Positions 1 through 59,793 of a stretch of DNA of 59,793 nucleotides are shown here, one piece after another. Every line of letters starts with the position of its first letter. The first letter of the stretch is position 1. The position numbers and the translations under genes were made by a program. The stretch comes from Bacteroidetes bacterium GWA2_32_17. Lineage in GTDB: Bacteria > Bacteroidota > Bacteroidia > Bacteroidales > GWA2-32-17. The notes beneath the pieces are model-generated. The model ran no database searches. It was not told the origin of the DNA and saw only the letters and a program-made list of their open reading frames with translations. The stretch spans positions 1 through 59,793 of the forward strand of contig MENF01000191.1 of the NCBI GenBank assembly GCA_001769035.1. The letters are read 5' to 3'.

Positions 1-70
1 CCAAACTTGGAATTTGGGATTTGGAATTTGGAGCTTTATACTATTATTACGATATTATAGACAAACTCTA
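1..70. repeat. Truncated end of a TA-flanked MITE-like element
   Basis: The first bases are built from TTGGAATTTGGG-like words, as in the interior of the element at 14097-14346. They end in TTATAGACAAACTC followed by TA at 69-70, which matches the right terminus of the TA-flanked family (TTATAGACAGACAC/TA). This is probably the right part of an element that begins outside the window. Confidence 0.5.
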
Positions 71-145
71 GATAGTCGTCTTTCAGACTTTAAATAAATA
101 ATTAAAAAAATATTTATAAAATATTTCATTTTAAAATAAATTTAA

Positions 146-153
146 TACCTTTG
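146..153 (+). promoter_or_regulatory. Promoter -7 box of rplU operon
   Basis: TACCTTTG matches the Bacteroidota -7 consensus TAnnTTTG and lies 28 bp before the rplU start codon, with no other promoter-like box between. It is the likely promoter of the rplU-rpmA pair. Confidence 0.6.
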
Positions 154-181
154 CAGTCCTTATAAAATAAATTTTTACATC

Positions 182-496
182 ATGTATGCTATAGTTGACA
201 TTGCAGGACAACAATTTAAGGTAGAAAAAGGCAAGAAATTGTACGTTAATCGCCTTGAAGCCACTGAAGGCAGTTCTTTGGAATTTGAAAAAGTTCTTTT
301 AATAGATAATGAAGGCAAAGTAAAAGTTGGTGCACCTACAGTAAAAGGAGCATCAGTTTCGGCTAAAGTTTTAAGTCATTTAAGAGGAGATACAGTTATT
401 GTGTTTAAAAAGAAAAGACGTAAAGGCTATCAAAAGATGAATGGTCATCGTCAATACCTTTCGCAGGTTGAAATAGAAGATATAAATTTAAAATAA
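182..496 (+). CDS. rplU: 50S ribosomal protein L21
   Basis: Ribosomal protein L21, a 23S rRNA-binding protein of the large subunit. The 104-residue product has the usual length and family pattern: [17 protein letters not shown] at the start, a [11 protein letters not shown] block in the middle, and the basic [16 protein letters not shown] stretch near the end that contacts rRNA. The ATG fits the family start and follows a TACCTTTG promoter box at 146-153. rpmA follows after 16 bp, so the two are cotranscribed, as is usual. Nothing looks unusual. Confidence 0.97.
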
Positions 497-512
497 TTAA
501 AAATATTCAGAT

Positions 513-785
513 ATGGCACATAAAAAAGGTGCGGGTAGTTCGCATAACGGTCGTGAATCGCACAGCAAACGGCTTGGAGTAAAAATTTACGGCGGTCAGC
601 TTGCAGTTTCGGGAAATATAATTGTACGTCAAAGAGGAACAGTACACTTTCCCGGCGAAAACGTTGGAATGGGTCGAGACCATACACTTTTTGCACTTAA
701 AAACGGAAGAGTTGTTTTTAAAAGAAAAAAGAACGACAAATCTTATGTTTCTATAGATACAGTAGAAGCAGTATCGGCAGAATAA
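513..785 (+). CDS. rpmA: 50S ribosomal protein L27
   Basis: Ribosomal protein L27, which reaches toward the peptidyl-transferase centre of the large subunit. The 90-residue product begins [24 protein letters not shown], without the N-terminal extension that Firmicutes cleave off. The typical [17 protein letters not shown] and [16 protein letters not shown] motifs follow. It is the second gene of the rplU-rpmA pair and is followed by a strong hairpin terminator at 806-841, so serS downstream is probably transcribed separately or by read-through. Confidence 0.97.
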
Positions 786-805
786 TTTTTTTTTTTCATA
801 TTTTT

Positions 806-841
806 ATCCCGATTTTTGCTTGTCAAAAATCGGGATTTTTT
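806..841 (+). terminator. Rho-independent terminator after rpmA
   Basis: A perfect 13-bp stem (ATCCCGATTTTTG at 806-818 with CAAAAATCGGGAT at 824-836) with a 5-nt loop is followed by a T run. It directly follows the rpmA stop codon. Confidence 0.85.
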
Positions 842-850
842 TAAAATATT

Positions 851-2125
851 ATGTTAACACTTAAACTTATTCAGGAAAATACAGAGTTTGTTATTGAACG
901 TTTAGCAGTTAAAAATGTTGATGCCCGTAAAACAATCGGAAAAATAATAGAACTCGATAATAAAAGAAAATCTGTTCAAAATCAGTCGGATAATAAACTT
1001 GCCGAACTCAATAAAGTATCGCAGCAAATAGGCGGATTAATAAAATCGGGGCAAAAAGAGCAAGCCGAAAAAGCAAAACAAGTTACTGTAAATTTAAAAG
1101 AAGAGATTAAACAATTTACACAACAGTTAGCCGATGCCGAAAACGAGCTTAAGGATGTACTAATAACACTTCCAAACCTACCACATTCATCGGTGCCAAA
1201 AGGAAAATCAGCCGAAAACAACGAAGTTGTCCGCACAGGAGGACCAGCTATTTTTGAAAATAGTAATCTGTTGCCCCATTGGGAATTAGCAAAAAAATAC
1301 GATATAATTGATTTCGACCTTGGAAATAAAATTACAGGTGCGGGATTTCCAGTTTATAAAGGTAAAGGAGCAAAATTTCAGCGTTCGTTAATCAGCTTTT
1401 TTTTAGACGAAGCTATAAATGCAGGTTTTCGAGAAGTAATTCCACCATTTATGGTAAACGAAGATTCGGGTTATGGAACGGGGCAACTTCCCGATAAAGA
1501 AGGACAAATGTATCATGATGCAACTGATAATTTTTATTTAATTCCTACTGCCGAAGTGCCTGTAACAAATATATTTAGAGATGTAGTTGTTAATGAATCA
1601 GATTTTCCTGTAAAATATACAGCTTATTCTCCTTGTTTTAGACGTGAAGCCGGTTCGTACGGAAAAGATGTTCGTGGATTAAACAGATTGCACCAGTTCG
1701 ATAAGGTTGAAATTGTTGTTATTGCAAATCCAAAAGATTCATACTCACAACTCGAATTAATGGTTAAACATGTAGAATCATTAGTTACAAAATTAGGTTT
1801 ACCATACAGGATATTAAGACTTTGCGGTGGCGACATGGGTTTTACATCGGCTTTAACTTACGATTTTGAGGTTTACAGCGAAGCTCAAAAACGTTGGTTA
1901 GAAGTAAGTTCGGTATCAAATTTTGAAACTTTTCAGGCAAATCGCTTAAAATTAAGATATAAAGACGATGCAACAAAAAAGAATCAGCTTGCACACACAT
2001 TAAATGGTAGTGCATTGGCTTTGCCACGAATAGTAGCTGCTTTGCTCGAAAACAATCAAACTTCAGATGGTATTATAGTACCCGAAGTATTAATTCCTTA
2101 TACTGGTTTTAAGATAATAAATTAG
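851..2125 (+). CDS. serS: Seryl-tRNA synthetase
   Basis: Class II seryl-tRNA synthetase charges tRNA-Ser with serine in the cytoplasm. The 424-residue product is of normal length. Residues 1 to about 110 form the tRNA-binding antiparallel coiled coil (rich in Lys/Glu, with LAELNKVSQQIGGLIKSGQK). The catalytic core follows, with motif 2 in the region TAYSPCFRREAGSYGKDVRG and motif 3 near the end in NGSALALPRIVAALLENNQ. The ATG lies just after the rpmA terminator. The order rplU-rpmA-serS is common in Bacteroidota. No truncation or odd residue is visible. Confidence 0.97.
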   Translation: MLTLKLIQENTEFVIERLAVKNVDARKTIGKIIELDNKRKSVQNQSDNKLAELNKVSQQIGGLIKSGQKEQAEKAKQVTVNLKEEIKQFTQQLADAENELKDVLITLPNLPHSSVPKGKSAENNEVVRTGGPAIFENSNLLPHWELAKKYDIIDFDLGNKITGAGFPVYKGKGAKFQRSLISFFLDEAINAGFREVIPPFMVNEDSGYGTGQLPDKEGQMYHDATDNFYLIPTAEVPVTNIFRDVVVNESDFPVKYTAYSPCFRREAGSYGKDVRGLNRLHQFDKVEIVVIANPKDSYSQLELMVKHVESLVTKLGLPYRILRLCGGDMGFTSALTYDFEVYSEAQKRWLEVSSVSNFETFQANRLKLRYKDDATKKNQLAHTLNGSALALPRIVAALLENNQTSDGIIVPEVLIPYTGFKIIN

Positions 2126-2139
2126 AGTTGTATTTTTTT

Positions 2140-2147
2140 TATCTTTG
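2140..2147 (+). promoter_or_regulatory. Promoter -7 box of lipoprotein gene 2164-2568
   Basis: TATCTTTG matches TAnnTTTG and lies 16 bp before the ATG at 2164, immediately after the serS stop codon. Confidence 0.6.
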
Positions 2148-2163
2148 TTAAAAAATTAATCCA

Positions 2164-2568
2164 ATGAAACGAATTACATTTATTTTATTTGTTGTTATTT
2201 CTGTTTTTCTAAATTCTTGTCAAAAAGAAGATGACCCCAATTCACAAAACACAAATATAATTGGCTCATGGAAAGTTTCAGAAAACAGCACAACTTATGG
2301 TCAACAGAATTATTATGTTGATATTTCGAGTGATACCACAGCTTCAAACAAAATAATAATTGACAATTTTTTTGGTCTGGGTTTAGGTAAAAGTGTACCC
2401 GCAACACAAAGTGGACAGACTCTTACAATATCAAATGCAATAATACCAGGATATATTTTTAATGGTACAGGAAGTATATCTTCAAATTATAATTCTATCT
2501 CGTGGAACTATAATGTAGATGATGGTAATGGACCTGAAAATGTTACCGCAACTTATACCAGATATTGA
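2164..2568 (+). CDS. Small lipocalin-like lipoprotein
   Basis: A 134-residue predicted lipoprotein of unknown function. Residues 1-18 are a hydrophobic signal ending in a lipobox (FLNSC, Cys19), followed by an acidic stretch (QKEDDPNSQNT) that in Bacteroidota often directs export to the outer face of the outer membrane. The mature part begins IIGSWKVSENS, the usual opening of lipocalin-like Bacteroidota lipoproteins, and continues as alternating beta strands with a closing NVTATYTRY strand. A TATCTTTG promoter box lies 16 bp upstream, and the gene appears monocistronic. The lipoprotein assignment is firm; the lipocalin fold is inferred from the GxW opening only. Confidence 0.75.
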   Translation: MKRITFILFVVISVFLNSCQKEDDPNSQNTNIIGSWKVSENSTTYGQQNYYVDISSDTTASNKIIIDNFFGLGLGKSVPATQSGQTLTISNAIIPGYIFNGTGSISSNYNSISWNYNVDDGNGPENVTATYTRY

Positions 2569-2653
2569 AATATATATATTCCTGATATTTAGACAGAATA
2601 AATTAAACTGCATATTTTACTTTTGTGGAATCCGATAGCGGATGCCTTGACCA

Positions 2654-2925
2654 TTTATTGCCACGACCTTCAGGTCGTGGGTTGAATTATGAAGAGGAGA
2701 AGCGGCTTTAGCCAAAATGTTTTTACTAAATCCGTGTAATTTCAAAATCTCATTATATTCCTCGGTTAACTTTCCGAAAGTTTGCCAAGCCACAAGCCGA
2801 GTTAACTTTCGGAAAGTTTGAAAATAATATTATTTTGGCTAAAGCCATGTTATTTATTTTAATATTCCACGACCTATTGGTCGTGGAATATAGATTATTT
2901 TCAACCTAAAGGTCGTGGCAATAAA
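2654..2925. repeat. Nested palindromic repeat element (REP/MITE-like)
   Basis: This stretch fills most of the 474-bp spacer before gldH. Its ends are inverted repeats (TTTATTGCCACGACCTT at 2654-2670 and its complement at 2909-2925). Inside are hairpins: CCACGACC/GGTCGTGG at 2661-2680 and again at 2867-2886, a long-range pair GGCTTTAGCCAAAAT at 2704-2718 with its complement at 2832-2846, and two opposed copies of AACTTTCCGAAAGTT near 2769 and 2805. No open reading frame is convincing. It looks like a mobile or formerly mobile non-coding element. Confidence 0.75.
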
Positions 2926-2970
2926 CATATTTATTTTGCAACAATTTATTTGGAAAGATGTCTATTATTT

Positions 2971-3002
2971 TTTGAAGTCTGAAATAAAAATAATTAGCTT
3001 TG
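2971..3002 (+). promoter_or_regulatory. gldH promoter
   Basis: TTTG at 2971-2974 and TAGCTTTG at 2995-3002 are 20 bp apart, matching the Bacteroidota -33/-7 pair. The chosen gldH ATG follows 40 bp after the -7 box. Confidence 0.6.
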
Positions 3003-3042
3003 CATAAAGCAAATATTATTTGTGTACAATAATCAATTTTCT

Positions 3043-3516
3043 ATGTTTAGAGTAATTAAATTTATTTTTATAGTTTCGTTAATGGCATTTATATTAACAT
3101 CATGCGATAGAAATAGAGTATTCGATGAAAATAAAGAAATTCAAAATACTGTTTGGAATCGTCATAATATTATTTCGTTTAAAGTACCTGTTACCGATAC
3201 ACTTTCGATAAATAAAATTTTTGTAAACATCAGACATGGTGGACAATATGAAAAAAGCAATATTTACATTTTTATTAATATTATTGACCCAAGTGGCAAT
3301 AAATTACGCGATACGGTTAATTGTATATTAGCCGACGATAAAGGAAAATGGTACGGAAGTGGTTTGGGCGATATTTTTAGTTGTCAGATTCTTTATAAAA
3401 ACAATATTTCATTTCCACATTCAGGAAATTATACATTTGAATTAGAACAAGCTATGCGCATAGATAATTTAAAAAACGTTGAAGATGTTGGTATTAGAGT
3501 AGAGAAAATTAAATAA
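3043..3516 (+). CDS. gldH: Gliding motility lipoprotein GldH
   Basis: GldH is a lipoprotein required for gliding in Flavobacterium johnsoniae and is part of the gliding/type IX secretion gene set. The 157-residue product has a hydrophobic signal ending in ILTSC, then the family pattern DRNRVFDENKEIQNTVWN, a DTLSINKIFVNIRH strand pair and a closing VEDVGIRVEKIK. I chose the ATG at 3043; a GTG at 3022 would add seven residues before the signal peptide and is less likely. The gene lies 9 bp before trmB. GldH homologues also occur in non-gliding Bacteroidota, so gliding itself is not proven. Confidence 0.9.
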   Translation: MFRVIKFIFIVSLMAFILTSCDRNRVFDENKEIQNTVWNRHNIISFKVPVTDTLSINKIFVNIRHGGQYEKSNIYIFINIIDPSGNKLRDTVNCILADDKGKWYGSGLGDIFSCQILYKNNISFPHSGNYTFELEQAMRIDNLKNVEDVGIRVEKIK

Positions 3517-3525
3517 TATTTAGCG

Positions 3526-4242
3526 GTGGGAAAAAATAAGCTTGCACGTTTTGCCGAAATGGAAACTCTGCCTAATGTTGTTCAGGTTCCTTTTAACGAA
3601 GCATTAAATACAAAATTTCAATTTAAAGGAATTTGGAAACAAGGGTTTTTTAAAAAAAATAATCCTTTAGTTCTGGAATTGGGTTGTGGTAAAGGCGAAT
3701 ATACCGTTGGATTGGCAAAACGATTTCCCGAAAAAAATTTTTTAGGAGTAGATATTAAAGGTTCCAGAATGTGGGTTGGTGCTAAAAAAGCTTTTAACGA
3801 AAAAATTTCAAATGTTGCTTTTTTAAGAACAAGAATTGAGCTTATTGATTCGTTTTTTGATACTTCAGAAGTTGATGAAATTTGGCTCACATTTCCCGAC
3901 CCGCAAGTTAAACCCCGAAGAGCAAAAAAAAGATTGACCTCATCAGAGTTTTTAACAAAGTACAGGAAGTTTTTAAAAAATGATGGGTGTATTCATTTAA
4001 AAACAGATAGTTTTTTATTATTCGATTACACACGAATGCTTTTGAATTATAATTCGTTGCAAATTGTTTCGGAAACTAATGATTTATATTCTTCAGAGTT
4101 TGCAGATGATATTAGAAGTATTCAAACTCATTACGAGTCATTATTTGTTGAGAAAGGTGAAAAAATCACATATTTAAAATTTAATATTTACTCACAAAAC
4201 AAAATTATAGAATTGCCCAATGAAGAGGAAATTAAGCAATAA
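3526..4242 (+). CDS. trmB: tRNA (guanine-N7-)-methyltransferase
   Basis: TrmB uses S-adenosylmethionine to form m7G46 in the variable loop of tRNAs. The 238-residue product has the SAM-binding motif VLELGCGKGEYTVGLAKR, the acidic strand end LGVDIKG and the conserved FPDP motif (WLTFPDPQVKPRRAKKRLT). The start is GTG at 3526. It is preferred because the translated N-terminus MGKNKLARFAEMETLPNV matches the usual Bacteroidota TrmB beginning. The 3' end overlaps the next gene by 23 bp, which suggests translational coupling. Confidence 0.93.
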   Translation: MGKNKLARFAEMETLPNVVQVPFNEALNTKFQFKGIWKQGFFKKNNPLVLELGCGKGEYTVGLAKRFPEKNFLGVDIKGSRMWVGAKKAFNEKISNVAFLRTRIELIDSFFDTSEVDEIWLTFPDPQVKPRRAKKRLTSSEFLTKYRKFLKNDGCIHLKTDSFLLFDYTRMLLNYNSLQIVSETNDLYSSEFADDIRSIQTHYESLFVEKGEKITYLKFNIYSQNKIIELPNEEEIKQ

Positions 4243-4591
4243 ATTAGTTGATTCAACTAGATTAAACAACAATTTTTTCGAAAGAGTGTTTGAAGTTGCC
4301 TGTAAAATTCCTGAAGGCAGAGTTACTTCTTACGGTGCTATTGCAAAATGTTTAGGTTCGGTACGTTCGGCTCGAATGGTGGGATGGGCAATGAATCAAT
4401 CACATTTTTGTAAATTTTATGTGCCTGCTCATAGAGTTGTAAACAGAAATGGGCTACTTACCGGTAAACATCATTTTGAAAATGAAAATCAAATGCAGGT
4501 GCAATTGTTAAGCGAGGGTATTGAAGTTATTGATGATAAAATAATAAATTTTAACAAATATTTTTGGGACCCTTGTAAAGAATTAATCTAA
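4220..4591 (+). CDS. Alkyltransferase-like (MGMT-family) protein lacking the acceptor cysteine
   Basis: The 123-residue product has the DNA-binding domain of O6-alkylguanine-DNA alkyltransferases: PEGRVTSYGAIAKCLGS (helix-turn-helix with Tyr), RMVGWAMNQ, then the active-site segment and NRNGLLTGKHHF. In active methyltransferases the active site reads PCHR; here it reads PAHR, so the alkyl-acceptor cysteine is replaced by alanine. That places it with alkyltransferase-like proteins, which bind O6-alkylguanine lesions and flag them for nucleotide excision repair. It overlaps trmB by 23 bp. Fold assignment is firm; the repair role is inferred from the family. Confidence 0.88.
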   Translation: MKRKLSNKLVDSTRLNNNFFERVFEVACKIPEGRVTSYGAIAKCLGSVRSARMVGWAMNQSHFCKFYVPAHRVVNRNGLLTGKHHFENENQMQVQLLSEGIEVIDDKIINFNKYFWDPCKELI

Positions 4592-4600
4592 ATAATTCTT

Positions 4601-4608
4601 TATCTTTG
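4601..4608 (+). promoter_or_regulatory. Promoter -7 box of the Mrp ATPase gene
   Basis: TATCTTTG matches TAnnTTTG, 15 bp before the ATG at 4624. Confidence 0.6.
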
Positions 4609-4623
4609 TAAAAAAATAATAAA

Positions 4624-5709
4624 ATGACAAACGAAGATATTTTAGAGGTATTAAAAACTGTTCATCATCCCCAAGAAAAAACAAATATTGTTGAGTCGGA
4701 AATGGTTGCAAATATTGCAATAGATGAAAAAAAAGTAAAAATAATTTTACAATTCAAAAAACCAGTTGACGCTTTAGCAAATTCTGTAAAAAGAAATTGC
4801 ATTCAAGCTTTAGTCGAAAAGTTTGGAAACGAAACAGAATTTGAAATTGAAAATTTGTTTAACGAAAGAAAAATTGATAAAAGACTTCCATTTAATGGCG
4901 TAAAAAATATTATTGCAATAGCTTCAGGAAAAGGTGGTGTTGGAAAATCAACTGTAGCAGTTAATTTAGCTGTTGCATTAGCACAACAAAGCTTAAAAGT
5001 CGGATTATTAGATGCCGATGTTTTTGGTCCATCAATACCTAAAATGTTTGGAATAGAAGATGCAAAGCCCCCAATGAAAGAGGTTGATGGCGTAAAATAT
5101 ATTTCAACTGTCGAAAAATATGGTGTAAAAACCATGTCGGTTGGCTTTTTTGTAAGTAAAGAACAGGCTCTTGTATGGCGTGGTCCAATGGCTACAAGTG
5201 CATTAAAACAACTTATAGAAGAAGGTTACTGGGGTGAACTTGATATTGTTTTAATTGATTTGCCACCTGGCACAAGTGATATTCATCTTACTTTAGTTCA
5301 AACAGTTGCAGTTACCGGAGCTGTTGTTGTAACAACACCTCAGGATGTTGCACTTGCCGATGCAATTAAAGGTATTAATATGTTTAGAACTAAAGATATT
5401 AATGTTCCTGTGTTAGGATTAGTTGAAAATATGGCTTGGTTTACCCCAGCCGAATTACCCGAAAATAAATATTATATTTTTGGCAACGGTGGTGGTGAGC
5501 GTTTGGCAAAAGAATTAAATATTAATTTATTAGGTCAAATTCCTATTATACAAAGTATATGCGAAGGTGGCGATAATGGAACTCCAGTTGCCCTTAACTC
5601 GCAAAGAGCTGATGGAAAGGCATTTGCCGAACTTGCCAAAAAAGTATTAGTTGCACTTGAAGAACGTAATAAATTTGAAGATACAAAAAAAGTAGTAATG
5701 AATAAATAA
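4624..5709 (+). CDS. apbC: Mrp/NBP35-family ATP-binding iron-sulfur carrier
   Basis: Cytoplasmic P-loop ATPase of the Mrp/ApbC family, thought to carry and transfer Fe-S clusters. The 361-residue product has an N-terminal MIP18/DUF59 domain (about 1-90) and then the deviant Walker A SGKGGVGKSTVAVNLA, the switch I region DADVFGPSIPKMFG and Walker B IDLPPGTSD. The CxxC pair many Mrp proteins carry after VENM is absent; the site reads WFTPAELPENKYY, which I recall as usual in Bacteroidota. A NifU-like scaffold gene follows after 7 bp, which supports a shared role in Fe-S assembly. Confidence 0.92.
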   Translation: MTNEDILEVLKTVHHPQEKTNIVESEMVANIAIDEKKVKIILQFKKPVDALANSVKRNCIQALVEKFGNETEFEIENLFNERKIDKRLPFNGVKNIIAIASGKGGVGKSTVAVNLAVALAQQSLKVGLLDADVFGPSIPKMFGIEDAKPPMKEVDGVKYISTVEKYGVKTMSVGFFVSKEQALVWRGPMATSALKQLIEEGYWGELDIVLIDLPPGTSDIHLTLVQTVAVTGAVVVTTPQDVALADAIKGINMFRTKDINVPVLGLVENMAWFTPAELPENKYYIFGNGGGERLAKELNINLLGQIPIIQSICEGGDNGTPVALNSQRADGKAFAELAKKVLVALEERNKFEDTKKVVMNK

Positions 5710-5716
5710 ATATTTT

Positions 5717-5953
5717 ATGAAAAAAGAAGAAATTTTAACAAAGGTAAATAATGTTCTTGATTCGGTACGTCCTTATTTACAGGATGATGGTGGAGATATT
5801 GAATTAATAGAAGTTACTGATGATATGATTGTAAAAGTACGTTTACAAGGTGCATGCGGAACTTGTCCTTACAGTCTTATGACTTTAAAAAATGGAGTAG
5901 AAGAAACTCTTCGTCGCGAAATTCCTGAAATAAAAGAAGTTGTTAGCGTGTAA
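5717..5953 (+). CDS. NifU-like Fe-S scaffold (C-terminal NifU domain)
   Basis: A 78-residue stand-alone NifU C-terminal (Nfu) domain that holds a [4Fe-4S] cluster for delivery to target proteins. The features are VRPYLQDDGGDIELIEV near the start, the cluster-binding GACGTCPYSLMTLKNGVE with the CxxC pair, and the tail LRREIPEIKEVVSV. It follows the Mrp ATPase gene by 7 bp and is almost certainly cotranscribed with it. Length and motifs are normal for the family. Confidence 0.93.
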   Translation: MKKEEILTKVNNVLDSVRPYLQDDGGDIELIEVTDDMIVKVRLQGACGTCPYSLMTLKNGVEETLRREIPEIKEVVSV

Positions 5954-6008
5954 AGAACTTTATTGCAATTCCCTTTTTTTGCGTATTTTTAAAAATATTA
6001 AATCAAAA

Positions 6009-7121
6009 TTAATTTACTATTATTTTTGATTTGTATTTGTTTTTTGTAGATGTTTGAATAATAAGAATATAATTTCCTTTTGCAATATTTGAAGTGTTAA
6101 TTTCAAATTCATTACCTTTTCCTTTGTTTTCAATAACAACTTGATTATTAATTCCATATAATGTATAGGTATAAGTTATACTATTATTTGTTTCGGGTAT
6201 TTTAATAAAAAATTTATTGTTTGTCGGATTTGGGTAAACGTTACTCTCGGCTAAAAGAATAGTATTTACTTCAACAGGCAGTAAAATTGTTGCTGATAAA
6301 TATGATACACATCCTGTAATTGAGGTTAAAAGGCAAGTATAAACTGTTCCTGGTACTGGATTATTTATTGTTATTGACATTGTTGTATCGCCAGTATCCC
6401 ATAAATATTCGAAACCAAAAGGAGCTGTAAGTGTAACCTGATCATAATTTTGTGTATAATTTACATGAATTTTATTTGAATCACAACCACAAGATAAATA
6501 TGCATAGCCAAAATGCCCTGATTGAGCACAATCATAAGTTGTAAATTCAAATGAAATACTTTGTCCAATAAAAGGAGACAAGTCAATACCTACTAAAGCC
6601 CAGTCCTTCCAACGAATGCTTCCAAAGGATTGAAATCCTGGAATAGAACCTCCTGAAACAATATAATATGAACCACATAACCCTACTGATGAGCCACTTG
6701 TTTGTAACTCTATATTAAATTTAGGTTGTTCTAATTGAGAATGAGATGGATCTTCCAAAACAACAGCATACCAGTAATAAAAAATTGCATTTGAAGAATC
6801 AATTGTAAAAGAATAAACTAATCTTTCGGCTTCGGCACCAACACTCTGGTTCCCCAAACGTGCTCCAACGCTTAATCCGGGAGGTAAAACACTTAACATA
6901 TTGTCTGTGTTATGGTCAGTTCCCGGAACATTCATAATTGTATGTCTTCCCGGTACTATGCCAGGTGTATAGCAACAACTATCATAAGTACCAGTATATC
7001 CTTGCCAATTAGTAAAATCCTGAAACGAAAAATTGGCATTTGGGCAACCATTTTGAGAAAAAACAGAAAAATTAAAAATTAATATTTCTGTAATAAATGT
7101 AAGAGAAATAAAGGTTTTCAT
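6009..7121 (-). CDS. Secreted protein with type IX (type A) sorting domain
   Basis: A 370-residue exported protein. Residues 1-23 are a signal peptide (ends SVFSQ). Residues about 24-215 form a domain with NGCPNANFSFQDFTNWQG, HTIMNVPGTD and SGHFGYAYLSC that is about three-quarters identical to the N-terminal domain of the upstream 1432-residue protein. A short linker domain (YLWDTGDTTMSITINNP) follows. The last 80 or so residues form a type A sorting domain (VYPNPTNNKFFI, ending YKSKIIVN), so it should be exported by the T9SS and retained or released at the surface. The 86-bp spacer to the upstream gene consists of repeat words (7122-7207). Function of the shared domain is unknown. Confidence 0.85.
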   Translation of the reverse strand: MKTFISLTFITEILIFNFSVFSQNGCPNANFSFQDFTNWQGYTGTYDSCCYTPGIVPGRHTIMNVPGTDHNTDNMLSVLPPGLSVGARLGNQSVGAEAERLVYSFTIDSSNAIFYYWYAVVLEDPSHSQLEQPKFNIELQTSGSSVGLCGSYYIVSGGSIPGFQSFGSIRWKDWALVGIDLSPFIGQSISFEFTTYDCAQSGHFGYAYLSCGCDSNKIHVNYTQNYDQVTLTAPFGFEYLWDTGDTTMSITINNPVPGTVYTCLLTSITGCVSYLSATILLPVEVNTILLAESNVYPNPTNNKFFIKIPETNNSITYTYTLYGINNQVVIENKGKGNEFEINTSNIAKGNYILIIQTSTKNKYKSKIIVN

Positions 7122-7207
7122 ATTTTTATAGTTTATTGATACTCAATCTTATCTCTCAACCTCAACTCTTAACCTCAACTCTTAACCTCAACCTCAACTC
7201 TTAATCC
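7122..7207 (-). repeat. Modular leader repeat before gene 6009-7121
   Basis: Read toward the gene (minus strand), this spacer is GGTTGAGG/GGTTAAGAGTTGAGG words, then AAGATTGA, then the block GTATCAATAAACTATAAAA and the ATG. The same block order precedes genes starting at 25396, 42898 and 35981. Confidence 0.7.
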
Positions 7208-10200
7208 TTACCTCACCACCGTTACGCTTCCCGATTTTTCGTGCATAACCCCTTTAAAATCTCTGAATTTAACGAGCCAAGTGTAAACCCCAACAGGTGC
7301 TATTTTTCCACCTTTTACTTTACCATCCCAACCTTGTTCCATGTTAGTAGATTCGAAAATAACTTCGCCCCAGCGGTCAAAAACAAAGAGTTCGAAGGTG
7401 TTTAAATTTATTCCGTTGCCAAAAACTAAAAATGTTTCGTTTTTCCCATCTTTATCGGGACTAAAAGCTGTTGGTGCATAAAAGGTTAACACATCCTGTA
7501 TTTCTATTATGTCGGTTATTGTATCACTGCAATTTTTGTCGGTATAAACAATTAATGTAACGTCATAAGTTCCTGTAGGATAAGCAGGATAACGATGTGA
7601 TGGAGTGTAAATATTTGATGAGTCGCCATCGCCAAAAAACCATCTTACACTATCGGCTAATTGCGAATAATTATTAAACACAATTATTGGTTTTATTATG
7701 GTTGCTACTGGTGGCTCGGGCTCAAACTGTGCTACCGGTAACGGATAAGCCGTGAGCCAATCCTGATAAAAATTAGTGGTTTTGCAGCCAAAAACAGAAG
7801 TTACCGTTACTGTTACATCAAAATCGCCGGCTTGATTGAATGTGTGTACCGGATTTTTTGAATACGCCGAACTGCCATCACCAAAATCCCATAAATATGA
7901 CTGACCTATATCGGGGCTTCCTTCGTTAAATGAAACGGTGAACGGAATACAACCTGCCTGTATATCGTAAGTCGGAAAATTTGTTGGACTTGGATATACA
8001 TATACATAAATTTCTGATTGTGCCTGATAATCACATCCATCTTTTACCGTTATCTGATATGTGTGTTGTGTGTTAGGAAAAATAGTTATTGGTACAGTAG
8101 TTTGTACTCCATCTATATAATATATGTATGGCTCTTTTCCATCATTAGCAACCGCACTAATTACAAAACTTTCGCCCGGACAAATAGAATCTTTATTTTG
8201 ACTTACACTTAATAAAAGCGGAGGATAAACATATACTTCTACATTGCTTATACTTGTGCATTGATTTGCATCTGTTACCACTATATAATAGTTTGTTGTT
8301 ACGTGTGGTGCAACTGTTATTGACGAGTTTGGTGAACCTGTATTCCATAATAGTGTGTAAGGGTACATTCCGCCTGTTGCCGATGCTGTAAGTGTTGTAT
8401 CGTTGCCGTCGCAAATCGAAACATTGTGCAACATATCTATTACAAGTTTTGGCGGTTCTGTTATTATTATGCTGTCTTTTACTGTGCATCCATTAATATC
8501 GGTTACTGTAACTTTATATATATTTGGCGAAGCATTTACTATTGTTGAGAATACCAAACCATTAGACCATGAATAATTATAATTTGGAGTACCCCCTGCT
8601 ACTGATGTAAATACTTGTCCATCGCCAAATCCATTACACGAAACATCTATTTTACTTAGCGACAACGTTAAAAGTGGTGGGTTTAATACTGGTATTGAAG
8701 TTATTGGCGAAACGCATCCATGTTCAGTTACGGTAAGTGAAATATTGTTTGTTCCTGCGTTTGAATAATCTATTTCGTAAGGTCCATTATTTGAGCCAGA
8801 AATTATATTTGCATTAGAAAAAGTCCAACTAAATTGTGCATTTAATAATTCTGCATTACCTATATAAGTAACAGTAGCATCATCGCCAAAACAGTTAATT
8901 TGGTCAACTGTAAATGATGATGTTGGGATATAATTAAATGTTATTAAAACTGTGTCTGCATCGGTACAACCATTGCCATTATCTTCTGCCCATATAAAAT
9001 TATAATCGCCATAAACAGTTGTTGTAACGCTTGAGCCAGAAAAGTTTTGATTATCAAAACTGCTGGATCCGGGTCCGCTTAATTGGCTCCATGTTCCTGT
9101 ACCGTAACTTGGGGTAGCAATTAATGTAAATGTTAAGGAACAAACAGAATCACGAACACCAGCATTTGAAACTGGCTGGTTAGTAAGTGTTAAAACCATA
9201 TTGTCGCTATCAATACAACCGTTGCCGTTATCTTCGGTCCATGTTAAATTATAAACGCCTTGTGTTAATGTGCTTACAGTTGTATTTGAAGAATTTGGTA
9301 AATCAATATTTAATATCCCAGGACCAGAAACTGTCCATGTACCTGTTCCCACTGATGGAACTGCTGCTAAATTAGTATCTAACTGGCAAATATTTATATC
9401 AGTTCCGGCATTTGCTGTGGGCATCTGAGTAAATGTTATAACAACAGCATCGGAATCAATGCAACCATTAGTATTATCTTCGGTCCATGTAAAAGTATAA
9501 ACGTCATTACCTGGAACCGTAGCATTAGCATTGGGAACATGTTCGTTAGGAGAAAATGTAGCAGTTGCAGGTACCGATGTCCATGTACCTGTTCCAACTG
9601 ACGGTATTGCATTTAAGTTATAAGTCAATAAACAAAGTGCAGCATCAGTTCCAGCATTTGCAACAGGAGTTTGGGAAAGTGTAACCTGAACCTGGTCGGA
9701 GCTAACGCAATCGTTTCCATTATCCTCAGTCCAGGTTAAAACGTAAACGTCTTGTGTTGTAGTTGTTGATATTCCTGATAAAGCATCGTTTATATCTGTA
9801 AAGTTAATTGTTCCGTTACCAGAAGTTTGAGTCCAGGTACCAGTACCAACTGTAGCAACAGCTGCTAAAGTAGTATTTAACTGACAAACATTAATGTCGG
9901 TTCCTGCATTAGCAACGGGCATTTGTGTAAATGTAACAGTTACATTATCGGAACTTGTGCAAGCTGAGTTTACTTCGGTCCATGTAAAAATATATTGACC
10001 TTCAACAGAAGCTGTAACTGCTGTTGTTGGCAAGTTTACATTGCCAAATATTATTGTTCCTGGTCCTGCAACTGTCCATGTGCCTATACCTACACTCGGA
10101 ATGGCTGCCATAATAGTGTTTAGCAGACAGAGGGTTTGGTCGGGACCGGCAGAAGCAATCGGGGTTTCATTAAAAGTTATTAAAACAGTATCAGCACTAA

Positions 10201-11506
10201 CGCAACCAGAACCATTATCTTCGGACCAAATGAATGAATACACTCCATCAATATCAACAGTTACATTAGGATTTGGCACATTATCATCACTAATTGTTGC
10301 GGTTCCTGGTCCGGTATATGTCCATGTTCCAGTACCTAATGAAGGTGTTGCTTGCAATTGATAAGTTTGAGAACAAACAGAATTATCTGTACCAGCATTT
10401 GCATTAGGAATGGGGTTAATTGTTATTTGTATGCTCGTATCTGCCGGACAGTTACCTGCTGTACTTGTAACATCAAGAGATATGGTATAAGTTCCAGGTC
10501 CTGGAAAAGTATGAAAAGGACTTTGTTCAGCAGTTGATGAACCATCTCCAAAATCCCAAAGCCAAGTACCAATTGTTCCTTGGTTTACAGTTGACGAATC
10601 GTAAAAGTTAACATTATAGGTACAGTTATCAATTACAGGGTTAAAATCAGCATTAATCTCAGTCTGGTCTAAAACGGTGCTTAATGTTACACTACAGCCA
10701 TTAGGTGCTGTAAGAACGCAAGTATAAGTAGTTCCAATAGTTGGATTATTGATTGTAATAGATTGAGTAGTTGCACCACCAGGATTCCAAAGATAAGTAA
10801 AACCAGGGGGAGCCAGCAAAACAGCATTCAAATTGCCCTGACAATAACCAACATTAATTGACAAAGGGGAGCAATCGCATGAAAGATAAGCATAACCAAA
10901 ATGCCCTGATTGCGAGCAATCGTAAGTTGTATATTCAATTGCGACAGTTTGTCCCATATATGCTGTTAAATCAATTCCTACAGTTGTCCAATCTTTCCAT
11001 CGTGTAGAACCATAACTTTGAAACCCTGGAATAGAACCTCCGGAAACAACATGATATTCTCCGCATAAACCTACTGATGAACTTGCAATCACATTTATAT
11101 CAAATTTAGGTTGCTCAGATTGGGAATGAGATGGATCCTCAAGAACAACAGCATAACGATAAAAAAACAAGGCGTTAGATGCATCAACAACAAGTTCATA
11201 TCTTAATTTTTCGGCTTCGGCACCAACATTTTGGTTTCCCAAACGAGCACCTACGCTTAAACCCGGGGGTAAAACACTAAGTAGATTACCAGTATTGGCA
11301 TCAGTTCCTGGCACATTCATAATAGTGTGTCTTCCAGCAACAATACCAGGTGTGGGACAACACGCACCATACGTACCAGTAAATCCTTGCCAATTAGTAA
11401 AATCCTGAAAAGAAAAATCAGCGTTTGGGCAACCATTTTGAGAAAAGGCAGAAAAATTTGTAAATAATAATACAAAAATTATTTGTGTAAACAGAAATTT
11501 TTTCAT
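7208..11506 (-). CDS. Giant secreted repeat protein with PKD domains and type B sorting domain
   Basis: A 1432-residue surface protein. Residues 1-23 are a signal peptide. Residues about 24-213 match the neighbouring 370-residue protein. After a short linker comes a first PKD domain (FGDGSSTAEQSPFHTF). About six 85-95 residue modules follow, of the type NAGTDxxVCxL, VGTGTW, TWTEDNGNGC. Then come a SprB-type repeat (CNGFGDGQVFTSVAGGTP) and two further PKD domains (WDFGDGSSAYSKNP; WFFGDGDSSNIYTP). The C-terminus is the gliding-associated type B sorting domain (FYAPTAFSPDKDGKNETF, FDRWGEVIF, WDGK). It is probably an adhesin secreted by the T9SS. A PorP/SprF partner is not adjacent; the nearest is at 29927. 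Confidence 0.88.
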   Translation of the reverse strand: MKKFLFTQIIFVLLFTNFSAFSQNGCPNADFSFQDFTNWQGFTGTYGACCPTPGIVAGRHTIMNVPGTDANTGNLLSVLPPGLSVGARLGNQNVGAEAEKLRYELVVDASNALFFYRYAVVLEDPSHSQSEQPKFDINVIASSSVGLCGEYHVVSGGSIPGFQSYGSTRWKDWTTVGIDLTAYMGQTVAIEYTTYDCSQSGHFGYAYLSCDCSPLSINVGYCQGNLNAVLLAPPGFTYLWNPGGATTQSITINNPTIGTTYTCVLTAPNGCSVTLSTVLDQTEINADFNPVIDNCTYNVNFYDSSTVNQGTIGTWLWDFGDGSSTAEQSPFHTFPGPGTYTISLDVTSTAGNCPADTSIQITINPIPNANAGTDNSVCSQTYQLQATPSLGTGTWTYTGPGTATISDDNVPNPNVTVDIDGVYSFIWSEDNGSGCVSADTVLITFNETPIASAGPDQTLCLLNTIMAAIPSVGIGTWTVAGPGTIIFGNVNLPTTAVTASVEGQYIFTWTEVNSACTSSDNVTVTFTQMPVANAGTDINVCQLNTTLAAVATVGTGTWTQTSGNGTINFTDINDALSGISTTTTQDVYVLTWTEDNGNDCVSSDQVQVTLSQTPVANAGTDAALCLLTYNLNAIPSVGTGTWTSVPATATFSPNEHVPNANATVPGNDVYTFTWTEDNTNGCIDSDAVVITFTQMPTANAGTDINICQLDTNLAAVPSVGTGTWTVSGPGILNIDLPNSSNTTVSTLTQGVYNLTWTEDNGNGCIDSDNMVLTLTNQPVSNAGVRDSVCSLTFTLIATPSYGTGTWSQLSGPGSSSFDNQNFSGSSVTTTVYGDYNFIWAEDNGNGCTDADTVLITFNYIPTSSFTVDQINCFGDDATVTYIGNAELLNAQFSWTFSNANIISGSNNGPYEIDYSNAGTNNISLTVTEHGCVSPITSIPVLNPPLLTLSLSKIDVSCNGFGDGQVFTSVAGGTPNYNYSWSNGLVFSTIVNASPNIYKVTVTDINGCTVKDSIIITEPPKLVIDMLHNVSICDGNDTTLTASATGGMYPYTLLWNTGSPNSSITVAPHVTTNYYIVVTDANQCTSISNVEVYVYPPLLLSVSQNKDSICPGESFVISAVANDGKEPYIYYIDGVQTTVPITIFPNTQHTYQITVKDGCDYQAQSEIYVYVYPSPTNFPTYDIQAGCIPFTVSFNEGSPDIGQSYLWDFGDGSSAYSKNPVHTFNQAGDFDVTVTVTSVFGCKTTNFYQDWLTAYPLPVAQFEPEPPVATIIKPIIVFNNYSQLADSVRWFFGDGDSSNIYTPSHRYPAYPTGTYDVTLIVYTDKNCSDTITDIIEIQDVLTFYAPTAFSPDKDGKNETFLVFGNGINLNTFELFVFDRWGEVIFESTNMEQGWDGKVKGGKIAPVGVYTWLVKFRDFKGVMHEKSGSVTVVR

Positions 11507-11974
11507 AGTAATAAATTTTATATTAATGACGTAAATATATAAAAAAGGTTGCCAATAAAAAAATAAAAAGAAAAAATAATTTATGAGTTCAGTATAAAAA
11601 TGTAAATATAATTGTTTAAAATCAACCTCTCGTATATTACAAAAAATTAAATTGGTTTATAGTTTGAAGTTTTTAGTTTGAGCCAGTTAAAAACTCTATA
11701 CCTGAAACCAAAAACTATATTTTTAATATGAAGTAAATATAATATTTATTTTATTGGTAACTAATTGTATAGTTTTAAGTGAAATAATTCATTCTATTGA
11801 CATACAAGTAGTTATGTGTTTATTAATAAATTTATTAAGATTCTTGATATAAGTGCTTTAAACATAAGAGTTGTTAACAGATAAACGAATCATTTTTTTT
11901 GTATTTTTGTACCCATAGCTTTTTATATTGGACTCACTTAATTATAAATTTAAAAAAAAATAATCAGCTAATTA
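11507..11974. other. Gene-free AT-rich spacer with an orphan promoter-like box
   Basis: No supported gene lies between the start of the 1432-residue gene and the MITE at 11975. The region is AT-rich with short words such as TTTATAGTTTGAAGTTTTTAG. A TATTTTTG box at 11902-11909 points right and may be the promoter of the phosphatase gene at 12290, now 380 bp away because of the inserted element. Confidence 0.55.
11902..11909 (+). promoter_or_regulatory. Promoter -7-like box upstream of an inserted MITE
   Basis: TATTTTTG matches TAnnTTTG. No gene begins close downstream; the next plus-strand gene is at 12290, with a 265-bp TA-flanked element between. Removing the element would place the box about 113 bp before the ATG. 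Confidence 0.4.
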
Positions 11975-12239
11975 GAGTCTGTCTATAAAGTAAGTGTCTG
12001 ATTCATAATGTTCGAGTTTGAGTCCCTGTTGAATATTTGCATTCGCAAATTCTACAGGGTAAACATGCGAAGTTTTGAAAACCTCATTGCTTTCGTTTGT
12101 GTCTTCACAAACGATTTGCAATCTCTTTTTGAGCATATAATATGCACGCTTTGTTTGTGAGGACACAAACAATGGCGGAATGTAAATGACTGTTTTCAAA
12201 ACAAGCATAACGAAAAAATCGGACATTATAGACAGACAC
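11975..12239. mobile_element. TA-flanked MITE-like element, copy A
   Basis: Termini are GAGTCTGTCTATAA and TTATAGACAGACAC, with TA at 11973-11974 and 12240-12241 (also AATT on both outer sides). One end has a second, internal copy of the terminus. Subterminal arms pair (ATAATGTTCG with CGGACATTAT), and two CTTTTGAAAAC-like arms lie further in. At 265 bp it is longer than copies B and D because of two insertions in the middle. The 84-residue reading frame on the minus strand inside it is not considered a gene. Confidence 0.8.
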
Positions 12240-12289
12240 TAATTACTTTACTAAACAATAAACAAATAAGAAATTCAAAAAAATAAGTA

Positions 12290-14086
12290 ATGATTAATAA
12301 AAAAGTTATTCTGTTTCTAATATTTATAATTTCATTTGCGATTTGTTTTTCACAGAAAAGCATTCCTGATAAATTATTTATTGATGGGATGGTATCTGGA
12401 TATCATCAAAATACAAGTAGCAAAGCAAATAGTAAAGAACGTCAGATTAAATTAGAAGGGCTTTTAGAGGGTGTTTCAATTTGTGTGTTTCAGGATAAAA
12501 AAACTGTATTTTCGTTTAAAACCAAACAAAAAGGGCAATTTAAACTGGCTTTAAAAACAGGAAACATATATCAGTTAGAGTTAAGCAAAATAGGATATTT
12601 AACAAGTAATTTATTGATTGATTTAACAGGAGTTCCGGAAGATATTGCTTCGGAAGGTTTGATATTTGATAATTTAGAAATACTTATAAATAGCTATAAT
12701 TCAAACAATACCATGTATTCTACCCTACCTTTTGGGAAGTTGTTTTATGATATTGAAAGCAATTCATTAAATTTTGAAGAATTGAATGTAAAAAAAAGAA
12801 AGGGCATTTTCTCAAAAGAAAAAATCGAAAACCCCTCTGTTTCCCTTATTAAAAAAGCAATTATAAACAATAAAAATAACATATCGTTACCAAATGTTAA
12901 AAGCGATAAAGTTTCGGATATTAAAACTGGCAACTCAAATTCTCCAAAACTAGCTATATCTCCAACATTTACTTTAAAAATTAAAAACACAGATAGTTAT
13001 ACCGATGATGAAATACAAAAAAGGGAATCGGAACTTGTGTTAGCCCGAAAACAAATTGAAAAAGATAAATTAAATGCACAAACATCTCAAGATACTATTA
13101 TTATAATGCAAAGAGAGTCGTTGTTAATATCAGCCGAAAATGAACTCTCATCTGCTAAGAAATATATTGAAATACAGAAAAAAATTATTTCTGCTCAAAA
13201 GTGGAAATTATTTTTACTTATGGGGTTTTTGCTTTTACTTATTTCACTTATGTTTGTTATTATAATAAATCACCGACAAAGGAAAAAAACTAATCTGCTT
13301 TTAGAACAAAGAAATAAAAAAATTACAGATAGCATTAATTATGCACGCCGAATTCAACAGTCTATTTTATTAAACGATGAAGAAGTAAAAAAAATAATAC
13401 CCAATTCTTTTATTTTATATCAACCTCGGGATATAGTTAGCGGCGATTTTTATTGGTTTTCTGAAATTGGTCAAAAAATAATTTTTGCTGCAGTAGATTG
13501 TACTGGACATGGTGTGCCTGGCGCTTGTATGTCGTTTATCGGACATTCTTTGATGAATGAAATTATTAATGAGAAAAAAATCACAAAACCTTCAAAAATA
13601 TTAAGTAAATTACATAATGGCATCGTTGCTTTGCTTCATCAGAACTCTGAAGATATGGGTAATCAGGATGGTATGGAGTTATCGCTTTGTGTTTATGATA
13701 AAAAATCGAAAATTTTAGAATACTCTGGCGCAATGACTCCTGCTTATATTATTAAAAATAAAGAAATTTTCGTTCTTGCTCCCGATGAGTTTGCTATTGG
13801 TGGAATTGATGCACACGACAAAAGCATTGAAAATATTTGTTTTACCGATAAACAAATTCAAATTTTTGAAAACGATATTCTTTACATGTTTAGTGATGGT
13901 TTTGTTGACCAGTTTGGTGGCGAAGAAAACATTAAGTTTAATATTTCAAGGTTTAAAAATCTTTTATTGGAGATTCACGAAAAGCAACCAAGTGTGCAAA
14001 AATCACTTTTAGAAGATTCAATAAATAAATGGAAAGGAAAAAACAAGCAAATTGATGATATTTTAGTGATTGGAATTAAATTTTAA
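12290..14086 (+). CDS. Membrane-anchored SpoIIE-type PP2C phosphatase
   Basis: A 598-residue protein with an N-terminal signal-like segment (1-21), a carboxypeptidase-regulatory-like beta domain (about 35-115), a long low-complexity region, a coiled coil (about 240-305), one transmembrane helix (about 305-327, WKLFLLMGFLLLLISLMFVII) and a C-terminal SpoIIE/PP2C serine/threonine phosphatase domain. Phosphatase motifs include RRIQQSIL, DIVSGDFYW, AAVDCTGHGVPGACMS, QDGMELSLC and FSDGFVDQFGG; the metal-binding aspartates are present. It probably senses an extracytoplasmic signal and dephosphorylates a cytoplasmic partner. The SiaC-like gene ending at 14346 on the opposite strand is the obvious candidate substrate. 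Confidence 0.88.
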   Translation: MINKKVILFLIFIISFAICFSQKSIPDKLFIDGMVSGYHQNTSSKANSKERQIKLEGLLEGVSICVFQDKKTVFSFKTKQKGQFKLALKTGNIYQLELSKIGYLTSNLLIDLTGVPEDIASEGLIFDNLEILINSYNSNNTMYSTLPFGKLFYDIESNSLNFEELNVKKRKGIFSKEKIENPSVSLIKKAIINNKNNISLPNVKSDKVSDIKTGNSNSPKLAISPTFTLKIKNTDSYTDDEIQKRESELVLARKQIEKDKLNAQTSQDTIIIMQRESLLISAENELSSAKKYIEIQKKIISAQKWKLFLLMGFLLLLISLMFVIIINHRQRKKTNLLLEQRNKKITDSINYARRIQQSILLNDEEVKKIIPNSFILYQPRDIVSGDFYWFSEIGQKIIFAAVDCTGHGVPGACMSFIGHSLMNEIINEKKITKPSKILSKLHNGIVALLHQNSEDMGNQDGMELSLCVYDKKSKILEYSGAMTPAYIIKNKEIFVLAPDEFAIGGIDAHDKSIENICFTDKQIQIFENDILYMFSDGFVDQFGGEENIKFNISRFKNLLLEIHEKQPSVQKSLLEDSINKWKGKNKQIDDILVIGIKF

Positions 14087-14096
14087 AATCTTACTA

Positions 14097-14346
14097 GTGT
14101 CTGTCCATAATATCAACATTTTTAATTTATAAGGTATAGTGGTATAAGGTATAGCCCAAAATCTCAAATACCAAATACCAAGTTTGGGGCTTGAGATTTG
14201 GGGCTTGGAATTTGAAATTTGAGGCTTGGGTTCTTGGAACTTGGGTTTTGCGGGTTATACCATACACCTTTATGCCTTGTCTTCATAAGTTCAGAATTAA
14301 AAATATAACATAAATTTACATTTTTCTCGACCTTATAGACAGAAAC
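14097..14346. mobile_element. TA-flanked MITE-like element, copy C
   Basis: Termini GTGTCTGTCCATAATATC and CCTTATAGACAGAAAC are flanked by TA at 14095-14096 and 14347-14348. The inner part differs from copies A, B and D: it carries repeated GGTATA and TTGGGGCTTGAGATTTGG words similar to positions 1-35. Its right end provides the G of the TAG stop codon of the minus-strand SiaC-like gene. No reading frame is supported. Confidence 0.75.
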
Positions 14347-14729
14347 TACTTATCGTGTTCTACCAATTCAAATGGCACATGTAATAACTCTTTAAATTTT
14401 ATTCCTTTTGTTTTAATAAGGTCATCACCGAACTTATAATGCCAAAATATTTTTACTTCTTTTCCGTTTTTTAAAATTGTTTCGAGTTTTGATAAAAGAA
14501 AAAATATTTGCTTTACAGAACTTGAGTTAAAATATTCGAGAAAAACGTAAAAGTGAGTAACCAAATTTGGATTTTTAACATATTCATCAACCCATGCAAT
14601 TATTGGACGATAAAACTCATAAGAATCTTCGGGAATTGAGAGCCCGCTAATTTTAAATTCATTTCTTGCTTTATCTAATATTACTGAAGGCAAATATTCG
14701 GAACCAGAAAATTTAAATGTTTTTATCAT
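14346..14729 (-). CDS. SiaC-family regulatory phosphoprotein (DUF1987)
   Basis: The 127-residue product matches the SiaC/DUF1987 family: SGSEYLPSVILDKARNEFKISGLSIPEDSYEFYRPIIAWVD, with the phosphoacceptor serine/threonine region just before the YxPIxxWVDEY helix. In Pseudomonas, SiaC is phosphorylated by SiaB, dephosphorylated by the SpoIIE-type phosphatase SiaA, and acts on a diguanylate cyclase. Here a SpoIIE-type phosphatase is encoded convergently next door, but no SiaB-like kinase or cyclase is in the window. The TAG stop codon is made by the TA duplication and first base of MITE copy C, so the C-terminus may have been redefined by the insertion. The FAH-family gene lies 22 bp upstream. 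Confidence 0.85.
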   Translation of the reverse strand: MIKTFKFSGSEYLPSVILDKARNEFKISGLSIPEDSYEFYRPIIAWVDEYVKNPNLVTHFYVFLEYFNSSSVKQIFFLLSKLETILKNGKEVKIFWHYKFGDDLIKTKGIKFKELLHVPFELVEHDK

Positions 14730-14751
14730 ATTTAAAAATTATCAGAATCAA

Positions 14752-15363
14752 TTATTGTATATAAAAATCCATCATTTTTTTTTCGCCTATAAAAGCTTTT
14801 AGATTATCGCCCTTGCAAACAGGACCAACTCCGGCAGGTGTTCCAGTATAAATTAAATCGCCGGTTTTTAAAGTAAAATAATTTGAAACATAAGCAATAA
14901 CATTATCAATAGAAAATATCATATCTGAAGTATCCCCCAACTGAACCTGCTTTTCGTTTTTTAAAAGTGAAAATGTGATATTATTTATATTTTCAAATTC
15001 GCTTTTTGCAATAAACTTGCTAATTGCTGCCGATGAATCGAATGCTTTGCTGATTTCCCATGGCAATCCCTTTTTTCTGCAATTTTCTTGAATGTCGCGG
15101 GCTGTAAAATCAATTCCAATAGCAATTTTATCATAATAACGGTGAGCAAAACGAGCCGAGATTGTTTTTCCAACCTTACAAATTTTAAAAACTATTTCTA
15201 CTTCGTAGTGTAAATTTTTAGAAAAATCGGGAATAAAAAAGGGTTGATTGTTATTTAAAATAGCCGAATCGGGTTTTAAAAATATTACAGGTTCGGTTGG
15301 AACAGCATTTTTTAATTCTTTTGCATGTTCTTTATAATTTCGACCAACACAGATTATCTTCAT
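14752..15363 (-). CDS. Fumarylacetoacetate hydrolase family protein
   Basis: A 203-residue enzyme of the FAH superfamily, whose members hydrolyse or decarboxylate beta-diketo acids (for example acylpyruvases, oxaloacetate decarboxylases). Family motifs are CVGRNYKEHAKEL at the start, EPVIFLKPDSA, the metal-binding acidic residues in LHYEVEIVFKICK, GIDFTARDIQ, KAFDSSAAIS and the closing YTGTPAGVGPVCKGD. Length matches the short single-domain class. It precedes the SiaC-like gene by 22 bp on the same strand and follows a 356-bp spacer full of repeats. The exact substrate cannot be told from sequence. Confidence 0.88.
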   Translation of the reverse strand: MKIICVGRNYKEHAKELKNAVPTEPVIFLKPDSAILNNNQPFFIPDFSKNLHYEVEIVFKICKVGKTISARFAHRYYDKIAIGIDFTARDIQENCRKKGLPWEISKAFDSSAAISKFIAKSEFENINNITFSLLKNEKQVQLGDTSDMIFSIDNVIAYVSNYFTLKTGDLIYTGTPAGVGPVCKGDNLKAFIGEKKMMDFYIQ

Positions 15364-15559
15364 ATTAATAAAGTTTATTGTTTAAAAAAGTTTCGAGTTT
15401 CAAGTTTAGAGTTTGTGGTCATACGATTGTCATACAGTTGTCATACATGGTCATACGATTGTCATACAGTTGTCATACATAGACATACAATTGTCAGCAT
15501 TTGTAATGCAGTTAGAAAACAATTGTGTGACCATTGTGTTAACTATTGTGTGACTATTT
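15364..15559. repeat. Helically phased CATAC word array, copy 1
   Basis: Upstream of the FAH-family gene. CATAC words start at 15420, 15431, 15442, 15452, 15463, 15474 and 15484, spaced 10-11 bp. They are followed by a TTGTGTGACCATTGTG block. Between the array and the gene lie AAACTCGAAAC-type words. The same ordered blocks appear at 16600-16740 and, inverted relative to the adjacent gene, at 36965-37105. Confidence 0.8.
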
Positions 15560-15560
15560 A

Positions 15561-15702
15561 GTGTCTGTCTATAATGTCCGATTTTTTCGTTATTCTCGTT
15601 TTGAAAACAGTCATTTACTATAGTAAACTCCTTGGTTTTCAAAACTTCGCATGCCTCAAACTCGAACATTATAAATCAGACACTGACTTTATGGACAAAC
15701 AC
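15561..15702. mobile_element. TA-flanked MITE-like element, copy B
   Basis: A 142-bp compact copy with ends GTGTCTGTCTATAA and TTATGGACAAACAC, TA at 15559-15560 and 15703-15704, and ATTT just outside both ends. It is inverted relative to copies A and D. Internal arms (GTTTTGAAAACAG with GGTTTTCAAAAC; ATAATGTCCG with CGAACATTAT) would fold the whole element into one long hairpin. The right end carries two tandem copies of the terminus. Confidence 0.8.
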
Positions 15703-15719
15703 TATTTACTGTTCACTGC

Positions 15720-16484
15720 TTACTTATTCATTCTTAATTTAATTTCGGTTAAAACTTTTTTTGTATAAAGTGGAAATTGACTATTTAAAATCCAGCTATA
15801 GTATCCTTTGTCTTTAACAAAAACATCTTCAACAGTCATTCCCTTATATTTACCAAAATTAAAAACTTCAATATTTTGAGCGTTAAAAATTATATGTCCA
15901 GCCAAATCAGCAGTCTTGTTTTGCGATGAGAAAATACTCAACTCTGAAATAGTTTTTGGTATATCAGGATAATGGTCGAGTTGGGCTTTTAAAACCTCAT
16001 AAGTAGCATAAGTATCGGCTTTTGAAGTATGTGCGTTTATTAAATCTTTTTTACAATAAAATTTATATGCAGCAGTCAAATTGCGTTGTTCCATTTTATG
16101 AAATATAACCTGCACATCAACAAATTGACGTTTTCGCATATCAAAATCTACTTCGGCACGTAAAAATTCTTCGGCTAAAAGTGGAATATCAAATTTATTA
16201 GAGTTAAATCCTGCCATATCGGCTCCTTCAAATACCGATACAACATTTTTAGCTATTTCTTTAAAAGTAGGTTTATCTTTAACATCTTCATTTGTAATTC
16301 CGTGAATATCAGTTGCAAATTGTGGAATTGGAATAGTAGGGTTTACTAAATATGTTATTTCGCATTCTTTGTTATTTGTTTCAATTCGCAATAATGTTAT
16401 TTCAACTATTCTGTCATTTGTTACATTAACCCCTGTGGTTTCTAAATCAAAAAAAACTATTGGGCGTTTTAAATTAAGTTCCAT
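15720..16484 (-). CDS. DnaQ-like 3'-5' exonuclease
   Basis: A 254-residue DEDDh-type exonuclease of the DnaQ/polymerase III epsilon superfamily. Exo I is FFDLETTGVNVTNDRIVEI, Exo II is MAGFNSNKFDIPLLAEEF, and Exo III is the region NAHTSKADTYATYEVLKAQ with the His and Asp. The C-terminal part (NFGKYKGMTVEDVF, YYSWILNSQFP) is a short module often found after the exonuclease domain in Bacteroidota. It lies downstream of the PD40 genes on the same strand, across a 267-bp repeat spacer, so it probably has its own transcription start. Likely role: proofreading or DNA repair. Confidence 0.88.
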   Translation of the reverse strand: MELNLKRPIVFFDLETTGVNVTNDRIVEITLLRIETNNKECEITYLVNPTIPIPQFATDIHGITNEDVKDKPTFKEIAKNVVSVFEGADMAGFNSNKFDIPLLAEEFLRAEVDFDMRKRQFVDVQVIFHKMEQRNLTAAYKFYCKKDLINAHTSKADTYATYEVLKAQLDHYPDIPKTISELSIFSSQNKTADLAGHIIFNAQNIEVFNFGKYKGMTVEDVFVKDKGYYSWILNSQFPLYTKKVLTEIKLRMNK

Positions 16485-16599
16485 ATTCTATGTTCAATGT
16501 TCTTTACGAAATACGAATTTTACGAATATACTAATTGGCTGTTCATAATACTTTATACTTAATATCCTGTTTATTGTTTAAAAAAGTTCATTGTTCTAT

Positions 16600-16740
16600 T
16601 GTTATACTTTGTCATTCATAGTCATACGATTGTCATTCATGGTCATACAGTTGTTATACGTGAGCATACAATTGAGTGACCATTGTTTGACTATTGTGTG
16701 ACCATTGTATTAACTATTGTGTGACCATTGTTATTATTGT
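16600..16740. repeat. Helically phased word array, copy 2
   Basis: CATAC/CATTC words start at 16613, 16623, 16634, 16644, 16655 and 16665 (10-11 bp apart), followed by CATTG/TATTG words at 16681, 16692, 16703, 16715 and 16726 (11-12 bp). It is in the same orientation relative to the downstream minus-strand gene as copy 1. It fills the spacer between the 517-residue PD40 gene and the exonuclease gene. Confidence 0.8.
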
Positions 16741-16751
16741 TTATTGTATTA

Positions 16752-18305
16752 CTATTTTTTCTTTAAATAAATATTTTGAATTATAAGAACCTGCAAGGGT
16801 TGCTCATCGCGTATTAATATATCTTTATTATATGGTAAATATGCAGAACCAATAATTTCTAATTTCCAATTTCCTGGTGGGAGTGCAATCGTGTATTTTC
16901 CATTTCTGCCGGGTTGATAACTTGCAAAAACATTATTGTTTTTATCTTTATTGTAAACTGTTATTTTTAAAACTGAATCAACTTTGCTAAATGGGACACC
17001 GTGCAATGAATCTCCAACCATAATCTTTCCTGTGAAAATAATATTAGTTTTTGGAATATCATTAAAAATCACTCTATAAATATCTAAACCGCCTATTCCA
17101 TCTGATTCGGAGCGACTAACATAGCCATAACGTGCATTTGACGTAAGAGCAATATTAAAATTATCGTAAGTATCGTTAATAGGATAGCCCAAATTTTTAG
17201 GTTCCGACCATTTATTTTCTATTAAACGACTCCTAAAAACATCATACCCTCCTATCGAATTATGCCCGTTTGATGAAAAATATAAAGTTGTACCTTCGGC
17301 AGTTATGTTTGGATAGTTCTCGTCATTTTCGGAATTTACTGGTTCGCCAAGGTTAAAAGGAATACCCCAGGTTCCATCGGGAAGTATCATTGAATAATAA
17401 ATATCGTAACCACCAAAACCACCCGGTCTATTGCTTGCAAAAAACATTGTGTCGCCAGTTTGAGAAATAGAAGCTCCTGCCTCGTCATTTTTTGTGTTAA
17501 TATTTTTTCCACAATCTTCTAATTCCGAATAAGAACCAGATTTATTTTTTTTAGAAATATAAATATCATTTGGAGCACTTAATCTATCTACATGAGTTAA
17601 TATAAGTGAACCATCTTTGTTTATACCAACAGCTTCGGCATTCTCGTCGGAATTTATTTTTGTGCTTGCGGCTTTAGCCATTTGCCATTTACCGTCAACC
17701 TTTTTGCTAAAATACACCCCTCTGATAAACTGCTGATAATCGGTATTATATTTACGTGCCGAAGAAAAAACCATAAAAGTTTCGTCTTCAGTTATAAATG
17801 GGATAAAATCATCTTGCATCGAATTAATTTCTTTTCCCATATTAACAAATGTTATATTAACTGGTTTTGTAGTTAGCGTTTTTGCATTGTTACACATTTC
17901 AACAAATCTATCTAATGCTTTCATTTCATCGGGTTTATGAGTTTTTGATTTAATGTATTCTTTAGATAACTTTAATGCCATATCAAAATCGTGACGATGA
18001 AAATATGCCTGAGCTAAATCGAATTGTAAAGTCTCAAAACTAGTACTTTTAACACTGTCGGCATACATTAAAAATGGTAATGCTTTTGCCTTATCATAAT
18101 TAGTATTCAAATAGCAGAATCCTATTCTGTAATTAACTCTGACATCAGTTTTTAATTTTTTATAACCTTTTAAATATTGTTTTAATGCTACTTCGTAGTT
18201 ACCATCTTCAAAATTAGCATCTGCATCGGTAATATCATATTGTGCAAAAGATGAAAAATTAAATAAAACAAATAACACAAATAAAAAATATGATAATTTT
18301 TTCAT
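16752..18305 (-). CDS. Exported TPR/PD40 beta-propeller protein (paralogue 1)
   Basis: A 517-residue exported protein. Residues 1-21 are a signal peptide (SSFAQ end). Residues about 22-150 are TPR-like helices (FEDGNYEVALKQYLKGYKK; YFHRHDFDMALKLSKEYI). From about 165 to 410 are PD40/WD40-like propeller repeats of the type GGYDIYYSMILPDGTWGIPFNLG and NITAEGTTLYFSSNGHNSIGGYDVFRS. The end is a carboxypeptidase-regulatory-like beta domain (about 425-517). Unlike PorE-type T9SS proteins of similar plan, it has no OmpA-like C-terminal domain. It is a tandem paralogue of the gene 24 bp upstream. Likely periplasmic or cell-envelope scaffold; function unknown. Confidence 0.8.
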   Translation of the reverse strand: MKKLSYFLFVLFVLFNFSSFAQYDITDADANFEDGNYEVALKQYLKGYKKLKTDVRVNYRIGFCYLNTNYDKAKALPFLMYADSVKSTSFETLQFDLAQAYFHRHDFDMALKLSKEYIKSKTHKPDEMKALDRFVEMCNNAKTLTTKPVNITFVNMGKEINSMQDDFIPFITEDETFMVFSSARKYNTDYQQFIRGVYFSKKVDGKWQMAKAASTKINSDENAEAVGINKDGSLILTHVDRLSAPNDIYISKKNKSGSYSELEDCGKNINTKNDEAGASISQTGDTMFFASNRPGGFGGYDIYYSMILPDGTWGIPFNLGEPVNSENDENYPNITAEGTTLYFSSNGHNSIGGYDVFRSRLIENKWSEPKNLGYPINDTYDNFNIALTSNARYGYVSRSESDGIGGLDIYRVIFNDIPKTNIIFTGKIMVGDSLHGVPFSKVDSVLKITVYNKDKNNNVFASYQPGRNGKYTIALPPGNWKLEIIGSAYLPYNKDILIRDEQPLQVLIIQNIYLKKK

Positions 18306-18328
18306 AGCAAAAAAATTAATTCTGCAAT

Positions 18329-19903
18329 TTACTGTTTTTTTGGAACAACAGAAAATGTTTTTTCAATTTCCGATTGAAACAAATTACGATCCAAAACTGT
18401 TATCTTTTCGGTATATTCATCATAACCATTAACTTGCACTACAAGTTTATAATTGCCTGCTGGAAGTATGGCAATAAATCTATCTAAATTATTATTATAA
18501 ATATATTTTCCGAAAATATTGTTTTTTGAATCATAAATAGAAATATTGAGCATTTGGTTATTGTTTTTCCATTCTTTTTTAAGTGAGTCTAATGAATTTA
18601 CAATTTTACCTTTTATTACCGTTAACGGTTCATCAATATCTTTAAAAGTAGCTCTGTAAATGTCTAACCCGCCATATCCTTCTTTTCTAATTGAAGATAT
18701 ATATGCGTATCTACGGTTACCTGCAATTGAGATAGTTACATCGTCGCCAGGTGTATTTATTGGGTATCCAAGGTTTATCGGTGGATTCCATTCGCCGGTT
18801 ATTTCATTTAAATTTGATACAAATAAATCGAATCCGCCTATACTGTTGTGTCCTTTACTAGCAAAATAAAGTATTTTGCCATCGGGTGAAACATTCGGAC
18901 AAATTTCATCATAAGGTGAATTAATAACATTCCCCAAATTTTTTGGTGGTCCCCACGTTCCGTTTGGTAATTTACGATACATATAAATATCGTAATTTCC
19001 TTTACTGTCATCTTTTACTTGTGAAAGATATATAGTGTTATTATCGGTCGAGATGCATGCTCCCGAAGTTAATTTACTACCAAGAGGGTCAAACCAATCA
19101 TTAACTGTTTCGAATTTAAAAAGTTTACTTTTTAATAAAGCCATATCAACTTCGCTATATGCGTTTGAAAAATTTCCACAAACGAATAATTTTTTACCAT
19201 CATTGCTTAATCCAACAGTTTTTTCGTTATCATTTGTATTGATATATTGAAGTGGTGAGCCAAAAGTCCAAGAATTATTTTCGGGAAAACTTATATAAAT
19301 ATTCTGGTCGAACATTTTTGTTCCCTGGTCGAATTTCTTGTCAGAAGTATAAACTATAAATTCTTCATTAACCGGGACGAATGGGTTAAAATCGTTAGAT
19401 GAAGAATTAATATTTGAACCTAAATTTTCGAATGAAACGCTTACAGGTTTATTCATCAATTCGATAGCCGATTCGCACATTTTAATAAACCTGTGAGAAT
19501 TTGCTACAATTTCGTCGTCGGTTTCGCCTGAATTAATATAGGTATTAAACATATCCATAGCATCGTTAAACTCATATTTGAACATATAAGATTGTGCGAG
19601 CCAATACATTACATCGGTTATTACATCTTTATTACCAATTAATGGCTCTAAAACTTTTAAAGTTTTATCAATATCAAAGCCAGCTTGAAAATTTGATACT
19701 CCAAAGCGATATTTATAATCTAATTTATTAGGGTTAATTGTTATAAGTTTTTCATATTCCGATGCAGCAAGCTTATAGTTATTGTTTTGCCAATCTTTAT
19801 TAGCCTGTTTTTCGAGTTCAGTTTCTACTACTGTAGTTTGTTGTGAAAATGTAAAATTTACACAAAAAGTAAAAATTAACAAAATAAAAAATTCTTTTAT
19901 CAT
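18329..19903 (-). CDS. Exported TPR/PD40 beta-propeller protein (paralogue 2)
   Basis: A 524-residue paralogue of the following gene with the same order: signal peptide (1-20, ending FTFSQ), TPR-like helices (WQNNNYKLAASEYEKLITINP), PD40 repeats (about 175-420, including CPNVSPDGKILYFASKGHNSIGGFDLF), and a C-terminal beta domain (KGKIVNSLDSLKKEW...). No OmpA domain is present. It lies between dnaN upstream (separated by a terminator) and paralogue 1 (24 bp downstream), so the two probably form one transcription unit. Proteins of this plan are often linked to PorP/SprF secretion proteins in Bacteroidota; that link is an inference here. Confidence 0.8.
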   Translation of the reverse strand: MIKEFFILLIFTFCVNFTFSQQTTVVETELEKQANKDWQNNNYKLAASEYEKLITINPNKLDYKYRFGVSNFQAGFDIDKTLKVLEPLIGNKDVITDVMYWLAQSYMFKYEFNDAMDMFNTYINSGETDDEIVANSHRFIKMCESAIELMNKPVSVSFENLGSNINSSSNDFNPFVPVNEEFIVYTSDKKFDQGTKMFDQNIYISFPENNSWTFGSPLQYINTNDNEKTVGLSNDGKKLFVCGNFSNAYSEVDMALLKSKLFKFETVNDWFDPLGSKLTSGACISTDNNTIYLSQVKDDSKGNYDIYMYRKLPNGTWGPPKNLGNVINSPYDEICPNVSPDGKILYFASKGHNSIGGFDLFVSNLNEITGEWNPPINLGYPINTPGDDVTISIAGNRRYAYISSIRKEGYGGLDIYRATFKDIDEPLTVIKGKIVNSLDSLKKEWKNNNQMLNISIYDSKNNIFGKYIYNNNLDRFIAILPAGNYKLVVQVNGYDEYTEKITVLDRNLFQSEIEKTFSVVPKKQ

Positions 19904-19920
19904 AATTTTATTGTATTAAA

Positions 19921-19945
19921 AAAAAAGGAAACCTCACGGTTTCCT
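19921..19945 (-). terminator. Rho-independent terminator of dnaN
   Basis: On the minus strand, AGGAAACC, a 4-nt loop and GGTTTCCT are followed by a run of T, 21 bp after the dnaN stop codon. Confidence 0.8.
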
Positions 19946-19965
19946 GAATATAAAAAATAATTTTA

Positions 19966-21099
19966 TTAGTTATCGTTTAACATCATTGGCATAATAAGCA
20001 TTAAAATATCTTCATCTTTGTTTTCGCTGTTAGCTGGTAAAATTATTCCGGCACGTGTTGGATCGGAAAGTTCGAAACAAACTTCAGTTGAAGATAAATT
20101 TAACAATATATCCATTAGAAACAACGATTTAAATCCAATTTCCATAGCTTCACCTTCGAAAGTGCAAGGGATTCTTTCGACAGCAGAAATCGAAAAATCA
20201 ATATCCTGTGCCGAAATAGTTAGTTGGTTACCAGTTATTTGCAAACGTACCAAATTTGTTGCCTGATTAGAAAAAACTGTTACTCTTTTTAAACTGTTTA
20301 TAAGTTCTACTCTGTCAACTGTAAGCTTATTAGGGTTATCAATTGGAATAACAGCATTATAAGCAGGATAATTTCCTTCGACCAATCTGCAAATTAATTT
20401 ATTTGATAAGATATTAAAAAATGCATTTTTTTCATCAAATTCAACTTCTACTTCGGTAGAACCTTTAGCAATTAAGTTTTTAAGTAGAGAAGCTGGCTTT
20501 TTGGGAAGTATAAATGATGAAGTAATATCTGTAGAAACATTAAATCTTTTGTATCTTACTAATTTATGTGCATCTGTAGAAACAAATCGGATTTCTTCGG
20601 GACTAATTTCAATAAATATACCATTCATTACGGGGCGAAGTTCATCTTCGGCAGTAGCAAAAATAGTTTTATTAATTCCATTTAATAATAATTCGGCAGA
20701 TAATTGAATTTTCGAACCCTTACCTTTTTTTATTGTTGGTAATTTTGGGAATTCGTTTCCATTTTGTCCAACTAAAGAAAATTTTCCATTTTGAGATAAA
20801 ACCTCTACACTAAATGTATCAGTATCAATGTTAAACGTAAGCGGTTGCTCCGAAAACTCTTTTAAAATATCTGACAATCGTTTAGCTTCAATAGCAATCA
20901 TTCCTTCACCCTCAACATTTGACAATTCAATATTGGTAATTAATGTTGATTCTAAATCGGAAGCTGTAATTTGTAAGTTTTTCTTTTCAATTTGAAATAA
21001 AAAATTATCAAGAATTGGTAAAGAATTTTTTGAATTAATAACTTGCTTAACCGACTGTAAATGAGCGTATAACTCAGAACTTGAAATTATAAAATTCAT
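19966..21099 (-). CDS. dnaN: DNA polymerase III sliding clamp (beta subunit)
   Basis: DnaN forms the ring-shaped dimer that tethers DNA polymerase III to DNA. The 377-residue product has the expected length and three-fold repeated architecture, beginning MNFIISSSELYAHLQSVKQVI, with NSKNSLPILDNFLF, TAEDELRPVMNGIFIEI and the C-terminal ILMLIMPMML strand. It is not next to dnaA or recF here, but the Bacteroidota often separate these. A near-consensus promoter box (TATCTTTA on the minus strand near 21150) lies 50 bp upstream, and a terminator follows. Confidence 0.96.
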   Translation of the reverse strand: MNFIISSSELYAHLQSVKQVINSKNSLPILDNFLFQIEKKNLQITASDLESTLITNIELSNVEGEGMIAIEAKRLSDILKEFSEQPLTFNIDTDTFSVEVLSQNGKFSLVGQNGNEFPKLPTIKKGKGSKIQLSAELLLNGINKTIFATAEDELRPVMNGIFIEISPEEIRFVSTDAHKLVRYKRFNVSTDITSSFILPKKPASLLKNLIAKGSTEVEVEFDEKNAFFNILSNKLICRLVEGNYPAYNAVIPIDNPNKLTVDRVELINSLKRVTVFSNQATNLVRLQITGNQLTISAQDIDFSISAVERIPCTFEGEAMEIGFKSLFLMDILLNLSSTEVCFELSDPTRAGIILPANSENKDEDILMLIMPMMLNDN

Positions 21100-21314
21100 A
21101 TTTATTTAATTTAATTATTATTAATATTCGTTAACCTAAATTTATTTGTAAAGATATAATTGTTTATTGAATATTTCAAAAAAAATATTTTTTTTCGAAA
21201 TTAATAATTTTGTCTGTCTGTAATATCAATATTTGGTTCATTTGTTTGTGGTTTTTAGTTTGTTGTTAAATAATAAACTATGAACATAGAGTTTTTTTGA
21301 ACAATAAACATTTT
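21100..21314. other. Gene-free spacer upstream of dnaN with repeat remnants
   Basis: No gene is supported. It contains the dnaN leader, a remnant GTCTGTCTGTAATATCAA near 21212 resembling the left terminus of copy C of the TA-flanked elements, and AACAATAAAC-type words up to the target duplication of the element at 21315. Confidence 0.5.
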
Positions 21315-21589
21315 GTAACTACTCACCTCATAAAAAATCCTTTACTAATCTTATGCGTATTATTTCTCGCAAAGACGCAATGCTCGCAAAGTTTTAAGAA
21401 CGCAAAGTTAAAAAAATCATAAATGATTTTTTTCATTGCGTGCTTACAGCAGATTTATTATTCGAGATATGTAAACTTCTCATTATTCATCATTTTTATC
21501 TGATATCTACTGAAGCTTCGGTACGAGATTTTTTTCCTTGCGTACCTTGCGCCTTTGCGTGACAACTTTTATGGCTGCTGAATAGTTAC
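21315..21589. mobile_element. GTAACTA-ended MITE-like element, copy F, with 8-bp target duplication
   Basis: Termini GTAACTACTCA and TGAATAGTTAC are inverted repeats. The 8-bp sequence AACATTTT flanks both sides (21307-21314 and 21590-21597), a target-site duplication. The interior has repeated CGCAAAG words and a hairpin AAAAAATCAT/ATGATTTTTT. It is homologous, in opposite orientation, to the element at 50712-51118. No reading frame is supported. Confidence 0.85.
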
Positions 21590-21732
21590 AACATTTTTAA
21601 ACTAAGCTTCGGAGTTGGAGTATTTAAAAACCTCTAACTTAAAACCATAAACTCGAAACTCGAAACTCGAAACTATAAACTTTTTAAACATTGAAAAATT
21701 ACAAATCAAAAAATATTATCATTCTGTACTCA

Positions 21733-21790
21733 TTTTTGTCATACTGAACTGCCTGCCCTGAGTTTGACAAAGGGATGGTGAAGAATCTAT
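21733..21790. repeat. GTCATACTGA...GAAGAATCT intergenic repeat
   Basis: Resembles the GTCATTCTGAGcgnagcGAAGAATCT repeat that I recall as frequent in Bacteroidota intergenic DNA. Related sequences occur at 54881-54910 and, more degraded, near 31770-31830. It lies against the 3' end of the Nudix gene. Confidence 0.5.
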
Positions 21791-22389
21791 TTACAAAAAT
21801 TAATCACCTGTCTTATTGATGGATACGAATCAACTAATTTTTTTTTAAATTCTTCGGGTTTGAGCCAAATAGCTTTTTCAATATTTTCAATTGATTGTGG
21901 AATAAGCTCAGGTACATAGTTAATTATTAAATTAAACCAATAAGTTTTTTTAAGAATTTTTTGACCATTTAGTATATAGGTATGGTAAGTATCACAAATT
22001 TTACTTATAATTTTATGCTCATTAATTCCACATTCCTCTGATATTTCGCGTAATGCAGCATGCTCGGGACTTTCACCTTTTTCAATTTTACCTTTTGGCA
22101 AGTCCCATTTTTTTAATCTGTAAATTGTTAATATTTCACCATTAGGGTTTTTTACAACTCCGCCGGCTGCTTCAATAAATTTAAAATTTTTAATAAAATT
22201 ATTCCATGCAAAGCCAACATTTTTTGTATAAAAATAAAAAATTTTTATTTCGACATTAGTTTCAAAATAATTCACAAATTTTGATATATCTTCGGGCTTG
22301 TAAAATTTATTATTTTCGCTGTTATTTTTCGAAAATTCATTTGTAATAATAAAACTTCTATCTAAATAATATACAATAAATTGTAACAT
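21787..22389 (-). CDS. Nudix hydrolase
   Basis: A 200-residue Nudix hydrolase. The Nudix box is complete in GKIEKGESPEHAALREISEECGI (G-x5-E-x7-REU-x-EE-x-GU, about residues 104-126). About 70 residues precede the Nudix fold, as in related Bacteroidota proteins, so the long start is kept. Substrate is unknown; family members hydrolyse nucleoside diphosphate derivatives. The gene is divergent from pyrE with only 2 bp between the two start codons, so each promoter must lie in the other coding region or the two share a regulatory zone. A link to nucleotide metabolism fits the pyrE neighbour. Confidence 0.9.
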   Translation of the reverse strand: MLQFIVYYLDRSFIITNEFSKNNSENNKFYKPEDISKFVNYFETNVEIKIFYFYTKNVGFAWNNFIKNFKFIEAAGGVVKNPNGEILTIYRLKKWDLPKGKIEKGESPEHAALREISEECGINEHKIISKICDTYHTYILNGQKILKKTYWFNLIINYVPELIPQSIENIEKAIWLKPEEFKKKLVDSYPSIRQVINFCK

Positions 22390-22391
22390 AT

Positions 22392-23027
22392 ATGGAAAAT
22401 ATTAATAAAAAAGTTGCCGAATATTTATTGCAAATAAAAGCAATAAAATTGAGTCCGTCAAATCCTTTTACGTGGGCATCGGGTTGGAAATCGCCTATTT
22501 ATTGCGATAACCGAAAAACATTGTCGTATCCCGAAGTGCGAAATTATATTCGCGATAGTTTTGTAAAAGTAATAAAAAACGAATTTGACGATGTTGATGT
22601 AATTGCAGGAGTTGCAACAGGAGCAATTGCACAAGGTGTTTTGGTTGCACAAACATTAAATAAACCTTTTGTTTATGTTCGTTCCGAAGCAAAAAATCAT
22701 GGATTAGAAAATTTAATCGAAGGCGTTATAGAAAAAGGACAGAAAGTAGTAGTAATTGAAGATTTAATTTCAACAGGCGGAAGTAGTTTAAAAGCTGTGG
22801 AAGCATTGCGTAGTGCAGATTGCAAAGTTTTAGGAATGGCAGCCATTTTTACTTACGAATTTCCTACAGCAATACATAATTTCGCACATTTAGCATGCCG
22901 ATTAACAACTTTAAGCAATTATACTTCGTTAATATCAACTGCATTAGAATCAGGTTATATTTCCGAATCGGATGTTGAAGCATTAAAACAATGGCGTATT
23001 GACCCTGCTAATTGGAAAAAGAACTAA
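22392..23027 (+). CDS. pyrE: Orotate phosphoribosyltransferase
   Basis: PyrE converts orotate and PRPP to orotidine 5'-monophosphate in pyrimidine synthesis. The 211-residue product has SPSNPFTWASGWKSPIYCDNR at the start, AGVATGAIAQGVLVAQ, the catalytic loop region YVRSEAKNHG and the PRPP-binding motif VVVIEDLISTGGSSLKAVEAL. Length is normal. The start codon is 2 bp from that of the divergent Nudix gene. An SRPBCC-domain gene follows after a 177-bp spacer of repeat words. Confidence 0.95.
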   Translation: MENINKKVAEYLLQIKAIKLSPSNPFTWASGWKSPIYCDNRKTLSYPEVRNYIRDSFVKVIKNEFDDVDVIAGVATGAIAQGVLVAQTLNKPFVYVRSEAKNHGLENLIEGVIEKGQKVVVIEDLISTGGSSLKAVEALRSADCKVLGMAAIFTYEFPTAIHNFAHLACRLTTLSNYTSLISTALESGYISESDVEALKQWRIDPANWKKN

Positions 23028-23040
23028 TAACAATTTCAAC

Positions 23041-23204
23041 AAAATGTAAACAGTTGGCAGTGAACAATGAAAAAAAGTATTAAGTACAAAGTATTAAGTA
23101 CAAAGAATGTAAAAACAATGAACAGTGAACAAACTCGAAACTGTAAACTCGAAACTAATAACATTTTTGAACAATAAACCCGAAACTATAAACTTTTTAA
23201 AAGA
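23041..23204. repeat. AACAATGAACAGTGAAC / AAACTCGAAAC word spacer
   Basis: The whole spacer between pyrE and the SRPBCC gene consists of short degenerate words (CAGTGAACAATGAA, AAGTATTAAGTACAA twice, AAACTCGAAACT, GAACAATAAACCCGAAAC). The same vocabulary appears at 55011-55130, 58621-58700, 21640-21690 and 37105-37165. No reading frame or hairpin is convincing. Confidence 0.6.
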
Positions 23205-23606
23205 ATGCAAATTGAAAGTAAAATAGGTAAAATTTTACGCACATCCGAAGCAATTTACAATATAATTAGCGACTTTAGCAAAATAGAACCTTTAATTCCA
23301 ATTCCAAAAGAAAAAGTAAAAGATTTTACTACAACTGAAGATGTTTGCAGCTTTACTGCCGAAGGCGCCGGAACTATTGAATTAAAAATTGTAAATCGTG
23401 AACCATTTTCACTTGTAAAATATACCGGCGGAGGCGACATCCCTTTAAAATTTTTCATTTGGATTCAATTAAAGGAAGCCAAACCCAATGATACAAGAAT
23501 AAAAATTACTTTTAGAGCCGACATTCCAAAAGCAATGGAAGTTATGTTTAAAAGCAAAGTTGAAAAAGCATTAAACAGTTTAATTGATAAAATATCAGGC
23601 ATTTAA
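23205..23606 (+). CDS. SRPBCC-family (START-like) protein
   Basis: A 133-residue protein of the SRPBCC/polyketide-cyclase-like fold. The sequence begins MQIESKIGKILRTSEAIYNIISDFSKIEPLIP, the usual opening strand and helix, then VCSFTAEGAGTIELKIVNREP and a long C-terminal helix (MEVMFKSKVEKALNSLIDKISG). The fold forms a deep hydrophobic pocket, and the ligand is unknown. In Bacteroidota I recall this family often lying after pyrE, which fits here. No catalytic motif can be assigned. Confidence 0.8.
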   Translation: MQIESKIGKILRTSEAIYNIISDFSKIEPLIPIPKEKVKDFTTTEDVCSFTAEGAGTIELKIVNREPFSLVKYTGGGDIPLKFFIWIQLKEAKPNDTRIKITFRADIPKAMEVMFKSKVEKALNSLIDKISGI

Positions 23607-23646
23607 TTTTTTTTGAAAAAAATTTTTTTTATATAAAATATGTTTT

Positions 23647-23654
23647 TATCTTTG
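23647..23654 (+). promoter_or_regulatory. Promoter -7 box of lipoprotein gene 23692-24555
   Basis: TATCTTTG matches TAnnTTTG, 37 bp before the ATG at 23692. Confidence 0.6.
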
Positions 23655-23691
23655 CCTCAATTAAAAAATTATTAACTTAAATTAATTTAAT

Positions 23692-24555
23692 ATGAAAAAA
23701 GTAAAATTTTTAGCTCTTATGTTTTTAGCAGGTGCAACTTTATTTTCAAGTTGTAAAAAGGATGAAGAAACAGTTGCTGACCCAACTATTTCTTTTCAGG
23801 GAGGTACAACTTCTTTAGTATTTACCGGAGCAAATTCAATAGATGTAAATATTACATTTGCAGCCGAAGGAAAAATTGAATCAGTTTCTTTAAACGGACC
23901 AAGTTTAACTGGAACAGGAACAACAACTACCGATATTACCAGTAAAATGGGAACTACCCATACTGATAATGGAAGAAATCAAACATCAGTAATTTATTTA
24001 TTTCAAGTTAGTTCTACAGATTTAATAGCAGCTTTTTTAAACCACACTTCTTTAACTTATACTTTTACTGTTAATGACCAACAGCCGGTTTCTACTACTG
24101 GTACATTTACAGTTACAATGCCTGCTGCAAACACTCCATTTGCAACAGAAGTAACTTCAGGGACTTTCTATCATATTGCTGGTTTGTTGCATGGTGCATA
24201 CAATCTCGATGGAGATGCAACAGTAGGTTCAAGTGGAACTGCTTCAACAAAATCGATGGTAAACACAGACGCTGCTGGAGCTACATTTACTGGAAGTTGG
24301 GCTTCTGATGCTGCTAACGCTACTCAATATGTAAAAACAACTACTGCTTATGCTGACATCTATCAAGAAAATGCAGCTACTCTTTATGCTGCTGGTACAG
24401 CTAACGCAAATGTAACTGGTCCTGCTGCTAATGATGTATATATTGGTAAAAAAGGAACAACTTATTATGTAATTTCAATATTAACAGTTGAACCTACTTA
24501 CAGTGATAATACAGGTAATAATCATGGTAGAATTACTTTCAAATACAAAAAATAA
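23692..24555 (+). CDS. Hypothetical lipoprotein
   Basis: A 287-residue lipoprotein. The signal peptide ends in the lipobox TLFSSC (Cys21), followed by KKDEET, a typical surface-export-like acidic/lysine segment. The mature protein looks like two beta-rich halves, the first (about 30-150) with an immunoglobulin-like pattern of Thr-rich strands, the second beginning FATEVTSGTFYHIAGLLHGAYNLDG and ending GRITFKYKK. I do not recognise a family. It has its own promoter and terminator (24573-24603), so it is monocistronic. Confidence 0.75.
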   Translation: MKKVKFLALMFLAGATLFSSCKKDEETVADPTISFQGGTTSLVFTGANSIDVNITFAAEGKIESVSLNGPSLTGTGTTTTDITSKMGTTHTDNGRNQTSVIYLFQVSSTDLIAAFLNHTSLTYTFTVNDQQPVSTTGTFTVTMPAANTPFATEVTSGTFYHIAGLLHGAYNLDGDATVGSSGTASTKSMVNTDAAGATFTGSWASDAANATQYVKTTTAYADIYQENAATLYAAGTANANVTGPAANDVYIGKKGTTYYVISILTVEPTYSDNTGNNHGRITFKYKK

Positions 24556-24572
24556 TATTCTAATTTTTATTT

Positions 24573-24603
24573 AAAAAGCTGTCTTAATCGGGCAGCTTTT
24601 TTT
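24573..24603 (+). terminator. Rho-independent terminator after lipoprotein gene
   Basis: AAAAAGCTGTC pairs with GGGCAGCTTTTT around a 6-nt loop and runs into T residues, 18 bp after the stop codon at 24555. Confidence 0.8.
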
Positions 24604-24627
24604 ATTTATTGCATTTAGTTCATATCC

Positions 24628-24708
24628 TTTGGCTCGTGTCCCCAATTTTTTGTCCACACCCTCAATTGGTTCGTGTCCCCACGAACCAATTTTTTTATCC
24701 ACACTCAT
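24628..24708. repeat. Paired CGTGTCCCC direct repeats with a 12-bp perfect hairpin
   Basis: Two direct copies of a unit (TGGCTCGTGTCCCCAATTTT...TCCACAC, and TTGGTTCGTGTCCCCACGAA...TCCACAC). The second contains a perfect stem, AATTGGTTCGTG (24664-24675) with CACGAACCAATT (24680-24691), a 4-base loop and a following T run. It could act as a second terminator before the small exported protein gene. Confidence 0.65.
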
Positions 24709-24761
24709 CTTTTTAATAAAACAAATTATAATTAAAAAAATATTCATTTGATTTTTTTTCT

Positions 24762-24769
24762 TATTTTTG
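24762..24769 (+). promoter_or_regulatory. Promoter -7 box of gene 24845-25171
   Basis: TATTTTTG matches TAnnTTTG. Its last three bases could be read as a TTG start codon in frame with the gene, but a promoter is the better reading because a secretion signal begins at the ATG 75 bp further on. Confidence 0.6.
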
Positions 24770-24844
24770 TATAAAATTTATGTTTTCAGGCAACCTAAAC
24801 TATCAATAAATTGTCTTATTAAAAATAATTTAAACAATAAAAAA

Positions 24845-25171
24845 ATGAAAATTTTAATTTTTGTAACAATTTTTATGCTGCCATTACTATCATTTTCGCA
24901 GCAAACAGTAAACAAAGAACCTAACAAGAAAAGTAAATCAACTGCTATTGTTGTAAATAAGCAAATTAAACCGTTAGTAATTCATAGCGAACGTCCAACC
25001 TATATTTATTCTGATGAATACAGGAATGCAAACGGAGTTCCCGAAGATTTTCCAAAGTATATAAATACAGGAAACTCAAAAACAGATGCCGATAACTATT
25101 ATCAGCAAAAACAATTATGGATAAAGAATAATCCCGAACGTTTCGAAAAAATTAAACATTTAGCATTATAA
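24845..25171 (+). CDS. Small exported protein of unknown function
   Basis: A 108-residue protein with a signal peptide at residues 1-20 (MKILIFVTIFMLPLLSFSQQ). The mature part is hydrophilic: a Lys-rich stretch (NKEPNKKSKSTAIVVNKQ), then VIHSERPTYIYSDEYRN, GVPEDFPKYINTGNSKTDADNYYQQKQLWIKNNPERFEK. The end (KYINTGNxxxDxxxYxxxKxxWIxxNPxxY) resembles a tail I recall on many small Bacteroidota exported proteins, but no function is known. The start was set at the ATG at 24845, not the TTG at 24767, which overlaps the promoter box. A repeat leader and the adhesin gene follow. Confidence 0.75.
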   Translation: MKILIFVTIFMLPLLSFSQQTVNKEPNKKSKSTAIVVNKQIKPLVIHSERPTYIYSDEYRNANGVPEDFPKYINTGNSKTDADNYYQQKQLWIKNNPERFEKIKHLAL

Positions 25172-25234
25172 CTTAACTCACAAAAAAATTATGAAACATC
25201 CACTACTAAATAAAAACACACAAGGGAATGATTA

Positions 25235-25395
25235 TATTCAAGGTTAAGGTTAAGGGTTGAGATTGAAACAAGATTGAATAGATTGAGAAGACAAGATTGA
25301 AGAACGTCTTCATCAATCCTATCAATCTTCTTCAATCTTCATCAATCTGAAAAATATAATAAATTGAGTATCAATAAACTAAAAAATATAAACAC
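25235..25395 (+). repeat. Modular leader repeat before the 1487-residue adhesin gene
   Basis: In order toward the gene: AAGGTTAAGGTTAAGGG words, AAGATTGA words, a hairpin centre (GAAGAACGTCTTC), TCAATCTT words, CTGAAAAATATAA, the block GTATCAATAAACTAAAAAAT, then ATAAACAC and the ATG. The order and orientation are the same before genes starting at 42898 and 35981 (both minus strand). Confidence 0.75.
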
Positions 25396-28300
25396 ATGAA
25401 AAAAATAATTTATTTATGGTTCATTTCCATAATTCTTTTAGCAAATGCAAATATATTTGCACAAACATATACTTACCCGGGACCTTCCGTTAATATCCCC
25501 GATAATGATGCTATTAATGGTGGTTGGGCTGAAATTAATGTTTCAGGAATAAGCCCTGTAAGCGAGGTAGATTATGTTACTATCAATCTAACACATACTT
25601 GGGATAGCGATTTGAAAATTGTATTGGAATTTTTTGATAACAGTTGGATATTGTCGGATGGAAATGGTGCTGATGGTAATAATTATACCAATACAGTTTT
25701 TCGTGACGGATACACTCCTATTACTTCCGGTAGTGCACCTTTCACAGGAACTTATGCACCCGAAACTCCCTTACCAAAATTTATTGATAATTTTAACCCA
25801 AATGGTAAATGGACACTGCATGTTTTTGATTTATCTGGTTTAGATGTCGGTACCATTAATAGTTGGAGTATAACGTTTAAAGCACCTACCTGTGCAACCA
25901 TCGGTTTTAGTGGATTACCTGCTACAATGAACTGTAATGATGCTGCTGTTCAGTTAGAGGCAAGTGATTTCGTCACTGCCGGGGGAACTGATTTCCCGAC
26001 TATGTTTTTAGAATTTAATATTGATGCTACTCTTGACCCAACTACTGCAGATAATACTTTTATACTTTATGAAGATGGAAACCCAATTTATAATGATGTT
26101 GTTACTACAGATCGTTTAACTCTATATTTTACAGGACCTTATCCGAGTCCAACTTCGGTTTATTATGTAAATGTTTGTAATACAAATTATACTACTTCTT
26201 GGCTTATTTACGATGGAAACGGACAAATTCTGACAAGTGGCTCTACTACAAATGCCTGTAACAATTCTGCATCCTGGAGTCCTTACGGAACAAGCAGTTG
26301 GACATGTACTCCCACAAATGGAATTACTGCTACAGGAGATTGGGGAGTAGCTGTATTTGACCCATCCGTAGTAGGTGCAGGAACATATACTATTACATAT
26401 AATTGGAATAATCAAGGTACAGGTGGCAATGCTTGTTCCGGCTCTGGTCAGCATACTGTAAACGTTGTTAACCCTTGGACTGCTACATGGAATAGTCCCG
26501 GAACAGTTTGTGCTTCCGGTGGTTCATTAAATCTAAACACTTATTTAACAGGAAGTCCTGGAGGTACATGGTCAGGTACAGGTGTAAGCGGGACAACTTT
26601 TAATCCTTCAGGACTCTCAGGTCCAATAAATATAACATATTATGTTGGAAATAGTGTACCTTGTAGTGCAACGGTTTCTCATACTATTACTGTGGTTACA
26701 AACCCAATTGCTTCAGCAGTAAGTAATGGTCCGGTATGTGTGGGCAGCACATTAACTTTAACTGGTGGGCCTAGTAGCATGACCAGTTATTCTTGGTCAG
26801 GACCAAATGGATTTACATCATCATCGCAAAACCCAACGGTATCTGGAAGTGCAACTTCAGCAATGGCTGGAACATATTCTTTAACTGTAACAAATAGCAG
26901 TGGATGTACAAATACTACAACAACTTCTGTAACTGTAAATACTTTACCAGTACCAACAGCATCAAATAACAGTCCCGTGTGTGAAGGCAGCTCATTAACA
27001 TTATCGGGTTTGCCAAATAGTATGATAAACTATTCGTGGTCGGGACCGGCTGGCTTTACATCAACATCACAAAACCCTACAGTATCAGTAAGTGCAACTA
27101 CTGCAATGTCTGGGACATATACACTTACAGTAACAGATGGCAATGGATGTTCAAGTACCACAACAACCTCAGTAACTGTAAATGCCTCACCAGTAGCAAT
27201 TGCTACAAGTAATGGTCCTGTTTGTGAAGGAACATTACTAAATTTAACAGGAGCACCCGGCGGAATGATTAGTTATTCGTGGTCGGGTCCTAATGGTTTT
27301 ACATCAACATTACAAAGTCCTACTGTATCATCAAATACAACAACTGCAATGGCTGGAACATATACTTTAACTGTATTAAATAGCAATAATTGCACAAATA
27401 CAACAACAACCGCAGTAATAGTAAATACAAATCCTACACCATCAATAACCGGCTCATTAACATTTTGTACAGGTGGTTCAACAACACTCAATGCAGGTCC
27501 CGGATATTCAATTTATGCATGGTCACCTTCGGGCAGCACACAAACAATAAACGTAACTACTGCAGGAACTTATAATGTAACTGTTACAAATGCAAGCGGT
27601 TGTACAGGAACAGCGTCTGTTAATGTTACAGTAAGTTCAAGTTTAACGCCATCAATAACAGGTTCGTTAACATTCTGTACAGGTGGCTCAACTATTCTTG
27701 ATGCAGGTGTTGGATTTTCAACCTACACATGGCTTCCTTCGGGTAATTCACAAACATTAAATGTTACAAGTGCAGGAAATTATTCTGTAACTGTTACTGA
27801 TGCAAATGGATGTTCGGGAACTGATAATGTTTCTGTAACAGAAAATTCAAATCCTACACCTGCAATAACAGGGACTTTAACATTTTGTACAGGTGACTCA
27901 ACCATCCTTGATGTCGGTTCGGGATATTCAATTTATGCATGGTCACCTTCGGGTAGCACACAAACAATAAATGTAACAAGTGCAGGAAATTATTCTGTAA
28001 CTGTTACTGATGCAAATGGTTGTTCGGGAACTGATAATATAAATGTAACAGAAAATCCAAACCCAACACCTTCAATATCCGGAGCGTTAACATTTTGTAC
28101 AGGTGGTTCAACTACACTTGATGCAGGAACGGGATATTCTGCTTATGTTTGGTTTCCATCGGGAATTACACAAACAATAAATGTAACTACTGCTGGAACA
28201 TACGCTGTAACGGTTACAAATGCAAATGGTTGTATAGGTTCGGCTTCAGTTAATGTTACAGTAAATTCTAGTTTAACACCTTCAATTACAGGTGCAACAA

Positions 28301-29859
28301 CATTTTGTACAGGTGATTCAACAATACTTGATGCCGGTTCAGGATATACAACTTATATATGGTCTCCATCCGGTAACACACAAACTATTACTGTAACAAG
28401 TACAGGAACTTATTCTGTAACCGTTACTAATGCAAGTGGTTGCACTGGAACAACAAGTGCAAATGTTACAGTAAATACAAGTCCTACACCTATAATAACA
28501 GGTGCATTATCATTTTGTACAGGTGGCTCAACAACACTTGATGCGGGAATGGGATATTCAACTTATGTATGGTCACCATCAGGTAACTCTCAATCAATAA
28601 ATGTAACTACAGCAGGAACATATTCTGTAACCGTTACTAATGCAAGTGGCTGTACAGGATCGGCTTCTGTTAATGTAACTGTAAGTTCAAATTTATCTCC
28701 AACTATTACAGGAGCTTTAGCATTTTGTTTAGGTGGTTCAACAATACTTGATGCTGGTTCGGGATATTTTACTTATACATGGTTACCATCAGGTAGCACT
28801 CAAACAATAACTGTAACGAGTGCAGGAACTTATACAGTAACAGTAACAAATTCAAGTGGTTGTTCCGGAACAGCTAGCGTAGATGTTTCGGTAAGTGTAA
28901 TTAATTCTACCATTATAGGAACTGATGTAAGTTGTTTAGGAGGAAATAATGGTTCCGCAACTGTTACTCCAAGTGGCGGAACACCAGATTACAGTTATAA
29001 CTGGTCGCCAAGTGGTGGTAATACTTCAACCGTTACAGATTTAATTGCCGGGAGTTATTCAGTAACAATATACGATGCAAATAGTTGTACAAGCACAAAT
29101 TCTGTTACAATAACAGAACCTGCCACAGCGGTTTCATCTGCAATTTTAAACACAATAAATCCTACATGCTTTGGGGGAAACGATGGTTCAATTTTGACTT
29201 CAACTTCTAATGGAACACCTCCATATACTTATTTATGGACAACCGGAGCAGTTACTCAGAATTTAGATTCAGTTGGCGAAGGAAACTACTCGTTAACTGT
29301 TAGTGATTTTAATGATTGTCAGGCTATTATTGATACAACGTTAACTAATCCAATACCAATGGTTATTACAGATACAACTGGAGTAAATGCAAGTAATATA
29401 GGTTTTGTTGATATTACAGTTTCAAATGGAATATCACCTTATACTTATTTATGGTCGAACGGTGCAACAACCGAGGATATCTCAGGGTTAAATTCGTCGG
29501 GTACTTTTATTGTTACCGTTACCGATGCAAATTCCTGTTTAATTACCGATACCTTTAACATTGAAGTTCCACTTTTAGAATTAGAAATACCTACTGCAAT
29601 TACTCCTAACAATGATGGTAAAAATGATAATTTCGAAATAAAACATATTGAACAATATTCAACTGTTTCTATCGAAATTTTTAATCGCTGGGGCGATAAA
29701 ATTTTTATGTTTTCAGGTTCAGGAATTGAATATTTAAACACTTCAAAAAGGTGGAATGGAAAATTTAAAGGAAAAGATTTGCCAATGGGCGGATATATTT
29801 ACATTTTAAAAATATCTGATTTAGAGCCAATTAACGGAATTGTTTCAATAATCAGGTAA
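25396..29859 (+). CDS. Giant SprB-like repeat adhesin with type B sorting domain
   Basis: A 1487-residue T9SS-exported surface protein. After the signal peptide (1-22, ends IFAQ) is a proprotein-convertase P-type domain (about 25-165, IPDNDAINGGWAEINVSGI, ending NSWSITFKAP). A region without a clear family follows (170-355). Next are three Ig-like modules of about 78 residues (SYSWSGPNGFTS...TTTTSVTVN, about 437-675) and then seven 70-residue modules (ITGSLTFCTGGSTTLDAG...VTVTNASGC) encoded by exact 210-bp periods from about 27430 to 28900. Two SprB repeats (CLGGNNGSATVTPSGGTP) and a type B sorting domain (PTAITPNNDGKNDNFEIK, FNRWGDKIF) end the protein. The downstream PorP/SprF gene is its likely outer-membrane anchor or export partner. 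Confidence 0.9.
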   Translation: MKKIIYLWFISIILLANANIFAQTYTYPGPSVNIPDNDAINGGWAEINVSGISPVSEVDYVTINLTHTWDSDLKIVLEFFDNSWILSDGNGADGNNYTNTVFRDGYTPITSGSAPFTGTYAPETPLPKFIDNFNPNGKWTLHVFDLSGLDVGTINSWSITFKAPTCATIGFSGLPATMNCNDAAVQLEASDFVTAGGTDFPTMFLEFNIDATLDPTTADNTFILYEDGNPIYNDVVTTDRLTLYFTGPYPSPTSVYYVNVCNTNYTTSWLIYDGNGQILTSGSTTNACNNSASWSPYGTSSWTCTPTNGITATGDWGVAVFDPSVVGAGTYTITYNWNNQGTGGNACSGSGQHTVNVVNPWTATWNSPGTVCASGGSLNLNTYLTGSPGGTWSGTGVSGTTFNPSGLSGPINITYYVGNSVPCSATVSHTITVVTNPIASAVSNGPVCVGSTLTLTGGPSSMTSYSWSGPNGFTSSSQNPTVSGSATSAMAGTYSLTVTNSSGCTNTTTTSVTVNTLPVPTASNNSPVCEGSSLTLSGLPNSMINYSWSGPAGFTSTSQNPTVSVSATTAMSGTYTLTVTDGNGCSSTTTTSVTVNASPVAIATSNGPVCEGTLLNLTGAPGGMISYSWSGPNGFTSTLQSPTVSSNTTTAMAGTYTLTVLNSNNCTNTTTTAVIVNTNPTPSITGSLTFCTGGSTTLNAGPGYSIYAWSPSGSTQTINVTTAGTYNVTVTNASGCTGTASVNVTVSSSLTPSITGSLTFCTGGSTILDAGVGFSTYTWLPSGNSQTLNVTSAGNYSVTVTDANGCSGTDNVSVTENSNPTPAITGTLTFCTGDSTILDVGSGYSIYAWSPSGSTQTINVTSAGNYSVTVTDANGCSGTDNINVTENPNPTPSISGALTFCTGGSTTLDAGTGYSAYVWFPSGITQTINVTTAGTYAVTVTNANGCIGSASVNVTVNSSLTPSITGATTFCTGDSTILDAGSGYTTYIWSPSGNTQTITVTSTGTYSVTVTNASGCTGTTSANVTVNTSPTPIITGALSFCTGGSTTLDAGMGYSTYVWSPSGNSQSINVTTAGTYSVTVTNASGCTGSASVNVTVSSNLSPTITGALAFCLGGSTILDAGSGYFTYTWLPSGSTQTITVTSAGTYTVTVTNSSGCSGTASVDVSVSVINSTIIGTDVSCLGGNNGSATVTPSGGTPDYSYNWSPSGGNTSTVTDLIAGSYSVTIYDANSCTSTNSVTITEPATAVSSAILNTINPTCFGGNDGSILTSTSNGTPPYTYLWTTGAVTQNLDSVGEGNYSLTVSDFNDCQAIIDTTLTNPIPMVITDTTGVNASNIGFVDITVSNGISPYTYLWSNGATTEDISGLNSSGTFIVTVTDANSCLITDTFNIEVPLLELEIPTAITPNNDGKNDNFEIKHIEQYSTVSIEIFNRWGDKIFMFSGSGIEYLNTSKRWNGKFKGKDLPMGGYIYILKISDLEPINGIVSIIR
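27430..28900 (+). repeat. Seven tandem 210-bp coding repeats
   Basis: The ATTTTGTAC-type landmark recurs at about 27464, 27674, 27884, 28094, 28304, 28514 and 28724, a constant 210-bp (70-codon) period inside the adhesin gene. Copies differ mainly at a few positions, consistent with amplification and exchange. Confidence 0.85.
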
Positions 29860-29899
29860 AAAAATGAAACATTTTTTGTTATATTAAGTAATAAAGTTA

Positions 29900-29907
29900 T
29901 AAATTTG
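29900..29907 (+). promoter_or_regulatory. Promoter -7 box of porP/sprF-like gene
   Basis: TAAATTTG matches TAnnTTTG, 19 bp before the ATG at 29927. The PorP/SprF gene may therefore be transcribed independently of the adhesin gene. Confidence 0.5.
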
Positions 29908-29926
29908 TATAAAAAAAGAAAATAAT

Positions 29927-30841
29927 ATGAAAAAATCATTAATCATTTTCTCCGTTTTTGTTTTTGCAGTAATTGGGTTAAAAGCTCAACAGCTTCCACT
30001 TTATTCGCAATACATGATGAATGCGTTCTTGCTTAATCCTGCAATTGCCGGTAGTGTTGATTATTTTCCTGTACGATTAACAGTACGACAACAATGGGTT
30101 GGAATTACAGATGCACCGTCAACTCAAGCAATTAGCGGTCACTATTTGTTTGAAAACATGAACTTTGGTTTAGGTGGATATTTATTTAATGACAAATTTG
30201 GACCAATGAGCCGTACAGGGCTTCAGGTTTGCGGTGCATATCATTTAAAATTATCGGGAATTGATTCTAAATTGGGAATTGGTTTAGCTTTAAAAGCTTT
30301 TCAATTCAAATTCGACCAATCAAAATTAGTTACAATTGACGATAATGACCCGGCAATTAATCACGGAATTATCACTCAAGTTGTTCCCGATGCTGATTTC
30401 GGTTTATATTTGTATAACAGCAAATATTTTGTAGGCGTCGCCGCAACTCAATTAATTCAACTTAACATTGACTTTGGCGATAGTACTGTAGATAAAAACC
30501 AGATTATACGCCATTATTTTTCTACTGCTGGTTATAAATTTACTATTAGCGATGATTTTGAAATAGAACCATCATTATTGTTTAAAGCTACTTTCCAAAC
30601 TCCTTCGCAAGTTGATATTAATTGTAAAGCTTATTACAAAAAAAATTACTGGCTTGGAGTATCTTACCGTTCAAGCAAAGATATTGCTATTATGTTAGGC
30701 GTTAAAGTAAAAAAATTCTACATTGGCTATGCTTTCGACTATACAACCAGTCATTTAAAAGATTACAGCCATGGTAGCCACGAAATTTTAATTGGATTTA
30801 ATGTAACCGAAGGTAAAAATACCGGCTCAAGTTTGTTATAA
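29927..30841 (+). CDS. PorP/SprF-family type IX secretion membrane protein
   Basis: A 304-residue outer-membrane beta-barrel protein of the PorP/SprF family. Signal peptide 1-20 (ends IGLKAQ), then QQLPLYSQYMMNAFLLNPAIAGS, the diagnostic opening, followed by alternating strands and RQQWVGITDAPSTQAISGHY. Members help export and anchor type B (SprB-like) substrates, and this gene directly follows such a substrate, 67 bp downstream. A hairpin terminator follows at 30877-30905. The assignment to the family is firm; the exact pairing is inferred from position. Confidence 0.92.
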   Translation: MKKSLIIFSVFVFAVIGLKAQQLPLYSQYMMNAFLLNPAIAGSVDYFPVRLTVRQQWVGITDAPSTQAISGHYLFENMNFGLGGYLFNDKFGPMSRTGLQVCGAYHLKLSGIDSKLGIGLALKAFQFKFDQSKLVTIDDNDPAINHGIITQVVPDADFGLYLYNSKYFVGVAATQLIQLNIDFGDSTVDKNQIIRHYFSTAGYKFTISDDFEIEPSLLFKATFQTPSQVDINCKAYYKKNYWLGVSYRSSKDIAIMLGVKVKKFYIGYAFDYTTSHLKDYSHGSHEILIGFNVTEGKNTGSSLL

Positions 30842-30876
30842 TTGTTTTCATTTATAAGTTTTAAAGTTAAATTAAT

Positions 30877-30905
30877 AAAAAAGCTGATTAAAATTAGCTT
30901 TTTTT
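30877..30905 (+). terminator. Terminator after porP/sprF-like gene
   Basis: AAAAAAGCTGATT and its partner AATTAGCTTTTTT form an A/T-rich stem with a T tail, 36 bp after the stop codon. Confidence 0.65.
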
Positions 30906-30949
30906 GTTTGTTACAAATGCTTTGAGTTTTGAATTAAGTCTGTTTTTAA

Positions 30950-31684
30950 TTAATAGTTTCTGATAAACTCACCTAAACCATAGCAATTTACTGTAATTAT
31001 TGAGGGATTTCCATTCATGTAAATATTACCATTTCCGTATAATTTAGCTCCAATTTCATCTTTAACTGTTAAATAACAATTCCCTGTAGAATTATTCATT
31101 ATATAACAATGTGTAGTAGGTAATTCATAAAAGTTAAAATATGCGTAACCATGGTTCCAGTAATAACCCACTCCAACATTTCCTTTTAAGTTTATATTAC
31201 CGGTTCCGGCATGAAGTGCAAAAGTTAATGTAGAACAATTAATTAATAAATTTACATTTGAAATATCAGCCCAGTCATCAATTCTGATTTCATTTTCAAA
31301 TAAAGTATCATTACAGTTAATATCGCAACTGCCTTTTAAATTCAAATAAGTTAATTTATTGAGTGTGATTTCAAGTTTTGCTTTACCAATATACTTTCTT
31401 GTCCAATTACATTTATTAGTATTTTTAATATATAATCGGTTATTCTCAACTTTTGTTTCGATACCACTAATTAAATTTTTTCCGGTTGTAATTTTTATCT
31501 TATAAACCGTATCAATTTTAAATGTAACATCAAACACATTATTTATTTCAATTTCAGTAAACGAATCTAAATCTCTTTGTTCTTCAAATTCTTTCCCGTT
31601 TGAAACAAAACAATCGCATTGATGCCCTTTAGTACATGATAATAACAGTAACAATAATATAATAAAATATGTGCTTTTAATCAT
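30950..31684 (-). CDS. DUF2807 head-GIN domain lipoprotein
   Basis: A 244-residue lipoprotein of the DUF2807 (putative auto-transporter adhesin head GIN) family. The signal peptide ends LLLLSC (Cys16). The mature part is a right-handed beta-helix-like run of short strands: FTEIEINNVFDVTFKIDTVYKIKITTGKNLI, LTYLNLKGSCDINCNDTLF, LTFALHAGTGNINLKGNVG, ending YGLGEFIRNY. It appears monocistronic. The family is common in Bacteroidota and its role is unknown; adhesin is only a historical label. Confidence 0.85.
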   Translation of the reverse strand: MIKSTYFIILLLLLLSCTKGHQCDCFVSNGKEFEEQRDLDSFTEIEINNVFDVTFKIDTVYKIKITTGKNLISGIETKVENNRLYIKNTNKCNWTRKYIGKAKLEITLNKLTYLNLKGSCDINCNDTLFENEIRIDDWADISNVNLLINCSTLTFALHAGTGNINLKGNVGVGYYWNHGYAYFNFYELPTTHCYIMNNSTGNCYLTVKDEIGAKLYGNGNIYMNGNPSIITVNCYGLGEFIRNY

Positions 31685-31769
31685 TTTTATTTTTTATGCT
31701 ATACTGAACAAAAATACAAAAATTTTCGTGCAAGATAAAGATTCGAAATAATTATTGATATAATTTTTA

Positions 31770-31835
31770 CATTCTTCGCTTGCGATAGCTATCGAAATGG
31801 AGAGAGACAGCTTGTCTTAAGCGAAGTCGAAAGAG
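31770..31835. repeat. Degenerate CATTCTTCGCTTGCGATAGCTATCG repeat
   Basis: The piece ATTCTTCGCTTGCGATAGCT followed by ATCG and later AAGCGAAGTCGAAAGA resembles the GAAGAATC repeat family at 21733 and 54881. Contains the palindrome CGATAGCTATCG. Confidence 0.4.
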
Positions 31836-31846
31836 GGTAAGGTCAT

Positions 31847-31880
31847 AAAAAAACTGCCCTGAATACCAGGACAGTTTTTA
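31847..31880 (-). terminator. Terminator of the c-type cytochrome gene
   Basis: AAAAACTGCCCT at left pairs with AGGACAGTTTTT; read on the minus strand the stem ends in a T run, 24 bp after the cytochrome stop codon. Confidence 0.8.
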
Positions 31881-31904
31881 CAAAACATATGAAAAAAGGA
31901 AAAA

Positions 31905-32834
31905 TTAAAAACCAGGGAAAGCTACTGTGTCTTGTCCCATTACCATCATATTTCTAATATCTTGATCGGTAATAGATTGTGATGGCATAGCATCTGCATC
32001 GGCACAGCCGCTATCAATATGTTCGCGATCGGTTGGCATTCCCCAAATAGCTTTATGTTGAATTTCGTGTGGATCACCTCTGAACATATCGCCTAAATAA
32101 ATACCATTGCAATAAACATTAATTTGAGTACCATCGGCACCGTGGCAACCTTTACATTTTGCATTATATGTAACTAACCCTGCTGCACCATCGCCACCTT
32201 TACCAATTTCTGAAAATGTTTTTGTACCGGTAGGATAAACTCCTGAAGTACTTAAATCGTAAAATTCGTTAACATTATGAGCTGTTTCTTTTAAAAATTT
32301 TACAGCATCCCAAATTTGGGCATCACTTAAAATTGTACCATAATCGGGCATTGTGCCATTGTATGAAGTTTGTGTGCTCTTTGTTCTGCCACCGGTATTT
32401 TTAATTGCATCAAAAATTTGACGAATGTTGTGAGTTTTAGCCCATGCATACAAATTTAATTCAGCAGCAACAGGATACGTAGCAGTAGGAGTTTTGTTAA
32501 TTAACACGCCATTTCTGCCTAATAAATCCCAGCCATGACAACTTTTACATCTGTAAAAATTTGTGTAAGCGTTAGGGTAATCAGTTTGGTTTGCACTAAT
32601 GTAATTTAAAGGGTGGTCATAAATCTGGGCACCATTAACACCGTTAGCAGCGTCATAAGCAGACTGGTCGGCAGCAGTAACTGCATTTGCATCAGTACCA
32701 TTTGTGCCATTTGTGCCATTTGTGCCAGCAGGACCTATTTCGCCATCTTTACCTTTACAACCACTAAAGGCAATGGTATAAAATGCAATTGAAGCAATTG
32801 CAAACACACTAAATAAAAAATTTTTCTTTTTCAT
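31905..32834 (-). CDS. Dihaem c-type cytochrome lipoprotein
   Basis: A 309-residue lipoprotein with a signal peptide ending IAFSGC (Cys26), a short collagen-like stretch at 28-48 (GKDGEIGPAGTNGTNG), and two class I cytochrome c domains. Haem sites are Cys96-x2-Cys99-His100 and Cys227-x2-Cys230-His231; probable Met ligands are in TMPDYG (Met162) and AMPSQS (Met283). It is likely attached to the cell envelope and passes electrons. Its promoter shares a tandem hexamer element with the next gene (33099-34541), and a two-component system is encoded nearby, so the two haem proteins probably form one regulon. Electron donor and acceptor are unknown. Confidence 0.9.
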   Translation of the reverse strand: MKKKNFLFSVFAIASIAFYTIAFSGCKGKDGEIGPAGTNGTNGTNGTDANAVTAADQSAYDAANGVNGAQIYDHPLNYISANQTDYPNAYTNFYRCKSCHGWDLLGRNGVLINKTPTATYPVAAELNLYAWAKTHNIRQIFDAIKNTGGRTKSTQTSYNGTMPDYGTILSDAQIWDAVKFLKETAHNVNEFYDLSTSGVYPTGTKTFSEIGKGGDGAAGLVTYNAKCKGCHGADGTQINVYCNGIYLGDMFRGDPHEIQHKAIWGMPTDREHIDSGCADADAMPSQSITDQDIRNMMVMGQDTVAFPGF

Positions 32835-32868
32835 GTTATTTTAAATAAATTATTAAATTAATTAAGCA

Positions 32869-32945
32869 CAAAGATATTTTTCAATTCTGTATAGATTCTG
32901 AATTTTATATTAAAGAACATGTTTTTTATATGTTTTACAACATAT
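32869..32945 (-). promoter_or_regulatory. Cytochrome gene promoter with tandem CAGAAT element and dyad
   Basis: On the minus strand, -7 box TATCTTTG is at 32869-32876. CAGAAT occurs twice, 11 bp apart (plus-strand 32884-32889 and 32895-32900), ending exactly 7 bp before the -7 box. Further upstream is a perfect dyad ATATGTT-N4-AACATAT at 32928-32945, which contains ATGT-N6-ACAT. Both elements recur at 34584-34696. Confidence 0.7.
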
Positions 32946-33027
32946 ATTTAGTATGAATAAATTGTTTAAATTAATTTTTTGAAAAAAACTATAAATTGCA
33001 ACTACTAATTTAACTTTCAAACACCAT

Positions 33028-33060
33028 AAAAAAAACTGCCCCAATAAATTGAGGCAGTTT
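33028..33060 (-). terminator. Terminator of the ethylbenzene-dehydrogenase-like haem protein gene
   Basis: AAACTGCCCCAA and TTGAGGCAGTTT form a stem with an AT loop; on the minus strand a T run follows, 38 bp after the stop codon at 33099. Confidence 0.8.
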
Positions 33061-33098
33061 AATAATTAAAATTAAATGAAAAAACGAAATCTTATGTA

Positions 33099-34541
33099 TT
33101 ATGGTATAAATTTAAGATATTTGGATTCAGAACATCTGTGCTCATAACCATGACGCGAATTATCAAATTCTGCAACATTAAACAAATATTCGATACCCAA
33201 ATCAGTATAATTGATATCATCAGCATTACCTGTATTCAATTTTCTGCTAATTTCAGCTTTCCATGTACCATTACTCCAAACCGCACCTATTGCTAAATCA
33301 CCCCTGCTTCCTGTTGGTACAGCGTGAATTCTTTCACAAACAATTGCATTGAGTGTAGAATATTTAGGCCAATATAATGCTGCATCAACATCACTAACTC
33401 CTGTTGTTGCGTTTCCAACGCATTCTCCACCATCAATTTCAGATTGTGTAATAAACATAGCATCAGCAAAATCTGTAGGATTAGTTTCCATCCATTTTGG
33501 ACGCGATTTATCGGCTATACGATTATGTGAAGCGGCAGCAGTCCCAGCATCACCATAACGACCACCATCTTCGCCATTTGTACCTGACCAAACATCACAA
33601 TATGTATCATCAACATATCCAATCATTGAGAAAGTTCCTGCTGTTACTTCGTGTGATGTTGGATTAATAGTTAAACCTGTACCAGATGCCGATGTTACAG
33701 CACCTCCACGAGCGGCTTTACTATGCCATAAATCGGCACGTCCACTTGCTAACCAAGCATCATCAACAATACCATTTACACTAACATGTGGATCTTGATC
33801 CGTTGGATAATACATGTGGCATTTTGTCATACAACCACCTGTGCTATAAGGGTCACCGGTTGTTGTACCAATAGGCCAATAAAATGAAATCCTATCTTCT
33901 GATTCACCAACACATGGTTTTGCCCATGCTCCACTGGCAAATGACCAAGATGCATCTCTTGTAAAACTAGCAGTAGGATCAGCCCATTCAGATAGAATGT
34001 AAATATCAGTTGAAGTATAAACAGCCCTAACATTTACAGTTATTGAACTATTATAAGCATGACAACCTGCACAATTATTGATTTTTGAAGGGTCATTTGG
34101 TGGGTTATTTGTTTCTCCTAAAGCTACAGTTAAAACAGGGGCATTTGCCCATAAAGCATCCACTACACCATCAACTGTTGGAGGAGTTGTTGTTTTAATT
34201 GCATTTAACTTTGATAAATTATATGATGCACCTATAGTAATTGACTCTGTAGCTTCATTAGTCTTTTTTCCGTTTTTAGATAAGGCTTTTAAAGTAACAG
34301 TATAACTACCTGCGGCAGTATAAGTGTGACTTGGCGAAGCTTCTGTCGAAGTTCCTCCATCGCCAAAAGTCCATTCATAACTTTCTGCATCAACAGAGCA
34401 ATTAGTAAAACTTATTGCTTCATTAGCTGAAGCACTAGTTTTTGATGCTGTAAAACACGCATCGGGTTTTTTTTGGCAACTTGTTGATAAAACAATTATT
34501 GCAATCACAAATAACACAGAAAACAAATTTAATTTTCTCAT
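33099..34541 (-). CDS. PKD plus ethylbenzene-dehydrogenase-type haem-binding lipoprotein
   Basis: A 480-residue lipoprotein (signal ends STSC, Cys22). Residues 30-105 form a PKD domain (YEWTFGDGGTSTEASPSHTY). Residues about 115-480 match the ethylbenzene-dehydrogenase-like haem-binding fold (TPPTVDGVVDALWANAPVL, STDIYILSEWADPTAS, EDRISFYWPI). Covalent haem motifs are Cys157-x2-Cys160-His161 and an unusual Cys237-x3-Cys241-His242. Proteins of this plan bind haem in the periplasm or on the surface and act in electron transfer to or from membrane enzymes. The pairing of PKD with this haem fold is uncommon in my memory. It is monocistronic with its own terminator and shares promoter elements with the dihaem cytochrome gene. 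Confidence 0.8.
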   Translation of the reverse strand: MRKLNLFSVLFVIAIIVLSTSCQKKPDACFTASKTSASANEAISFTNCSVDAESYEWTFGDGGTSTEASPSHTYTAAGSYTVTLKALSKNGKKTNEATESITIGASYNLSKLNAIKTTTPPTVDGVVDALWANAPVLTVALGETNNPPNDPSKINNCAGCHAYNSSITVNVRAVYTSTDIYILSEWADPTASFTRDASWSFASGAWAKPCVGESEDRISFYWPIGTTTGDPYSTGGCMTKCHMYYPTDQDPHVSVNGIVDDAWLASGRADLWHSKAARGGAVTSASGTGLTINPTSHEVTAGTFSMIGYVDDTYCDVWSGTNGEDGGRYGDAGTAAASHNRIADKSRPKWMETNPTDFADAMFITQSEIDGGECVGNATTGVSDVDAALYWPKYSTLNAIVCERIHAVPTGSRGDLAIGAVWSNGTWKAEISRKLNTGNADDINYTDLGIEYLFNVAEFDNSRHGYEHRCSESKYLKFIP

Positions 34542-34583
34542 AACAAAATTATTTAGTTAAAAATTATTAATTTTAAAATCAAA

Positions 34584-34696
34584 CAAAAGTAAAACTCAAA
34601 TCTGTTGAGATTCTGTATTTTTGTATATAATACAGTAACAATCATTATGTTATAAAGCAGTTTTTATGTTGTTATTTTATGTTATACGACATAAAA
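34584..34696 (-). promoter_or_regulatory. Haem lipoprotein promoter with tandem CAGAAT element and dyad
   Basis: On the minus strand, -7 box TACTTTTG is at 34584-34591. CAGAAT and CAGATT lie 11 bp apart (plus-strand 34599-34604 and 34610-34615), again ending exactly 7 bp before the -7 box. A dyad TTTTATGT-N6-ACATAAAA is at 34675-34696. The element order matches the cytochrome promoter. Confidence 0.7.
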
Positions 34697-34715
34697 TTAA
34701 CACAAAGAATTAATC

Positions 34716-35981
34716 TCAATTAACTGGAAAAATTAGTTTTATTTCATGGTACCCATTCTCATAACAATATGTAATTTTCATTTGATAAAGATCTGTAATC
34801 TTTTTAACTATTGTAAGACCCAGCCCAAGCGAATCTGATTTCGATTTATCTTTAAAAAAACGATTAAATAATGTTTCCGGTATAACTGAAAGCATTGAAC
34901 CCGTATTACTAATTACCAATTCCTGTTTAGATAATTTAATTGAAATCGCTCCTCCTTCTATGTTATGTTTTATTGCATTATTAAGTAGGTTTGAAATTAG
35001 TATGTCTGCCAGTGCAGAATTTATTCTAATAATTGGCTTCTGAATAAAAGATGTTGATAGTTTAATATTTTTGAGAGAAATTAATTCTTCAAAATTTAAA
35101 AGATGCTTTTCAATGTATTCCTGCACATCAATATTTTCATTTTCCTGAAATTGTTTATTTTCAATTTTTGTAATTAAAAGCAAGGTATAATTGAGCGTTG
35201 AAAGACGGCGAACCGCATCTATTATTATTAATAAAGATTTGGTTTGTACTTCGCTAATAGTATTTGATTGTAATAGTAATTCGCATTTTGCTTTAATAAC
35301 CGCAAGAGGTGTTTGTATTTCGTGTGAAGCATTTTCGATAAATTCCTTTTGATGCTTATAATCATTCCGTGCTTTATTTGTCATTGCCAATAATTCGTTT
35401 TTAAGTTGTATAAATTCAAATGTTTTGGGATTGCCGATATCTAATGGTTTATTTTTAGTAATATCAAAATTTTGCAACTTATGAAGCATATTGTAAAAAG
35501 GTTTAAATGTTACTTGTGAAATAAAAATATTTAATACAAATAAAGCCAATAACAGAAAAAGAATCAACAATAAAATAAATGTCAGGATGCCTTTAATTAA
35601 ATCTTCTATTTCAAAAAAAGATTTTAATAATTGAATTTTTACAAACTGATTGTCTATTTCATAAGTAAACGTTAAAGCCCTGTATGGTACATATTCACTT
35701 TTGAGTTCATTATACAACATTGTGTCTTTAAGAATATTTATATTCTTATTATTTGATGTTGAGCTGATTATTACTTTTACATCATAAATATTATTAAAGT
35801 TAGGCAATGTATTCTCTTTTTTAATATGTTCTATAATTTTCCCCTTTTTAAATACTAATACTTCGTCTATTTCCCGGTTAATTTCTATACGAACAAGAAA
35901 ATAAAAAATTATACTACCGGCAGTATATACGATAATTGAAGAAATTAAAAAATAAATACTTGTTTTAAAAAGAAGTTTCAT
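34716..35981 (-). CDS. Sensor histidine kinase
   Basis: A 421-residue transmembrane histidine kinase. Transmembrane helices are at about 8-30 and 130-155, with a roughly 100-residue periplasmic sensor between them that has no family I can name. The H-box is EFIENASHEIQTPLAVIKAK with His220. The ATPase part has the N-box ISNLLNNAIKHN, a G1 box of the NTG type and the G2 box SLGLGLTIVKK. It is encoded after the response regulator on the same strand, separated by a leader repeat. It is next to two haem c genes, which suggests the pair reports on a redox or donor signal, though this is inference. Confidence 0.92.
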   Translation of the reverse strand: MKLLFKTSIYFLISSIIVYTAGSIIFYFLVRIEINREIDEVLVFKKGKIIEHIKKENTLPNFNNIYDVKVIISSTSNNKNINILKDTMLYNELKSEYVPYRALTFTYEIDNQFVKIQLLKSFFEIEDLIKGILTFILLLILFLLLALFVLNIFISQVTFKPFYNMLHKLQNFDITKNKPLDIGNPKTFEFIQLKNELLAMTNKARNDYKHQKEFIENASHEIQTPLAVIKAKCELLLQSNTISEVQTKSLLIIIDAVRRLSTLNYTLLLITKIENKQFQENENIDVQEYIEKHLLNFEELISLKNIKLSTSFIQKPIIRINSALADILISNLLNNAIKHNIEGGAISIKLSKQELVISNTGSMLSVIPETLFNRFFKDKSKSDSLGLGLTIVKKITDLYQMKITYCYENGYHEIKLIFPVN

Positions 35982-36170
35982 CTGTTTTTTTATTTTCTAA
36001 TTTATTGATTTTCATTATTTTATGTTTTTATATTTTTCAGATTGAATAAGATTGATTTAGATTGATAGGATTGAAAGCGTTTCAACCTTTTCAATCTTGT
36101 TTTCTCAATCTTTTCAATCTTTTTTCAATCTCATCCCTTAACCTCATTTCTTAACCTCAACCTTAAATAT
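35982..36170 (-). repeat. Modular leader repeat before the histidine kinase gene
   Basis: Read toward the kinase gene: GGTTGAGGTTAAG words, AAGATTGA words, TTGAAACGCTTTCAA centre, TCAATCTT words, CTGAAAAATATAA, AATCAATAAATT block, then the ATG. The hairpin part (36045-36130) is nearly identical to 42955-43065. Confidence 0.75.
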
Positions 36171-36250
36171 GAACATTCCCTTCCCGACAAGTCATGACAA
36201 GTTGTGTGTCTTTTATAGTCTCCGATAAATCGGAGCAAGCAATGGAAGTT

Positions 36251-36931
36251 TCATATCGAATCAGTAAATTTATATCCTATACCATACACAGTTTTTATAT
36301 AGTCGTTGCCTCCAAGAACGATAATTTTTTTACGAAGATTTTTGATGTGAGAATAAATAAAGTCGAACGAATTTGCCATATCCATTTCATCGCCCCACAG
36401 ATGCTCTGCTATAGATTCCTTTGTAACAAATCTATCTTTGTTTGACATGAAGTAAACCAGCAGGTTATATTCTTTTTTTGTTAGAATTAATTCTGTTTCA
36501 TTAATTACAACTTTTAACTGGTCGGGAAAAACTTTAATTTCATTAAAAATTATTTCGTTTTTACCATTAAAATTTCTGCGGCGTATTATTGATTTTATAC
36601 GTGCATTTAATTCTGAAATATTAAAAGGTTTTGTAAGATAATCATCAGCACCAATTTCAAGACCTATTATTTTATCATCCAATGATTTTTTTGCAGAAAT
36701 TATTATTATTCCAGTTGCCTTATTAGTTGACTTTAGTTTTTTAATAATATCAAGACCATTGCCATCGGGAAGCATAATGTCCACAACAATGCAGTCGTAA
36801 TTATAAAGATTAATTTTCTCAAGTGCCATTTCAAATGTAGTACAGGTTTCGCAAACATACCCGTCAAGTATTAAATAATCAATTATACTACTCGAAAGAT
36901 TTTCCTCGTCTTCTATCAAGAGAATTTTCAT
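36251..36931 (-). CDS. OmpR/PhoB-type response regulator
   Basis: A 226-residue response regulator. The receiver domain has acidic residues at 8-9, phosphoacceptor Asp51 (YDCIVVDIMLPDG), and the switch Lys in DDYLTKPFN. The C-terminal winged-helix DNA-binding domain includes LTKKEYNLLVYFMSN and KNLRKKI and ends VYGIGYKFTDSI. It precedes the kinase gene, with which it forms a two-component system. OmpR/PhoB regulators bind direct repeats about 11 bp apart; just such repeats lie in the promoters of the two haem c genes downstream, making those genes likely targets. Confidence 0.95.
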   Translation of the reverse strand: MKILLIEDEENLSSSIIDYLILDGYVCETCTTFEMALEKINLYNYDCIVVDIMLPDGNGLDIIKKLKSTNKATGIIIISAKKSLDDKIIGLEIGADDYLTKPFNISELNARIKSIIRRRNFNGKNEIIFNEIKVFPDQLKVVINETELILTKKEYNLLVYFMSNKDRFVTKESIAEHLWGDEMDMANSFDFIYSHIKNLRKKIIVLGGNDYIKTVYGIGYKFTDSI

Positions 36932-36964
36932 AATAATTAAGTGTATTAAGTATTAAGTACAATG

Positions 36965-37105
36965 AACAATAATAACAATGGTCACACAATAGTTAATACA
37001 ATGGTCACACAATTGTTTTCTAACTATACTACAAATGCTGACAATCGTATGACCATGTATGACAATCGTATGACCATGTATGAAAAAGTATGACCATGTA
37101 TGACA
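36965..37105. repeat. Helically phased word array, copy 3
   Basis: GTATGA words start at 37047, 37057, 37068, 37078, 37088 and 37098 (10-11 bp apart), preceded by AACAATGGTCACACAATAG blocks. The block order is that of copies 1 and 2, but the array is inverted relative to the adjacent minus-strand regulator gene. Confidence 0.8.
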
Positions 37106-37162
37106 ATAAAACAATTGAACAATAGAACAGTGAATTTAGAACTTTTTTGAACCATGAACTTT

Positions 37163-38350
37163 TTAAACTCTTATACCTATTATTAATATATCATCAACTT
37201 GTTCTTCCTGACCTTTCCAATCTAAAAATTTTTTCTTTATAAGTTCTTTCTGCTTATCAACCAATTCATTGCTAACGCTAACTAATGTATCTTCGAGTTG
37301 TTTGTATTTGAATTTTTTACCTTTTGGACCGCCAAACTGGTCGGCATAACCATCAGAAAAGAGATAAACCATATCATTTTTACTAACAGGCAAGCCATTA
37401 TTTGTATATACATCTGCCACTTCATCTTCGTTAACCCCAATAGGAAATTTATCAGCTTTAACTTCACTTAAAACATTATTATGTACATAATATATTGAAT
37501 TATATGCTCCTGCATATTCAACTGTACGCATTTGATTATCAATACATACAAGCGATAAATCCATTCCATCTTTAACACCGCTTTCGTTGTGTGCCTGACG
37601 TAAAATTTCGGTAACACCAACATCAAGAAAACTTAATATTTCGGAAGGTTTTGTAATTCGGTTAATTTTAACTGCCTGATTTAATAAATTATAACCAATA
37701 ACCGACATCATTGCTCCGGGTACACCGTGCCCTGTACAATCAACAGCTGCAACAATTGTATAACCTGAAATTTGCTCTACAAAATAGAAATCGCCACTTA
37801 CAACATCTTTAGGTATATATAAAATGAAACTGTTTGGAAGACATTTTTTAATATAATTATCGGGCGGTAACAAAGCACACTGAATTCTGTAAGCATATTG
37901 AATACTTTGAGTTAATTCTTTCTTCTGATGTGAAATTGTTTCCATTTGCGACATAACGGTATCGCGTTGTGCTTCAATCTCATCACGTTGCGAAATAATT
38001 TCATCGCGTTGAGTTTCAATTTCTTCTTTGTGTAGTATTAAATGCTGCTCACGGGTTTCAATAACATTTTTTTGTTCTTCAATAAGTTTATATTGAGCTT
38101 TAATAAATTTATCCCAATAAAATATTCCTTCAACAACGAGCCAAATTAAAAAAAACAAAAAGGTTAATACAACATAATCTGAAAACAGTTTCCTAATAAA
38201 AGAAGCATTTACAGGAGAACTTTCGGGTGGAAAGAAAAAAAAGTAAACTATTGCAATTACAAAAAAAGCAAAGAAAAGGGAATATCCTGCAACAAATTGT
38301 TTGCGAGTCAAAGAAAGAATCCCATATATTTTTATTTTAATTTCGTTCAT
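37163..38350 (-). CDS. Membrane SpoIIE-type PP2C phosphatase with coiled coil
   Basis: A 395-residue protein with two transmembrane helices (about 18-37 and 58-78), a coiled coil made of repeated 11-residue units (EIETQRDEIISQRDEIEAQRD, about 105-145), and a C-terminal SpoIIE-type phosphatase (RIQCALLP, DVVSGDFYF, AAVDCTGHGVPGAMMS, KDGMDLSLV, LFSDGYADQFGG). The metal-binding Asp residues are present. A longer TTG start at 38377 is rejected because those bases are the promoter box TACTTTTG; the ATG at 38350 is used. It is upstream of the two-component genes on the same strand but separated from them by array copy 3. A partner is not in the window except possibly the SiaC-like protein. Confidence 0.88.
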   Translation of the reverse strand: MNEIKIKIYGILSLTRKQFVAGYSLFFAFFVIAIVYFFFFPPESSPVNASFIRKLFSDYVVLTFLFFLIWLVVEGIFYWDKFIKAQYKLIEEQKNVIETREQHLILHKEEIETQRDEIISQRDEIEAQRDTVMSQMETISHQKKELTQSIQYAYRIQCALLPPDNYIKKCLPNSFILYIPKDVVSGDFYFVEQISGYTIVAAVDCTGHGVPGAMMSVIGYNLLNQAVKINRITKPSEILSFLDVGVTEILRQAHNESGVKDGMDLSLVCIDNQMRTVEYAGAYNSIYYVHNNVLSEVKADKFPIGVNEDEVADVYTNNGLPVSKNDMVYLFSDGYADQFGGPKGKKFKYKQLEDTLVSVSNELVDKQKELIKKKFLDWKGQEEQVDDILIIGIRV

Positions 38351-38374
38351 TACAAAAAGTATTAAATATATAAG

Positions 38375-38382
38375 CAAAAGTA
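38375..38382 (-). promoter_or_regulatory. Promoter -7 box of the 37163-38350 phosphatase gene
   Basis: On the minus strand the sequence is TACTTTTG, 24 bp before the ATG at 38350. It includes the TTG that could be mistaken for a start codon at 38377. Confidence 0.65.
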
Positions 38383-38501
38383 AAAATGATTTTGCTTAAA
38401 AGCTAAATAAATTTAAGAAATAAAAATAAATTATTAATACATTTTAAATAAAAAAATATGTACTTTTAAAACCTTAAATTTAAAAATTAAAATATTAAGA
38501 A

Positions 38502-39962
38502 ATGGGAAAGTTAAATCATTTGAAACCTACGCAAGTATGGGAGAATTTTGAGGCATTATGTAATATACCTCGTCCTTCAAAAAAAGAAGAAAAAGTAATA
38601 AAATTTATGAAAGAGTTTGGCGAAAAACTCGGTTTAAAAACAATTGTTGACGAAGTTGGCAATGTAATTATTAAAAAACCAGCCACAAAAGGTATGGAAA
38701 ACAGGCTAGGAATAATTTTACAGGGACATATTGATATGGTACCCCAAAAAAATAGTGATAAAGTTCACGATTTCGAAAAAGACCCTATTGTTCCTTGGGT
38801 CGATGGCGATTGGGTTAAAGCTACCGGAACAACTTTAGGTGCCGATAATGGTTTAGGAGTATCAGCTACAATGGCAATTTTGCAATCAAAAGATATTGCA
38901 CACGGTCCAATTGAAGCACTTTTAACTATTGACGAAGAAACAGGAATGACAGGTGCTTTTGGTTTAAAATCTGGAGTATTAGATGGTGATATTTTATTAA
39001 ATCTTGATTCGGAAGATGAAGGCGAACTTTATGTTGGCTGTGCCGGTGGCATTGATGCTTCAATAAAATTTAATTACAAAGAAGAAGAAGTTTCAGTAAA
39101 TCATACAGCATATAAACTTTTGTTAACTGGCTTAAAAGGCGGTCATTCAGGATTAGAAATTATTCTTTACAGAGGAAATTCAAATAAATTGATGAACAGA
39201 TTTTTAAAATTTGCAAGCAAAAAATTTAACGTTAGAATTTCATCAATTGAGGGCGGAAGTTTACGAAATGCTATTCCACGCGAATCTTTTGTTACCGTTG
39301 TAGTACCAAATAACAATGAAGCTGAGTTTTTAATAGCAGTTTCAAACTACGAAAAAATTTACAGAAAAGAATTTTCCGATTGCGACCCTGATATAAAATT
39401 AGTTGCAGAAAAAACCTCTGCACCAAATTCTGTTATTGATTTAAAAACGCAAAACGAATTAATTAACACAATTTACTCATGCCCCAATGGAGTAATTCGC
39501 ATGAGTGATTCAATGAAGGGGATGGTAGAAACATCAACAAATTTGGCAATTGTAAAATCGAATAATGGAACGATATTAATTGCTTGTTTATTAAGAAGTT
39601 CTGTTGATTCAGCAAAAGACGATTTAGTAGAAGCAATTCATAGCAATTTTGCTTTATCAAGTGCAAATATTAAATTTGAAGGTGGTTATCCTGGCTGGAA
39701 ACCAAATATGAATTCGGCAATTTTAAAAACCGCTGGCGAAGTTTATCAAAAGAAATTTGGTAAAGTTCCTGAAGTTAAAGCTATTCATGCAGGTTTAGAG
39801 TGCGGTTTGTTAGGCGGAGTTTATCCTAATTTAGACATGCTTTCATTTGGTCCAACAATTAGGTATCCTCATTCTCCGGATGAAAAAGCATTAATACCTT
39901 CGGTTCAAAAGTTCTGGGACTTTTTAGTTGAAGTAATAAAAAATGCACCTTTAAAAAAATAA
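38502..39962 (+). CDS. pepD: Aminoacyl-histidine dipeptidase (M20 family)
   Basis: A 486-residue cytosolic M20-family metallopeptidase that splits Xaa-His and other dipeptides. The zinc-binding and catalytic motifs are GHIDMVPQK, the bridging Asp in TLGADNGLG, the general-base DEETGMTG, SLD-like NLDSEDEG and a C-terminal His in AIHAGLECGLL. The inserted dimerisation domain lies at about 185-390 (LLLTGLKGGHSGLEI at its start). Length is normal. It stands alone with a terminator at 39977-40028. Confidence 0.93.
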   Translation: MGKLNHLKPTQVWENFEALCNIPRPSKKEEKVIKFMKEFGEKLGLKTIVDEVGNVIIKKPATKGMENRLGIILQGHIDMVPQKNSDKVHDFEKDPIVPWVDGDWVKATGTTLGADNGLGVSATMAILQSKDIAHGPIEALLTIDEETGMTGAFGLKSGVLDGDILLNLDSEDEGELYVGCAGGIDASIKFNYKEEEVSVNHTAYKLLLTGLKGGHSGLEIILYRGNSNKLMNRFLKFASKKFNVRISSIEGGSLRNAIPRESFVTVVVPNNNEAEFLIAVSNYEKIYRKEFSDCDPDIKLVAEKTSAPNSVIDLKTQNELINTIYSCPNGVIRMSDSMKGMVETSTNLAIVKSNNGTILIACLLRSSVDSAKDDLVEAIHSNFALSSANIKFEGGYPGWKPNMNSAILKTAGEVYQKKFGKVPEVKAIHAGLECGLLGGVYPNLDMLSFGPTIRYPHSPDEKALIPSVQKFWDFLVEVIKNAPLKK

Positions 39963-39976
39963 TTATATAACATATT

Positions 39977-40028
39977 ATCCATATAAGTAATTTATATTTA
40001 ATAATTTACTATATGGATTTTTTTTATT
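39977..40028 (+). terminator. Terminator after pepD
   Basis: ATCCATATAAGTAA pairs with TTACTATATGGAT around an AT-rich loop and is followed by a long T run, 15 bp after the stop codon. Confidence 0.75.
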
Positions 40029-40105
40029 TTTTTATTTTTTTGATATAACTACATTTTTTATAGATAAAAAAATAAACTAAAATGTTTAGTAGTGGATATT
40101 TTTTA

Positions 40106-40113
40106 TAGCTTTG
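40106..40113 (+). promoter_or_regulatory. Promoter -7 box of the MFS gene
   Basis: TAGCTTTG matches TAnnTTTG, 60 bp before the ATG at 40173. Confidence 0.6.
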
Positions 40114-40172
40114 CCAAGTTTTTTAAATAGGTTCTTACAAAAGTTTAAAAAAATATTATACCTTTAAATTAT

Positions 40173-41588
40173 ATGGTTGAGAAAATTCAGAAAAAATTAA
40201 GAGACAGTAAAGCAGCTCGTTGGACAGCTTTGGCTTTAGTAGCATTTACAATGCTATGCGGTTATTATTTAACTGATGTAATGGCTCCGTTAAAAGGATT
40301 GCTTGAGAATCAATTAAGCTGGAACAGTTCAGAATATGGCTTCTTTACAAGTGCTTACGGATGGTTTAATGTTTTTTTATTCATGCTTATTATTGGCGGA
40401 ATTATTCTTGATAAAATGGGCATTCGTTTTACAGGTTTAATGGCAGCAATTATAATGGTAATAGGAGCAGGTTTAAAATACTATGCTATTTCTACACATT
40501 CTTTTGACGGAGTTAACTGGCATATTTTATGGTTCGACATGAAAGCTCAGGTTATGCTTGCTGCTGTTGGCTTTGCTATTTTTGGTGTAGGAATCGAAAT
40601 AGCCGGAGTTACCGTTTCAAAAACTATAGTGAAATGGTTTAAAGGGAAAGAAATGGCACTTGCTATGGGACTCGAAATGGCAACTGCTCGTATTGGTACT
40701 GCTCTTGCACTCTCAATCTCGGTACCAATAGCTAATATCCGTGGTCCTGTTTCAGATCCTGTATTAATATCTTTAATTATGCTTTGTATAGGACTTATTG
40801 CCTTCTTAATGTACTCATTTATGGACACAAAACTCGATAAAGAACAAGCCGAATATAACCGCATTAATAATGTTGTAGATAATGAAGAAGCTTTTCGTAT
40901 ATCCGATTTATTTAAAATTGTAACCAATAAAGGTTGGTGGTATATTGCTCTTTTATGTGTTCTTTTCTATTCAGCAGTATTCCCATTCCTTAAATATGCT
41001 ACTGATTTAATGGTTCAAAAATTTGGTGTTGATCAGGAATGGGCAGGAATAATTCCGGCAATGCTACCTTTTGGAACAATTATTCTTACGCCTTTCTTTG
41101 GTAATTTGTACGATAAAAAAGGTAAAGGTGCAACTATAATGATTATTGGTTCAATAATGTTAATTTTTGTTCATTTAATTTTTTCAATTCCGTTTATTAA
41201 CCAGTGGTTTATAGCTATTTTATTGATAATAGTATTAGGAGTAGCTTTCTCACTTGTTCCATCAGCTATGTGGCCATCGGTACCAAAAATTATTCCCGAA
41301 AAGCAATTAGGAACTGCTTATTCACTTATTTTTTGGGTTCAAAACTGGGGATTAATGGGAGTTCCTTATTTAATTGGTTGGGTACTCGAAACATATTGTA
41401 AAACTGGTGGCGGCATATATAAAGTAGTAAATGGTGTGAATGTATCTGTAATCCAAAGATACGATTATACTATACCAATGTTAATATTTACTGGTTTTGG
41501 AGTTTTAGCTCTTATATTTACGTTATTGTTAAAAGCCGAAGACAAAAAGAAAGGATACGGTTTAGAATTACCAAATATTAAAAAATAA
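40173..41588 (+). CDS. Major facilitator superfamily transporter
   Basis: A 471-residue inner-membrane transporter with about 12 hydrophobic helices. The first pair of helices has TALALVAFTMLCGYYLTDVM, and the loop between helices 2 and 3 carries the MFS pattern GGIILDKMGIRFTG. The second half repeats it (GNLYDKKGKGATIM). The large loop between halves (MDTKLDKEQAEYNRINN...) is typical. The substrate cannot be told. It follows pepD, which releases dipeptide products, but it has its own promoter after a strong terminator, so a shared role is speculative. Confidence 0.88.
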   Translation: MVEKIQKKLRDSKAARWTALALVAFTMLCGYYLTDVMAPLKGLLENQLSWNSSEYGFFTSAYGWFNVFLFMLIIGGIILDKMGIRFTGLMAAIIMVIGAGLKYYAISTHSFDGVNWHILWFDMKAQVMLAAVGFAIFGVGIEIAGVTVSKTIVKWFKGKEMALAMGLEMATARIGTALALSISVPIANIRGPVSDPVLISLIMLCIGLIAFLMYSFMDTKLDKEQAEYNRINNVVDNEEAFRISDLFKIVTNKGWWYIALLCVLFYSAVFPFLKYATDLMVQKFGVDQEWAGIIPAMLPFGTIILTPFFGNLYDKKGKGATIMIIGSIMLIFVHLIFSIPFINQWFIAILLIIVLGVAFSLVPSAMWPSVPKIIPEKQLGTAYSLIFWVQNWGLMGVPYLIGWVLETYCKTGGGIYKVVNGVNVSVIQRYDYTIPMLIFTGFGVLALIFTLLLKAEDKKKGYGLELPNIKK

Positions 41589-41600
41589 GGCATCTTTCAA

Positions 41601-41616
41601 ATCCGATATATCGGAT
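41601..41616. other. Perfect 16-bp palindrome between convergent genes
   Basis: ATCCGATATATCGGAT lies between the convergent MFS and DUF3999 genes, enclosed by GGCAT...ATGCC arms. It may be a weak bidirectional terminator, as no long T run follows. Confidence 0.45.
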
Positions 41617-41635
41617 GCTTAATGAAAAATGCCTA

Positions 41636-42898
41636 TTAATTTTGCTCATTTTTTTTTGGCATTTCTTTTATCATTTTAAAACATATATATCCAATAATTA
41701 GAGCTACAAAAGCAATTACAATCCAAATGAAAACAGGATTGTAATAGAATGGTTTTAATTCAGGATTTACAACTTTTTCTATATTTATAACATTGCAAGT
41801 TGTTATTAATGGTAAATCATCGGGAATGCTATCGGCAAAAAAATTAAGGTCGTAAACAGGTGGTTTTAGCTTTTCGTTGCCAAACTTTAGCGAATAAATT
41901 TCTCCTTCGTTTAAATTTGCTGTAATATAATGATTTAACTCATAAGCTTTAACTGCTTTAATTTTTAAAGGTTTGTCATCATAATTCTGAATTATTAAAT
42001 AAAGTTCTTTTGCTGGAAATCCCGAAAAAGTTATAATATTTTCGGAGTTGGAAGTTATTTTAGTTGACTTTATTTCTTCATAATATAACTTCGATTCACC
42101 TTTAACATTGGTAGTTTTAGCCAACGAAATTGTTGCATCTCGAAAATAAAACTCAGGACCTTCAACCTCAAACTGCAACTTGTCTATATATTGTTGTTGA
42201 GCAAAAGAAATTTTCACTATACTTTGTTTTAAGCTATCTGTTTGAGAAATTTTCACATTATTAATTTGTAAATATTTTCCAGTTTCAACCGACCAATCGT
42301 AATATCCGGCTTTTAAAATATTTATTGGATTATCATAATAATCACTAATTAACAATTCATAATATTCATAATTACTTTTGGGAAAATTAAAAACACGTAT
42401 TTCTGAAGTATTATCATCGTTGTAAAATGATTGAAAATAGTAATGCTCTTTTAATGCGAACCAATCTTTTTGATTATCACTCGCATTTAGAGTTAACCAT
42501 TTTCTAACGTCAGCATTTTTTATTACAAGTGAAAAATTTGTTATTACATTTTTTTGGGGATTATGAATTACCAGACGGGTATAATTATATCTGTGTTCTT
42601 TTTTACTTATTTCATATTCTTTAAACATTTGTTTGTATAAAATTGGCTTTTCGGAATATAGTATATAAGGAATATTGTTGCCTGTGCTATCAAATAACCT
42701 AATGTCGCCATAATCCGTTTTTAATTTTCCGGTTATTTCAGAACTTAACAATATTTCGTTAAAACCAGTTTTTATAACTTTTACTGTTTTGCTTTCCCAT
42801 TTAAAATCCTGCGAAAACCCAGATAAAAACAAGAAAGAAACAAATAGAACAATAGTGCTTTTCAACAATATGTTTTGTATGCCAATATTAGTTCTCAT
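41636..42898 (-). CDS. DUF3999-family membrane-anchored exported protein
   Basis: A 420-residue protein with a signal peptide (about 1-30, ending LSGFSQ), a large beta-rich extracytoplasmic region (FKWESKTVKVIKTGFNEILLSSEITGKL... galactose-binding-like in the middle) and one C-terminal transmembrane helix (about 388-408, VFIWIVIAFVALIIGYICF) with a short basic tail. It matches the DUF3999 pattern, and the upstream gene encodes DUF2339, the usual partner of DUF3999, so the two probably form a membrane complex. Function is unknown. A modular leader repeat fills the spacer before its ATG. Confidence 0.8.
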   Translation of the reverse strand: MRTNIGIQNILLKSTIVLFVSFLFLSGFSQDFKWESKTVKVIKTGFNEILLSSEITGKLKTDYGDIRLFDSTGNNIPYILYSEKPILYKQMFKEYEISKKEHRYNYTRLVIHNPQKNVITNFSLVIKNADVRKWLTLNASDNQKDWFALKEHYYFQSFYNDDNTSEIRVFNFPKSNYEYYELLISDYYDNPINILKAGYYDWSVETGKYLQINNVKISQTDSLKQSIVKISFAQQQYIDKLQFEVEGPEFYFRDATISLAKTTNVKGESKLYYEEIKSTKITSNSENIITFSGFPAKELYLIIQNYDDKPLKIKAVKAYELNHYITANLNEGEIYSLKFGNEKLKPPVYDLNFFADSIPDDLPLITTCNVINIEKVVNPELKPFYYNPVFIWIVIAFVALIIGYICFKMIKEMPKKNEQN

Positions 42899-43100
42899 GT
42901 GTTTATATTTTTTATTTTATTGATACTTAATATTATATGCTTTTAATTATTTCAGATTGAATAAGATTGATTTAGATTGATAAGATTGAAAGCGTTTCAA
43001 CCTATTCAATCTTGTTTTCTCAATCTTCTTCAATCTTTTCAATCTTTTTTTCAATCTTATCCCTCAACCTCAACCTTAACCTTAACCTCAACCCTTAACT
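42899..43100 (-). repeat. Modular leader repeat before the DUF3999 gene
   Basis: Read toward the gene: GGTTGAGGTTAAGG words, AAGATTGA words, TTGAAACGCTTTCAA centre, TCAATCTT words, then GTATCAATAAAATAAAAAAT followed by ATAAACAC and the ATG. It differs at about one base from the last 32 bases before the 25396 gene. The hairpin part is nearly identical to that before the histidine kinase. Confidence 0.8.
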
Positions 43101-45557
43101 TTATCCCTTTGTTATATCATTTTGCTTATTCTTAATGTCATCTTCTAAAATTAATCTTTTTAATTTCTGATACATAAATGAAATTACAAGTAACAAAATA
43201 CCTAAAGAAATAAATGCAACAATTTTTCCGCCTTCATTAATTCCCCTAATATCCCAAGTAAAAAGTTTAATTAAAGTAATTGCAAATATTGACAAAGAAA
43301 TTATTCGGAGCATTTGATTTTTGTTTTTCATTCCTAAAAACATTAAAACAAATGAAGTTAAGCCCCAAAAAATAGGATAAGAAATTTTTCTTGATTGCAA
43401 CAGCATTGCTTGTATTGTATGATTTGCATCAACCTGAGTAAGTACAGCTAAATGATCAAGTTCTGAGCTTCCAACAAAAATAAAAACAAAAACAGTAAAC
43501 CAAAGTGAAAGAATACTTAATACAGATTTTTCGCTATAAAGTTTAGAATAACTCCTCCAAATTAAAAATGTTACTACTATAACAAAAAATGCACTTAAAT
43601 AATGAAACATAAATGGAGTTAGCGAAATAGGTACTCCCGAGATGTATAAATCTCTGACATAAGCTGTTTGATGATTAAAGAAAACCAAATAACAAATTGC
43701 TGCAAAAAACCCTATTCCAATAACTATATTTTTTACAACCTGTTCTTTTCTATAATTTGCCCAAAGTATAAGTCCAAGTACAAATGAAAAATGATATACT
43801 CCCAAATAAACATTGCGAACAAAACTGTAATCAATATTTAACCAAAGCTGATATTTCAGTTCGAGTAAAATTCCTAAATATAAAAAAAGAATAAATAACG
43901 GTAACAATATCCAGCGATATACTTTTACTCCATTTTCAATATATTTTGGTGTTTTTAACTCGTATTTTAAAAGGAACAAATTGACATATAATGAAATAAT
44001 TACTGCAATACTTGTAATAAATGCTTGGTTAAAAATTAATGACAATGGTTTAACCATTTCTACGCCATAAAATGCTGCATCGGCTTCGGTAAATGTTTTA
44101 TTAAAATACACATATAAATTCGACCAATCAATAATAAGACTGATAATCATTAATGGCATCAATATAATTGAAGCTAATTTAACGATTTTAATTCCTGATT
44201 TTTGTGAAAACCACAATAACAAAACCGTTTCGGCAGCCCAAAATAAAGTAATATAATTTCCATCTAATTGAATTGGAGCAGTAAGACTTAAAAATGTAAG
44301 AACAAAGCCAATTAACAGATAAATAAGATTTCTGTCAACTTGTTTGCGTTTATACAAAAGCAATGCAAAAATAAGATTAAATAGAGCAATTGAGATTGTA
44401 AATATTCCTTGCAATCTTGCATTGTGAACATTGTTTAAAATTACCATTCCAGCCACAAAAAACATAAAAGTATTTGTAAGAAGAATTGTTATTTCACTCC
44501 AATTAAACTTTCTCTTTTCTTTAATGTTATTAACAATGTTCATTAAAAAGAATATGCCATAAAAAATTGAAGCAAAAATTAAGGCACCTAAATATGGAGG
44601 ATATGGTTTTTCGCTTACTTGGTAACCCAACCAGCTTCCGTAAATTATTGTAGTAAAAGCAAAGCAAATAACATTTAACCAGTACCAGTTTTTAAAGTAC
44701 GATAATACTAACATTCCAACATTAAGAATTGTAATATAAGTAAATAACACAATGTAATTACCTTCACCTGTACTAACAAAAAATGGAGTGCCAAAACCGC
44801 CCACAATAGCCAAAATTGCTAATATTTGTCGGTTGTAAGCATGAGATAATAAAACTGCAAAAGCTGTAATAACAACCATTATAGAAAAAGCAGCAGTTTG
44901 CGAAAATAAGTGATAATATTGAAATCCGATACTTATAGTAAAATACAAAACAGCTATTCCACCACCAACAAGAATTGAACTAAATGTTTTATATGTTTTT
45001 CTTAATTTATGAGCTAAGGCAATTAAAGTACCGCCTGCTAATATTCCAATTGCAACTCTTCCAACTTCGTTTATCCAGTTTTTATCAATTGCGTATTTAA
45101 CAAAGAAGGCTAATCCCAATACTAAAACACCAATACCAATAATACTTAACACATGCTCACCAATCCATTTTTCAAGGTCGGTTTTTGGTATTGTAGCTTT
45201 TATAACTTTAGGTTTAATTTGATTTACAACTGGCTTAACAGGAATAGCAGTAACATTCTGAGCCACTGGCTCTTCCTTTTTAAATACTGGAGGAACAATA
45301 ACAACTTCATGTTGTTTTATAATTTCCTGAACAGGAGCTATTACTTGTTCTTTTGCCGTTGGAATAACTTGTTCCGAAGGTTTTACTTCCTTAATGGAGT
45401 TAATTAAAGTTTTAATTTTAATTAAATCAGTTTTAAGTTCGGTTATACTTTTAAATATTTTACTTACTTGCGAGCTAACTCGTATCATAAAAATAATTGA
45501 TAGAGCAAGTATTCCTAAAGCAAGCATTACTAATAATGCAACAAAAAATCCTTCCAT
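43101..45557 (-). CDS. DUF2339 multi-pass membrane protein
   Basis: An 818-residue inner-membrane protein. The N-terminus has one helix (MEGFFVALLVMLALGILALSIIFMI), then a charged coiled/low-complexity linker (about 35-125), then some 20 or more closely spaced transmembrane helices. The conserved DUF2339 opening is LEKWIGEHVLSIIGIGVLVLGLAFFVKYAID, followed by NEVGRVAIGILAGGTLIALAHKLR. Its partner DUF3999 gene follows. I chose the ATG at 45557, since an upstream start at 45602 lies before the promoter box TACATTTG (45580-45587). Function unknown; it may be a large envelope-assembly or transport factor. Confidence 0.85.
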   Translation of the reverse strand: MEGFFVALLVMLALGILALSIIFMIRVSSQVSKIFKSITELKTDLIKIKTLINSIKEVKPSEQVIPTAKEQVIAPVQEIIKQHEVVIVPPVFKKEEPVAQNVTAIPVKPVVNQIKPKVIKATIPKTDLEKWIGEHVLSIIGIGVLVLGLAFFVKYAIDKNWINEVGRVAIGILAGGTLIALAHKLRKTYKTFSSILVGGGIAVLYFTISIGFQYYHLFSQTAAFSIMVVITAFAVLLSHAYNRQILAILAIVGGFGTPFFVSTGEGNYIVLFTYITILNVGMLVLSYFKNWYWLNVICFAFTTIIYGSWLGYQVSEKPYPPYLGALIFASIFYGIFFLMNIVNNIKEKRKFNWSEITILLTNTFMFFVAGMVILNNVHNARLQGIFTISIALFNLIFALLLYKRKQVDRNLIYLLIGFVLTFLSLTAPIQLDGNYITLFWAAETVLLLWFSQKSGIKIVKLASIILMPLMIISLIIDWSNLYVYFNKTFTEADAAFYGVEMVKPLSLIFNQAFITSIAVIISLYVNLFLLKYELKTPKYIENGVKVYRWILLPLFILFLYLGILLELKYQLWLNIDYSFVRNVYLGVYHFSFVLGLILWANYRKEQVVKNIVIGIGFFAAICYLVFFNHQTAYVRDLYISGVPISLTPFMFHYLSAFFVIVVTFLIWRSYSKLYSEKSVLSILSLWFTVFVFIFVGSSELDHLAVLTQVDANHTIQAMLLQSRKISYPIFWGLTSFVLMFLGMKNKNQMLRIISLSIFAITLIKLFTWDIRGINEGGKIVAFISLGILLLVISFMYQKLKRLILEDDIKNKQNDITKG

Positions 45558-45579
45558 ATAAATTTGTTTGTATTTTAAA

Positions 45580-45587
45580 CAAATGTA
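45580..45587 (-). promoter_or_regulatory. Promoter -7 box of the DUF2339 gene
   Basis: On the minus strand TACATTTG, 22 bp before the ATG at 45557; it matches TAnnTTTG. Confidence 0.6.
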
Positions 45588-45666
45588 CAAATTTATTAAC
45601 ACATTAATATTTAGAAATTATATTAAAAAAAAAATTAATTACTTTAGCAAAAAAATATTTTAATAA

Positions 45667-47562
45667 ATGGATAGTTTCATAAAAGTTTTAATGATTGATG
45701 CCGAAACTGGTTTTTATAAGATGCAGAGATATTTAATCGGCAAATATTACGGTCCTGTTGATATTGGCTTTCACCTTTCGGGCGTACACAATAGTTTAAC
45801 AATAGGTACAGGATTATTGGCAGGCTCAATTTTACCGGGTTCAAACCGGTTAATTTTTTCGGGCTTTTCGCCTTGCTGGGCTGGGTTTTATGTTTCATCA
45901 ATGGGTGGTGCCGGCTTAGTTTTCGATAATTTAGGAATAAGCATGATTTCTATTGTTGGAAAATCGGCTACACCTTCTATATTATATTTAAACAGAAATC
46001 ACGGCGAAGAAATAGAGTTAGAAATAAAACCAATTGAAATACATTCTGTTTGGAATAGCGGTCGAAAAGGTGTTTATTCGATGATGGATTACACTTACGA
46101 AAAATTTGGCGAACGCTACGAAACCGACCCGCGAATTCTTGCAACTGGGCCGGCATCGTTAAAAACTGATTTTGGTGCAATTTGTTCTGCACCAATAAAA
46201 AACAAAGAAGTAACTTTAGTTGACACATGGGCTGGACGAGGTGGCTTTGGTAGCAAATTGTTACAACAACATGGAATTGCTTCCATAATTTATGGTGGAA
46301 CATTTTTAGATGAAGACTTCCGTGACCGTAAAGTTGCTGACTCGTGGTTCGAAGATAAATACAATAAAAAACTAGCTGCAAAAGATATTGAGGCAACTAC
46401 AAAATATCGATTTGATGAACATTTTGAGACCGGTGGAACATTAGGAGTTAATTACGCAACAGTTGGAAGTAACATTATTGCATTTAATTACAAATCTATT
46501 TATTGGAGCGAAAACGACAGAAAAGAACTTCATCAAAAATTTGTTGTTGAGCATTATTTAAAACAATTTAACGAAGAAACCATTAAACCCCGACAACAAA
46601 AAAATTGTGGCGAACCATGTGCAGCAGTTTGCAAAAAAATGAACAATGAATTTAAAAAAGATTATGAACCATATCAAACCATGGGACCGCTTTCGGGTAT
46701 TTTCGACCAGCGAGCAGCCGAATTATTAAATCATCATGCCGACACATTAGGTTTTGATGCTATTTCCGTTGGCGGTGTTATATCATGGTTATTTGAGTGC
46801 CTTTCAGAAGATTTAATAAAACCTTCGGAATTGGGACTAAAAGAAAAGCCTATATTTTCAGCCGAAAATTTTGATATTGTTAACGACTCCATGAAAAATG
46901 CACAAATTGGAGTTTCATTGTTAAACAATATCATTTCGGGCGATTACGAAATGCTCGACATGAGCGATGGTGCTCGTATATTGGCACATAAATTAAGCGA
47001 TGCAAAAGGAAAAAAAGTATTAGATAAATTTGTTTTTACAGGATTTCGTCGAAAAGGATGGATGGTTCCAAACCAATACTGGACACCTGGCGTACTTTCG
47101 CCAATGCCAATGATGGGCAAATACTATATGTATTACGGAAAAGATTTTATGAATCCCCGTCAACTCGGTCACGAAAATGCAAACAGAATGGTTAAAGAAC
47201 TAACACTCGACAATCTTGGAATATGTCGTTTCCATAGAGCATGGGCTGAAGATATGATTGCTGATATTATTGGAAAGCTATACAATAAAAAGAATGAATT
47301 TATAGAATCAACAAAAAATATTTCATCATGGATTAATAGCCGAAATGCTTCATCTTTCTGGGAATCGGAAAGAAATATGGATTTAATTCATACTTTTATT
47401 AATAACAAATTTCAGGAAAAGTCTGATGTACTTGAATTAAATTATTGGTACGAAAGATTTAATGTAAACAAACAAGAAGCAGCTTTCGAATACTGGTACG
47501 AAATACATAAAGGAATACACGAATCACTTAAAGATTATGTAACTACACAACCGGCTATATAG
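45667..47562 (+). CDS. Aldehyde:ferredoxin oxidoreductase family (tungsten) enzyme
   Basis: A 631-residue AOR-family enzyme with a tungsten bis-pterin site and one [4Fe-4S] cluster. These enzymes oxidise aldehydes to acids with ferredoxin as acceptor, or related reactions. The N-terminal part has GSNRLIFSGFSPCWAGFYVSSMGGAGLVF. Cluster ligands are Cys314, Cys318, Cys322 and Cys520 (NLGICRFHRAW); the first three are spaced Cx3Cx3C, not the Cx2Cx3C of Pyrococcus AOR. The PYQTMGPLSGIFDQR motif and GFDAISVGG belong to the pterin-binding part. Substrate is unknown. The TAG stop codon is formed by TA and the first base of an inserted MITE (47562-47704). Presence suggests anaerobic metabolism. Confidence 0.88.
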   Translation: MDSFIKVLMIDAETGFYKMQRYLIGKYYGPVDIGFHLSGVHNSLTIGTGLLAGSILPGSNRLIFSGFSPCWAGFYVSSMGGAGLVFDNLGISMISIVGKSATPSILYLNRNHGEEIELEIKPIEIHSVWNSGRKGVYSMMDYTYEKFGERYETDPRILATGPASLKTDFGAICSAPIKNKEVTLVDTWAGRGGFGSKLLQQHGIASIIYGGTFLDEDFRDRKVADSWFEDKYNKKLAAKDIEATTKYRFDEHFETGGTLGVNYATVGSNIIAFNYKSIYWSENDRKELHQKFVVEHYLKQFNEETIKPRQQKNCGEPCAAVCKKMNNEFKKDYEPYQTMGPLSGIFDQRAAELLNHHADTLGFDAISVGGVISWLFECLSEDLIKPSELGLKEKPIFSAENFDIVNDSMKNAQIGVSLLNNIISGDYEMLDMSDGARILAHKLSDAKGKKVLDKFVFTGFRRKGWMVPNQYWTPGVLSPMPMMGKYYMYYGKDFMNPRQLGHENANRMVKELTLDNLGICRFHRAWAEDMIADIIGKLYNKKNEFIESTKNISSWINSRNASSFWESERNMDLIHTFINNKFQEKSDVLELNYWYERFNVNKQEAAFEYWYEIHKGIHESLKDYVTTQPAI

Positions 47563-47704
47563 TGTCTGTCCATAAAGTCAAGAGTCTGGAATATAAAGTT
47601 CGATGACAAGGCTTGCGAAGTTTTGAAAATCAAGGAGTTTACTTATGTAAATGACTGTTTTCAAAACGAGCATAACGCAGTCAGCGGACTTTATAGACAG
47701 ACTC
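47562..47704. mobile_element. TA-flanked MITE-like element, copy D
   Basis: A 143-bp copy with ends GTGTCTGTCCATAAAGTC and GACTTTATAGACAGACTC and TA at 47560-47561 and 47705-47706. Its first base is the G of the AOR stop codon. The subterminal arms read ATAAAGTTCG and CGGACTTTAT, changed on both sides relative to copies A and B (AATGT/ACATT), so pairing is preserved. Confidence 0.8.
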
Positions 47705-47765
47705 TAATTAGATTTTATTGAACTTATGTAACTACTTGTTTTTTTACATAAGTCCTATATATTAT

Positions 47766-49016
47766 TTACAATTTGTTTACAAAGTCAATTAATAAATTTA
47801 CAATTTCGGTGTATTTTCCTAAACTTAAATTTTCGGGTGTGTCGGCTGGATTATGATACGGACCAGTTTTTCCTTGCGAATAAATAAAAAAACTTTTAAC
47901 GCCTGCATTATAAAAAGGTGCATGGTCGCTATTGTTCGATGCACCACGGGTTTTTATTTTAGGCAAATATTTTTTTTCTTCGTTAATGGTTTTAAGCAAT
48001 TCGTATTCATTGTTAAAAACTGTGCTGTTAACTATTGTTATTCCATCTTCGCCACTTCCCAAAATATCCATATTTAATAAAAACTTGATTCTGCTTAATG
48101 GTATAAGTGGATGACTAACAAAATATTGTGAGCCAACTAAACCGATTTCTTCGCCTGTAAAAAAGATAAATGCAATTGTATATTTTGGTTTTTCTTTGCA
48201 AAATGTTTTATATAAATCAAGTATCATTGCAACACCGCTTGCATTATCGTTTGCACCACAAAAAACAGCATCACCAAGTTCGCCTATATGGTCGTAATGT
48301 GCAGTAAATGCAATTATTGAATCGCTGCTGCCGGGAATAATTGCAAAAACATTTCCCGTTTTATATTTATCAATTTGTTTTGATGCAAAATTTATTTCAA
48401 TAAATGCAGCATTTGCCGGAAAGGAATATATAGGAATTTCCATGCTAACCCAGCTAATTGGTTTGTTGTCTTGTGTTTGCATCGTGTTTCTATTAACAAG
48501 GTTTATTACTCCTTTTGCATGTAATGTGTTTTCGTGAATAATGTTTTCAACAATAGCTTTAAGTGTCTTATCGTTTGTTAAACTTGTGTCAATTGCTATA
48601 AACGAGTTGTTTAAATTTTGAGTAAGAATTTCTTTGAAATTTGTTTTATCTGTTTTTACTATTGAATATTTTCCATCGCAACTTTTAGAGTTGGGGTGTA
48701 TTATATATTCTTTGCCGCTTTTTAAAATCGTTGTGTCAATTTTTAAATTGCCTAAATCGGTAATTACCGAAACCGGCATTCTAAATTTTTGAAATTCGTA
48801 TTTTGAAGAATTACTATTATTTTTCTTTAATTCCGAAAAAATAAATTTCGAGGCTTTTTTAACGCCATTGTTTGTATAACCTCTACCGTGAAAATTATTT
48901 GAACAGAGTGTTGAAATAACCTGTTTTGCATAAATTATGTCTTGCCCAAAAGAATTATTAACATTAAAGACAAATAAAAAATAAATTAATAATAGTTTGT
49001 TTAAAAAACTAGTCAT
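47766..49016 (-). CDS. Exported M28-family zinc peptidase
   Basis: A 416-residue exported aminopeptidase-like protein. Residues 1-23 are a signal peptide (ending SFGQ). The C-terminal half is an M28 zinc peptidase domain: AHYDHIGELG (His and Asp ligands), ANDNASGVAM (bridging Asp), FTGEEIGLVGS (catalytic Glu and ligand), LNMDILGSG and SDHAPFYNAG (His ligand), so the active site is complete. The N-terminal region (about 30-190) is less conserved. It follows the coiled-coil gene by 10 bp on the minus strand. No sorting domain is present, so it likely acts in the periplasm. Confidence 0.88.
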   Translation of the reverse strand: MTSFLNKLLLIYFLFVFNVNNSFGQDIIYAKQVISTLCSNNFHGRGYTNNGVKKASKFIFSELKKNNSNSSKYEFQKFRMPVSVITDLGNLKIDTTILKSGKEYIIHPNSKSCDGKYSIVKTDKTNFKEILTQNLNNSFIAIDTSLTNDKTLKAIVENIIHENTLHAKGVINLVNRNTMQTQDNKPISWVSMEIPIYSFPANAAFIEINFASKQIDKYKTGNVFAIIPGSSDSIIAFTAHYDHIGELGDAVFCGANDNASGVAMILDLYKTFCKEKPKYTIAFIFFTGEEIGLVGSQYFVSHPLIPLSRIKFLLNMDILGSGEDGITIVNSTVFNNEYELLKTINEEKKYLPKIKTRGASNNSDHAPFYNAGVKSFFIYSQGKTGPYHNPADTPENLSLGKYTEIVNLLIDFVNKL

Positions 49017-49026
49017 ATTAGTATTT

Positions 49027-49797
49027 TCAAATAAAACGACGTGAAATTAATTCTATAAAACTGTTAAATGTCTCTGAATCTTTATTTTTAATAGTATTAT
49101 TAATTAAAATTTCAGCTTCTTCAAAACTGCTCATTCCATTTATCAAATCAATAGTTTTGTTATATAAATCGTTATTGTTAATAAATAAATCGCGTGTAAA
49201 CATTATTCTGTCATTAATACTAATTGCCGATTTTATATTTTTAATTGGTTTATGTATTCGATTTGACGATAGATTATTATCTTGTGTTTGCAATGAGTCG
49301 GATAAAGTTTTTGTATTTGTTTTGCGAAATTGTTCGGATATCGTTTTTGAACTTTGAGTATTTTGCTCTTTATTTTTAAAAGTTGTTTTGCATTCGCTCA
49401 CTGTTTCAAATAAAGTTAGTTCAACTTCAATAATCTTTTTTTCTTCTTCAGTTATAACTTGATGGTTGTTAGGTTCTTGTATTGCTTTATCATTTGTTAT
49501 TATTTCATTTACATCAAGTTGTTCAATAATAATTTCTTCGTTTTTAATTATTGAAGTTTCAGTAAAATCGTTTTTTAACGAAATTGGTTCTTCGTGTACA
49601 ATTTCTTTGGGTAAAATGGTGTCTTTTATTTCAATATTGTTTAAATTAATATTTAATAAGCAATCGTAAGCTTTTCTTAATTTTTCGAGAGCAATATCTT
49701 TTTCTATTGAAGAGAATTTCTTTTCTAAATTATTGATTAACGATTTTATTTCGTCAAGTAATTCAATAATATCTGTAAATTTATTATTTTGGCTCAT
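49027..49797 (-). CDS. Coiled-coil protein of unknown function
   Basis: A 256-residue acidic cytoplasmic protein with no signal peptide or membrane helix. An N-terminal coiled coil (about 6-50, IIELLDEIKSLINNLEKKF) leads to a long low-complexity Glu/Ile/Asn-rich linker (60-190). The C-terminal 70 residues, beginning AISINDRIMFTRDLFINNN and ending SFIELISRRFI, resemble a conserved tail I recall on other Bacteroidota hypothetical proteins. It precedes the M28 peptidase by 10 bp and is probably cotranscribed with it. I do not recognise a function. Confidence 0.7.
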   Translation of the reverse strand: MSQNNKFTDIIELLDEIKSLINNLEKKFSSIEKDIALEKLRKAYDCLLNINLNNIEIKDTILPKEIVHEEPISLKNDFTETSIIKNEEIIIEQLDVNEIITNDKAIQEPNNHQVITEEEKKIIEVELTLFETVSECKTTFKNKEQNTQSSKTISEQFRKTNTKTLSDSLQTQDNNLSSNRIHKPIKNIKSAISINDRIMFTRDLFINNNDLYNKTIDLINGMSSFEEAEILINNTIKNKDSETFNSFIELISRRFI

Positions 49798-49848
49798 GAT
49801 TTTATATTAAATTTCAACAAATTGATTGTACTATCTGTAATAAATTCA

Positions 49849-49973
49849 TTGTTTGTTTAAGAAAATATAAAATTTCAAGGCTTGCGATTGTCGAAAATGC
49901 GGAGTTCCGTCTAAACGGAATGAGCATTTGAAGCAAGTATAACGAAGAAATTGATATTTTCTTGCAAACACTA
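49849..49973. mobile_element. MITE-like hairpin element, copy E (divergent relative)
   Basis: Ends TTTGTTTAAGAAAATAT and ATATTTTCTTGCAAACAC pair, with TA after the right end only. The core keeps GGCTTGCGA and TATAACGA of copies A, B and D, but its pairing arms are different sequences (GAAAATGC with GCATTTGAAG; GGAGTTCCG with CGGAATGAG). It sits between the coiled-coil gene and tdk. Confidence 0.6.
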
Positions 49974-49984
49974 TGTATTTATTT

Positions 49985-49992
49985 TATTTTTG
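49985..49992 (+). promoter_or_regulatory. Promoter -7 box of tdk
   Basis: TATTTTTG matches TAnnTTTG, 38 bp before the tdk ATG and 12 bp after the flanking TA of element E. Confidence 0.6.
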
Positions 49993-50030
49993 TAAAGTTA
50001 ATCATTTGATATAAATCAACGAAATAAATT

Positions 50031-50606
50031 ATGTTTTTAGAAAATACCGGAAAAGATATTCCAAAAAAAGGTTGGATTGAAGTAATATGTGGTTCTATGT
50101 TTTCCGGTAAAACAGAAGAACTTATCAGACGTTTAAAACGAGCTAAAATTGCAAAACAAAAAGTCGAAATTTATAAACCAAAAATTGATGTTCGTTATTC
50201 TGTTGACGAGGTTGTTTCGCACGACGAAAATGCAATTCAATCAACTCCAGTAGATTCGGCATCAAATATTTTGCTTATGGTTAGCAATGTTGATGTTGTT
50301 GGAATTGATGAAGCACAGTTTTTTGACGATGCGTTGATTGATGTGTGTAACTCGTTGGCAAATAATGGCGTAAGAGTCATAGTTGCTGGTTTGGACATGG
50401 ATTTTATGGGAAAACCATTTGGACCAATGCCAGCAATACTTGCAGCTGCTGAGTATGTAACAAAAGTTCATGCAATTTGTATGCACTGCGGAAATTTAGC
50501 TCATTATTCGTATCGAAAAGTTGAAAGTAATAAATTAGTGCTTTTGGGCGAAACTTTGGAATATGAACCCTTGTGTAGAGATTGTTACAATAAAATTAAG
50601 AAATAA
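50031..50606 (+). CDS. tdk: Thymidine kinase
   Basis: Type II thymidine kinase phosphorylates thymidine to dTMP in salvage. The 191-residue product has the P-loop [17 protein letters not shown], the Walker B-like [12 protein letters not shown], the lasso-like loop region [23 protein letters not shown] and a zinc site of two CxxC pairs (CMHCG and CRDC). Length and motifs are normal. Element E lies just upstream, and a MITE-rich spacer follows. Confidence 0.95.
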
Positions 50607-50711
50607 ATCGTTTGTGGTCGAATAAATTAAGAAATGTTGAATTGTATTCGAGTGTGGTCGAATTAAATTAAAAATTTAAATATTATTCGATTGTAATCGA
50701 ATTGTTTTATA
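50607..50711. repeat. GTGGTCGAAT word spacer after tdk
   Basis: Short copies of TGTGGTCGAATAAATTAA, GTGTGGTCGAATTAAATT and GATTGTAATCGAATTG fill the space from the tdk stop to the target duplication GTTTTATA (50704-50711). No hairpin with a T run is clear. Confidence 0.5.
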
Positions 50712-51118
50712 GTAACTATTCAGTATGCGTAAAAATTGTCACGCAAAGTCGCAAAGTTCGCAATTTACCCCGTTAGATAATTGCTCTTTAATATAGTTCA
50801 CTCTTTTTTTTAACTATCTCACGGGGTGAACTCCGTTATATAATTCCTATAGAAAGTGGTATGAAAATAAAAATTGGTATCTAACGGGGTTAATATAGAA
50901 AATTATAATAAGTAAAAAGAAAAAATGACTATGAGATTTTATGGTTTGAATAGTAAACACGCTGTAAGCACGCAATGAAAAAAATCATTAATGATTTTTT
51001 TTAACTTTGCGGGCTTAAAACTTTGCGGGCATTGCGAGCTTTGCGTGACATAGTATTTGAGAGAAGAACAGTGTATGTTAAATAAAAAATCAAATTAACT
51101 TTGACACTGATTAGTTAC
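50712..51118. mobile_element. GTAACTA-ended MITE-like element, copy G, with 8-bp target duplication
   Basis: A 407-bp element with ends GTAACTATTCAG and CTGATTAGTTAC and the perfect 8-bp duplication GTTTTATA at 50704-50711 and 51119-51126. It is homologous in inverted orientation to 21315-21589 (both hold GCTGTAAGCACGCAATGAA or its complement, an AAAAAATCATT/AATGATTTTTT hairpin and CGCAAAG words). A second palindromic element (50767-50890) is nested inside. Confidence 0.85.
50767..50890. mobile_element. Nested ACCCCGTTAGATA-ended palindromic element
   Basis: Ends ACCCCGTTAGATA and TATCTAACGGGGT are perfect inverted repeats 124 bp apart, with an internal CTCACGGGGTGAACTCCGTT segment. It interrupts copy G relative to copy F. 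Flanking direct repeats are not clear. Confidence 0.65.
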
Positions 51119-51130
51119 GTTTTATATTTG
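51100..51130 (+). promoter_or_regulatory. Hybrid promoter of the DUF4143 ATPase gene
   Basis: TTTG at 51100-51103 inside element G and TATATTTG at 51123-51130 are separated by 19 bp, the optimal spacing for Bacteroidota promoters. The -7 box overlaps the right target duplication GTTTTATA. The ATG is 12 bp further on. Confidence 0.55.
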
Positions 51131-51142
51131 TAAAAAAAATAA

Positions 51143-52360
51143 ATGATACGACGGAAGAAATATATTGATAAAATTAAGCCATTTATTGATAAACCTGTAA
51201 TAAAAGCAATTACAGGGATACGCCGATGTGGTAAAAGTACGCTATTAAAACAAATTGCAAATGAAATAGAATTACTTGGAGTTAATTCTGGTCAAATAAT
51301 TAATATAAATAAAGAACTTTTTGAATTTGATTTTATTCAAACCTATACCGATTTACATAATTATATATCGAAAAAAGCAAGTCATAAAAATAAAAAGTAT
51401 TATTTGTTTATTGATGAAATTCAGGAAATTGATGAGTGGGAAAAAGCCATTAGCTCATTCTTTGCTGAAAAAAAATATGATATTTATATTAGTGGTTCTA
51501 ATGCTCATTTATTATCGTCTGATTTAGCTACACTTATTACTGGCAGATATATAGAGTTTAAAATTTATACTTTTACTTTTTCTGAATTTAAAGAGATATA
51601 TGAGGAAAACCCTAAAATCAACAAAAATATTGATGTTTTTAGTGAGTTTGTTAAATACGGTGGTTTCCCTGGTATTCACAGTTTTAATTGGTCTGAAGAA
51701 ATATTAAGACAATATCTGGAGTCAATTTATAATACTGTTGTTTTAAAAGATGTTGTTATGAGAAATCAGATAAAAGATGTATCAATGTTAAACTATATTC
51801 TTGATTTTATAGCACAAAATTGTGGCAATATTACAACAGCAAAAAGCATACATGATTTCTTTAAATCACAAAATCGTAATGTCAGCACCGATACTGTTTT
51901 AAATTATTTGCAATATGCTATAAATGCAATGCTTATCCAACAAATAAGACGTTACGATTTGTATGGTAAAAAAGTCCTTGAAACTTTTGAGAAATATTAT
52001 TTAGGCGATACCGGACTTGGATTTGCTTTGCATGGAAGTAGTCCGGAAATGATTTCTGGTCAACTTGAAAACATTGTGTTACTTGAATTATTATCAAGGG
52101 GATATAAGGTTAATATTGGAAAAAACAAGAACAAAGAAATTGATTTTATAGCAAGTATAGGTGCTGATAAAATTTATATTCAAATATGCAAAACATTGAT
52201 AGGTGAAAAAGTAAATGAACGTGAGTACGGTGCATTTGAAGGATTAAATGACCATTATCCTAAATATGTTTTGTCACTTGACGAATTCGGATTTAATACT
52301 GATAAAAATGGTGTTAAATGGATGAATATTAAAGATTTCTTAATGTCATCAGTTTTTTAA
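51143..52360 (+). CDS. AAA-type ATPase with DUF4143 domain
   Basis: A 405-residue ATPase of the ATP-binding/DUF4143 family, common in many copies in bacteria with no settled role. Walker A is GIRRCGKSTLLKQIA; Walker B is YYLFIDEIQEIDEWEKAI; a sensor-type motif is YISGSNAHLLSSDLATLITGRY. From about 205, DUF4143 follows (LKDVVMRNQIKDVSMLNYILDFIAQN, helix-turn-helix-like, then KVNIGKNKNKEIDFIA, which resembles a restriction-nuclease-like core). The promoter seems partly built by element G. The base composition is that of its neighbours. murF-alr follows after 13 bp but is probably unrelated in function. Confidence 0.9.
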   Translation: MIRRKKYIDKIKPFIDKPVIKAITGIRRCGKSTLLKQIANEIELLGVNSGQIININKELFEFDFIQTYTDLHNYISKKASHKNKKYYLFIDEIQEIDEWEKAISSFFAEKKYDIYISGSNAHLLSSDLATLITGRYIEFKIYTFTFSEFKEIYEENPKINKNIDVFSEFVKYGGFPGIHSFNWSEEILRQYLESIYNTVVLKDVVMRNQIKDVSMLNYILDFIAQNCGNITTAKSIHDFFKSQNRNVSTDTVLNYLQYAINAMLIQQIRRYDLYGKKVLETFEKYYLGDTGLGFALHGSSPEMISGQLENIVLLELLSRGYKVNIGKNKNKEIDFIASIGADKIYIQICKTLIGEKVNEREYGAFEGLNDHYPKYVLSLDEFGFNTDKNGVKWMNIKDFLMSSVF

Positions 52361-52373
52361 TATATTTATTCTT

Positions 52374-54836
52374 ATGAATTACACAGCAAACGAAATAGCT
52401 TCGATTACACGAGGTCAATTAATTGGTAATGGCGACATTAAAACAAGTCGTTTGCTAATTGATAGCCGTAACCTTGTGTTTCCAAGCGAAAGTGTTTTTA
52501 TAGCAATAAGCGGAGAGAGGCACGATGGAAATACTTTTGTTCCTGAATTATATAAAAAAGGTGTTCGGTGTTTTTTAGTTTCAAAACAAATTACAGAATC
52601 ATTTCCCGATGCTGTTTTTATTATTGTTCGAAATACATTAACGGCTTTACAGGAATTAGTTGCTTTTCACCGATCAAAATATCATTATCCGGTTATAGGA
52701 ATAACTGGCAGTAATGGAAAAACTGTTGTTAAAGAATGGCTTTTTGAATTATTAAAAGACCAAAAAGTTATTGTTCGAAATCCTAGAAGTTATAATAGTC
52801 AGGTTGGAGTACCGTTGTCGGTTTGGCAAATGAATGACACGCACGAACTTGCAATTTTTGAGGCAGGCATTTCTAAAGTTGGTGAAATGGAGCGACTTGC
52901 AAAAGTAATTCGTCCCGATATTGGAATATTTACTAATGTAGGTCCTGCACATCAGGAAAATTTTGAAGATTCGAAGCAAAAAGTTAACGAAAAATTAAAA
53001 CTTTTTGAGAAGTCTAAAACTCTGATTTATTCAAATAATTATTCTGTGATTTCAGAATTGGCATCAAAATATTGTAGCGAAAATTCAATTAAGCAATTTG
53101 TTTTTGGAAGCGAAAAAGGTGCCAATTTGCAAATTGTTAAAATTAACAAATTAGAAAAATATACAATTTTAGAAGCAAAATATTGTAATGAATTACAATC
53201 ACTTAAAATTCCATTTATTGATGATGCTTCTATCGAAAATTGTATAACTTGTTGGGCAACGCTTTTGGTTTTGGGTTATAACAGCGAATTTATTTCTTCG
53301 CAAATTTTAAATCTTGCACCAATAGCAATGCGCTTGCAAATGAATGAAGGACTGAATAATTGTACAATAATAAATGATACTTATAATTCCGATTTGGCTT
53401 CACTTCGTATTGCTATAGACTTTTTAATGAATCAAAATCAACATTCTACAAGAGTTTTAGTTTTGTCTGATATATTGCAAAGTGGTTATAACGAAGAAAT
53501 TTTATATTCCGAAGTTGCCAATTTAATTAATAGTAATAAAATTGATACGCTAATTGGTATTGGGCAAGCTATTTCGCATTTTGCCGATAAATATCAAACA
53601 AATAAAAGATTTTTTAATTCGTCGGCAGAATTTATTCAAAATTTACCATTATTAAAACTTAATAATTCTACAATATTATTAAAAGGTGCAAGAAAATTTG
53701 AATTCGAAAAAATATCTAAAAGACTTCAACAAAAAGCACACGAAACTGTTTTAGAAGTTAATTTGAATGCTTTTGTAAATAATTTGAATGCTTACAAATC
53801 GCTACTTTCTCCAAATACTGAAATAATGGCAATGGTAAAAGCTTTCTCTTATGGGAGTGGTTTATTCGAAATTGCAAATGTGCTTCAATACGAAAAAGTT
53901 AAATACTTAACCGTGGCTTATGCCGATGAAGGCATTGAATTGCGACAAGCCGGAATTTCTACACCTATAATGGTAATGAGCCCAGAACCTGGAAGTTTTG
54001 AATCTATGCTCGAATTTAATCTTGAACCAGAACTTTATAATTTACGAGTTTTGCAAATGTTTCAGAATGAAGTAAAAAAACAAGGAAAACAAAATGTAAA
54101 TGTTCATATAAAAATTGACACTGGAATGCGACGTTTGGGTTTTGAAGAGTCGGAGATTGATTTACTTTTGTTTAAACTTAGAAATAATTCATGGTTAAAA
54201 GTTAAATCAGTTTTTACACATCTAACTTCTACTGATGATAAAAACGATGACTCTTATACATTTGAGCAAATAGAACTATACAATTTAATCGTAACTAAAA
54301 TTGAAAACGCATTAGGTTATAAGTTTTTAAAACATATTCTTAATTCTGCCGGGGTAGAAAGGTTTTCGAAATATTCGTACGATATGGTACGGTTAGGAAT
54401 TGGGCTTTATGGTTTTTGTACTAATAATGCTTTAGCTGGAAAATTGCAAAATGTTATTTCATTAAAAACTGTTGTTTCGCAAATTAAAAATGTTCAGGCT
54501 GGTAGTTCAATTGGTTATAACCGTAAAGGGAAATTAAATAGCGATTCTGTAATCGCTACAATTCCAATAGGATATGCCGATGGTTTAAGTCGTAAATTAG
54601 GAAATGGGGTAGGTGTTTTTAAAGTTAATGGCATTTTAACTCCCACTGTTGGAAACATTTGCATGGATATGTGTATGCTCGATATTACCGAAGCAAATGC
54701 TCACGAAGGCGATGAAGTTATAATTTTTGATTCTGTTGAAGAAATTTTAAAAATTTCAAATGATATTGGCACAATTCCTTACGAGATTTTAACAGGAATT
54801 TCGCGAAGAGTAAAACGAATATATTATCACGAATAA
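52374..54836 (+). CDS. Bifunctional MurF ligase / alanine racemase
   Basis: An 820-residue fusion of two peptidoglycan enzymes. The N-terminal MurF part (1 to about 455) joins D-Ala-D-Ala to the UDP-MurNAc-tripeptide; it has the P-loop GITGSNGKTVVKEWL, EAGISKVGEMERL and the substrate-binding NDTYNSD motif. The C-terminal alanine racemase part (about 460-820) makes D-alanine: the PLP lysine is in IMAMVKAFSYGSG and the catalytic Tyr in SIGYNRKGK. Both active sites are complete. The fusion is well known in Bacteroidota and couples D-Ala supply to its use. It follows the ATPase gene by 13 bp. Confidence 0.95.
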   Translation: MNYTANEIASITRGQLIGNGDIKTSRLLIDSRNLVFPSESVFIAISGERHDGNTFVPELYKKGVRCFLVSKQITESFPDAVFIIVRNTLTALQELVAFHRSKYHYPVIGITGSNGKTVVKEWLFELLKDQKVIVRNPRSYNSQVGVPLSVWQMNDTHELAIFEAGISKVGEMERLAKVIRPDIGIFTNVGPAHQENFEDSKQKVNEKLKLFEKSKTLIYSNNYSVISELASKYCSENSIKQFVFGSEKGANLQIVKINKLEKYTILEAKYCNELQSLKIPFIDDASIENCITCWATLLVLGYNSEFISSQILNLAPIAMRLQMNEGLNNCTIINDTYNSDLASLRIAIDFLMNQNQHSTRVLVLSDILQSGYNEEILYSEVANLINSNKIDTLIGIGQAISHFADKYQTNKRFFNSSAEFIQNLPLLKLNNSTILLKGARKFEFEKISKRLQQKAHETVLEVNLNAFVNNLNAYKSLLSPNTEIMAMVKAFSYGSGLFEIANVLQYEKVKYLTVAYADEGIELRQAGISTPIMVMSPEPGSFESMLEFNLEPELYNLRVLQMFQNEVKKQGKQNVNVHIKIDTGMRRLGFEESEIDLLLFKLRNNSWLKVKSVFTHLTSTDDKNDDSYTFEQIELYNLIVTKIENALGYKFLKHILNSAGVERFSKYSYDMVRLGIGLYGFCTNNALAGKLQNVISLKTVVSQIKNVQAGSSIGYNRKGKLNSDSVIATIPIGYADGLSRKLGNGVGVFKVNGILTPTVGNICMDMCMLDITEANAHEGDEVIIFDSVEEILKISNDIGTIPYEILTGISRRVKRIYYHE

Positions 54837-55138
54837 TGAAATAGATTGAAATAGATTGAAATAAGTTGAAATAAATTGTTGTCATTCTGAGTGATTAGCG
54901 AAGAATCTCTTCTTAAAATACACCTTAATAAAAGAATAAATTGAAATAACTTGAAATAAATAGAAATAGATTGAAACAAATAGAAATTAGGTAGAAATAA
55001 ATAGAAATGCAATAGAACAGTGAACAGTAAAATGAACGATTAACATATAACAATGAACATATAACATTTTTGAACAATAAACATAGAACAATTTTTAAAT
55101 CATAAATCCCAAATCTTAATCCTAAATTTTAAATTAAC
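54837..55138. repeat. Repeat-word spacer between murF-alr and the glycosyltransferase
   Basis: Begins with GAAATAGATTGAAATAGATTG words, includes GTCATTCTGAGTGATTAGCG followed by AAGAATCT (54881-54910), then more GAAATAAATAGAAA words, and from about 55011 AACAGTGAACAGTAAAATG words. No gene is supported. The words point toward the glycosyltransferase start as in other leaders, but there is no TATCAATAAA block. Confidence 0.65.
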
Positions 55139-55900
55139 ATGGTTTCTCTTTCGGTAATAATAATAACATTTAACGAAGAAAAAAATATTTTACGTTGCAT
55201 TAACTCTGTTAAAAATTTTGCTGACGAAATAGTTGTTGTTGATTCATACTCTACTGATAGCACTAAAGATATTTGTTTGCAACATAGTGTAAAATTTATA
55301 CAACATAAATTTGAAGGTTATATCGAACAAAAAAACTTTGCTATACTACAGGCAATCTCAAATTATATTTTAGCTATTGATGCTGACGAAGCTCTTTCGC
55401 CAGAACTCGAAAAGTCAATAATAGAAGTAAAAAATAACTGGAATTTTGACGGTTATTATTTTAATCGTATAACAAATTACTGTGGTAAGTGGATTAAGCA
55501 TTGTGGCTGGTATCCCGATAAAAAATTAAGATTATTTGTTCGCTCAAAAGGTATGTGGGCAGGCAATAATCCTCACGACCGTTTTGAAATGCATGAAGGA
55601 ACAACTACTTCATTTTTAAAAGGTGATTTGTTACATTATTCTTATTATTCAATATTTCAGCATATTGAACAGTCGATTAAGTTTTCTGAGATTGCAGCCA
55701 AAGCCGATTATAATAATGGCAGAAAAGTAAGTTTTATTGGCTTAATTTTCAAACCAAGTTGGAAGTTTATACGCGATTATTTTTTAAAAGCCGGATTCCT
55801 TGATGGATATTATGGATTTGTTATTTGTAAAATATCTGCAAATGCTTCTTTTTTAAAGTATTTAAAGATTAGGGAATTGGAAAAAACTAGTTTTAAATAA
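55139..55900 (+). CDS. Family 2 glycosyltransferase (LPS core type)
   Basis: A 253-residue GT-A fold glycosyltransferase, cytoplasmic or membrane-associated. The nucleotide-sugar binding region is VSLSVIIITFNEEKNILRCINSV, then VVVDSYSTDST and the metal-binding DAD in ILAIDADEALSPELEKS. The C-terminal helix-rich part (WKFIRDYFLKAGFLDGYYGF) is like that of WaaE/KdtX-type enzymes that add a sugar to the LPS inner core. Substrate is inferred from that resemblance. It lies between murF-alr and gldF, with long spacers on both sides. Confidence 0.88.
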   Translation: MVSLSVIIITFNEEKNILRCINSVKNFADEIVVVDSYSTDSTKDICLQHSVKFIQHKFEGYIEQKNFAILQAISNYILAIDADEALSPELEKSIIEVKNNWNFDGYYFNRITNYCGKWIKHCGWYPDKKLRLFVRSKGMWAGNNPHDRFEMHEGTTTSFLKGDLLHYSYYSIFQHIEQSIKFSEIAAKADYNNGRKVSFIGLIFKPSWKFIRDYFLKAGFLDGYYGFVICKISANASFLKYLKIRELEKTSFK

Positions 55901-56048
55901 ATTTAACAAAATTTTAAAAACCAATCAATTTAATATATGGCTGAAAATTAAAGCTGTATATTAGTTTTATTTCTTTAATTGATTTATATTTATTTCGCAT
56001 AGATAAAAATTAAATTAATTTTACGAAATAAAAATAATCAAAATTCTA

Positions 56049-56783
56049 ATGTTTGTACTTTTTAAGAAAGAAATAGGAAGTTTTTTTTCATCTATTACAG
56101 GGTACATTGTTATTATCGTTTTTCTGTTGATTAACAGCATGTTTATGTGGATTTTTCCGGGCGAGTTTAACATAATGGATAGCGGTTATGCAAATCTCGA
56201 CTCATTATTCATAATTTCTCCTTGGGTTTTTCTTTTCCTTGTTCCTGCTATAACTATGCGTTTGTTTAGCGATGAGAAAAAAAGTGGAACTATTGAGCTT
56301 TTACTTACTCGTCCTTTATCCGATTTTACAATTGTTTTTGCTAAATTTTTAACAGGTTTATTTTTAGTTTTATTTTCGTTATTGCCAACTGTAATTTATT
56401 ATATTACCATTTATTATTTGGGAAATCCTGTTGGGAACCTCGATTCAGGTGGAATTTTAGGGTCATATTTAGGTTTATTTTTTCTTGCAGGAATTTATGT
56501 GTCAATTGGACTGTTAGCTTCATCATTTACCGAAAACCAAATTGTAGCATTCATTATTTCTATGATTTTGTGCTTTGTTTTTTATTTTGGTTTCGACTCT
56601 ATTTCGATGTTACCGGTTTTCAAAAAATTCGATTCACTTATTCTGAATATTGGAATTAACGAACATTACAGGTCAATAAGCAGGGGCGTTGTTGATTCAA
56701 GAGATGTGATTTATTTTATAAGTATAATAGCTGTATTTCTGTTTTTATCAAAAACCGTTTTAACCAGCCGAAAATGGAAATAA
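56049..56783 (+). CDS. gldF: Gliding motility ABC transporter permease GldF
   Basis: A 244-residue ABC-2-type permease with six transmembrane helices (FFSSITGYIVIIVFLLINSMFMWIF first; ISIIAVFLFLSKTVL last). The loop motif MRLFSDEKKSGTIELLLTRPLSDF is diagnostic for GldF-type subunits. With GldG and the ATPase GldA it forms a transporter needed for gliding in Flavobacterium. gldG begins 10 bp before its stop codon, so translation is coupled. The ATPase gene gldA is not in the window. Non-gliding Bacteroidota also keep these genes. Confidence 0.92.
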   Translation: MFVLFKKEIGSFFSSITGYIVIIVFLLINSMFMWIFPGEFNIMDSGYANLDSLFIISPWVFLFLVPAITMRLFSDEKKSGTIELLLTRPLSDFTIVFAKFLTGLFLVLFSLLPTVIYYITIYYLGNPVGNLDSGGILGSYLGLFFLAGIYVSIGLLASSFTENQIVAFIISMILCFVFYFGFDSISMLPVFKKFDSLILNIGINEHYRSISRGVVDSRDVIYFISIIAVFLFLSKTVLTSRKWK

Positions 56784-58543
56784 AAGCGAAGAAACAAAAT
56801 CGAAAGTCATTCAAGCAAAGAACATTTGCCGATTTGGCAATGATTGTTGCTATTTTTATTTTTCTGAATTATATTTCATCGTACTTCTTCTTTCGCATAG
56901 ATTTAACAACCGAAAATCGTTATACATTAGCTCCCGCCACAACAAAATTACTTAAAAATCTTAATGATGTTGTTTATGTAAAAGTGTATTTAGATGGAGA
57001 ACTGCCTGCGGGTTTTAAACGTTTACAGAACGGCATAAAGGAAATGTTAGACGAATTTAGAGTTTATGGAGGCGAAAATATTCAATATGAATTTATTAAC
57101 CCTTCCGAAAACACTAATAAAAAGGAAAGAAACGATTTTTATCGTCAGCTTTTTCAAAAAGGACTTACTCCAACTAATCTTCAGGAAAAAGATAATGATG
57201 GTACACAGTCGCAAAAAATTATTTTTTCCGGTGCTTTAGTTTCTTATAAAAATATTGAAGCACCCGTTGATTTTTTAACAGCAAGTGTAAATCAAAGTCC
57301 GGAGCAAAACCTTAATGGCTCAATCGAAGAAATTGAATACCAATTAATTTCAGCAATACTAAAACTTAAAAAAGAATTTAGTCAGAAAATCGCATTTATT
57401 TATGGACATGGTGAACTCGAAAGTTCCGATGTTGAAGACATTTCCAATTCATTATCAGAATATTATACTGTTGAAAGGATTAAAATAAGTGGCAAATTAA
57501 ACAGTTTGAGTGAACGTGTTGAAGATTCACTTGGGTTTAGAGTTCACAATAAATATGATTTAATTATAATTGCTAAGCCGGATTCAGCATATACAGAGCA
57601 AGATAAATTTATTATTGACCAACATATAATGTTAGGTGGCAAAATGTTATGGCTATTAGATGCCACAAATGCCGAAATTGATAGTTTAGCATATACCAGC
57701 AGTATTTTAGCAACTTTAAAAGAAACAAATTTAAATGACCAGTTATTTCATTATGGTGTAAGGGTTAATCCTAATCTTGTTCAGGATATTCAATGTGCAT
57801 TAATACCGGTAAATACTGCAATTGCAGGCACACAACCTCAATTTTCGCCCGAATCATGGGTATATTTTCCATTACTTCAGCCACTATTTTCGCATCCTAT
57901 TGGGCGCAATGTTAATCTTGTTAAAGCCCAGTTTGCAAGCAGTATAGATTTTGTTGGCGAAGCTCAAAATATAAATAAAACTGTTCTTCTTGCAACATCT
58001 CAATATTCGAGAGAAGTTAATGCTCCAGTTAGAATTGGACTTGAATTAATTCGTGAAAAACCCGAACCTGAAAATTTTGGGAAATCAAATTTACCAGTAG
58101 CCGTTTTGCTCGAAGGAAAATTTTCGAGTGTTTTTAAAAACCGCATTACACCAGAAATATCCGATAGTCCACAAATATCTTTTAAATCCGAAGGAATTTC
58201 TACTAAAATGGTTGTAATAAGCGATGGTGATTTAATTCGTAACAATGTTCAAAAACTTGGCTTTAAATCGAAAGCTCAGCCACTTGGACTTGATAGATAT
58301 ACTGGCGAAACATTTGGCAATAAGGATTTTTTGCTTAATGTAATTAACTATATGTTAGATAACACCGGCTTTATGAGTTTACGCTCACGCGAAATAAAAT
58401 TGCGATTATTAGACAAATCAAAAATTGAAAATAGTAAAACAATATGGCAAATTGTAAACACACTAATTCCTATAATTATTATTATTGTTTTAGGAACTAT
58501 TATCACAATATTTAGAAAACGTAAATACTCTAGTAACAAATGA
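56774..58543 (+). CDS. gldG: Gliding motility-associated ABC transporter substrate-binding protein GldG
   Basis: A 589-residue GldG/IFT52-like protein. An N-terminal transmembrane helix (about 18-38), a large extracytoplasmic region (RIDLTTENRYTLAPATTKLLKNL, NIQYEFINPSENTNKKERND, IAFIYGHGELESSDVEDIS, KMLWLLDATNAEID) and a C-terminal helix (about 563-582, IPIIIIIVLGTIITIF) give the usual plan. It overlaps gldF by 10 bp. A DUF4340 gene follows, a frequent companion of GldG-type transporters. Length is normal for the family. Confidence 0.92.
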   Translation: MEIKAKKQNRKSFKQRTFADLAMIVAIFIFLNYISSYFFFRIDLTTENRYTLAPATTKLLKNLNDVVYVKVYLDGELPAGFKRLQNGIKEMLDEFRVYGGENIQYEFINPSENTNKKERNDFYRQLFQKGLTPTNLQEKDNDGTQSQKIIFSGALVSYKNIEAPVDFLTASVNQSPEQNLNGSIEEIEYQLISAILKLKKEFSQKIAFIYGHGELESSDVEDISNSLSEYYTVERIKISGKLNSLSERVEDSLGFRVHNKYDLIIIAKPDSAYTEQDKFIIDQHIMLGGKMLWLLDATNAEIDSLAYTSSILATLKETNLNDQLFHYGVRVNPNLVQDIQCALIPVNTAIAGTQPQFSPESWVYFPLLQPLFSHPIGRNVNLVKAQFASSIDFVGEAQNINKTVLLATSQYSREVNAPVRIGLELIREKPEPENFGKSNLPVAVLLEGKFSSVFKNRITPEISDSPQISFKSEGISTKMVVISDGDLIRNNVQKLGFKSKAQPLGLDRYTGETFGNKDFLLNVINYMLDNTGFMSLRSREIKLRLLDKSKIENSKTIWQIVNTLIPIIIIIVLGTIITIFRKRKYSSNK

Positions 58544-58548
58544 AACAA

Positions 58549-58713
58549 ACATGACTAAAAAAGATTGAAAAGAAAGATTGATGAGATTGGAAAAACAAGA
58601 TTGAGTAAGATTGAGAAAAACCAGTGAACAATGAACAGTAAACAGTAGGAAGTGAACGTAGAACAATGAACTTTTTGAACTTTTTTAAACTCTAAACCAA
58701 TAAATATAAACAC
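58549..58713 (+). repeat. Repeat leader before the DUF4340 gene
   Basis: In order: AAGATTGA words (58560-58615), then GTGAACAATGAACAGTAAAC words (58622-58700), then CCAATAAATATAAACAC and the ATG. The last part matches the end of the modular leaders before 25396 and 42898, but there is no hairpin in the AAGATTGA part. Confidence 0.65.
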
Positions 58714-59712
58714 ATGAAAAGAAAAGTAATCTTGGTAGTATTTTTTATAATGTTAGCATCATCTGCTATTATATTCTTAACCAACAAAAAAGGAACAATA
58801 AAAAAAGAACTTCGTGATTTTGCTGTAAAAGATACTTCAACAATTACTAAAATATTTTTAGCCGATAAAGCCAATAATTCAGTTACATTAACCCGCGATA
58901 AAAATCAATGGAAAATTAATAACAAATATTATGCACGTCCCGATGCTATAAATATTTTACTTCAAACAATTGCAACTGTTGATGTTAAATCGCCTGTTTC
59001 GAATCGTGCATTAAAAAATGTAATAAAACGATTAGCTACAAAATCAATAAAAGTTGAAATATATAAAGATAATGAACTTTTAAAAGTATATTATGTTGGC
59101 GAGGCAACTCCCGACCAGTCAGGAACATATATGGTATTAGAAAATTCTTCAGTTCCCTTTGTTACGCAAATACCCGGGTTTACAGGTTATTTAACTGTAA
59201 GATATTTTACCGACGAAACTTTATGGCGCGATAATTCTGTGTTTTTATATTCATATCAAGACATATCTTCTGTTTTAGTATATATGCAAGACAATACTGC
59301 TCAATCGTTTACTGCTTATAATGACGGTAATAATAAATTTAGATTGCAAGATTTTAATAAAAAAGAAGTAGCTGGTTTTAATGCACTTACAGTTAAAGAA
59401 TATATTGCTTTGTTTAAAAAAGTAAAATGTGAAGCATATCTTGATGAGTTTTTTCCAAAAAAACGATTAGATTCATTATTAAATACAAAGCCATTCGCTT
59501 TAATATCAGTTACTAACAGGAAAGGAAATATAAATTCAATAAAATTATATCGCCGACCAAATACCGGCGAAGTATATGGCGGTGATGGTAAATTACTCCC
59601 ATATAATCCCGATGCTATGTATGGAGTACTTCAAGATAATAAAGTTGTATCGCTCCAGTATTTTGTGTTTGACGCTTTAATGAAAGATATTTCATATTTT
59701 TTAAATAAATAA
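58714..59712 (+). CDS. DUF4340 domain protein
   Basis: A 332-residue exported, membrane-anchored protein. The N-terminal helix (about 4-22, KVILVVFFIMLASSAIIFLTN) is followed by two repeats of the DUF4340 type (FAVKDTSTITKIFLADKANNSVTLTRDKNQWKIN... LLQTIATVDVKSPVS) and ends LQYFVFDALMKDISYFLNK. DUF4340 proteins are usually encoded beside GldG-type ABC transporters, as here, and are thought to belong to the same envelope complex. Biochemical function is unknown. The product appears complete at the window end, with its stop codon at 59710-59712. Confidence 0.88.
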   Translation: MKRKVILVVFFIMLASSAIIFLTNKKGTIKKELRDFAVKDTSTITKIFLADKANNSVTLTRDKNQWKINNKYYARPDAINILLQTIATVDVKSPVSNRALKNVIKRLATKSIKVEIYKDNELLKVYYVGEATPDQSGTYMVLENSSVPFVTQIPGFTGYLTVRYFTDETLWRDNSVFLYSYQDISSVLVYMQDNTAQSFTAYNDGNNKFRLQDFNKKEVAGFNALTVKEYIALFKKVKCEAYLDEFFPKKRLDSLLNTKPFALISVTNRKGNINSIKLYRRPNTGEVYGGDGKLLPYNPDAMYGVLQDNKVVSLQYFVFDALMKDISYFLNK

Positions 59713-59793
59713 CCTTTTTAATTAGTCGTCCCTTAAAAACCCTCTTTAGAAATTTTGGACGTTATTAATTTTAATTGAGATTTTTTTTATTTT

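Follow-up and report, generated by a model that had tools for sequence, protein, structure and literature searches.

PmrA (BasR) of enterobacteria, an OmpR/PhoB-type response regulator, and its PmrA box are among the closest described counterparts of the system considered here. In the accessible parts of two reports, PmrA is described as binding head to tail to two half-sites that lie 5 bp apart, and the reading of bases is assigned to Asn188 and Asn196 of its helix 8 (PMC3973317, PMC4660055). The PmrA box, with its two 6-bp half-sites and 5-bp gap, has the same layout as the operator predicted below, but its half-sites are CTTAAT/CCTAAG whereas ours are CAGAWT, and our system differs further in having a Bacteroidota -7 box, a kinase of the PorY family and other target genes. 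This kinase family is shared with the PorY-PorX-SigP system of Porphyromonas gingivalis. The partner of PorY is PorX, which is encoded apart, whereas the kinase of our locus, and likewise 28 of the 29 top kinase loci examined, have an OmpR-type regulator nearby; the accessible part of PMC4800418 calls both P. gingivalis PorY and PorX orphans and assigns a PglZ domain to PorX. Because the proposed targets in our locus carry haem, HaeSR was also considered as a candidate identity; it is the haemin-responsive system of P. gingivalis according to the accessible part of PMC5706477. On the promoter side, a -7 box TAnnTTTG has been described for F. psychrophilum (PMC9723704, accessible part). Tandem operators of OmpR/PhoB-type regulators are already known; no report of a CAGAWT-N5-CAGAWT operator was found in the accessible text of the literature searched, of which subscription papers mostly formed no part.

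The DNA analysed here, called the window below, is a stretch of 59,793 nucleotides from Bacteroidetes bacterium GWA2_32_17 (contig MENF01000191.1), whose genome comprises 4.77 Mb in 234 contigs. Two of its minus-strand genes encode haem proteins. The first (31905..32834) codes for a dihaem cytochrome c with a Cytochrom_C domain and two CxxCH motifs (CKSCH and CKGCH), and the second (33099..34541) for a protein combining PKD and EB_dh (PF09459) domains, with one CxxCH and one CxxxCH; EB_dh is the haem domain of the ethylbenzene-dehydrogenase type. Both products have a signal-peptide-like N-terminus with a Cys, which suggests that they are lipoproteins. Between the two genes lies a hairpin resembling an intrinsic terminator and followed by a T run (33033..33060, minus strand; -16 kcal/mol, z -5.2), so the EB_dh gene and the cytochrome gene are probably transcribed separately, each from a promoter of its own. 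Rfam returned no match in 31800-37300. The preliminary description of this DNA had placed an OmpR-type regulator and its kinase next door, and the domain models agree. A sensor histidine kinase with HisKA and HATPase_c domains is encoded at 34716..35981 and a response regulator, the proposed binder of the repeats, at 36251..36931, both on the minus strand; the receiver (PF00072, 89.3 bits) and Trans_reg_C (PF00486, 68.3 bits) domains of the latter both score above cut-off. The kinase matches the PorY model NF052314 over residues 2-418 of 421 with 431.6 bits (cut-off 350). This model was scored on the window kinase only, and the other kinases discussed below are its relatives by sequence search.

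The ATGs of the two haem genes, at 32834 and 34541, are each preceded by a tandem direct repeat and a -7 box, all on the minus strand. Proposed operator 1 (CAGAATCTATACAGAAT, 32884..32900), upstream of the dihaem cytochrome c gene, is followed 7 bp downstream by the -7 box TATCTTTG (32869..32876). Proposed operator 2 (CAGAATCTCAACAGATT, 34599..34615), upstream of the EB_dh/PKD gene, is likewise followed by TACTTTTG (34584..34591). The gap between repeat and -7 box is exactly 7 bp and the repeat period 11 bp at both promoters. The arrangement given in the preliminary description, namely CAGAAT-N5-CAGA(A/T)T, 7 bp and TAnnTTTG ahead of both haem genes, is therefore exact in strand and coordinates, and the 11-bp spacing it stated agrees with the period measured. 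Bacteroidota promoters have a -33 box, TTTG, at about 17-23 bp from the -7 box. Both TATCTTTG and TACTTTTG conform to the Bacteroidota sigma-A -7 box TAnnTTTG, which the window promoters share with the sigma-A promoters of Flavobacteria. But whereas the latter have TTTG at -33, reading of both window promoters found no TTTG at that distance, 17-23 bp before the -7 box; this stretch is filled by the direct repeats, as had been supposed. Patterns of E. coli-type promoters numbered 34 in the region against 31.9 expected and are uninformative.

The full pattern CAGAWT-N5-CAGAWT-N7-TAnnTTTG is rare. Scanning the genome for the repeat before TAnnTTTG, as the preliminary description had proposed, returned only the two haem promoters, both beside the regulator gene, as perfect matches. 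There were no matches at one mismatch and five at two mismatches genome-wide, and the chance expectation under a first-order Markov model of the window is 0.00004 per window and 0.003 per genome, against two found in each. With up to two mismatches allowed, the window holds 20 copies of the bare repeat where shuffles predict 14.9, which is no enrichment, so the signal resides in the perfect copies and not in a general abundance of CAGAAT. One might suppose that the two sites are alike because one promoter arose as a copy of the other, without any regulator being involved, since both start with CAGAATCT and a palindrome, described below, lies upstream of both genes. Outside the repeat, the -7 box and the palindrome, however, the two upstream regions are unlike each other when compared by eye, the palindrome distances differ (52 and 86 bp), and the same element is found in many foreign genomes. 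Copying as the explanation is barely credible on these grounds.

The element was then sought across the class. Homologues of the kinase (E <= 1e-45) occur in 113 of the 395 class genomes searched; the search scored at most four candidates in most genomes, which makes the status of a 'kinase-less' genome uncertain. The pattern CAGAWT-N5-CAGAWT-N7-TAnnWTYG, whose WTYG form of the -7 box was chosen after the kinase neighbourhoods had been inspected, gave 30 matches in 23 of the 395 genomes, and its reversed control gave none. If the -7 box is held to the stricter TTTG, a count by eye leaves 13 of the 28 matches outside the window. The full pattern was present in 20 of 113 kinase-bearing genomes and in 3 of 282 others (Fisher p 2.9e-9, relatedness ignored); leaving out the window's genome, 19 of 112 kinase-bearing genomes carry it (p 8.8e-9, relatedness again ignored). 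Of the 28 matches outside the window, twelve have a kinase gene no more than 5 kb away. The three carrier genomes, out of 23, that have no kinase match at the cut-off could be taken to mean that some other DNA-binding protein reads the repeats and that the neighbouring two-component pair is a bystander. But one of these three exceptions (G116) has a site directly before a regulator gene of the same clade, 51% identical to that of the window, and motif and regulator clade co-occur across the 395 genomes, with sites crowding around the pair. We consider it very unlikely that the pair is a bystander.

We examined the repeat around related kinases in 89 neighbourhoods, consisting of the best 29 and 60 that were added later (most of them next-ranked, a batch of weaker ones, and L216, which was picked because it bears a site). 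They span 382,603 bases, of which 42,652 are noncoding, and noncoding counts leave out sites inside reading frames of at least 100 codons. In the noncoding part, 23 perfect CAGAWT repeats with a gap of 5 were found in 21 loci; gaps of 1, 3, 4 and 6-12 gave none, a gap of 2 gave three, all in one locus, and the inverted, backwards and complement forms of the repeat gave none. At up to one mismatch there were 46 noncoding gap-5 sites in 38 of the 89 loci against 2-9 sites at other gaps, and the other 51 neighbourhoods had no noncoding site at this stringency. The coding sequence contained four perfect gap-5 and also four perfect gap-6 repeats, and the gap-5 excess is thus confined to the noncoding part. 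At up to one mismatch, a noncoding site was present in 27 of the 49 loci whose regulator has 55% or more identity to that of the window, in 11 of 37 at 45-55% and in none of the remaining three. Sixty permuted hexamers, at gap 5 in the first 29 loci, averaged 0.8 noncoding sites against 24 for CAGAWT. Among these permutations AATCWG reached 11 sites, a count that speaks against the operator reading, and the next, AGATWC, reached 6.

The 46 foreign sites were picked by the repeat alone, the -7 box not being a selection criterion. Even so, 22 of them have TAnnWTYG 7 bp past the repeat and 3 have it 8 bp past; nowhere else in the 43 bases read beyond the repeat does it begin. A stack of the 46 sites shows T at offset 7, A at offset 8 and a TTTG-like stretch over offsets 11-14. 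Spacer and flank also have preferences: the fourth base of the spacer is T in 39 of 46 sites, and in 35 of 46 a T stands two bases ahead of the first CAGA. These indicate a repeat unit close to the 11-bp TnCAGAWTnnC. A 28-column matrix built from these 46 sites, none of which comes from the window's genome, ranks operator 1 (31.4 bits) and operator 2 (28.3 bits) first and second in the window, with the next-best place at 13.2 bits. The repeat and its 7-bp spacing from the -7 box were thus recovered independently across the class near related kinase/regulator pairs, which supports, at the level of sequence, the link between regulator and repeat that the preliminary description had drawn.

Taking these comparisons together, the repeats are very probably operators of the 36251-36931 regulator, driven by the PorY-family kinase 34716-35981, through which both haem genes would be switched on. 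That the regulator binds the repeats is a claim we make with strong confidence, and that it activates rather than represses is likely. The kinase would drive the response regulator, and the phosphorylated regulator would dimerise and set its two winged-helix domains head to tail, one on each CAGAWT half-site, the half-sites being 11 bp, or about one helical turn, apart. The operator would stand in for the absent -33 box, with its end exactly 7 bp before TAnnTTTG, and the bound dimer would contact RNA polymerase, turning on the two separately terminated haem-protein genes. An activator that touches polymerase best explains the lack of a -33 box together with a head-to-tail dimer at that position. 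The regulator could instead be a repressor that sits over the -33 region and blocks RNA polymerase until a signal removes it, and the operator does cover this region in both promoters. However, no -33 box is visible that would need blocking, and the strict 7-bp distance across many genera fits polymerase contact, whereas repressors would be expected to tolerate varied positions. Repression therefore seems distinctly unlikely to us.

The regulator retains the acidic pair, the phospho-acceptor Asp and the conserved Lys in its receiver (IEDEEN, VVDIMLP and TKPF). When it was compared with named equivalogs (PmrA, PhoB, QseB, CusR, RprY and others), none of the best 25 of 91 NCBIfam models reached its cut-off, the best score among these 25 being 176.7 against a cut-off of 350. 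For 28 of the 29 top kinases, the nearby regulator shares 54-65% identity with that of the window. Most of these regulators have a recognition helix close to SFDFIYSHIKNLRKKL, that of the window being SFDFIYSHIKNLRKKI. Four paralogues in the own genome (E <= 1e-15, about 30% identity) differ in the recognition helix, with two residues missing. PmrA/BasR is among the closest solved relatives of the window regulator, with a full-length alignment, in which the Asn within KNLRKK of the window protein is matched by a BasR Asn that we take to be Asn196 from the residue order given in the accessible parts of PMC3973317 and PMC4660055.

Both haem promoters hold a further element, a Crp/Fnr-like palindrome of the form TGTYRTAWAACA. 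On the minus strand, the cytochrome gene has TATGTTGTAAAACATA (32929..32944), 52 bp upstream of its -7 box, and the EB_dh gene has TATGTCGTATAACATA (34678..34693), 86 bp upstream of its own. Such palindromes, akin to the sites of Crp/Fnr-family regulators, also lie close to respiratory haem genes in other parts of the genome. The preliminary description had assigned control of the two haem genes to the neighbouring regulator; the motif link on which this rested is supported by the sequence comparisons above, but the regulator is probably not the sole control, as both promoters also have the palindrome. The palindrome could even be the main control, tied to anaerobic respiration, with the tandem repeat as a minor modulator. 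The pattern has six perfect copies in the genome against 0.5 expected, two of the six being those at the haem genes, from which the pattern was partly drawn. Other copies with at most one mismatch lie near genes for NapC/NirT-type, NrfD-type and multihaem cytochrome proteins, and one of the contigs, with three of these palindromes, also carries a gene for a Crp-type regulator. In addition, an 18-bp palindrome of this kind, perfect and with its core 74 bp before the start, occurs at L063, a locus with a cytochrome orthologue from Chlorobiota. On the other hand, the enrichment of the window-type palindrome is weak once a mismatch is allowed, at 21 to 13 against the reversed control with up to one mismatch, and it is absent at two mismatches (214 to 291). 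A perfect TGTTNNNNAACA palindrome lies upstream in only one of 14 cytochrome orthologues, and the distance to the -7 box differs between the two haem genes. We therefore judge the palindrome fairly unlikely to be the main control. A Crp/Fnr input at both haem genes is plausible, judging from the sequences, and the distal palindrome would probably add a signal related to anaerobic respiration.

Outside the window's lineage the sites serve other genes. The longest frames downstream of the 28 non-window matches encode 10 PepSY_like proteins, 3 OmpR-type regulators, 3 weak beta-propeller proteins and 12 other or unrecognised products. The 46 sites near kinases stand before 16 regulator genes, 10 PepSY-like genes and 17 others, with 3 lacking a frame within 300 bp; the PepSY-like genes were scored here with a profile of the ten PepSY_like proteins behind the non-window matches, and the loci are centred on the kinase/regulator pair, so that such neighbour genes are favoured in these counts. 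The promoter of the window regulator itself has no site, even at two mismatches, and none was found at two mismatches for the same-genus regulator of G009 (65%), which lies on a short contig. A six-frame search for PepSY_like proteins gave 0 matches in the own genome; repeated together with other genomes, it matched 5 of 10 and again gave 0 for the own one. This search misses weak members, as G046 also gave 0, yet the protein at its locus L160 passes the family cut-off by hmmscan. PepSY_like proteins are likely absent from the own genome.

The repeat is also absent, at up to one mismatch, upstream of the cytochrome orthologues in all 14 loci, one of which (L062) offers only 161 bp of upstream sequence. 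According to the preliminary description, the link between motif and regulator would have to be given up if relatives retaining the regulator lacked the motif at these genes. Literally taken, such an absence is what we found for the cytochrome gene in four kinase-bearing genomes (G068, G046, G229 and G323), whose orthologue has no repeat, but the class-wide link of motif and regulator holds. In these four genomes the cytochrome lies on a different contig from the kinase and sites were found at other genes, which speaks for a rewiring of targets and not against binding. The cytochrome was accordingly dropped as a guide to the motif; alone, its 14 orthologues without a repeat would have meant rejecting the finding, and it was the kinase as guide that gave the answer. 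The EB_dh gene was no better suited to this use. Its relatives are confined to 2 of the 394 other class genomes, are distant (30-32% identity; 360 residues searched) and come from loci, L133 and L134, that are without the repeat at up to one mismatch. In the other nine genomes of the family, the matches listed for the EB_dh protein were N-terminal and of PKD type. A mobile origin of this gene was not supported either, because viral contigs returned nothing and plasmids gave partial matches only, mostly of PKD type.

The haem genes of the window thus look, by these sequence comparisons, like a lineage-specific rewiring in which regulator and operator are old and the haem genes are recent targets. 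In relatives the operator would act mostly at the regulator gene and at PepSY-like genes, and in the window lineage at the haem genes beside the pair. The locus would then illustrate how a conserved signalling pair can be redirected to new targets, here ones that carry haem. With the kinase present in 113 of the 395 class genomes, the predicted operator, at a fixed distance from the -7 box, would apply to a widespread two-component family, and the regulon of PorY-family kinases becomes directly predictable and testable.

The connection to the PorY family is in our opinion the most interesting consequence of the predicted operator. PorY-family kinases may in general each have an OmpR-type regulator of their own, with CAGAWT-N5-CAGAWT, placed 7 bp ahead of the -7 box, as its binding site, and the two would make up an undescribed, class-wide Bacteroidota module whose usual output is PepSY-like secreted proteins and the module itself. 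On this view P. gingivalis PorY, an orphan, would be a kinase whose partner was lost, and the window lineage would have redirected the module to a dihaem cytochrome and EB_dh electron-transfer pair and added a Crp/Fnr input. We see the chances of this broader proposal as evenly balanced. The link of regulator, repeat and -7 box recurs within the window's own family, in G005 (L241), where genes for the regulator, the kinase, a TonB-receptor-like protein and a PepSY_like protein stand in a row. The regulator gene there (59% identity) has a perfect CAGATT-N5-CAGATT-N7-TATTTTTG in front, and a copy with one mismatch precedes the PepSY_like gene, 7 bp from TACTTTTG.

A Crp/Fnr-like palindrome, TGTYRTAWAACA, lies on the minus strand upstream of both haem protein genes, at 32929-32944 for the cytochrome c gene and at 34678-34693 for the EB_dh haem protein gene. 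The same palindrome is also present in six further contigs of this genome (C14, C22, C110, C111, C205 and C211), and several of the genome's respiratory haem genes have it close by. Three copies with 0-1 mismatch share contig C14 with genes for a NapC/NirT-type cytochrome, an NrfD protein and a regulator of the Crp type.

By tblastn, the dihaem cytochrome has orthologues (50-80% identity) at seven loci, L061-L067, which come from environmental genomes of Bacteroidota, Chlorobiota, the FCB group and Neomarinimicrobiota. At these loci neither a relative of the EB_dh protein nor one of the OmpR/PhoB-type regulator was found. At the Chlorobiota locus, L063, a perfect 18-bp palindrome, ATGTGTTATATAACACAT, stands 74 bp before the cytochrome start; it is of the same type as the palindromes in the window.

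The regulator and kinase genes are 269 bp apart in the window (35982-36250), and they touch or overlap in most of the 28 relatives showing both genes. The gap, noted together with locus L083, contains CAATCTTTT/AAGATTGA-type repeats; similar AAGATTGA repeats occur in contig C14, close to a palindrome site. Before the regulator gene, at 36975-37107, there are direct repeats comprising two copies of ACAATGGTCACACAATAGTT (95% alike) and four GTATGACCATGTATGACAAT-type units, which are distinct from the CAGAAT motif, the tandem hexamers preceding both haem genes.
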